Source of the DNA: Bolinopsis microptera
Lineage: Eukaryota > Ctenophora > Tentaculata > Lobata > Bolinopsidae
Assembly (NCBI RefSeq): GCF_026151205.1
Contig: NC_087076.1
Location: 14,371,675 to 14,431,674, forward strand
DNA: 60,000 bases
Direction: 5' to 3'
Below the pieces are notes generated by a model, which had not been told where the DNA came from, did no database searches, and saw only the letters and a list, made by a program, of their open reading frames with translations. Below, one piece after another: positions 1 through 60,000 of the stretch; position 1 is the first letter of the stretch; the number at the start of each line of letters is the position of its first letter. The translations under genes and the position numbers were made by a program.

Positions 1-2921
1 TTAATTGCCGTCAGAATCAGAGTGCTATTTATTGAGGTACTTTAACCAGCATGCCCCATTAAAAAGGTGAAAATGTCGGAGCGATAAACACCAAACCACC
101 AATCGAGACACGGGGCGTGGGTGAAACGGGGGGTGTCGCCGAAACGCCGCCATCACTATGTCTCACGACGTCTTCTCAATTAATTGAGGCTCAACATTAA
201 ACTTTGTGGTGGAAGGCGACCCGTTCTGCGATGATTTGCTAAACCCGCACTAGTTAATATCGGTTATCTCGGTAAGTATAGTTATGAAATTAGTAGTAAT
301 ATAGTTAACTGAAATTAAATTAAGTGTTCGGTCGTCTCAAGCCGAGAACATTGTCCGGGACAATGAGGAGCAATTTGTTAGTAATTCTCTCACTCTCTCG
401 TGATTACCCTAACTCCACGCGAGAAATTAGCGAACATTTCCAGAAAACAGAAACGGTGTAAACCAGTAATCCGGTGTGGTGTTGTGAAATTAAAATCTCA
501 AATCCTGACAGCTTTGTTTGTTAATGTAGTAGTAGTGAGCAGGAAACAATGACCCGGCCTCCGAAGATGCTTTAGTATCACATGATCAGTTCTCAAGGTG
601 GTACGGAGCAGATTCTATTTGGGATTATAAAGATTTCGCAACTTGTGGCGTGTGTTACAGAGTCATTTATCTGGCCTACTGCTGTGTTGTGACCACAACC
701 GATGTGGTGCCCGGTAATTGTTTAAAATATAATTATTATGATATAACTTCATGTTTAATATCCTGTTGAGGTTACTATACCGAAAGGTTCTCACAAAGTC
801 GTGGCACAACCCAAATATCAGAACACCGTATCTCATTGAGGGCATTACCAGGGACAATGGTGGCTTTACTGGTCAAAATAACTAACATTTTACAAAACCA
901 GGGAACAAAGCAATCATTCCCCATGTGGGACAATTCTCTCGTTTAATAGGCATTTAGACGCCCTTCCAAAATACTAAAATACCTCACAATGCCGGTGTAC
1001 CAGGACCAATAACACAAATTACCATAATCACACTAACAAGACTAGCAGTTACAAATTATAGGCCCACCTCCCATACTATTCATAGAGAAATATGGACTCT
1101 AATGAACCTTTTTTCCAATCACAGATATTGCTCAATTGTGTAAGAATTGATTTTCCATCTGCCCCCCCCCCCCCCCCCCCTCTATAATAGTCACCTCAGC
1201 GTACAGTGGCGATAGCGCAAAGGCTCGGTTTCATATGCCACCAGTGCCATAATGTGATCGGGAAAACCATTATGATAAATCGAATTAAATGACATTGTTG
1301 GTGTCAGAGTGGTGACATGTGCGAGGTGTGAGAGGATACAGGGTGGCATTGGAAAGGTGCTCTCATTATTACTCCCCATTACTGGAGAGGACACATAACA
1401 CACACGGGGGGCTACCCAATCAGCGCTCCAACTCAATCTTACTTGACACCCAATAGTACTTGTGGGAGAGCAGAGAGCTAGAACTGTTGTGTGGTGGTGG
1501 AGGTGGTGGCATTGTGTCCAGTGGAGAGTTAGTGATCCTGCCACACAAACTCTCCTGGCACTTGGACAAAACCCCCAAATATTCTGTTAAACTCCTGGCA
1601 CTCAAACAACCCCCAAATATTCTGTTAAACTCCTGACACTCAAACAACCCCCAATATTCTCTCTCATCTCACAGCTCTACTCTCAAATAACAGGAGAGGT
1701 CACTTGACTCACTGGTCAGTAGTCGTCAACAACAACAGGCCCGTTAAACAGCCCTCTCCCTTACAACATCCTCTCCCTTAGTTTTCTATAACTCATCCAT
1801 CTTATGGTTTGAGAGAATTTTCAGAACAAAAGCAGAGCAGGCTTTTCACCAACATGTGATATTGTTCGCGCTGCAAGTCATAGAGCTCCAACTCGTGTGT
1901 TATTTCAAACTGTATTATCTCGCGTCGAGTGTGAGGTCTGTCAAAAACTCTGCCCTTGAATTGGATTATCAGGACTCCTATTGTAAATCGCCTCTACAAA
2001 AATCACGTGACATCGGTGCCTCTCTCATTGGCTGCTCCAATGGTCATGTGATGATTGGAAGTATTTCCATTGGGTTGAATGCCGTATTATTTGAATTTGA
2101 CCCTATCAATAGTAACATGATCGGAGTTGACAGACTGATGTCAGACAAAGCAGCAGGCTTGAAAAACGCGGCTCGGGCAGGCCAGGTGTGGGGTCCCATT
2201 CAGTTGACTTGGCCGCATCTTTACCGACAGCCATTGTCAGCTCGCAGCTAAACCACATTCATCAGCCCGGGGATAATAGAGAGCTGTTGGATTGAAATGA
2301 TGATCTTACTTTGTGGACGGAGGGGCGGCTAATGTTAACTGTAATACAATTCTGAAGTAGTACAGCTGTTTGTAGAGCTCGGGCGGGACGAATATATCCT
2401 AATAGTGTGTGCTGGAGCTGGAAAAGTTTGAAGAAAAAACACGTCACGTGGTTTTGTGTGGAGCAGTTGTTGCACAATAGAGATGATCGTGTAACAAGTG
2501 CTAATGTCTATTCATTGACCATCGCATATCAGTGATACTTTCGGTCCGAACCCATCAACCGTGCTGTTGTACAAACCCTACAATTTAAAAGAAAATAAGG
2601 TCCAAGTTAGCGTTCCATCGATAAGTCACGTGGTGACTTTCATAACCAATCAGATCCCTGGGCTTCTCTAACAGCACTTTATTTGGCCAGGCAACCGATT
2701 GACCCTGCGTTACGCAGCACGACTTTTTAACACCCACCTACAATGGGCATGGAAAGTTCCAACAAGGTTATCAGATCTAAGATGTTGTTTTTTCACGAGG
2801 AGAGTCACGGCCTAACAAACATGTGCAAATTGGCGAGTAGTATGCTGATATACGCTCTCTTTGTGTTGTGCTAACACTTGTTGGCCAGACAAAACAATAT
2901 TCTTTTTAACTACATTTGTAG
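1..2921. other. Non-coding, motif-rich flank
   Basis: I see no convincing gene here; open frames are short and have no recognisable protein signature. The stretch contains CACGTG cores near 2007, 2446 and 2627, ATTGG/CCAAT words close to them (for example 2027-2060 and 2646) and a poly-C tract at 1162-1180. It lies downstream of the minus-strand MEIS/PREP gene, so it could hold its 3' end or regulatory DNA; that is inference. Confidence 0.5.
1551..1664. repeat. 38-bp tandem repeat, three copies
   Basis: Three head-to-tail copies of a roughly 38-bp unit can be read. The unit contains TCCTGGCACTC, then AAACAACCCCC, then AATATTCTGTTAAAC. The first copy is the most diverged and the last is interrupted. 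It is a small minisatellite with no sign of coding. Confidence 0.75.
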
Positions 2922-2993
2922 CTACTCCAGCGCTACTTGATGGACTAGACTTGCGAAGTACTGTTTCTGACTGCTCTGAACGGTGAAGTCTGG
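2922..2993 (-). CDS. Candidate terminal coding exon of the MEIS/PREP gene
   Basis: On the minus strand a pyrimidine-rich acceptor ending CTCCTCAG is followed by an open phase-0 stretch of 23 codons and a TAG stop. The last recognised homeobox exon (5454-5625) ends in phase 0, so the join is allowed. The C-terminal tails of this family are poorly conserved, so I have no homology support. A second frame of the same exon is also open to about 2812. Treat as a guess. Confidence 0.22.
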   Translation of the reverse strand, partial: PDFTVQSSQKQYFASLVHQVALE

Positions 2994-5453
2994 CTGAGGA
3001 GATATTTACAGTGAATACAGATGCCGAAAATATGTATGACATGATAGTAGAAGCTGTAGTATGGATGAACGGTGGCAATGATGCGGTTCTAATGCTTTAG
3101 CAATGAGGCTTAAGTGTGCTAGGTTGTCCCTGGAACCGGGAATAATAAAAAACAGAGCCTGTCTTGCCAGAAAAAATTCCCAGCCAGGAGGTCTAACTTA
3201 TCGCTACTTGTCCATTTTCCGGGATTAAAACTCTGAGAATTTTAACACCTGTCGTTTGGGGTGACACGTGACCCTTCCAAGGACATTTCCACCCAAATAT
3301 TTCAACAACCTCAGAAGGTTTCTTGACAGAACAATTCTGAGAAGTTACGGTACATTTAACTTCTGTCAAACCGTCCTGTATACTTTCTCAACCGCAGACT
3401 AAACTGGTAACTACGTGTTCCAAAATATCCTCAATACATCATAATACCTCTGCTATGGCCGCCATTTATCACTCTTGGATTTTTAAACGTTGCACGACAG
3501 GTTAAAGAATAGCTCAGTATTTTCTGACATGAGGTGTTTCGCGTAAGGTTCACGTCACCAATCTCAAGAATGTCAGTACAGATAGCTGCAAGATTCCAGA
3601 CATTATTCTGAAGCAAGCATGAAGGGTGGTTTAACACTGCATTCGCAAATATAGCACACTCCGCTCACCTCGTCTATTTCCCGGGTCAGGCTGAATTGGC
3701 GTATCAGGACAGAACCGACAGTAGGATACCTCGGTGGTTGAGAGGGCTCCGTCAGTTGCACGCATACTCAGGACGGCGTGGTGGGCCGGGCACCGGTTAA
3801 ACCGGATCAAGCCAACCCGGAAATGGAGGGTTTGTCAAGGTAACAGCTCCTCCCTGGATCTCATGACACATTGACACGTTAATTGAAACCAATCAACCCA
3901 GCAGGAAATCAGCTTGCAGCCAGTCAGAGACAAATTAAATTGGCTTGGAACCAATAGGAAGGCGAGAAGATCGTCATGTGACAAAAGGGGCATTCTGGTA
4001 GTAATGGAGCACGGAAACGCTGTTTAATCAGAATTAAACGGGGCAAAATCCAGTGGGGGAGCAAGTGCAATCACAGTCTGACAACATTTAGACATATAGG
4101 AAATATTTTGACCAGCTCCAAAGCTGATGTGTCATACATAAACCAGTGCTAACATCTCCTCAAATTATCAGCTATTATAAAAATATTTGCCCTTAATTGC
4201 TCCATATCTCGCAACTTTGATTCCCTGGCACCAATAATCTCCAACCAGCAGTTTACCAGCGTTACCTTTCGAAACCTAATAACTCACAAATCTCTCTGTT
4301 TAAGGACTGAAAGTAAAAACGTCCCTCGCCCACTCAGCTTAGACAAATGCAACGTGTGTTTCTCACCAAAATGAGGGGTTTCTCCGGAGATTATTAAGAG
4401 AGGTTACTACAAACCCTGTCAGACAGTTCATCCATTAAAGAGTGACAAGTTGGCACATTTCATGTCAGACACCATATCTACCTGCTCAAATACGGCGCTC
4501 AACATGTGGACTCTCCACTTTTATAAGGGAACCTTCAAGAGTTCTTCATCACACCACTATACTAAACGTATATATATATTATATATTGTAATACTCTGCA
4601 GGAGCACTAGTAATACTTATTATTCTGACAATTACTACTATCTGATAGTTGTGGCGGAGGCAATAATTCCTAATAATTGGAATGATTATTGTCAATAATT
4701 ACAACTCAATGGTTCTTGTAGCAGGATATTAGCGTGATATTGGACTCAGCAAATCAAATTCTTTCACTCATAACACTGTTATGACATTGTCAGTTTACGC
4801 TGCACTTATAACAAGCCAAAGAGCACTGATTGGGTACCTTACATCACGTGGTTTTAAAGGCGGAGTTTGATTCGCTGGTCAGGATTAATCCAGGATTGGA
4901 GGATGGAAAAGCTGGAGTCACGTGCGAATTAATCATTTTAATAGCAGGCGGACACGAACACATCGCTCCAAGATAGAAGGGGAGGTGAACAAAAGAAGAT
5001 GATATTAGATTAGTAGATATATTGTCACGAAGTGTATCGAGAGATAAGATAAACAAAATAATTGATTATGTTATTGTTGTAAACAGAGTTTGATAACACG
5101 ATGTGGCGACTACCCAGTCACAGTTCACCCACCCCCATATCCGTCCAATAGAACGGTTCAACACTTCTAACCTCTACCATTGATTAGTTTCATTAATACC
5201 ATCAATCACTTCAGAATGAATGCAACGCAACTTCTCAAACTTTCCAACTCAACCAATTGGCTGATCAATCGCTGGCGATATGGGCTGCTTCCTTGCTAAG
5301 AGATGCTCAAACTGCATTATAAACTAGGATTAATCTACGCTTTTAAAATAAAAGAAATATTGAGTATAGTGTTACGTAATATGTGATATGGGCCCTATGA
5401 TATAGCCCACCAAAGTGAATCATTTGATAATGAGACAATAAAAGTGAACTAAC
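2994..5453. other. Non-coding stretch between candidate and recognised homeobox exons
   Basis: No gene is recognised. CACGTG occurs near 3264 and 4844, CCAAT/ATTGG words near 3890, 3952 and 4830, and an AT-rich block at 4560-4700. If the candidate last exon is right, this is the final intron. If translation instead reads through the possible donor at 5453, the CDS would extend to about 5343 and the rest would be 3' flank. Confidence 0.4.
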
Positions 5454-23413
<17,960 letters not shown>

Positions 23414-23418
23414 TGCAT

Positions 23419-26400
23419 CTGCAATATTATATCAAATGTTACAACCAACACTAGACCAAAACAAGGTGATGTAAAAAGATTAAATTGACACAGCAAGGAG
23501 TCCAAGACAAATTGTTAATTAAAAGTTAGACAACAAATCATTCAAAGCAGAGAGAAACAAATGTGATTTTCAATCAATCAAGTAAAGTGCTACACAACAT
23601 AGCAATACGACAATAAGTATCATTTACAAAAACAATGGACACCACAAATTAGTTGAGTTACTTTGTTTTCTCCAATAATTATCGACAACAATTAACATCT
23701 CACCAAGTCTCATTAAGTCCCTTTAAAGGGGAACAAGCCATTGAAATATGGGAGGTGTGTGAATAGCCGATGGTTATCAATGGTGAAAGTATCTATTCAA
23801 TTAACTGTGATAGTTTATCTCATGGGAATGTTTGATGTTTTATTATAATTACTAACCTGATTAAATGATGATTATGGCACACTATCATAAGAATTTTTCT
23901 CGGATATTTAACTATCTACTAGTATACAATGGACAAACATCTGTAAAAGAATCATTCGATTAACTACTTTGATTAACTACTTTGCAAAGGCTGGTTTTCA
24001 GCCCAATTGTGTCCTAAACAGTTAGTTCAAGTAATGTAACATTATTCATGGCATAAAAGCACTAAGATCTGAAGCCCAGAATATCAAAAGAAACTATTGG
24101 ACGCCATAAATTATGACATCATTATTCATTACTGATGTAAAGATAGAGAAATACCCCATAGAAGCTATGCTAATTGTTCAAAAAAGTAAAATACAATTTT
24201 TATTTTCCACAGAAGAATCAATACATATTGAATTATAAATATCCGATAATTCCATTAATAACCATTAAAAGTTGCTTTGTCATTTGTAAAATCAAAAACG
24301 AAAAGCCCTACGCTGAACGCGCGTGGCATTTTTTCTGCAGCTGCCTTGCTTCAAGCTTGCAGCCGCTAACATCAAAGCCGCCGCGCGCGCCCAGTGCTGG
24401 GGTGCATTCTCATTAACAATTAAACTTGGTCAAAGATATTTATATACAATTCCTAAATTAAATCAATAATCATGTTAATATGAGTATTCAACACTACTCG
24501 ACAACAAATATTTGCCGGCCCATCAACGATTCAGTCGCCGAAACAAAAATCAAATGTTTGCTTTTTCGTTTCGGGGACTGTTTGAACTCAGTACTATATT
24601 CGACTAATCACACTTTATAATGGTTAAAATACAAAGTAAAAAGATTTTCCTCGATGGGCCGGCATTCGCAACCGCGAAACGTTTTGAGTACGACAAACGA
24701 TGACACCACCACCAGCCGTTAATTGATAAGTCCATGGGTGACGATAGCGATCTCAATTCCCAATATCGTGTGACCCAACAGAGGGGATTGTGGAAGGACA
24801 CGTACATTTTTCATTAACACGTGCCCTGATTACCCCCTCCGTTGAGCTACTATACGGGGAACGTTGACCGCCAGTCTGTAGTCAGATCGTTAATAAATTA
24901 TACTTTAAAATTGGTTGCCGGGTGATGGTGTCAGTGAGAGACGTTAAGTTAGGTGAACATTAGTACAAAAATATAATAATCTAGCAGTTTATCTCAAAGT
25001 TAAAATCACTATTTGTTAAAGTATACAAACAGTTCTATTCAAAAGAACAAAGTCCGAGAGCAGAGAGAAGATTTGGAGACTATACACGCATATGTGGGGT
25101 TTAAATTTGGTATTAGTAATTTTAGGGTTCGACCGAAAATGTTGGTCGGTTGGTTAATAGGGAGCAGTCACTGTCATTAGAATTATCAGATTAGGAGCAA
25201 CAATTAGAATCAAATTGAACATATTGTGTATTGTGTATTGTGAAATCAGTGAAACCTAGAATTATGGCGGTAAAATGCTAGCGCGCCTTGTTATGCGCGC
25301 TAACATACTAGCTGCTGAAAATAAAGAAGTATATGCATGATAATGTCGTTTGGCGTCAGCGCCTGCCGATACCTGGATTATATTGTGTTTAACTTAGAAT
25401 TCAGTGAAATTTTTGTCATTCCATTCAGCACCATACCTGTTTTCAATTGCCTCAGTCAATGAGCTGGCAAATACAAATCTTAAGCATCATTTCTAAAAGA
25501 CATGTGCATCTACCATAAACTTATAGAATTTGATTAAGATAACTTTATTTATCCTTACATCCAAGCTCCCTATATTCCACACCATTCAAACTGTTCTTTA
25601 CTAAAAATTTGTTAACTATGTCAGGCACAATTTCATTATTCAATGTTTAGTGACAGGCCAGGGAAAATCATTTTACGCCATTTCAAGAAAATCTGTTACA
25701 GGTTCTGTTGCAAATGAAGCAGCTAACCGAAAGTGCTGGTGCGCAAGTATCAGGCTTGTGGTTTTCAATTCCAAAATTTTCATGCAAGTGCAACCTATAT
25801 TCTGAAATGATGATCATGATGACTGACAGTTTAGGGATTTCCAAAATGTTCGAACGATCGATTTTCCGGATTACCAATTGCAGTATATTTCACAGTATAT
25901 TTAAAAGTTGTTACGGAAGCTCATGTTGGGTTCACCCCATTTAACCTTATTTCATCATGTGAATGATATGACTGTTGACGTTATTCTTCTTATCACATCT
26001 ACATTGCTTGGATATTCAGGGCAGAACCTGACTGATTTATTGTGGGATATTATTGAAATTTTACGAGAAACACAATACAACAGATTTCAAAGTGTTAGAT
26101 ACCATAACAAATACACTACAATTTTGTTAAGGAGTAGAAGTCTACCAATGGCATTTCTTTATACTATGTCAATGTCCAGTGTCTTTTAGGCTCACATCAA
26201 TGTAAACAGACATTTTGTGGTTCTAGTGGTATGGTGCCGACCATCGGTATGTGGTAGGTGCCAATATGTAAAATATTTAAAATTATCAACATAACTACTG
26301 TTTACTACATTACTACACTGTCATATCCTATAAGGAATAAAATCGAGAATAAAAAACCACAGCTATCAGGTGTGACCATCCAAGAACACATGCGGCCTCT

Positions 26401-26600
26401 CCGCATCAGTAGATTATTAACCTACAATTACAAGTAACTCCAGTCAAAGAGCAGCGGCACCTATTTAACTGCAGTTTGATAAACTGATAAAATGTATTAT
26501 AATGTATTCATTGGTCGCTTTATGGATGATGATCAATCACTTTAGAGTTGACTATCATGTGACTTTGAACTTAGTTAACACGCTCTCCAGCTGGCCCTAA
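23419..26600. other. AT-rich region without recognised gene
   Basis: This is upstream of the MEIS/PREP gene. A CpG-rich patch at 24300-24400 with GCGCGC runs and a CACGTG near 24820 could mark a promoter, but I find no start exon. A weak integrase-like trace is mentioned separately at 25.9-26.2 kb. Nothing else is supported. Confidence 0.4.
25905..26190 (+). pseudogene. Possible decayed retroelement integrase fragment
   Basis: Across two frames the reading HVGFTPFNLI, followed later by LRETQYNRFQSVRYHNKY, resembles the end of a gypsy-type integrase core (TGFTPFxLxxGRE...) and its C-terminal region. Stops and frame changes interrupt it. The resemblance is weak. Confidence 0.22.
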
Positions 26601-27416
26601 GGGACTATTTAAAACTTTTACTTTTTACTCTAACCCCAGTCTTAACCCTAACCCAGTAACTCAAGCATTTACCTGTGACCTGGGGACCCCAGGCTATTAT
26701 GTTCATAAACACAATAAAGATTCGGCGGAATGACAGGCCGCTGAGCGCCGCCCAGTAACTGAAGCATATGCTAAAACCTTACCACGGTACCTCAGGCTTT
26801 TGTGATCATGAATACGTTGTCGAAACTCGTCACGAACTAAAACGTAACGGGTGATACTCGTAAAATATTTGTTCCATATATTAGGAACAGGACCGTTGAC
26901 GCGACGAGTCCAACTCGGCGCGCGTCCTGGTAGGTTATTAATTACTACAAACTAAAACTCCTACTAGCTACATTTGTAACTTACTAAAGCAGCAGTGCAG
27001 TAATGAGAGCGTATCACTGATATAAAATAATCAACTATAGATTATGTATTCAACTACACGCCATTTTTTAAATTGTAAATGTGCGTCGTGAGAAAAAGTT
27101 TCTTTTGTTGTCTATTCATGATATTGGATATATATAATAACAGGCTAGGAAACGTCTGAAAATAATTTGACTATAATGCGCGCGCGCCAATCCCTATGAG
27201 CGGCCGAGCGTGCTAAATCACTCTACAGTCGATCTTCGAGATTGTTCTAAAAGGGCCCCGACAGTTGAAACCAACTTTAATCGATGTATTTTCGGACGCT
27301 GATTCCGAATCACCCGCTATGACATAAGGTTAAAATGCTCCCCTGACGAGATATTGGCGAAAAACTGTCTCGATCACGTGATATGACCGTATAAGGAAGT
27401 TAGTCCAATTTTTCGT

Positions 27417-27512
27417 TAGGGTTAGGGTTTCAGCATATGCTTTTGTTAAGGATTGGGTTAGGGTTAGGGATGGGATCAGATTAGAGGGTTAGGGTTTAGA
27501 AAAGTCGTTCAG
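27417..27512 (+). repeat. Interstitial telomere-like TTAGGG repeats
   Basis: Several TTAGGG and GGGTTAGGGTT words are scattered here. A shorter opposite-strand CCCTAACCC run lies near 26630-26660. The flanks also contain an inverted pair around GAAGCATATGCT (about 26760 and 27430). The copies are imperfect, so this is a relic or part of a larger inverted repeat rather than an active telomere. Confidence 0.6.
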
Positions 27513-28570
27513 GACCAGCTAGAGAACAAGTTGTAAATGTCACGTGACAGTCGAGTGTAGAGTGATTAATTATCATCCATGAGCGGCGATTCTAGCTAGC
27601 TTTGATTTTTTCAATTTCTTTACCTGTACTGGATCGGAGATCCCAGGCTCAAGGCTATGATTTTCATAAACGATGCACAAACGAATAAAGATTCGGCGCA
27701 TAATGACATGCTGCAATACAAACGCCGCCCAGCAACCATTATCACGCTTTTTGAATCACATTTATGCGGAGAGAACCGAGCAATAGACTAACAGTGAAGA
27801 AGCTTTTATTTACCCGGTACGCCAGTCCCTGTGCGCGGCGCTCTTTTCAAGCTCTTCCTGAACATGAAGTGAGCAATAGATTAGCAAGCTAGGTAAGAAC
27901 AACAAACAAGTTGCGCATGCTAGCTACTTATCTGATCTTTCGAGCGCGCGTAGCTAAATCGCCCAATTGCAGTGGTGCGCGCCCGCCGTCCGGCTTGCTC
28001 TATGCAGTGCCTGGTCTCGCTTGCAAAAGCGCGCGACCGCCAAAGTGTGAAACAAGTGCGTCACGCAGAACGGTATAACGCGTAAACTTATGGCTAGGTG
28101 TAACCGTCCGGCAGTAAAAACTATTTGTTAAACAATGAACAAGCGCGCCTGCAGTGGCGCGAAAGCACATGGTTAAAGAAAGTGTGAATGGCTATTCTGG
28201 GTTAGTTTGTGGTTAAAAGTTTTTGTACTGGGGACCCCAGGCGCTCTATAATATGCATAAATGAAAATACATATAAATAAAAATGCGACGTAATGGCAAT
28301 ACAACATACAAGCCGCTAGCGCCGCCTAGTAAGCTAAAAGTTGCTCTAACCAAAGCCCTTTCGCTTGCAGTAGCGCGCGACTGCCGAAGGCGGCACAGCA
28401 TATTACTTGTAAAATAAGCGCGTCACGGCATGCAGCAGTATGCGTAGACTCATGGCTAGGTGAAAGCTAAAAGTGATTAAAGTGAAAAGCAGATGAGCTA
28501 CAAATTACCTAGCTTGCTAGTTCATTGTTGTCATACGTTGTAGACCTACCGCGCGATCTTGTATGCGGCT

Positions 28571-28738
28571 GTATCGTGGCCACGATATTAGTGAAACGAT
28601 ACTTAGTGAAACGACAATGGGGGTCACAACGTGATACACTGATACAAGTCTATTGCTCGCTTTTCTTTGTATCACGTTGTGACACCCACGGTCGTTTGTG
28701 ACACCCACGGTCGTTTCACTTTATCGTTCTGACGATAC
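28571..28738. mobile_element. Short foldback element
   Basis: The two arms pair through AGTGAAACGA, GGGGGTCACAACGTGATACA and their complements. The whole is bounded by GTATCGT and its inverse ACGATAC. The right arm has an extra internal copy of the ACACCCACGGTCGTTT block. This looks like a MITE of about 170 bp; I could not identify a target duplication. Confidence 0.6.
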
Positions 28739-28746
28739 AGGGGGAG

Positions 28747-28765
28747 CCGCGCACTTCGTGCGCGG
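28747..28765. repeat. Perfect GC-rich hairpin
   Basis: CCGCGCAC and GTGCGCGG form an 8-bp perfect stem around TTC. It lies directly next to the foldback element and could be part of a larger repeat. Confidence 0.6.
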
Positions 28766-28910
28766 CGGGTCATAAAACGTATGACAAGCTTTTCTCACAG
28801 ATAGCCTTTCTGATTTAATTCATGTCCACTGTGACATTGTGGTACGTGCAGGAATCTTGCGAAAATAGCGCCACGTACAGTAATGCCATTTGTAATATTA
28901 TATAGGTATA

Positions 28911-29300
28911 GAGGTGGTTCACAAATCACGTAATCACTTTTTTGAAAATTTTCAAACCTCCTCCCGCGCGACCCCCCTCCTGCCTCCGTAATATTAGTAC
29001 TTATTATATAATCTCCGTATATAATCAGTTTTACACAATACACATAGCTATTGTGTCAAAATTTGCTCTAACCAGAGCCCTCTCGCTTGCAGTAGCGTTG
29101 CTCTAACCAGAGCCCTCTCGCTTGCAGTAGCGCGCGACCGCCGGAGGCACATGGCTATGTGAACAGTAGCGCGTGACCTCCGAAGGCTATGTGAATGTCA
29201 AAATTACAGTAGCATTTGGAAATTAAATGTTAAACCCTCTCCCCCTCGGCTGATTACGTATTATGTATTATAATAGTATGTAATATGTGAACGGCCCCTA
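28911..29300. mobile_element. MITE with GTTCACATATTACGTAAT-type ends, internally disrupted
   Basis: The left end reads GGTTCACAAATCACGTAATC. The right end is its approximate inverse, finishing TAATATGTGAACGGCCCC. A C-rich 'CCCCCTCC' segment and ACATAGCTATTGTGTCAAAA match the related copy at 39.3 kb. Copies of the CTCTAACCAGAGCCC repeat are nested inside. Confidence 0.6.
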
Positions 29301-29304
29301 CAAG

Positions 29305-30392
29305 TACACCCTACACCTAATGGTATAATTGCGTACCAGGTAAAACTACCAAGTGCCAACCGTCGCGTCCAGTAATAGAAATCTTGGACACTTTTCTTTT
29401 CCATTTTCGAGTTGTTTTCAAATGTTTAATTTTGCTGGCCAAATTGGAGTATTCAGGAAACAAACTTTGCAACGGAATCATTTCAGCCAATTATAAGGAC
29501 TGAAATATGGTGATACTTACGCATGGTGTTCGCGCGCGGCGGTGTCATAAATCATACCGTACGCTGCCCAGTGCCCATTCCGATCCCACGACCCATCGTC
29601 TTATCGAGAGCGTGTATGCGAAACCTTGGATGTTGGAGAACACTGTCGCTTCGCGCGCACTGCCGTGCTTGCTTCGCTGACTAGATCGTTGCTCTGCAAG
29701 TGCAGAGCTACGATCTGGAAGGGTTGGTATCGTCAGTCAAGAGGAACCGCACAAATGACAAAGCCAAAAGCGCGGCGCACATGCAGATGCAAAATATCAA
29801 ATATGACTATGAGTAAGGATACTGTTCTAGCCGGATTACACTGACGTACATCATACATGATCCGTCGCCCTCTTTTTCTCTCGGCCAGCCCCTGGCAAGA
29901 ACTGTAAGTGTAGCCCTTGTCGCCCGGGGAGCTGCAATTTTTGTCAACTTATCAGTTTATTATCTGGTTCTAATTGATATAAAAAATAATGTTGGAGCCC
30001 ATTGACACGTGTTAAAGGATGTCGTTGCAAGAGAGGTAAAATCAAAAATACAAAGTTGTTCGTATAATAAACATAAAACAAGATATATATATGAAATAGC
30101 GACTCTCGTCTCTCGGATAAGATGTCAATTTAGCTGTAATCACAAAATGAAATAGATCTAAACATAACAATAAAATAGTTATTCTGGAAATCAAATGAAC
30201 AATTAAACAAAATCATGGTTCAAATTGTTTTTCATTTTTGTAATAGTTTTTACAAGTCTACGATCAACTGGCTTAAACTTAAAGGACACCATGTAAATTT
30301 CAAACCATCGATTGCCCACCGATTTCTCAACTGATTATCGAAGGTGTATGTACATTGTAAGGCTACTCTCAAACAAAATTGCGTTCAAATCG
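29305..30392. other. Intergenic, no supported gene
   Basis: A moderately GC-rich stretch at 29520-29960 has an open frame (29626-29844, plus strand) without recognisable domain. A short Cys-rich reading, GKNCKCSPCRPGSCNFC, lies near 29896 in another frame. The rest is AT-rich. I see no gene I can defend. Confidence 0.35.
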
Positions 30393-30398
30393 GACAAT
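30393..30398. repeat. Left target-site duplication (GACAAT)
   Basis: GACAAT abuts the G-run that opens the element. The identical hexamer abuts the C-run at the other end. Confidence 0.75.
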
Positions 30399-30469
30399 GG
30401 GGGGGGTGTCATGTCCGTCTATGTCCGCCTATGTCCTGTCCTTTTTGGATTCTATGAGACAACGGACGT

Positions 30470-30640
30470 GTTTTTTGGGACATTGGCGGACACGGACGGA
30501 CATTGGCGGACTCGGACGGACATTAACGGACTCGGACGGACATAGGCGGACCCGGACGGACATAGGCGGACTCGGACGGACATTGGTGGACATTAGCGGA
30601 CATTGGTGGACATTAGCGGACGTTGGTGGACATTAGCGGA
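30470..30640. repeat. GGACATTGGC/GGACTCGGAC short tandem repeats
   Basis: A variable array of GGACATTGGC, GGACTCGGAC and GGACATTAGC units of about 12 bp sits just inside the left end of the element. The right end carries the opposite-strand counterpart (ATGTCCGCCT units, 37141-37226). Confidence 0.85.
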
Positions 30641-30764
30641 CAAACATTTTGAGAATTTTTCGCAACTTGTATTATAATCTTGTACAAAACAAACGACTTA
30701 TTAATCACACTAAAGCTATTAATAGCTTTAACTTATTATATCAAATTATATAGGGACCCAGGAA

Positions 30765-33700
30765 AAGGCCCCAGGAGGAGGAGGAGGAGGAGGAGAACTG
30801 GGGAGGAGGAGGACTGTTGAGGACTGATGAGGAGGACTGAGGACGAGGAGGAGGAGTAGGAGGAGGACTGAGGAGGGGAGGAGGAAGAGAACTGGGGAGG
30901 ATCAGGAAGACCCAGGAGGAGGACCCAGGAGGAGGACCCAGGAGGAGGAGGAGGAGGAGGACTCAGGAGGATGACTCAGGAGGAGGAGGACTGAGGAGGA
31001 CTGAGAAGGAGGAGGACTGAAGAGTACTGAAGAGTACTGAGGAGGATGGCTGAGGAGGATGGCTGAGGAGGATGGCTGAGGAGGATGACTGAGGAGGATG
31101 ACTGAGGAGGATGACTGAGAGGGAGGAGGAGGATCAGGAAGACCCAGGAGGAGGAGGAGGAGGAGGACCCAGAAGGAGGACCTAGGAGAAGGAGGAGGAG
31201 AACTGAGGAGGATGACTGAGGAGGAGGAGGACTCAGGAAGAGGACTCAGGAGGACTGAGAATGAGGAGGATGGCTGAGGAGGATGACTGAGAGGGAGGAG
31301 GAGGAGGAAGAGGAGGAAGAGGACTGAGGAGGAGGAGGAGAAGGACTGAGGAGGAGAAGGAGGACCCAGGAGGAGGAGGAGGACTGGGGAGGAGGAGGAC
31401 TGTTGAGGACTGATGAGGAGAACTGACGACGAGGAGGAGGAGTAGGAGGAGGACTGGGGAGGGGAGGAGGAAGAGGACTGGATAGGATCAGGAAGACCCA
31501 GGAGGAGGACCCAGGAGGAGGAGGAGGAGGACCCAGGAGGAGGAGGAGGACTCAGGAGGACTGAGGAGGAGGACTGACGATGACTGAGAAGGAGGAGGAC
31601 TGAGGTGTACTGAGGAGGATGGCTGAGGAGGATGGCTGAGGAGGATGACTGAGGAGGATGACTGAGAGGGAGGAGGAGGAGGACTCAGGAGGAGGACTCA
31701 GGAGGAAGAGGACTCAGGAGGAGGACTTAGGAGAAATGATAAGGAGGACTGAGGAGAACTGAGGAGGAGGAGGAGGACTGAATAGGAGGAGGAGAAGGAG
31801 GAGGACTGGGAGAGGACTGAGGAGTAGGAGGACTGATGAGAAGGAGGAGGAGGAGGACTGGGGAGGAGGAGGACTGTTGAGGACTGATGAGGAGGACTGA
31901 GGACGAGGAGGAGGAGTAGGAGGAGGACTGAGGAGGGGAGGAGGAAGAGAACTGGGGAGGATCAGGAAGACCCAGGAGGAGGACCCAGGAGGAGGACCCA
32001 GGAGGAGGAGGAGGAGGAGGACTCAGGAGGATGACTCAGGAGGAGGAGGACTGAGGAGGACTGAGAAGGAGGAGGACTGAAGAGTACTGAAGAGTACTGA
32101 GGAGGATGGCTGAGGAGGATGGCTGAGGAGGATGGCTGAGGAGGATGACTGAGGAGGATGACTGAGGAGGATGACTGAGAGGGAGGAGGAGGATCAGGAA
32201 GACCCAGGAGGAGGAGGAGGAGGAGGACCCAGAAGGAGGACCTAGGAGAAGGAGGAGGAGAACTGAGGAGGATGACTGAGGAGGAGGAGGACTCAGGAAG
32301 AGGACTCAGGAGGACTGAGAATGAGGAGGATGGCTGAGGAGGATGACTGAGAGGGAGGAGGAGGAGGAAGAGGAGGAAGAGGACTGAGGAGGAGGAGGAG
32401 AAGGACTGAGGAGGAGAAGGAGGACCCAGGAGGAGGAGGAGGACTGGGGAGGAGGAGGACTGTTGAGGACTGATGAGGAGAACTGACGACGAGGAGGAGG
32501 AGTAGGAGGAGGACTGGGGAGGGGAGGAGGAAGAGGACTGGATAGGATCAGGAAGACCCAGGAGGAGGACCCAGGAGGAGGAGGAGGAGGACCCAGGAGG
32601 AGGAGGAGGACTCAGGAGGACTGAGGAGGAGGACTGACGATGACTGAGAAGGAGGAGGACTGAGGTGTACTGAGGAGGATGGCTGAGGAGGATGGCTGAG
32701 GAGGATGACTGAGGAGGATGACTGAGAGGGAGGAGGAGGAGGACTCAGGAGGAGGACTCAGGAGGAAGAGGACTCAGGAGGAGGACTTAGGAGAAATGAT
32801 AAGGAGGACTGAGGAGAACTGAGGAGGAGGAGGAGGACTGAATAGGAGGAGGAGAAGGAGGAGGACTGGGAGAGGACTGAGGAGTAGGAGGACTGATGAG
32901 AAGGAGGAGGAGGAGGACTGAGGACCGAGGAGTTAGAGGAGGAGGATGAAGAGGAGGAGGAGGACCCAGGAGGAGGAGGAGGAGGAGGACTGGGGAGGAG
33001 GAGGACTGTTGAGGACTGATGAGGAGGACTGAGGACGAGGAGGAGGAGTAGGAGGAGGACTGAGGAGGGGAGGAGGAAGAGAACTGGGGAGGATCAGGAA
33101 GACCCAGGAGGAGGACCCAGGAGGAGGACCCAGGAGGACCCAGGAGGAGGAGGAGGAGGACTGAGGAGGATGACTCAGGAGGAGGAGGACTCAGGAGGAG
33201 GACTGAGAAGGAGGAGGACTGAAGAGTACTGAAGAGTACTGAGGAGGATGGCTGAGGAGGATGACTGAGGAGGATGACTGAGGAGGATGACTGAGAGGGA
33301 GGAGGAGGATCAGGAAGACCCAGGAGGAGGAGGAGGAGGAGGACCCAGAAGGAGGACCTAGGAGGAGGAGGAGGAGAACTGAGGAGGATGACTGAGGAGG
33401 AGGAAGACTCAGGAGGAGGACTCAGGAGGACTGAGAATGAGGAGGATGGCTGAGGAGGATGACTGAGAGGGAGGAGGAGGAGGAAGAGGAGCAAGAGGAC
33501 TGAGGAGGAGGAGGAGAAGGACTGAGGAGGAGAAGGAGGACCCAGGAGGAGGAGGACCCAGGAGGAGGAGGACCCAGGAGGAGGACCCAGGAAAAAGCCC
33601 CAAGAGGAGGAGGACTGGGGAGGAGGAGGACTGTTGAGGACTGATGAGGGGAACTGACGACGAGGAGGAGGAGTAGGAGGAGGACTGGGGAGGGGAGGAG

Positions 33701-36700
33701 GAAGAGGACTGGATAGGATCAGGAAGACCCAGGAGGAGGACCCAGGAGGAGGAGGAAGAGGAGGACCCAGGAGGAAGAGGAGGACTCAGGAGGACTGAGG
33801 AGGAGGACTGACGATGACTGAGAAGGAGGAGGACTGAGGTGTACTGAGGAGGATGGCTGAGGAGGATGGCTGAGGAGGATGACTGAGGAGGATGACTGAG
33901 AGGGAGGAGGAGGAGGACTCAGGAGGAGGACTCAGGAGGAAGAGGACTCAGGAGGAGGACTTAGGAGAAATGATAAGGAGGACTGAGGAGAACTGAGGAG
34001 GAGGAGGAGGACTGAATAGGAGGAGGAGAAGGAGGAGGACTGGGAGAGGACTGAGGAGTAGGAGGACTGATGAGAAGGAGGAGGAGGAGGACTGAGGACC
34101 GAGGAGTTAGAGGAGGAGGATGAAGAGGAGGAGGAGGACCCAGGAGGAGGAGGAGGAGGAGGACTGGGGAGGAGGAGGACTGTTGAGGACTGATGAGGAG
34201 GACTGAGGACGAGGAGGAGGAGTAGGAGGAGGACTGAGGAGGGGAGGAGGAAGAGAACTGGGGAGGATCAGGAAGACCCAGGAGGAGGACCCAGGAGGAG
34301 GACCCAGGAGGACCCAGGAGGAGGAGGAGGACTGAGGAGGATGACTCAGGAGGAGGAGGACTCAGGAGGAGGACTGAGAAGGAGGAGGACTGAAGAGTAC
34401 TGAAGAGTACTGAGGAGGATGGCTGAGGAGGATGACTGAGGAGGATGACTGAGGAGGATGACTGAGAGGGAGGAGGAGGATCAGGAAGACCCAGGAGGAG
34501 GAGGAGGAGGAGGACCCAGAAGGAGGACCTAGGAGGAGGAGGAGGAGAACTGAGGAGGATGACTGAGGAGGAGGAAGACTCAGGAGGAGGACTCAGGAGG
34601 ACTGAGAATGAGGAGGATGGCTGAGGAGGATGACTGAGAGGGAGGAGGAGGAGGAAGAGGAGCAAGAGGACTGAGGAGGAGGAGGAGAAGGACTGAGGAG
34701 GAGAAGGAGGACCCAGGAGGAGGAGGACCCAGGAGGAGGAGGACCCAGGAGGAGGACCCAGGAAAAAGCCCCAAGAGGAGGAGGAGGACTGGGGAGGAGG
34801 AGGACTGTTGAGGACTGATGAGGGGAACTGACGACGAGGAGGAGGAGTAGGAGGAGGACTGGGGAGGGGAGGAGGAAGAGGACTGGATAGGATCAGGAAG
34901 ACCCAGGAGGAGGACCCAGGAGGAGGAGGAAGAGGAGGACCCAGGAGGAAGAGGAGGACTCAGGAGGACTGAGGAGGAGGACTGACGATGACTGAGAAGG
35001 AGGAGGACTGAGGTGTACTGAGGAGGATGGCTGAGGAGGATGGCTGAGGAGGATGACTGAGGAGGATGACTGAGAGGGAGGAGGAGGAGGACTCAGGAGG
35101 AGGACTCAGGAGGAAGAGGACTCAGGAGGAGGACTTAGGAGAAATGATAAGGAGGACTGAGGAGAACTGAGGAGGAGGAGGAGGACTGAATAGGAGGAGG
35201 AGAAGGAGGAGGACTGGGAGAGGACTGAGGAGTAGGAGGACTGATGAGAAGGAGGAGGAGGAGGACTGAGGACCGAGGAGTTAGAGGAGGAGGATGAAGA
35301 GGAGGAGGAGGACCCAGGAGGAGGAGGAGGAGGAGGACTGGGGAGGAGGAGGACTGTTGAGGACTGATGAGGAGGACTGAGGACGAGGAGGAGGAGTAGG
35401 AGGAGGACTGAGGAGGGGAGGAGGAAGAGAACTGGGGAGGATCAGGAAGACCCAGGAGGAGGACCCAGGAGGAGGACCCAGGAGGACCCAGGAGGAGGAG
35501 GAGGAGGACTGAGGAGGATGACTCAGGAGGAGGAGGACTCAGGAGGAGGACTGAGAAGGAGGAGGACTGAAGAGTACTGAAGAGTACTGAGGAGGATGGC
35601 TGAGGAGGATGACTGAGGAGGATGACTGAGGAGGATGACTGAGAGGGAGGAGGAGGATCAGGAAGACCCAGGAGGAGGAGGAGGAGGAGGACCCAGAAGG
35701 AGGACCTAGGAGGAGGAGGAGGAGAACTGAGGAGGATGACTGAGGAGGAGGAAGACTCAGGAGGAGGACTCAGGAGGACTGAGAATGAGGAGGATGGCTG
35801 AGGAGGATGACTGAGAGGGAGGAGGAGGAGGAAGAGGAGGAAGAGGACTGAGGAGGAGGAGAAGGACTGAGGAGGAGAAGGAGGACCCAGGAGGAGGAGG
35901 ACCCAGGAGGAGGAGGACCCAGGAGGAGGACCCAGGAAAAAGCCCCAAGAGGAGGAGGAGGACTGGGGAGGAGGAGGACTGTTGAGGACTGATGAGGGGA
36001 ACTGACGACGAGGAGGAGGAGTAGGAGGAGGACTGGGGAGGGGAGGAGGAAGAGGACTGGATAGGATCAGGAAGACCCAGGAGGAGGACCCAGGAGGAGG
36101 AGGAAGAGGAGGACCCAGGAGGAAGAGGAGGACTGAGGAGGACTGAGGAGGAGGACTGACGATGACTGAGAAGGAGGAGGACTGAGGTGTACTGAGGAGG
36201 ATGGCTGAGGAGGATGGCTGAGGAGGATGGCTGAGGAGGATGACTGAGGAGGATGACTGAGAGGGAGGAGGAGGAGGACTCAGGAGGAGGACTCAGGAGG
36301 AAGAGGACTCAGGAGGAGGACTTAGGAGAAATGATAAGGAGGACTGAGGAGAACTGAGGAGGAGGAGGAGGAGGAGGAGGACTGAATAGGAGGAGGAGAA
36401 GGAGGGGGACTGGGAGAGGACTGAGGAGTAGGAGGACTGATGAGAAGGAGGAGGAGGAGGACTGAGGACCGAGGAGGAAGAGGAGGAGGATGAAGAGGAG
36501 GAGGAGGACCCAGGAGGAGGAGGACTGAGGAGGAGGACTGAGGAGGATGACTGAGAGGGAAGAGGAGGAGGAGGAGGAGGACTCAGGAGGAGGAGGAGGA
36601 GGACTGAGAAGGAGGAGGACTGAGGAGGAGGAGGAGGAGGAGGACTGAATAGGAGGAGGAAGAGGGGACTGGGGACTGGGGAGGACTGAGGAGGAGGAAG

Positions 36701-36970
36701 GAGGACTGAAGAGAAGGATGAGGAGGAGGATTGAGAACTGAGAAGGAAGAGGAGGAGGATGAAGAGGAGGAGGAGGACCCAGGAGGAGGACCCAGGAGGA
36801 GGACTCAGGAGGAGGAGGAGGACTGGGGAGGAGGAAGACTGTTGAGGACTGATGAGGAGGACTGAGGACGAGGAGGAGGAGTAGGAGGAGGACTGAGGAG
36901 GGGAGGAGGAAGAGGACTGAGGAAGATCAGGAAGACCCAGGAGGAGGAGGAGGAAGAGTAGGAGGAGGAA
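30765..36970. repeat. GGA-rich higher-order minisatellite
   Basis: The array is built from AGGAGGAGGACTGAGG-like words. The landmark GACTGTTGAGGACTGATGAG recurs at about 30812, 31399, 31872, 32458, 33003, 33629, 34177, 34802, 35352, 35977 and 36837. Spacing alternates between about 470-550 and about 585-625 bp, giving a two-part higher-order unit of about 1.06 kb early and 1.17 kb later. The plus strand is almost all purine with few Ts and Cs. Long Leu/Ser/Pro open frames on the minus strand are repeat artefacts. Confidence 0.95.
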
Positions 36971-37292
36971 GCATCTAAATGTTATTTCCATTTTTTTCCG
37001 TTTTTGTCCATTTTTGTCCGTTTTTGTCCGCTCTATTTTTTGTCCGTTTTGAAAATATAGGGTACCGAACGGACAAAAAACATGATCCCCCTATAACAGC
37101 AAACATTGAACATTTTATTTAGCAATTTAGGTGTCCATTAATGTCCGCTAATGTCCGTCTATGTCCGCCAATGTCCGTCTATGTCCGTCTATGTCCGCCT
37201 ATGTCCGCCTATGTCCGCCTATGTCCGCCTATGTCCTGTCCTTTTTGGATTCTATGAGACAAGCGGACATAGACGGACGTGACACCCCCCCC

Positions 37293-37298
37293 GACAAT
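37293..37298. repeat. Right target-site duplication (GACAAT)
   Basis: GACAAT directly follows the C-run that closes the element and matches the left copy exactly. Confidence 0.75.
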
Positions 37299-37827
37299 AT
37301 AGACATGCCCAAAACGGGCATTTTGGCAAAAAATGGCAAAAAGATAAAAAGATAGTCAACCCCCAAATCCCAGCTACAATTTGAGAACATCCTAATTCCT
37401 ACAGCTAGGTCCCTCCCCGAATGCAACACTCAAAACATTATGGCCAGGATAATAGGGGATTTGTTAACATTTTTTGGCTTTTGGCCCATTTTTGGCAACA
37501 ACAAAAAAGCCCTTCCGCACTTTGATAACATCATTTGATACATGAGCGTCGCGTCTGTTAGGTCAATTAACATCTCCTGAAATTTAACGCGATTGAATGT
37601 TATCTTCATAGACTTTCGGCCAAAAAACCTTAAAATGGGGTTTTTAAACCTTTTTTGGATAACATTCAGTCGAAATAAGGGTCCCTGAGCTTTATTGAGG
37701 GTGAAAATCTTCCTTATTTACGATATACCTTCGATAATCCGTTAATAAATTTGTGGGCTCTCGATGTTTTGAAATTTACATGGGTCCTTAACACTGTTTA
37801 CATAGATTAAGATGATGTATCTGCTAT
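37299..37827. other. Intergenic, 3' flank of the HACD3-like gene
   Basis: AT-rich with TTTTTGGC words and no gene recognised. It directly follows the stop codon of the minus-strand HACD3-like gene and should include its 3' untranslated region. I did not pin down a poly(A) signal. Confidence 0.4.
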
Positions 37828-37976
37828 CTATTTAGCTTTTTTACTTTCTTTTTTCTTTCTGATATCTATCAAATCTTTTTGTTTATGATAGACGTCCTCC
37901 ATCTGTTTTAACTTTGCAAGTTTCTTCATTGCTTTCGTTCGCTGAGATCCCATGTGCATCAATAAAAACAGTCCTC
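37828..37976 (-). CDS. HACD3: HACD3-like exon 12 (C-terminus)
   Basis: The acceptor CTATTCTCAG leads into GLFLLMHMGSQRTKAMKKLA, a helix end and basic tail, with TAG at 37828-37830. The lysine-rich terminus fits an ER-retained membrane protein. Confidence 0.88.
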
Positions 37977-40900
37977 CTGAGAATAGAGTGGATTTAAACT
38001 TCAGTGATATTAATATCACAATTAATTTTGTCAATTTTACTATTATTTATGCGCGACCTATAAGTATTAAGTATAGTGGTAAGACTTATTAGTAACGACT
38101 GAGGTTGAGAATTAGATCCACTACTAATTGATGGCCAATAAAACCAAAATGTTTGAAAATAAGAACGAAAACAAATCATATGTACACCATAATTGAAATT
38201 CACACAGGCAAATTAGATCCAATTACCAATTGCAGGAGCAGCAAGGTAAATCTTGAGGAAGAGGCTGAAGTCGAAAGCAACGTTGAGACTATTGGGTAGA
38301 GTAACAGTGAGGCGCCCTGACTGTGACACTAACTCTATACACTGATACACTAAACTTGCTGAAACATTACTGGTGGTTACTTAAAGGGAGTCTAGATATA
38401 TATCGCATATTATCTCGTCACTGAGCATTAACATGTAAGAGTAGTATCATTTGTTGGAGGACAAAAAAGGTTTAATTAATACGATGTTATAAAAAAACTA
38501 ATGTGAATAAATCGAATAAAGAATGAATGGGAATTAGTGTTTTTATACAGACCTTCACATATCAATCCAATAGGATAGAGAGGAACCCACACATTGTACC
38601 TCAGCCACATTAATTTAGGGAAGTATAACTCGTAAATCTGGACTATGTAATATGGGTACCTGCGACCATTGGTAATTGTTAACTTTCACCGGTTGGTAGT
38701 TGACCTGTTTAATACAGCTCTGGAATGCTCATATCAAAGATTGTTAGTACTAAGAAGTTGGAATTCGTCCTGTTTGTGGCATCTTACTGCTTGTCCAAAT
38801 AATTTCACTTTAAAAATTAAACTGAATGCGTTTTAAGTAATAACTAATACACTATATACCTGACGACCTCAACAGCACACCAAGCTACCACGAGAAGATA
38901 ACAAGAGAGGGAGGTTTGGAGAGATGGTTCCGCGTCAACAACACAAAATAACACAATTGCTCTTCCAACCACCTGGGATACGAGAGATAAAGGAGATAAG
39001 GGAGATGAGAGAGATGAGGGAGATGAGAGAGATGAGAGAGATAAGGGAGATGAGGGAGATGAGGGAGATATGGGAGATGAGAGAGATGAGGAGATGAGGG
39101 AGATAAGGGAGATAAGGGAGATAAGGGAGATGAGGAGATGAGGGAGATGAGGGAGATGAGGAGATGAGGGAGATGAGGGAGATGAGGGAGATGAGGGATA
39201 TGAGGGAGATGAGAGAGATGAGGGAGATCAGAGAGATGAGGGGAGGAGTCAAATCCAGAAAATTACACCACTATGGGACCGTTCACATATTGCGTAATCA
39301 CTTTTTGGCAAATTTTTAACCCCCCTCCCCCCTCCGTAATCAATTTTATACATAGCTAAGGTGTCAAAATAACACTAGCGTAATCATTTGGAAACCCCCC
39401 CCCCCCCTCCCCTCCGGCTGATAACGTAATATGTGATTTGTACTATGATTTGTACAGTTATTTTAACAAAGATGTGGCCGTTATTTTATTTTATTTTGCT
39501 ACGAACGTTAGACCTGACCAGCTTTAACCCGCAAAAATACATAACATCAGGACTCAGGAGTGAATTCTTTACATCAACAGAGCCGGAAGATCATCACCAT
39601 TTATGAGGTTAATTTAATGAAGCACAATTATCTAAGTGTTTCCACATTCTTGTTTTTCTTCAGTTTTACTCAATTTAGACTGTTAGCTCGCTTCATAAGC
39701 ATGTCATCTTCGTTCCAAAACTTTTTATGACCTAATCATACACTCCTTGATAGTTATCTTGATCTAGTATCTTTGTTTCACACAATAGAGCATAAGTTTT
39801 GTGGTTTATCCACTGGGCTTAGATTTTGTGTTTAAGCTACCAAATTTTATTATTTATTATTTATTTGTAGTGTCCGGTACTTATCGTAGTTAAACTAAAG
39901 AATATTATCATTTTTGAATATTTGATGAACTAAAGGTTTTATTAAATATCTAGTTTACTTTTATCGCGTATGTTCTAGTCAAGGCAACCATATATTTTAT
40001 TTTATTCAAATATCGTACGATTGATAACGTACTGCAATATTGAAGACTTATTAGCATCATTGATTACTATGATTGATAACTATGATTAAAGGGTAAAGAA
40101 TCAGACATTATATCATACTACAATTTTATCGCACAATTTTAATAAAGTTTATAAAGATAAGTATTTAAACCCAAAAAATAATACCTAGACACCTAGGATA
40201 TAACTACATAATATCTTATATTCAACGAACACCGTTGAATGCTTGACAACATAAGTTAATTTTTAGCCAAAGAATGTGAGTTTGTTTTCAACTTCCATTT
40301 CAAGTTCCAGCTTCTGTCCGGGTCCCGGAATGATGTCGCGTCTTCAGACACGTAGATGGCATAGTTCCCGTAAACAGGTCCGCTCATCAGGTTACTGCCA
40401 ATCTGCGTCCCCGCGTCACTGCCCTGCAGCTGAACTTTGCACGATGTACTCCACAAGGTATTTGGGCAATTTTGGATGTTGGATATCTCGTGAGGCCAGC
40501 GGTCACTGAGAGAGACTCCGGTGAGGGGGTTGCAGTGAAAGTCGTTTCCCAGTCCGTGGGTGTTGTCGTCATTAACACCGGTAGGTGACAGAAACCCTCC
40601 TGTCATCACGATCCTGTGTCCATTATCGGTATATGCCCAGTTGAAAGCCAAGTCTCCTCCCACAGAAAATATCGGGTCGTCTCCCATGTTCTGAGCATTC
40701 TTGCTTACGCTCTCTTGGAGAGGACCACCCTCCGTAACCACGTCCCTGCCCGGGTTCATGTCCTGGAACCGGGAGAGAAGGGACCTGCCACTCTGTGTAA
40801 ATCGGAACACTTTCACTGCGTCCACCTCCCCTCCCTGGTGTCTCACAATGGCTATGTAGCTCACGGGGTGGTTCCAGATCACTCGGTTCAAGTAATCTTT

Positions 40901-43900
40901 AGTCAGAGCCTCAGTGTAGGTTCCAATGAAGATGTCTTGAGCCCAACCAACAGCGTACCCCATGACGTGCCCGTCTGCCGGGTTCAGGTTCATGGCCAGG
41001 TGCCAGGCCTTTGTTTCTACTCTCTCAATCCTCTCTAAAGATCTTGCACGTGTTATAGTTAACTGCGAGAGTATACTAACCAGTAGGATCAGAACGAACA
41101 TGTCTGGTGCTGAAATTATAGGAGATTTGTGAACAAATAACAGCCAGTGATAATGGGATATTAAGGATCATGGCTGCCTCGGATAATATATTAACTAATT
41201 ATAATGTTGAAGAGATGCTAAAATTACTGATATTAAAGTCGCTAATTGAGCTTTACCTATGACATTCTTAGCTTCAGATACGTAATACAATTATTAAATA
41301 AAGCGTTATAACCGTAGTATTTTGCAAGTGCAAGTGCAACTAAGTGAAATAAGTGTTTCAACAAAAAACGTTTCCAAATTATTAAACGTATGAGACGAAG
41401 AAAAACTGTAAAACTTATAACAAAAATGCGTCCAAGTCATTCTCGAATCTCGATACGTACCTCTGAAGGCAGAGCTCCCGCTTCCGAGCTCGTATTGCGA
41501 AAGGGAGGCCTGCCTTCCAAGATTGCATTACAGGGGGAACCTCGAGTCCAAAATCGTATATCGAAGGGGTAGGTGCGGACTTCGAAAACCGAAAAAAAAT
41601 ATTTTCAGCTCATAATGATCAGGGTAGCATGAAAAATGAACAAAAGTAGTTTCCAAGAAAACTTTGAAAATTTGTGACACCCCTGTGTCGATGCAAAGTC
41701 ACGACTTTTGAGTTTTGACTTGGCAAACTTCTGCTACCAAATTGAATCTTGTGAACTTAAACTCATCGTGATCAATGATCAATCCTGGTATCTTAACACC
41801 AATTTTCTTAAGGACTGGTGACGAGTAAACAAATCATTGATTCGAGAACAATAAATTACTCAACATAAAATCATCCGGACAGGAACCATGCACATAGCCT
41901 GGAGACTCGTTTACTAACCATATTAATAACCAAACTGCGAATAAGATAGCATTTTATTTTTCATCGTTGACAATGATCGCATTTATCGAAGCCCAAGCCT
42001 AAGAAAATTGAGTTATTGATACTAAAGTAGCTCTACTTTTGCAGGATATAATGATGATCTAATTTGATGAACAGCGCCCAAGCCTAAGATATTTGCGGGA
42101 AAATTATTACGTTATTTCATGACACGGGACCAAAAATCTTACCACGTGACCCAAAGGATCGATATCCAAATTGTATGTCACGTGGGGGCCGTCCATATGG
42201 AGTGCTCTTCGCCGTTAACAAGCACATATTTGCTTCGCTGTTTAAGGGTTAACCTGATCGAAATTCAACAGTTAGTTTAATTTTATTATCTGTAGTCTGT
42301 ACTGACCAAAACAAGAAGGCTCGCAATATAACATGATCGTAGTAACCTTTTTGACTTTTTGACCAGGAATTAAAAACATAGTTACTTAAACAATGAAAAG
42401 AGGGCTTCAAACTAACATCATGACATATAAGCTAAGCTAGTGATATATTCTTTCATTTGCTCTATTTATATTTCTGTGACTGACAGAGGTCCGGAGGTCG
42501 TTTTTGGTCATTTCGACTCGATATCTTATACTTTACTATTGCAAACAGAAGAAATTATGGATGGAGTCAGATATATAATGAACAAACGATAGATTCAGAA
42601 TTCAGATATGTAGAGAGGATTTCCAAGATACATTCCAAGATACATTACTATGTACATCAAACATCAAGACCCCTTGGTTCCCTAATATCAAAATACTACG
42701 AGACTGATAGTTATCTTCACTGAATCTGAATTTGGACAATCATTTTACAACACGTTATCATAAATTAATGAACAAAAAAGCAGGACGTATTTTACGCCTT
42801 TTCTCTACAAATTCTCTACTCTAATAAATGGCACAAATTTCAGACTTACAATTGAATAACCAGAAACTATGTCAAAGACTGACCAATTTAATTATGAAAT
42901 CCATTTTAATTTATGCGGGTACTGCAGAGTTTCTGGAGAAAAAGAAGACCTCTGATCATCGAGTGGTCTCACTGTTCAGAGGTTAAATACATCAAATAGT
43001 TAGTCTTTCTTTACATTTCTTTAATCAAGTGAATCCTCCAATTTAAGTAACTTTTACGTCCAACACATCGCCTTCTAATTAGCGTACAGCTCCATCTTGT
43101 TAGACTGGCACTATAAGAGATGCTTTATCAGAACTAGAATTTCCTTCAAGATTAGAAGGCCCAACTTTCTTCTTTTTTCTCCTTTTCTTTCTAACAACGT
43201 CCCGTGTAGCCCCATCTGCCACCTGTTTCTGTAATATCGCTCCAGATAGGACATCATCTCCTGCTACTGAAACTTCGGACTGTGGTTCCAGCTCATCATG
43301 ATGAACAGTCAGAACTCTTCCTTTTCTACTTCTAGGTCCCCCTTTTTCTCCCCTGGGGTCCTTATGAACTTTAAATGAGCCACCTTCAACTGCTGAAAAC
43401 TTGTCTTTCCCAGTAATATCATTATCACAATGCTCTGTATCTTCCTCTATCTCTGCAGCAGGCACATGCTGAACTTGCTGTCTTACTGGCCCCTGTGCTG
43501 GAGTCCCCTTACTTTGGGGAGTTGGTGGATCTAATCCAGGTCCTCTCTTCAGCCCTCCTCCTGTTTCAGATTCTTTATTAGCTGAGTCACTTTTCTCAGG
43601 TGCAGCTTCTGGCACTGCTTCTAAGTCTTCGTTTAGTGCTGATGGAGGAGTTTGAGGCTCGATTCTCCTCGCTCCCTTTCCAATACAGAATTTGTGTACA
43701 ACAAAAAGGGTCAGGGCTATCACGAGAACTACCAAAACGGCGCTGTTCAGACCGATAGATAGCACTTTTTGGGGGTCAGATTCGGGTCCACGATTCGGTC
43801 CGGATTAGGTTCAGGGTCCGGATTAGGTTCAGGGTCTGGATTGGTTGTGTTTCCAGTCAGACACCAGCTGGCTGGAGTGTACAATGTTCCTGTTGTTGTG

Positions 43901-46900
43901 TTTGAGTCGGTCCCACAAGTTACATTAGACTCATGAGAACACAATGTTTTGTTGTTCAGCGAGGCTGGGAACTTATACAGAAGCCCACCATCCGAACATT
44001 CTGTTATCTCAACCATGTGTGTTTTATTGAAATCACCGTTGTTGCTCCAGCACACATCAGCTTTACCCCTCTCAATACGTCCAGATATTACGGGGAACAA
44101 GAAGTTAGAAGTGCTACTTCTCAACAGGGTGAGTGCGTAGTAACCGTTACAATGTCCCTGCGGAGGACACTGACTCTCTGTATCTATCACCACTATCTTA
44201 TCATTAGGTTTAGAGAACTTGTACCATGTCTCCGGCGAGAGCACATAGTCGCAGTTTCCGCAGTCTTTGTTCTTCTCAGCCTTTTCTTTATCGTAGCAGT
44301 GCACGGATGAGTGGAGATCACAGATTGATTTACTTGCTCGGTTCCAGGCAGCGTAGTCCTGAACAGTAGAGTGAACAGTAGAGTGAGGGTAAACCTTGTA
44401 GTCTCCTCTTCTACAGGGATCTCCTCCGCCATCTGTCTGGTATGACATGCTCAGAGGGAGTAATAACAGGGATAGAAGCATGGTAATATTAGCGTGAGAC
44501 AAGTCAAGAAACTGTGAGGTGCACTGTTAGGCTAGCTGGTTACGAATATACGAGGATTTTGTCATGTGTGCTAATCAGCGTTACCCTGGAAACCGGATAA
44601 AAATATATAATATAAGAATATAATAAGTAAGAAATTTGATACTGTCTTACTTTGCCATCGCCATCGAGCATAAAATACTCTAAAATGGGAAGTGTACTTA
44701 GTGCAGAGACCAAGATGAACAGCCTGAGACGAAATGGAGCTTACTTATTAATTTCCGAGTGCTGATATTTGGGTTAAATCAACATCTTCATTCCCTGATT
44801 GATATTACCTAAACGAAATTTATTTCATGTAACTGTGTGGATTATTATTAGTACTAACTATAGTACTAATTAGTACTAATTATTATTGTGTGAATAATTA
44901 TTAATTAGTCTATATATATATATATAATAATAGGGCAATCCACACAGCAAGGCAACCGTTTATCTGAAGACCTAGGTCCACAGCGTTTTAATTTTGTCTT
45001 TGGGTGGGAACTATTCTTAGTAGTTCAATTTATATACGGCCAAAATAAACATTTATTTGTGTGTAATATATTGTATACAGTATAAAAATATGCTACTTTG
45101 CGGATAGTTTTATGGAATTAAAAAAGTTGGAATATCTACTGTTTTTAGGAACCAGTCCTCCGACAAATTTGTACCTACCATGAATCATTATGTGTACCTA
45201 CCATGAGTGTTTATATAATCTAAATAATTTGATGAGAAGAAAAATGTAAAAAAGCACCCCCATACCAGACCAGTATATTTCAGTCGAAAGTTTAGGAAAT
45301 AATCTACAACCTGATTGAAACACTCTTTACTGACCTGGGCGAAAGTAGCAAAAGTAGAGGTTTTAGTAAGACCGGTAACCGAGTGTATAATCTCCAGGAA
45401 CACTGTCTGTTGACAGGATCTCAGCAACCAGCTCATGGTGGCGTAGTTCGTTTTTATCGCACCTAACAGGGTGTTTTAAGTTCATTTTCTATATATATTT
45501 ACAATCTTCAATAGTGTACTACAATATGGTATGATAAATAATCTGCGCTAATGGATTTATGTTAATCCTATACTTGTTATACTGTAATCACGTACCTTAC
45601 TAAGTTGTTACACCCTCAGTAGTCAGTAACCGGGTGTGGTATGATTTAAATCACATTTTTAAAACGGCTACAACGTTAGTAGTCTGATAACGAACCTGTG
45701 CCTTCAATAGCAACTCTGAGAAGAGATACGAAGAAGACGTAGAAGTAGCCTAACCACACCACAGAATTGTAGATAGTTAGGTAGCTGTTCTTTAGCATGT
45801 CGTACACTGAAATACAGTGTGGTAACATACTGGTAACACACTGGTAACAAACTGGTAACATACTGGTAACACACTGGTAACACACTGGTAACAAACTGGT
45901 AACACACTGGTAACAGAATCATTTCAAATTGCAGGAAGAAGTCCCGGCAAACTTGAAGTTGAGTGTTATTTATATAACCTTGCTTGATATTTAGATAACG
46001 TTAACGGTTCAATTTTTCAATTTTTAAATTTTCGCGTTTTATCACGGTGTGGACTTCAACACATGAATAACATTTTGATACTTTAGAAATTATAAAATCA
46101 GCCATACATAAGAAAACCCGCTAGCTAGAGCCTAGTTCTATAAATAAATTGACGAAGTAACCGCATTTATCGGTTAGATTCAAACGACTAACAAAATTTG
46201 TCTTAATATAAGTTACATACTAATGTAAGAAACTTTGTGTAAAAGTACGGCGTAAAAACGTCCACTTTTTATTTATCGTGACAAGCATTTCTTGAGCTTT
46301 CGTGCACTCGTTCGTTTCTTTTTCACCACATCGCGTATTTTGATTTATACGACTCTCTTGCTGATCTCGACTCTCTGAAATCTAAACGTCACTAATCTTC
46401 TCCAATTCAGTACATTTCTCAACATCTGGCTCACAGCCAACATTGTCGATAACGGTAGACTTTTCATCTCTTCTAAACTTATACCCACCCGGAGCTCTTC
46501 TCGCAAGTCTGAGACGTATCTTGACCAAGCTGACTACAGTCAGCAAAATAGACAGCGCCACTCCCAACATAACATACATGCCCACATCATTGTCCTGAAA
46601 AGCGTGCCACACAGATACAAATATGATACTGAACACTGCTGTCAGCAACATCAGGATCAGCGCATAGTTCAGGATCATATACTCCCCCTTGTGGAATATC
46701 TTCTTCCTCAACTCGTACTGCTCCTCACGTGACAGATACCCGTCCCACACTGCCTGGCTCACCGGGCTCACCTCCTCCTCCTCCTCCTCGTCACTGTCCG
46801 GCCACCGCCTTATTGATGAAAACCTGAACTTCCTCATACTGGAGAGCCGGGCCTCATCAGCACCCAGCATGCTCCAAACATCGGACTGGTCGTTGCGTTG

Positions 46901-49900
46901 GATGATCACAGTGTACTGGTCCTCATTATCAGACTCACCAACTGCCTCTCCTGTTAGCTCCTGTAGCTGCTTCCTGTTCATTGATAGAACCCTGTTGAAC
47001 CCTCCCTTCTTCACAGAGGATCCTCGGTTCAGCTCACCCTGTTTCAGGGACATGACTCTGTTCAGACTTTTCTTCTTGAAGCTCGACGTTCCTCCGGCTG
47101 GTTTTCTGAGCGTCATAGCTCGAGCCTTGTTGAAACTCTTCTTGAAGGAGCTCCTGTTCTTGAACATACCACGATACCCGGCATCTTTTGCGGTTTTGGA
47201 TCGGTTTAGAGCGGGTTCTCTAATTGTTACTCGACGAACAGAGCCAGCAACTCTTCCAGCTTGGACTCGTGCCAAAGGACTCGGTGGGAGTGGAGAATGT
47301 ATCAGAGGGCTCGGTGGGAGAGGGACCTGGCTGGAACTGGAGGTACCACATTCCGGTGATCTTGTTTCTGCTTCTAGTTCGTAAAGTTTGCGTTTAATTG
47401 ATGCTCCGATCTGGAGGTTAGTCAAAGTGCGGTCTCTCACAGACTGGACTCTTTTATCTCTTGGAAACATACTCGAACGAAGACAAATAACTCTAGGCCC
47501 CAAGGCCAAGGCTTGTTGACTATCTCTTCCAATCTTTAAAATTATTGGTCCGTGAACGCGAGAAATCGACATTTTGACGAGAACAAAAGAAGGTAATAAG
47601 TAAGTACCCTCGCTAATTGAATTGTCAGTAGTTGAGTAGTTACACCTGATTGACCTCACACAACTTAAAGCTTGATAATGAGCACAAAACACATTGTAAC
47701 AGTGACCAGGTGGTTTTAATAGGACCACGTAACTGTAAACATCTACTTTACTCCGACAAATGTGGAAAATTTCCGCTTGGAATATATTTTATGTATGTGT
47801 TTGTATATTATGGCGGTTCCGATTATCGTATCTTGAACCAGCTCGAAATCTCCTCAATAGCAACCAGAAACCCTGTTATAACCAATTTAATATACTTTAA
47901 TATGGTCATCCCCCCCCCCCCCCCCCCCCCTTTTTTTGTTGTTTTATGACACCGATACTCCTATAAGAATAAATGAGAATCATGATGAATGATAACATTT
48001 AGTGCGAAGGGTTGTTCCAACCGCGAATGTGCCACACCAACATAAAAGAGAAGCTAGCAATTTCCCATTGGGAAACGGAGGAGTAATATTACCACACAAT
48101 GTTTACAATATAGTGATCTTTTGTTTCTTAATTATATGTCTGGGTACCTGTGTGTGTGTACTGTGTGTTATAGCACACAGTAAACCACCTCACAATGTAA
48201 GCTTACACTCCGGTAATTACACTGCCCGCCCCCACAAATCCTGGTATTTCTTACGGGTCAACTTACACTTCTAGAAGATTACATTTCACAGCCAATAGAA
48301 AGGGGCCACATGCAACGTGGGGCTATTTTTTCTCAGCAAAATATTGTGGGTAAAGTTAATTTTCAATAATCAACAATTCCCCAAACTCCCAAACTTGGAA
48401 AGCAGAATGATTAAATATATAGAATGCTGAATGAGAACCTACTCTCTTTTTCTGCCTCTTCGAGATCTCGGGTGATATCGTCGGAGTTCAGCATACTGGA
48501 CATCTGTGGATATAACAAGTTATTGCTTTGAATTTTGGTACTGAAAGTAAGTTTATTATTGCGATATCATCCAATTTAATTAACCGCGGGGCGCGGGAGC
48601 ATAATCGCCGGGTACGGAAGTTGTGGGGCCTCACGTACATGCTGGACTTTAGTATCTTGAGGGAGCGGTCCGTGCTCATCCTCTAATTTTCTCTTCGCGT
48701 CTTCCAGTTTGCGCGCCGCAATAGTTTCCTCGTCAGTCAAATCCACACTGTCGACATCAAACTTCAGCCAGCGATGTTTGTCTGGAGTGAGTCTGCTCCA
48801 TTCTTGGTGACAGTCTGCGAATGAAAGTTATATCAATTTTCTGGGTAAAAGGGTTGGGCACCATACTTTTGATGGGCGAAATAATTGCCCAATAAATTCG
48901 ATCAACAGTGGAATGTTTAGTTTCTGGGCTCTAGATTAAGGTTTAGTTTCTGGGGTAAAGATTAATGTTAATAGAGCAGCGGGAATAATACAGTGCTGTG
49001 AGGACTGTTTATAAAATCTTTAAAAAAAAGGTTTAACAAACAACCATTAAAGTATTGGAACGGAAAAATATTGTCCAGTACAGTAATTAATAATTTTCAA
49101 ACCTTCTGCCTTCGCAATAACGACCTTGATTCTGCGATCTTTAATCTTTGTATCGAACCTCTGCAAGAAATTGTTTTAAAGCCGACCAAAAAATATTTTT
49201 TAAGAGAAGCTTTTCTGTCGTCCCTTTGACCGAAATTTCGCAGTTTTGGCTGACAATTTGACCAGTGACCAATCAGTGAGGTCGGTGAGAGTGACACAAG
49301 TCGCCATAAGGTACTGGAAGCAGTATATGCGTAGAAAACGTTGATGCAATTAAAATTTTGAATGTGTCCTACCGGTGGGACATATTCGAATTTCTGCTCT
49401 CCGTAACCCAAATTTTACAGTTTTGACTGAATTTTTCTTGAATGACCATCGTACAGGGTCACAGAAGAATGAGGATGGCACAAGACACGATTGAGGTACT
49501 AAAAGTACTATTCCCAAAGAAAGCTTTGATAAACGGAAAATCATACTAAGAATATAAAAAGAGATTTTGGAAGATTTTTGAAGAGGAGCTTTTCTGCCGT
49601 CCCCTTGACCGAAATTTCACGATTTTGACTGAAATTTTTACCAGTGACCAATTAGTGAGGTCGGTAAGAGTGACACAAGTCGCCATCAAGGTACTGGAAG
49701 CAGTATATCCGGAGAAAACTTTGATGCAATGAAAATTTTGAATATGTCCTACCGGTAAGACATATTCGAATTTCAGCTCACCGCAACCCAAATTTCACTG
49801 TTTTCACTGAATTTTTCTTGAATGACCATCGTACAGGGTCACAGAAGAATGAGGATGGCACAAGACAGGATTGAGGTATTAAAAGTACTATTCCCAAAGA

Positions 49901-51010
49901 AAGCTTTGATAAACGGAAAATCATACTAAGAATATAATAAAGAGATTTTGGAAGATTTTTGAAGAGGAGCTTTTCTGCCGTCCCCTTGACCGAAATTTCA
50001 CGATTTTGACTGAAATTTTTACCAGTGACCAATCAGTGAGGTCGGTGAGAGTGGCACAAATCGCCATCAAGGTACTGGAAGCTGTTTATCCGGAGAAAAC
50101 TTTGATGAAAAGAAAAGACACTATCGAGGTACCAGGAAAGTTTGATTCCCAAGAAAACCTTCTTCTGCCGTCTCCTGAACCAAAATTTCGCGGTCCTGAC
50201 TGAATTTTTGACCTGTGACCAATCAGTGAGGTCGGTGAGAGTGACACAAGTCGCCATCAGTGATCAGTATTATGTATACATATAATGCAAGGTGGCCCAG
50301 AAGTTACTGTCCACACGTAATCCTTGAGTAAATCTTTCAGAATTATACAAACATTTCAGGGATAACACATATATGGGTCAAGCTTAGATTCGCTAAAAGT
50401 TTCGTCGATTTGTGTGTGCAGTTTGTGTGGGCAGCCAACTGGAAATAACATTAAATATCAGTGATGTTTTCAGCGTGTTACACTGTGAGGTGTAACCAGT
50501 TATATTTTGAACTTACATTAGGATCTACTTTTTTGTATAGGGTGATGTCAAACTCATACTTTCCAGAACTTGATTCGGCTGAAACAAACATGACAAGTTA
50601 GATTCAGATTTTCTTAATCACTTCTCAAATAATTGAACACCAAATAAAAGTGTAAATCGGGTAGCGTTGCATTACTTTGCGAGACTGCCAATCTCACCTT
50701 CAAAATGAACAGAAGACTCGGTTAGATCGACTTTCACTGACTCTCTCTGAAAAAGTGTTGAGCATGAAAACTTCAAATACAGTAAGGTTAATTTACCAAA
50801 AACAAAGTGTAGCAAAGTGTTTAAAAGTGTCGTTAAAAGTTTTACAAACATTTTTGACAAGATAATAGCGAAAATTGTGTTGAAAAAATCTAATGTTACA
50901 CGGTTACCGATTTAACAAAAATTAACAGTTACCTTTGGATCAACGATCTCAATTATTAGACCGATGAAGGAATCTTTCTGGTACCATTTGACTTGTGGTG
51001 GTACTGACAT
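37828..51010 (-). CDS. HACD3: HACD3-like very-long-chain 3-hydroxyacyl-CoA dehydratase with N-terminal CS domain
   Basis: This is an ER membrane enzyme removing water from 3-hydroxyacyl-CoA, the third step of very-long-chain fatty acid elongation. Twelve coding exons total 1224 bp, or 407 residues plus stop, compared with about 362 in the human protein. All 11 junctions are in phase. Residues 1 to about 115 form a p23-like CS domain (KWYQKDSF, KYEFDITLYKKVDP, EWSRLTPDKHRWLKFDVD). Residues about 115-165 are a charged linker. From about 165 the PTPLA/HACD membrane domain follows: YNSVVWLGYFY, VFLEIIHSVTGL, VVAWCAVEVVRYPYY, MWLRYNVWVPLYPIG. The active-site pair known from yeast Phs1 is present: Tyr307 (LYPIG) and Glu314 seven residues later. 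A basic tail (KKKESKKAK) ends the protein, as in ER proteins. Introns 6 and 8 each contain other genes on the same strand. Confidence 0.93.
38227..38358 (-). CDS. HACD3: HACD3-like exon 11
   Basis: It encodes SLVYQCIELVSQSGRLTVTL and PNSLNVAFDFSLFLKIYLAA. This parallels the human HACD3 segment GRFSFTLP...FSFFLQIYL, which separates HACD3/4 from other HACDs. Confidence 0.93.
38553..38659 (-). CDS. HACD3: HACD3-like exon 10 (active-site Tyr and Glu)
   Basis: It encodes YPYYIVQIYELYFPKLMWLR and YNVWVPLYPIGLIC, with the Glu completed at the next junction. The Tyr of LYP and that Glu, seven residues apart, correspond to the catalytic pair described for yeast Phs1. Confidence 0.95.
38860..38972 (-). 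CDS. HACD3: HACD3-like exon 9
   Basis: It encodes VVGRAIVLFCVVDAEPSLQT and then SLSCYLLVVAWCAVEVV. This matches the family helix ending in WSxxExxRY. The acceptor lies next to a CT-rich minisatellite of about 260 bp. Confidence 0.92.
38980..39245. repeat. GAGATGAGG/GAGATAAGG minisatellite at a splice acceptor
   Basis: Nine-bp GGGAGATGA-type units, with ATAAG and AGAG variants, run for about 260 bp. On the HACD3 sense strand this is a CTCATCTCC polypyrimidine array ending a few bases from the exon 9 acceptor at 38972. Confidence 0.92.
39275..39442. mobile_element. MITE related to the 28.9-29.3 kb copy
   Basis: The left end is GGGACCGTTCACATATTGCG, then TAATCAC and a C-rich tract. The right end reads GCTGATAACGTAATATGTGA, approximately inverse to the left but truncated before the GAACGG part. 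TACATAGCTAAGGTGTCAAA is shared with the copy at 29.0 kb. Confidence 0.65.
39443..40255. other. AT-rich intronic sequence
   Basis: This part of HACD3 intron 8 is strongly AT-rich with no open frame of interest. It should include the 3' end of the nested 281-aa gene on the minus strand. Confidence 0.4.
40256..41101 (-). CDS. Secreted 281-aa protein, nested in HACD3 intron 8
   Basis: The frame begins MFVLILLVSILSQLTITRAR, a clear signal peptide. The mature part has W/G-rich motifs (AWHLAMNLNPADGHVMGYAV, GDLAFNWAYTDNGHRIVMTG, DNTHGLGNDFHCNPLTG, YGNYAIYVSED). It contains only three cysteines and no second membrane helix. It faintly recalls fibrinogen-like extracellular proteins of marine invertebrates, but I cannot name a family. 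The ATG lies eight bases after an acceptor-like TATAATTTCAG, so a 5' untranslated exon upstream is possible. It is on the same strand as its host gene and appears intronless. Confidence 0.75.
   Translation of the reverse strand: MFVLILLVSILSQLTITRARSLERIERVETKAWHLAMNLNPADGHVMGYAVGWAQDIFIGTYTEALTKDYLNRVIWNHPVSYIAIVRHQGGEVDAVKVFRFTQSGRSLLSRFQDMNPGRDVVTEGGPLQESVSKNAQNMGDDPIFSVGGDLAFNWAYTDNGHRIVMTGGFLSPTGVNDDNTHGLGNDFHCNPLTGVSLSDRWPHEISNIQNCPNTLWSTSCKVQLQGSDAGTQIGSNLMSGPVYGNYAIYVSEDATSFRDPDRSWNLKWKLKTNSHSLAKN
41102..43099. other. Intronic/intergenic spacer between nested genes
   Basis: I recognise no gene. Two CACGTG words at 42141 and 42179, 38 bp apart, lie about 1.1 kb upstream of the 281-aa gene. 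A TCGTAT/CTCGA-rich patch lies at 41440-41585. The rest is AT-rich. Confidence 0.4.
43100..43765 (-). CDS. Transmembrane and cytoplasmic part of the D8C protein (3' frame)
   Basis: The frame opens without an ATG. It encodes LNSAVLVVLVIALTLFVVHK, a single membrane helix, followed by about 185 residues of hydrophilic tail with acidic stretches and a KKRRKKKKK cluster, ending SLIVPV. It makes sense only as the continuation of the upstream ectodomain. A one-base change within CTGACCCCCAAAAAG would fuse the frames and extend the NPDPEP pattern. A sequencing error, a true break or a programmed shift are all possible. Confidence 0.7.
   Translation of the reverse strand: MLSIGLNSAVLVVLVIALTLFVVHKFCIGKGARRIEPQTPPSALNEDLEAVPEAAPEKSDSANKESETGGGLKRGPGLDPPTPQSKGTPAQGPVRQQVQHVPAAEIEEDTEHCDNDITGKDKFSAVEGGSFKVHKDPRGEKGGPRSRKGRVLTVHHDELEPQSEVSVAGDDVLSGAILQKQVADGATRDVVRKKRRKKKKVGPSNLEGNSSSDKASLIVPV
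43750..44481 (-). CDS. D8C-domain ectodomain part of a membrane protein (5' frame)
   Basis: The frame starts MLLSLLLLPLSMSYQ, a signal peptide. A Cys-rich region follows with the D8C pattern of uromodulin/GP2-type proteins: DPCRRGDYKVY, AAWNRASKSIC, WYKF, CPPQGHC, VCWSNNGDF, ITECSDGGLLYKFPASLNNK and a closing Cys. Several N-x-S/T sites suggest glycosylation. It ends in NPDPEPNPDPEPN repeats and, in this frame, stops eight codons past a C5A5 run. The membrane helix sits in the -1 frame (43100-43765). An ATG at 44481 is better than the frame's earlier non-ATG opening. Nested in HACD3 intron 8. Confidence 0.78.
44503..45334. other. AT-rich upstream region of the D8C gene
   Basis: No exon is found. 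The stretch has a (TA)n run near 44913-44926 and TACTAATTAGTACTAAT repeats at 44850-44885. It is intronic to HACD3 and presumably contains the nested gene's promoter. Confidence 0.4.
45335..45462 (-). CDS. HACD3: HACD3-like exon 8
   Basis: It encodes LRSCQQTVFLEIIHSVTGLT then KTSTFATFAQ, matching the LE(I/T)xHxxxGLxxTSxxxTxxQ motif of the family. Donor CAG|GTCAGT is phase 0. Confidence 0.93.
45696..45806 (-). CDS. HACD3: HACD3-like exon 7 (first enzyme membrane helix)
   Basis: It encodes YDMLKNSYLTIYNSVVWLGY followed by a hydrophobic helix and IEGTG. This matches the family's K-x-YLxxYNxxMxxGW segment. A CTGGTAACACA minisatellite lies just upstream of its acceptor. Confidence 0.9.
45820..45915. 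repeat. CTGGTAACACA minisatellite
   Basis: Nine copies of an 11-bp unit, CTGGTAACA(C/T/A)A, stand head to tail. The array begins 15-20 bp upstream of the HACD3 exon 7 acceptor on the sense strand. Confidence 0.93.
46382..47572 (-). CDS. Two-pass membrane protein with basic repeats, nested in HACD3 intron 6
   Basis: I choose the ATG at 47572 (AAAATGTCG context), giving 396 residues; the frame is open 52 codons further up. The N-terminal two-thirds is basic and Ser-rich with three similar blocks of about 20 residues: SSFKKSFNKARAMTLRK, SSFKKKSLNRVMSLKQ and SSVKKGGFNRVLSMNRK. An acidic run (DSDEEEEEEV) follows. Two hydrophobic helices come next (ILMLLTAVFSIIFVSVWHAF and VMLGVALSILLTVVSLVKI), then a short tail. 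I do not recognise a family. The protein probably anchors a cytosolic basic region to a membrane. It is uninterrupted by introns and lies on the same strand as the host. Confidence 0.78.
   Translation of the reverse strand: MSISRVHGPIILKIGRDSQQALALGPRVICLRSSMFPRDKRVQSVRDRTLTNLQIGASIKRKLYELEAETRSPECGTSSSSQVPLPPSPLIHSPLPPSPLARVQAGRVAGSVRRVTIREPALNRSKTAKDAGYRGMFKNRSSFKKSFNKARAMTLRKPAGGTSSFKKKSLNRVMSLKQGELNRGSSVKKGGFNRVLSMNRKQLQELTGEAVGESDNEDQYTVIIQRNDQSDVWSMLGADEARLSSMRKFRFSSIRRWPDSDEEEEEEVSPVSQAVWDGYLSREEQYELRKKIFHKGEYMILNYALILMLLTAVFSIIFVSVWHAFQDNDVGMYVMLGVALSILLTVVSLVKIRLRLARRAPGGYKFRRDEKSTVIDNVGCEPDVEKCTELEKISDV
47573..48442. other. Intronic upstream flank of the nested two-pass gene
   Basis: It contains a poly-C run near 47911-47930 followed by T7, and otherwise AT-rich sequence. 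Short open frames here carry no recognisable domain. Confidence 0.4.
48443..48503 (-). CDS. HACD3: HACD3-like exon 6 (linker)
   Basis: Twenty codons plus one base encode MSSMLNSDDITRDLEEAEKE, a charged coil linking the CS and enzyme domains. Donor GAGA|GTAGGT is weak, but the phase matches exon 7 exactly. Reading through would stop after 13 further codons, giving a CS-domain-only protein. Confidence 0.75.
48639..48814 (-). CDS. HACD3: HACD3-like exon 5 (end of CS domain, charged linker)
   Basis: It encodes EWSRLTPDKHRWLKFDVDSV, the W-x-RL...WLKxDFD signature shared by p23 and HACD3, and then an acidic/basic linker (LTDEETIAARKLEDAKRKLE). The donor CAT|GTACGT is preferred because it keeps phase with exon 6. 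Confidence 0.9.
49103..49160 (-). CDS. HACD3: HACD3-like exon 4 (CS domain)
   Basis: It encodes RFDTKIKDRRIKVVIAKAE, a basic strand typical of the CS fold. Acceptor CTTGCAG, donor GAAG|GTTTGA. In-phase on both sides. Confidence 0.85.
49170..50262. repeat. About 380-bp direct repeats in HACD3 intron 3
   Basis: The block GTGACCAATCAGTGAGGTCG, then GTGAGAGTGACACAAGTCGC, recurs at about 49265, 49642, 50022 and 50216. A companion block, CATCGTACAGGGTCACAGAA, recurs at 49448 and 49828. The unit is about 380 bp with a shortened last copy. No frame stays open through the array. Confidence 0.85.
50288..50450. mobile_element. Solo end of a mariner-like element
   Basis: The stretch from AAGGTGGCCCAGAAGTTACT to GCTAAAAGTTTCGTCG matches, with changes, the terminal inverted repeat of the mariner element at 52.4 kb (GGGTGGCCCATAAGTGACTA...CTAAAAGTTTCGTAAG). 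No opposite end is seen nearby. Confidence 0.7.
50517..50578 (-). CDS. HACD3: HACD3-like exon 3 (CS domain)
   Basis: It encodes ESSSGKYEFDITLYKKVDPN, matching the YEFHLEF...VKPE strand of HACD3. Donor AAT|GTAAGT is phase 0. Confidence 0.9.
50698..50746 (-). CDS. HACD3: HACD3-like exon 2 (CS domain)
   Basis: The exon encodes ESVKVDLTESSVHFE, a CS-domain strand equivalent to the family's 'ITENVLHFKA'. It is 49 bp with acceptor TTTTTCAG and donor GTGAGA. Confidence 0.85.
50933..51010 (-). CDS. HACD3: HACD3-like exon 1 (start)
   Basis: The ATG in TCCAATGTCAG opens a 26-codon exon beginning MSVPPQVKWYQKDSFIG, the first strand of a CS domain. The donor AAG|GTAACT is phase 0. Confidence 0.85.
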
Positions 51011-51333
51011 TGGAATCTAAGAGATTACATACATCATGATTAATTATTAATGATAGAAATATCAAATGAGGATCCTAATACCCCTCAATATCCTTTGCAA
51101 GGATCTGTCATATTTACAATTTATCAGCTGAAAACAATATAGAGAATAGAGATCTTAAAAGTATCTCATTCTTCATGCCATCTCACTCCCAATTTCTACA
51201 ACCCTAATATATTACCCCTAATATTTTCGGCCTCTCATTCTCTCTGGCCCCTCAGCTCTGAAGCTTCTTACACGTGCATGACTATTCTCTCAGGGCTGTC
51301 ACTTTTTTCGTGCTCTGACTCAATTTCTCTAAA

Positions 51334-51362
51334 GCGCCCCCTATTGGCGGCCCCTCCCCTTT
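51334..51362 (-). promoter_or_regulatory. Possible HACD3 core promoter (CCAAT and GC box)
   Basis: On the minus strand GGGGAGGGGCCGCC is followed by CCAATAGGGGG, about 330 bp upstream of the HACD3 start codon. The combination is common in housekeeping promoters. Its location in the gap between the gene and the retroelement fits, but no start site is proven. Confidence 0.3.
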
Positions 51363-52423
51363 AAGCAACCCTACCTAAAATTATACAAATTAGGTGATTT
51401 TCCTGGTCTTATTGGTTGATCAAACTCACAAGGTCTTTAGTTACTGCAACTGAGTAAGCATATTCACGGGATGTTATCCTGACAGGATTGATGATGCCTA
51501 GCCTGCCACACCGAACAAGAAGTTCGGGGATATCTCTCTCGTGCTGGTTGACTGGACGACCAAGGAAGGCTAGAATGAGCACATGCATGATCTTGCTCTC
51601 CAGTGAGGCAAAGTACTCTGCATTATCAGGTATTGTTCTCATGAAGAACCTCCATCGGTGGCATAATCCTTTGGTGAAGGCTGAATAAGCCAGCTGTGGT
51701 TCTTTAGATGCAATATCAGCAAGTTGCTCAATATCTGTTATCCATTTCTCAACTTTTTCTTTGATGAAATCTTCCCTAAATTTCTTTAAGCCTACCACAG
51801 AACCAAGGTGACGTTCTCCAGATGTCGTGATCTTAACTCCAAGATGCCAAAATAGAGTCTCTGCTTCAGTTTCGTCTTCGGGATTCTTGACAATTAGAAT
51901 GGTCTTTTTAGCGTTGGGGTAGTACCCATATCCCGGACCGATGTCACAAAGTCTATTCCACCACTGAAGAAGTTAGATGAAGCTTCCACATGCAGAGCTG
52001 TCATCAGCGTCCCACACCATGGTTGCTTCTGCATAAGCACTGAGATCATCTATTATAGGTCTAGTGGCTATGGAGTAAAATTGCATTGCTGCAACATCTC
52101 CTTGAGTAAAACAAAATTTTAGTAAAACAACATTTTATTTTATACCCACAATCAATTCATATTTAGTTCAAATATCTAAAGTCAAAATAACCATTTCACA
52201 GAAGTGGTTTTATTATAGTAAAATAATTTGTGATATGTGTGATAAATTAATAAATTAATTTACACTCAGAAATGTACAAAAATAGACAATTTTTACTTTG
52301 CAACAATGGTTCAACGCGCGGCTGATCGAAAAAGTTTGGTTTTACATTTACTAACTACAGTGTACAGCGTACGCGTACATGAAAAGATAACTTAGAACTG
52401 AATTGTTTAATACTTAATACATA

Positions 52424-53717
52424 CAGGGTGGCCCATAAGTGACTACCCACACGCAACCTCTTAATAACTCACGTAATTCGTCTCCAAATTGCACCAAAAT
52501 TTCAGAGATTATAGATATGGGTCAAACTTAGATTTCCTAAAAGTTTCGTAAGCCACGCCCAATTACAGTGGGCGTGGCGTGACACTCCCTCTTTTTCACT
52601 ATTGTCTAAATAAAATGAGAACGCTTTAAGCTACGAACTCCAAATTTTTTGCACACATTTGGCTTGATAATTGAAAACCTTTCCCAAAGTTTCAAGTTCA
52701 TTGGTTAAAATATGGCTAAGTTATGACCATTTCAAAACTCATCGGATACGTGATCCGAGCACTCAGTCAGTGATCTCGTCACTTGGTTAATGGCCTGTTC
52801 GGCTCACATGCACCGCTTGATTGGTTGCAGCCTGCTTATGGGCCGGCCTATACAGCTGACTGCACCTAAAACGCTATCACACGAATTTATGGTGGTGTCA
52901 CCATTTCAGGGCTTGTTAGCCCTGCTAGTCACAGGTTCCTTACAATCAATAAAAAGGAATGAACCATCCATTGAATCATCGAACCGGGCCTACCGAATCA
53001 CAAAGAAACACAAACTTTTGGACCGTGATTTCCAATCGAGGATAGATTTCGCCAACACATTCCTGTCCAAGCAGAATGTGGATCCCTACTTTGAGGACGA
53101 AATCTGGTACAGCGACAAGGCCATATAAACGGATATGTCAACTCCCAGAATGCAATTCACTGGGGCTCTACTAGACCGGATGAAGTGGTGGAGAGAACGG
53201 CTTTTCCTGAAAAGTCACGATCTGGTTTTTATCCTAAAATTTTGTGTTTCCCTTTCTAGCAAAGTCATCATCGGTATCCAATCAAAGCCTAATGAACCTC
53301 ATTAATACACGCTAACGCCTTACTCTTGATCAGATTGGGTGACGAGATCACTAATTGAGTGCAAATATCACTGACTGAGTGCTCGGATCACATATCCGAT
53401 GGATTTTAAAATGGTCATAACACAGCCATATTTTAACCAATGAACTTGAAACTTTTGGAAAAGTTTTCAATTATCAAGCCAAATGTGTGCAAAAAATTTT
53501 GAGTTCTTAGCTTAAAGCGTTCTCATTTTATGAAGACAATAGTGAAAAAGAGGGAGTGTCACGCCACGCCCACTGTAATTGGGTGTGGCTTACGAAACTT
53601 TCAGGAAATCTAAGTTTGACCCATATCTATAATCTCTGAAATTTTGGTGCAATTTGGAGACGAATTACGTGAGTTATTAAGAGGTTGCGTGTGGGTAGTC
53701 ACTTATGGGCCACCCTG
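52424..53717. mobile_element. Decayed mariner-type element with about 350-bp inverted repeats
   Basis: CAGGGTGGCCCATAAGTGAC opens the element and its inverse closes it. The arms stay complementary for roughly 350 bp, including a CGGATACGTGATCCGAGCAC segment. Between them plus-strand traces of a DD34D transposase remain: DEIWYSDKA, then in another frame GYVNSQNAIHWGSTRPDEVV. The transposase has lost most of its length, so the copy is dead. It sits inside the reverse transcriptase remnant. TA flanks the left end; the right flank is TG. Confidence 0.82.
53000..53230 (+). pseudogene. Mariner transposase fragment
   Basis: The frame from RDFQSRIDFANTFLSKQNVD to EIWYSDKA shows the region around the second catalytic Asp. 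A stop and frame change follow, after which NGYVNSQNAIHWGSTRP and FPEKS continue the family pattern. Too short and broken to be active. Confidence 0.75.
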
Positions 53718-54870
53718 TGACCCATAAGTCAGACGTTGTTCAATGAATTAACCACGAAAATGTTCAAATTGTGTAGGAGGGTAAAGGACACAATTGCTAG
53801 TAATGCTTCTTAGTGCCCGTAAAGAGTGTTTCCTTCTTCACCCCAGATGAACTCCCCTGACTTTGACCCCGAAATGAAGAGCTTTGTCCTTGCTTGATAG
53901 GTTTTTTGAGGAATTTTTGAAACACAGGGCAGGTTGTTGCAACAGTATCAAGGGCCTGCTCTCGATGTAAACTGTTGAATGCGTTTGATGCATCAACTAG
54001 GAGGAGGCCTTGGCAAAGTTCTCAGCCATTGAGTGAACTGCAGCCTCTATGCCTGACTCAATGCCGATACAGGTTTGAAGAGACCCACTTGCTTCCTTAA
54101 TGTGTTCTTTGATGGTTCTTGTTACAGTTTTTGTCATGATTCATCGCAAAACTTCACCAATGCCGATAGGTCTGACTCCGATCCTAGTCGCTTGTCTAAA
54201 AATCAATTTACTTGCAACAAGGTCACTGAGCATGGAAGGATCAATAGTTTCTGTGCATAATATTTTTATGACATCGGTAATGGCTTGAGCTAGAATATCG
54301 TTGCATTTTCCATAGCTCTTTGAGCATAAGATATGTTTCCAACTATCAGGATCAATGAGGGTGGGGCCTCCTGAACCATGGGTGTTCTTGGCCGCAGCTT
54401 TTATAGCTTCACCGTCGATTTCTTCAAACAATATACAGGTTGGATATCGATTGTTGAAAGTTTCTCTGGCCCCTCACGTTTTGTTGCAGAGGGGTGCTTC
54501 TCCTGCAGCTGTCTGATTGTGTCTATTAGTCGTGTGGCTTCCTTTAATTTACCGTGAAGCATTCTCCGGCAGAAAGCCTTCTTTTCATTGAACTCTAAAG
54601 TGATGTTTATCTTCTGAAGGCGGCTCTGTATCACTTAACACTCAATTAAGAGTCCCTCTATGTCTCTGATATCCCATTTCTGAAGGCTGGCGATCAGATA
54701 TTTGTTGTGAACTCACGAGCTTTAGATCTTGCAGATGGTTTCTGACGGATCAAGGGAATAAATATCTGAACAAGGGAAAGTGAAACCTTCTCCCACACAG
54801 AATCAGGGGTGAACATAAAGAACAGTCTGGTTAGCTCAAGGATGAAGTTTTTGCCAGCCTTACCAAATTC

Positions 54871-56180
54871 TTATCCCAGGTTATTATCTCTGCATACACT
54901 CTGTTGACCATTTCAGTAATGGCTTCCTCGCACTACAAAGGCCATAATCTTTCGCCAGCTCTCCAATATCCAACTTTAAGCTGCATTTTATATCCTTGAA
55001 CTACACAATATAAACTAAAGAATGTTTTAGTGTAGACTTTTTGTCACAACAAGACTGCAACCTATAATAACAACTATAAACAGAACCCCTAACGTCTGCT
55101 TACAATTTTTCTTCTAGTCCTAATCTGAGCCTTGTCTCTATAAACTTAACTGAACTAGCGTTTCGGTGTGTGCAAAAGCTTCCAGGCACGCGCATTCCTT
55201 GCCCCGTTAGTTACCTGTCCTTCCAAAACCAAACTAGCAGTCAAGGACAAAAAGTCATACACCAAATGGGCATTATATTTTATGAATTGTTTTACATCTT
55301 TTTATTCTGTAAAAATGTGCTAAAATTAAATTTCTTGTTTCATTGAAAATTTCTTGTTTCATTGACTACCACTTTCCATCCCATCATTGACCAAAACCCA
55401 TAATTGGGTAGAGTGGACCGCTGCCAGTGTCTCTCTTTCCAAAACAAATCGATCTAGCAACTGAGCAGAGCTCAAGGGAAGATATGTTTATAAGTGTGTG
55501 TGTTGAAATTGTAGAAAGTGAGGGGCTAAATCTTAAGCGAAATATTAATCTTTCGAAAAGAGAAGGATTTATTATAGCATATAATTTTGCTAATTTTGCT
55601 ACTATTATGATAAAGGATGTAATACCAAGTATATTGAAGTGTAGTAGGTACCGTATAGTGTTATTGGACAAGGGAGTGAGATTTTCTACTTGAGCTGTTT
55701 AGTTCACAGGAAAGCAGATATGGACTGCTTTAAACTTTTAAAACTTTTATTTTGGATAAAGTTTGTTTCAGTAACCATTGAGAACCAGTGGCCTTTTGTA
55801 ACTGCATCTTCAACCTCATTTTCATTTTGAAACGTCAGTCGTCAAGAGACTGGTAAAGTCAAATATTTTGTTAAATAAACATTTTTATTAATTTTTTGAA
55901 GGGTAGAAATTTTTTAGATCTTAATTTTATATGAAACTATTAATGTTTTTAATAGCTTGTTAGCAGGGTAAAATTTGTTAGGTGTGTTTCTATAAATTTC
56001 TCTGTTGGAAATTAAATCACGAATGAGCAAAATTCTCGCCTTTCGTATGTGCAAACTTTGAGCGGAATATGCTTGCTACACTTTGTAAGCCTCTCTCGTA
56101 CCGCTCCAGCCCTCTAAATCGCTTGTCCAAATTTTTTTTGAATTCTTGTGAAAAGGCCCTGAGGGCAGGGTATACAAATA
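54871..56180. other. Mostly AT-rich, no defended gene
   Basis: A plus-strand frame at 55427-55693 (88 codons, starting MSLFPKQIDLATEQSSREDM) has a fairly protein-like composition. It lacks a recognised domain, so I leave it unassigned. The remainder shows no coding or repeat structure that I can name. Confidence 0.4.
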
Positions 56181-56186
56181 TTTTGA

Positions 56187-56235
56187 ATCGGTGTATTTTT
56201 GGACGCTGATTCTGAATCACCCCTTCACCTAGCCA
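56187..56235. repeat. Dispersed repeat copy (GGACGCTGATTC...)
   Basis: GTGTATTTTTGGACGCTGAT, then TCTGAATCACCCC, matches 27284-27318 with three or four changes. ACCTAGCCATGAG next to it is the inverse of a word found near 28090 and 28450. So pieces of the 26.6-29.2 kb repeat family also occur here. Confidence 0.7.
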
Positions 56236-56249
56236 TGAGTAGCCTGATA

Positions 56250-56730
56250 TAGTTAAGAATAGGTAGGGTGGGAATCCCTGCCACGTTTTTGGTCAGTTTC
56301 GCCGGGGCTCATGTCTTTCCTCGAGGGAGCATTAGTGTCTACAGAAAAACTGACAAATCCTAGCGAAGTCCAATCCGAACCACATCTTCCATCAGAGGTG
56401 GTGCTGGGTCAGCTGGTTACTGAACGGATTGGCCTGGAGAAAGGCATAGTCCTGTTATTCTCAAGCTAACCACCGAGGTAGGGGATTGGATGCCATCCGT
56501 CACACCTGGTTCTTGGACTTGTCGCCCTCAGACCCACAGAGGTGGGGTGCACTGTTGGAGGCCTGTCACCCAGGTTGTCGGTGGTATCTCTTCCTCTGCC
56601 TCCCCTTTGGACTTGCACTGTTGCTGGTGAGTCAGCTGGCAACAGTGTATCATACTATCATATTCATTTTTTTTCTTCTCCACATTTCTTACACCTCACC
56701 CCAACCGCAGGGTAAAGGTACATTCAACTA
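56250..56730. repeat. GC-richer segment, probably retroelement 3' fragment
   Basis: This block differs in composition from its AT-rich surroundings and has only short frames, such as 56486-56731 on the plus strand (HTWFLDLSPSDPQRWGALLE). It may be the tail of a LINE-like element. I cannot show this from a motif. Confidence 0.3.
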
Positions 56731-56788
56731 GTACACTAGTTGCAGCCCTTATCATAGGTACTAATCCAACGTTCTCTCGAGATCTTAA

Positions 56789-58158
56789 GGCCAGAGGGGG
56801 GTAAGGGGTCAAAAAATTCTACCAAAATATTATTTTCTAAATCGATTTAATTTTTAATGACAAAAACATTGCCGCTATTCACATATTTGTAGCTGATTAA
56901 CTTTATTTTATAATTGAGGTTAACCGATTTTCACAAAATTGACTATACAATATTGAGGTTGATAAAATTGAGGTTAATATTTTATTACACGCCATAATTT
57001 TTTGTTATTTCGGTCAGCAAATGTAAACTCTAAATTTTAGGTTCATAATTGTCAGAAAAAATAATATCCAAACGTGATTAAATGAGGTTAGCCTCGTCTT
57101 TTAGATATAGCGAGAATAGATCAAATGATAGAGTTATTATTTTCATCGTAAGTTTACGGTATACACATTTTTAAATAGATGACGTGTTGATTGACTTTCT
57201 TTTATCTTGGGAAAATGAAAAAAATGAGGTTAACCAACACATTTTGGTACCGTAGGGAATATACATACAGTTCTTACTTATGTAATGTACCACAATATCG
57301 AAGTGAGGTATCTATTGGTATCACAATGCCTACAACTATAATCACGTGACAAAGGTGATTCGAACTGACCATATTTTAGTAGAAGATTTTACCCGTAAAT
57401 GGCTAAAAAATGAGGTTAACCTCTCATTTTTTGAATACCTGACTAGTCAATTACATGTTAACCTCAAAAACTTAATCGTTATACTGTGCAAATGTTTTAC
57501 TACATATATAATAACATTGATAAACCAATCCCAGTGTTATATGGTCTAAAGCGAGGTTAACAACCAAATTTTAAGCAGTTAGTGTTTACAGGAAGTCTTG
57601 GTTAACCTGATTTTTTACAATACAAGGACATTAACTACTGAAAGTAGCTAAAATCATTTAGGGGACGGCCAGGTCTGATCAAGCAAACGTTGTTAAGTGT
57701 ATAAAAAGTCCTAACTAACGAACTGTGAAACATTCCAGTGAATATTCAAAATTTTGAAAACACTAAATTGCATCTATCTCAAAACACATTTTTTGACCTT
57801 TCGATTCCTTAGTTGAGAAAACCGGCCACTGGTTAACCTCATAATTCAAGAACCGAGTCAAATAACAAAAATCGCTCACATAATAAATGAGGATTATTGT
57901 CTAAGGAACCACTGTACCAAACCTCAAGATCAGGGATTGGCCGGTTTTCTAAACTAAGGAATCGAAAGGTCAAAAAAGTTACAGCCGTTTAAAGATCCAG
58001 TTCAACATGTAATTACAGGTAAACCTCAAAATTTAGCGCGTGATATCTCAGGAACGCAAGGTCAGATTTTGATCTGTTTTTTTCTTCTTGTTCGTCTCCA
58101 GCAGCTATTATCAAATATGTGAAAACTAGAAAAGTTCCATTTACCCCCCCCTCTGGCC
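56789..58158. mobile_element. Non-autonomous TTAA-flanked element
   Basis: The left end is GGCCAGAGGGGGGTAA and the right end is its inverse with two more Gs in the run. TTAA abuts both ends (56785-56788 and 58159-58162), the target preferred by piggyBac and Kolobok-type transposons. The 1.37-kb interior has no transposase. It carries many GAGGTTAAC or GTTAACCTC words, and an internal inverted repeat (TGACCTTTCGATTCCTTAGT at 57795 and its inverse near 57970). Confidence 0.82.
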
Positions 58159-58495
58159 TTAACATCCTTCGTCACTATCCGAACTCAGAAATGGATCTTT
58201 ATCTCCACATTTCCTCGAAACAAGAAAGAGTCTACTCACGACCAGAACGACACTATCTTTGGTTTTATCCTTATGTACCCAGTGACATAAATTTAAAAAG
58301 GGACTAGGAATCCAGTCTGGAAAGAAAAAACGGCTACCATATATTTTTAAAACGACTACCATAAATTTTTCGGCCGGATAACGATTTCATTTTACTTTGC
58401 TAGTTATATTACAGAGGTTTAGTTATTCATTAGTATAGTTATTAATTCATTAGTATAGTTATTCATAATTGCCAAAAGATTGTGAAAGAATTCCT

Positions 58496-58562
58496 TTCCG
58501 GGTCTCGAACTCGCGATCTGCTAATGTAGTACCAACGGATTAACCAACTAGGCTACGATTCC
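58496..58562 (-). ncRNA. tRNA-derived SINE head
   Basis: On the minus strand TAGCCTAGTTGG fits an RNA polymerase III A box, and GAGTTCGAGACCC a B box about 35 bp later. The T-arm and acceptor stems do not close properly, so this is a SINE head or tRNA relic rather than a working tRNA. The body downstream is not clear. Confidence 0.6.
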
Positions 58563-58569
58563 ATGTACG

Positions 58570-59430
58570 CTTTTGTAATATTTACATATAGCTATTCGCG
58601 CGTTCCTGCAACTACCATACTACCATACTACCAAACAGTCCATACTACCATACTGGTAGTAGGAAAATCTTGGATCAAGTTAAGCGCAAGAACTAGGAAT
58701 CTGCAGGAATCTGGCATTTGCGCTCGATTCGAACATCTTCTCGGATAAATATAGAATTAAAGTACAGTGCGCGGCGTTACAGTGTGTAACAACCGAGAGC
58801 GACTATTTTAAAGTTGATTTAATAATTTTGTTGACAAAAATTAGTCGGCGTGGCTATGGAAATTAATATGGCTAGGAATTGGATTCTTAGATTCCTCACT
58901 TTATGTCACTGGGCTTATGTAGCAAAGAAACGTTTTATAAATCTTTACTCCACTGGGAAGTATGAATAAATTAATTTTTTTAAATGTTGCTGTTATTTAT
59001 GAATCTTAATATTTGATAAATTATTACTTGAATTAAATTTGATGGAGAAATAGTTACTGTATATTTTTCCATGTAGTGCGATGACACTTTGTAGACATTA
59101 GTGATGATGTTATGTCATAATTTTTACTTTACTTTACTTTACTTTAGTAAAACAAGTAAAATAAAGTATTTTATTTATTAGCAGTGCAATAAATAATATA
59201 AAATTATTCAAACAATATACACATAATTGTCACAATGACCCTATAATATAAAAACAACCCTTCAAAAAATCAATATATTCCCTATCTCAAATATTGGGAG
59301 AAACATTTGAATATTAAAGGATGAGGGGACCTTAGAATTTACTTCCAAATATTCGCGTTTAAGTCCTGTGAAAGTGTGTAGAATCAAAAAATACGCCGGA
59401 CTGTGTAATCGATAATTCGTGCAATATCAC
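58570..59430. other. AT-rich intergenic
   Basis: It contains short CATACTACC repeats at 58615-58660 and (ACTTT)n near 59125-59147. No gene is recognised. Confidence 0.4.
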
Positions 59431-59438
59431 GCCGCGCT

Positions 59439-59474
59439 CCTATTGGCTGATAGCAATTTTGGGCTGTGACGTCA
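59439..59474 (+). promoter_or_regulatory. Promoter-like cluster: ATTGG box and perfect CRE
   Basis: CCTATTGGCTGAT (inverted CCAAT) is followed 20 bp later by the perfect palindrome TGACGTCA at 59467-59474 and then a GCGCGCGC patch. This is a typical spacing for CREB/NF-Y driven promoters. It lies about 300 bp upstream of the only plausible start codon in the area. Confidence 0.45.
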
Positions 59475-59767
59475 CTTATGTGTTAAGACCAACGTGCGCG
59501 CGCACCCTTCGCTGGTGTCAACATTTTCAATTTTGTTCTGTTCTGTTTTAATTACGTCGTGTTACCTTTGGCGTTTGCGAGAGCAGTATCTTTGGTTTCA
59601 CTGAATAAGTCTAAGTTACGAATAATTCTCTTTAATAGTTAAATGTAACTCAGAAAGGCTTTCTTGTAGTTGTAGTAGGTATTTCTATTTATAAATAGCT
59701 AAGATAAGTAGCATCCGCTAACTAAACCACAAACTGCTATTTTGTTTTGACTTGTTTGAAACCCGAT

Positions 59768-59818
59768 ATGGACACAATTAAAAAGCGCCGCCACAGAAGA
59801 TCTAAAAAACGATTGAAT
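59768..59818 (+). CDS. Possible first coding exon of an unseen downstream gene
   Basis: ATGGACACAATTAAAAAGCG opens a 17-codon, very basic peptide (MDTIKKRRHRRSKKRLN) that runs into a possible donor AAT|GTATGA. Unspliced it stops after one more codon. Position below the CRE/CCAAT cluster supports it; there is no homology evidence. Confidence 0.3.
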
Positions 59819-60000
59819 GTATGATGTAGTAGAATACATTTAACTAGCTGGCCCTTGGCGCCTCTAGTCCTATCTGAGTACGCACGTGCGGTTTGACACT
59901 GCGCGTGTACCGGCCTTTAGTTGTACACTCATTTATAATTTACCGTTTTAGTTTGCTGTGACTTGAGTGTAAAGCGTAACGAATGTGGATGTGTTCGTCT

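Follow-up and report, generated by a model that had tools for sequence, protein, structure and literature searches.

Organization of the window copy

A block of 6,894 bp at positions 30399-37292 of the window (the whole 60,000-nucleotide stretch of Bolinopsis microptera DNA analysed here) is bounded by 30-bp inverted ends, each made of 8 G and 22 bp, that differ by one mismatch. Its parts are given below, with the host element designated A and a putative sister element nested within it designated B.

30393..30398, + strand: left target-site duplication, GACAAT (three paralogous empty sites have a single related hexamer)
30399..30428, + strand: left terminal inverted repeat of A, GGGGGGGG-TGTCATGTCCGTCTATGTCCGC (8 G, then TGTCATGTCCGTCTATGTCCGC), the family end
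30437..30462, + strand: 26-bp end spacer TGTCCTTTTTGGATTCTATGAGACAA, within the left-end hairpin
30478..30642, + strand: left subterminal array, GGACAT-type, of 20-bp and 10-bp units (sampled copies have the same kind of array)
30641..30695, + strand: left unique block of A (AAACATTTTGAGAATTTTTCGCAAC...), common to the 12.1-kb copy
30696..30752, + strand: scar, one hybrid copy of a 54/57-bp repeat of which the 12.1-kb copy has two, separated by 10.4 kb
30773..36969, + strand: purine minisatellite, a GGA array of AGGAGGAGGACTG-type units with higher-order units of 1060-1174 bp; probable interior of B
36971..37091, + strand: right end of the putative nested B, with TTTTTGTCCG units, spacer ATAGGGTACCGAACGG and tip ...CATGATCCCCC
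37092..37097, + strand: TATAAC, right copy of the putative 6-bp target duplication of B
37098..37136, + strand: right unique block of A (AGCAAACATTGAAC...GGTGTCC)
37141..37236, + strand: right subterminal array of A, 10-bp unit ATGTCCGCCT
37237..37262, + strand: 26-bp spacer TGTCCTTTTTGGATTCTATGAGACAA in direct orientation, within the right-end hairpin
37263..37292, - strand: right terminal inverted repeat of A, ending in 8 C; inverted copy of the left with one T/C mismatch
37293..37298, + strand: right target-site duplication, GACAAT

The inverted ends, the GACAAT on both sides and the direct segment TGTCCTTTTTGGATTCTATGAGACAA at both ends had been pointed out in an earlier, sequence-only reading and were all confirmed at these positions. 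The same holds for its description of the interior as GGACAT-type repeats and a GGA array with higher-order structure in place of a transposase: no transposase gene was found in the window copy, in which the frames of at least 120 aa are low-complexity array frames, and a landmark in the GGA array recurs every 1060, 1132, 1174, 1174, and 1485 bp, indicating that the higher-order structure is real. The minisatellite as a whole spans 6.2 kb and is 82% purine. Comparison of its units revealed a match at 1060 of 1060 aligned bases between units 1 and 2 (plus 72 gap columns) and at 1171 of 1171 between units 3 and 4 (plus 6 gap columns); the array in the window copy has recently multiplied, in blocks of about 1.1 kb.

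A 17-bp end motif has 20 matches in the window at up to 3 mismatches, when compared to 0.09 expected by chance, and each end of the window copy folds on itself into a hairpin (z -5.2 and -4.2). The duplicated 26-bp segment TGTCCTTTTTGGATTCTATGAGACAA belongs to each end's own hairpin and is not the trace of a split short MITE for which it had been taken.

The block belongs to a large transposon family

Searching the genome with the end 35-mers at up to 2 mismatches yielded 379 left ends and 405 right ends, and the reversed-pattern control gave 0 matches genome-wide. The end sequence thus does not occur once only: the 6.9-kb block belongs to a DNA transposon family, A, with several hundred copies. 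An exact 6-bp duplication was present at 21 of 27 paired copies, compared to 6 of 702 crossed flank pairs; the duplication is absent in two of the 27 pairs (L015 and L034) and carries one mismatch in L033. The target hexamers are varied, AT-rich and TA-centred (WWTAWW-like). Empty sites, in the form of paralogous sites within the same assembly, were found for three copies (L031: 140/140; L016: 139/140; L027: 138/140 bases). The joined L031 flanks match 33 places across all 140 bases, and the insertion site of the window copy is spanned by paralogues at about 80% (L052-L054), each with a single related hexamer. Family ends, 6-bp duplications and empty sites bear out the view of the sequence-only reading that the block is a transposed unit, and the hundreds of copies, duplications and empty sites rule out a chance inverted repeat around a satellite.

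The end-to-end span ranged from 1,199 to 12,101 bp (outer edges of the end 35-mers; median 2,622) in 77 pairs built from the listed places, for which the left ends, 86 of 100 listed, were taken as far as the list of right ends extends. MITEs are typically shorter than about 800 bp, a size that neither the 77 listed pairs nor the 6,894-bp window copy fits.

We then related the array to the ends. Among 100 listed of 931 array-motif places, 61 have both perfect ends and 34 have one (correct strand, within 13 kb). The other five comprise two places within L018, whose ends are mismatched to the patterns, two (C2:9403586 and C3:10122021) that are matches to the left block and scar, and one (C2:10898869) that is unexplained. 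With at least one perfect end at 95 of these 100 listed places, we rule out that the array is a free satellite lying close to the ends by coincidence, and the suggestion that the element is a route of minisatellite spread is upheld. The array was present, always in one orientation, in 29 of 30 complete copies examined, drawn from 40 sampled regions that are non-random (20 are the first listed C1 places, and 20 were chosen as length extremes or unpaired ends). L009 and L038 represent the same locus and count as one; the 30-copy set excludes one-end or diverged-end loci (L025/L040, L019/L039, L041, L042, L043, L046, and L048), which do show purine bins. Mean identity between copies is 97.4%, and the pairs L011-L026 and L012-L023 align as single blocks across nearly their full length.

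A gene-bearing copy and internal deletions

One copy of 12,121 bp (L029; target duplication AACGTT) contains both a transposase-like gene and the array. Three minus-strand stretches in this copy are colinear with an intact 766-aa frame (L049), and the two proteins have acidic motifs in common, with QDPLH / QDLLH and SD.NEQ.FA.VR in both. No A-type ends were found within the 6 kb examined at L049, and the 233-aa frame of the 12.1-kb copy shows no resemblance to L049's first frame. The gene product of the 12.1-kb copy matched no Pfam model or PDB sequence, and a superfamily search by Pfam, PADLOC, PDB sequence and phage tblastn gave no match. Transposases of the hAT / P / Kolobok / MuDR group have a DDE triad with C/DxxH after the second D; both proteins compared here have QDPLH / QDLLH and SD.NEQ.FA.VR, with no profile match. 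DxxH is also mentioned for Dada (PMC3706591). We predict that the L029 gene encodes a transposase working in trans.

The whole gene block was found in a single copy. Approximately 10.4 kb of the 12.1-kb copy, lying between two 54/57-bp direct repeats, is missing from the window copy, and the window scar reads left-type and then right-type, as a mosaic of the two repeats. This pattern suggests a deletion between the direct repeats, and likewise suggests the direction of the change. With both ends as in the gene-bearing copy, the middle gone and the junction identifiable, the window copy has the hallmarks of an internal-deletion derivative. Deletion junctions were observed directly in other copies as well, with at least 8 junction types among 27 typed gene-less copies (L015 and L021 were left out of the typing); 13 copies have one common junction and array start, and 22 further matches differ in how much of the unique block they retain. 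Some of the junction types may reflect a second deletion in a copy that was already shortened.

L021 was rejected as a gene-bearing copy: its interior consists of about 7 kb of a tandem unit of about 500 bp with no purine array, which its right side also lacks. Elsewhere in the genome this unit is found mostly at 79-84%, and at 92-93% in two C5 places.

The array ends at the tip of a second transposon

In 25 of 30 copies the right border of the array is the C-run tip of B followed by TATAAC (up to 3 errors). In L027 and L037 alone, the array also has a G-run tip on its left, the inverted counterpart of B's right tip, and B's left tip there joins A's left array without a matching hexamer. B has features of an element in its own right, with G-run tips, TTTTTGTCCG arrays and its own direct spacer at both ends, and its left end occurs in 29 places as a 35-mer and, as a 461-bp block, in at least 40 (77-100% in the 40 that were scored). 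The left copy of TATAAC is deleted in the window copy and present in L020 and the 12.1-kb copy; in the latter, A-like sequence comes after it instead of B's left tip. A whole B with both hexamers was seen in none of the copies. Three array-less A copies (L058, L059, and L061) have a single TATAAC at that position, and four more matches stop at the same base as these three. The arrangement suggests that B carried the array into A, and the three array-less copies could have lost B by excision or deletion, rather than never having received it. They rule out that the array is always kept, and the existence of these three array-free right ends makes a strict requirement for it less likely. The sequence-only reading had imagined a short MITE split and expanded in the middle. 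The splitting of an element holds; the agent was apparently an inserted related transposon bearing the array, not an expansion of the element's own middle.

Proposed history and alternatives

In our judgement A is probably a DNA transposon forming gene-less copies that took in B together with the minisatellite, lost its genes and now has the array copied along with it. A would be of the cut-and-paste type, with a G-run and inverted ends of about 22 bp forming hairpins and end-motif arrays just inside them. B, with its interior made up of the purine minisatellite, would have inserted close to A's right end, duplicating TATAAC (6 bp). Deletions inside the element would then have stripped A of its gene block and most copies of B's left end as well, to leave A-left, the array, the B-right tip and A-right, and A's ends would mobilise these shortened units, presumably in trans, into AT-rich WWTAWW-like hexamers. 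The tandem array would grow and shrink separately in each lineage.

A one-step variant of this history, which is possible if on the whole unlikely, makes the 12.1-kb copy a recombinant, that is, a gene-bearing copy that acquired scar and array from a shortened copy and did not give rise to the window type. Where B's left end would border the array, the 12.1-kb copy has a repeat also found in A's left block, which looks like the joining-on of a scar-type copy; the hybrid repeat of the window copy could then be the older state, and the single whole gene block found agrees with this. An extra exchange is needed, however, whereas a direct-repeat deletion is one step and yields the left-then-right mosaic.

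That the array was original to A, with the array-less copies arising by deletion between the two TATAAC and B being a separate family with a common end motif, seems improbable to us. Flanking 6-bp direct repeats could also be used by microhomology deletion, and the sole gene-bearing copy has the array, but the right border falls exactly at the C-run tip and the inverted counterpart of that tip bounds the array in L027 and L037. In addition, B's tip marks a family of its own, and TATAAC fits the TA-centred 6-bp target of such elements.

Expansion of a short MITE's own middle into the array is highly improbable: tandem arrays within MITEs are on record (PMC12628747) and the array does grow inside copies, but none of the 77 listed pairs is shorter than 1,199 bp, the 12.1-kb copy holds long unique and coding sequence, and another element's tip bounds the array. 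Equally remote is growth of the arrays only after insertion at each place, with transposition not the spreader, which the identical units 1-2 and 3-4 of the window copy, younger than the between-copy mean, would favour, but which is at odds with the one junction and array start common to 13 copies and with the near end-to-end alignment of L011-L026 and L012-L023.

Relation to known elements

Helitrons have neither a target duplication nor inverted termini, and A's 6-bp duplications and inverted ends rule out this class. IS3EU/GingerRoot elements have 6-bp target duplications like A, but are described with TA..TA termini (PMC10045372) and were ruled out by A's G-run termini. Dada makes 6-7-bp duplications, but the families described in that source have no terminal inverted repeats and insert into small RNA genes (PMC3706591); A's inverted ends and varied AT-rich target hexamers rule it out.

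Similar in organization are the tandem-repeat-bearing MITEs, such as Xenopus miDNA4 and Xstir and the clam Donax elements, which as described in PMC12628747 are, like the gene-less A copies, non-autonomous, with inverted repeats and an internal satellite of varying copy number spread by the element. They are short, with an array said there to be captured or tandemised, whereas A copies span 1.2-12 kb, with arrays of up to 6 kb with higher-order units that seemingly came in by way of a nested sister transposon. The Drosophila Tetris / foldback elements resemble A in being modular, with tandem repeats near the ends and many rearranged forms, and the internal repeats of Tetris turn into satellite-like arrays, according to the account in PMC4079207. 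As presented there, the repeats that Tetris amplifies are those of its long inverted ends, whereas A, with inverted ends of about 30 bp plus short arrays, amplifies an interior purine minisatellite in one orientation. In Galileo (P-element superfamily), tandem repeats inside the ends are reported to hold extra transposase binding sites (PMC3688188), and by analogy A's subterminal arrays may be binding sites of its putative transposase. Galileo is described with long foldback-like ends and a THAP domain, in contrast to the 6-bp duplications, G-run tips and Pfam-unmatched gene of A. The BrickBuilt MITE of Porphyromonas gingivalis is likewise a minisatellite in a multi-copy element; unlike A, it is bacterial, with a 23-bp unit and 19 copies in one strain, and the abstract of PMC4596501 describes no gene-bearing relative. 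We found no purine minisatellite in a DNA transposon in the openly licensed literature searched.

Implications

The several hundred copies, the gene-bearing copy and the identity of the array's right border with another transposon's tip go beyond the sequence-only reading. With clean junctions, empty sites for the host element, putative ones for the nested element, and a gene-bearing copy, the order of events can be put to the test. The putative transposase has no Pfam match and may represent a lineage for which no model exists yet. In a rather speculative extension, the minisatellite passed between related families by nesting and then dominated its new host by aiding mobilisation or amplification, which would explain why array-bearing copies dominate, in one orientation; the G-rich strand of the array could form quadruplex or triplex DNA. 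If the array does aid transposition, the minisatellite would be kept by selection for transposition and not be mere cargo. Family A would offer a concrete route of minisatellite spread, by entry into a transposon family inside a second transposon, in which the minisatellite outlasts the deletion of the genes, is carried to hundreds of sites and, within individual copies, is amplified in higher-order blocks.

Family A transposes

The sequence-only reading had proposed a transposed unit at 30399–37292, and the inverted ends claimed for it are indeed present, with GACAAT adjoining both sides. This insertion is a gene-less copy of a DNA transposon family, A, in which one unique block lies between the GGACAT-type array and the purine minisatellite (hereafter the array) and a second between the minisatellite and the right-end array:

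30478–30642: GGACAT-type array of a 20-bp unit, left side
30773–36969: purine minisatellite, 82% purine
37141–37236: right-end array of a 10-bp unit

The minisatellite comprises higher-order blocks of 1060–1174 bp; since adjacent blocks, gaps aside, show no mismatch across 1060 and 1171 aligned bases, its latest amplification was recent. Self-folding of the two ends gave z values of -5.2 and -4.2, and a common 26-bp segment sits within the end fold, left and right alike.

Genome-wide, the left-end and right-end 35-mers of A occur 379 and 405 times, respectively, at ≤2 mismatches in the 264.65-Mb assembly, where the window occupies C5:14371675–14431674, and a reversed-pattern control gave 0 matches. 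Pairing the 86 left and 100 right ends among the 0-mismatch places listed yielded 77 end pairs (span between 35-mer outer edges: 1,199–12,101 bp; median 2,622 bp; among the matches listed), with 9 left and 23 right ends unpaired; some ends are single because the partner mismatches the 35-mer (L024, L038, L044, L045, L047). The terminal G-runs measure 6–36 bases (mode 8, 14 of 52 tips; 26 copies), frequently differ in length between the left and right tips of a copy, and are unusual for a transposon tip.

An exact 6-bp flank match was found in 21 of 27 paired copies, compared to 6 of 702 crossed pairs, and the target hexamers carry T at position 3 (16/21) and A at position 4 (18/21). By strict count the flanks of L028, L035 and L037 share 4–5 matching bases, reaching 6 if neighbouring G/C-run bases are counted with the target; the duplication of L033 has a mismatch, and L015 and L034, 2 of the 27 paired copies, lack one. 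Querying with the joined flanks of 21 sites revealed empty sites for three among the matches listed, mostly for the L031 site (L031: 140/140 bases; L016: 139/140; L027: 138/140); the L031 empty site is identical over 140 bases at 33 places. These observations show that family A transposes.

Three paralogues (L052, L053, L054) span the window insertion site at 77–81% identity, indicating that the window copy sits within a member of another repeat family. Each carries one hexamer there (GGCATT, GGCAAT and GGCAAT, respectively), with a 7-base insertion adjoining that of L054. Inverted arms (85%) near 30282–30349 and 37723–37789 flank the insertion, and 23 more genomic rows, one of them the right arm, match the site flanks besides the flanks themselves.

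Elsewhere in the window we observed an unbroken (CT)195 run (8836–9226), a 9-bp purine unit GAGATGAGG repeated 29 times and differing from the array unit of the element (38984–39242), a 380-bp tandem unit (49195–50116; 2.4 copies, 93% matches), and an open frame similar to the Meis/PKNOX N-terminal domain (21756–22142, minus strand; E 1.6e-8), which points to an animal genome. A 187-aa frame (51409–51972, minus strand) presumably resembles a reverse transcriptase fragment; a Pfam search of it gave no match.

Most copies carry the array

The array is present in 29 of the 30 A copies examined (0.54–6.14 kb), always with the purine strand running left to right. Its motif occurs 931 times at ≤2 mismatches; among 100 such places listed, 61 have both perfect ends nearby, 34 have one and 5 have none. 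The one array-less copy among the 30 has about 7 kb of a roughly 500-bp tandem unit instead, a unit common elsewhere, mostly at 79–84%:

C1, about 7609207–7617201: copy L021, A ends present

At least four A copies are array-less (L021, L058, L059, L061), and a reading of the array as an original, indispensable part of A is less likely. Non-array stretches of 1–3.4 kb, perhaps nested insertions, were seen within the arrays of L035 (2000–5400), L022, L018 and L039.

A gene-bearing copy

One copy encodes a transposase-like gene, which is colinear, in three open stretches, with one intact frame at another locus:

C3:11553861–11565981: gene-bearing A copy (L029+L030), 12,121 bp, A ends, duplication AACGTT
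C11:13821644–13823941 (L049 2145–4442): intact transposase-like frame, 766 aa

From left to right, the 12.1-kb copy leads from the left end with its array through the minus-strand gene and a small open frame into tandem 42-bp units spanning ~4 kb; mostly unique sequence (~1.8 kb) separates these from a purine array of ~1.04 kb, which the right end follows. The three stretches share 26%, 32% (over 253 aa) and 31% (over 86 aa) identity with the L049 frame, and both proteins contain SID.T.V.G, DGD.PLR, QD.LH..KK.RN and GSD.NEQ.FA.VR.G, a layout that we read as a putative D, D, DxxH, E transposase; DxxH has been reported for Dada (PMC3706591). Searches with the gene gave no Pfam hit at cut-off, and comparison with PADLOC models, PDB sequences and phage records yielded no match; the 766-aa frame likewise has no Pfam match. 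No element ends were found around L049 within the 6 kb examined; a 264-aa frame precedes the 766-aa frame there. The whole gene block was found once, and its first stretch is matched at 4 places (E ≤ 0.001, own locus included). Two places (C5:6692015–6693499 and C5:6787265–6788027), 77–84% similar to the small-frame region, perhaps represent a sister gene-bearing family.

Internal deletions

A repeat of 54 and 57 bp occurs twice in the 12.1-kb copy, once just within the left block and once ahead of the purine array, at a distance of 10.4 kb. In the window this repeat is single, and its first difference is of the left type and later ones of the right type; this order recurs in L028, L044 and L047, and L018 shows a different mosaic. 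The 12.1-kb copy could be the parent of this scar type; alternatively, it may be a recombinant into which a shortened copy introduced both the scar and the array. The junction CATTTTGAG|GACTGAAGAG is found in 13 copies; with those of L011, L017 with L026, L024, L027 with L037, L035, and L020 with L045, there are at least 8 junction types among 27 typed copies, some of which may be second deletions. Among the best 40 of 203 candidates, 22 further rows, including L020 and L045, retain pieces of the ~1.8-kb unique block, with the largest remnants measuring 782, 616, 514, 461, 439 and 419 bp. In L045, about 305 bp of foreign sequence (element 402–706) directly precede the scar repeat, nearly at the base where array-less copies diverge.

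A second transposon borders the array

To the right of its array the window has TTTTTGTCCG units and the spacer ATAGGGTACCGAACGG; the sequence ...CATGATCCCCC comes next and extends to 37091, where TATAAC adjoins it. Two copies show, 5' of the array, 13 G, CTCATGTTATTTTTTGTCCGTTTTTGTCCG, the spacer ATAGGGTACCGAACGG again in that orientation, and a unique stretch of ~450 bp:

L027, about 792–1260: B left end, G-run tip and own direct spacer
L037, about 547–1000: B left end, same features

The array's right border is the tip of a second transposon, B, of A-like build with inverted tips. With ≤3 mismatches allowed, the left end of B has 29 matches in the genome, two of them in L027 and L037; its 461-bp left block is present, at 77–100%, in the best 40 of 1010 candidates. 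The right tip with TATAAC (TATAAAC in L027) was found at ≤3 errors in 25 of 30 A copies, and was absent at that threshold from L021, L034, L044, L045 and L047. The right unique block, comprising the B right end and the first A bases, has a mean identity of 97.4% among 27 copies, indicating that the array-bearing family is young.

We read these features as an insertion of B into A, which would have duplicated TATAAC as its target; TATAAC agrees with a 6-bp TA-centred target and flanks the block on either side in the 12.1-kb copy. Right ends of three more A copies (L058, L059, L061) are array-less, reading ...GGGAATATAACAGCAAAAATTG... with one TATAAC; they are 3 of seven places ending at the same unique-block base (best 40 of 203 candidates). 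Alternatively, B may have been lost from an array-bearing ancestor. In no copy seen does the B left tip adjoin the left TATAAC, which complicates the picture. Because a nested B adds an inferred step, our overall best explanation becomes less likely.

Comparison with described elements

Earlier reports already describe satellite-bearing MITEs as well as foldback elements (PMC12628747, PMC4079207, PMC4596501), and the end tandem repeats of Galileo contain transposase binding sites (PMC3688188); we propose the subterminal arrays of A as candidate binding sites by analogy. IS3EU and Dada have the same duplication length as A but differ from it in ends or target (PMC10045372, PMC3706591).
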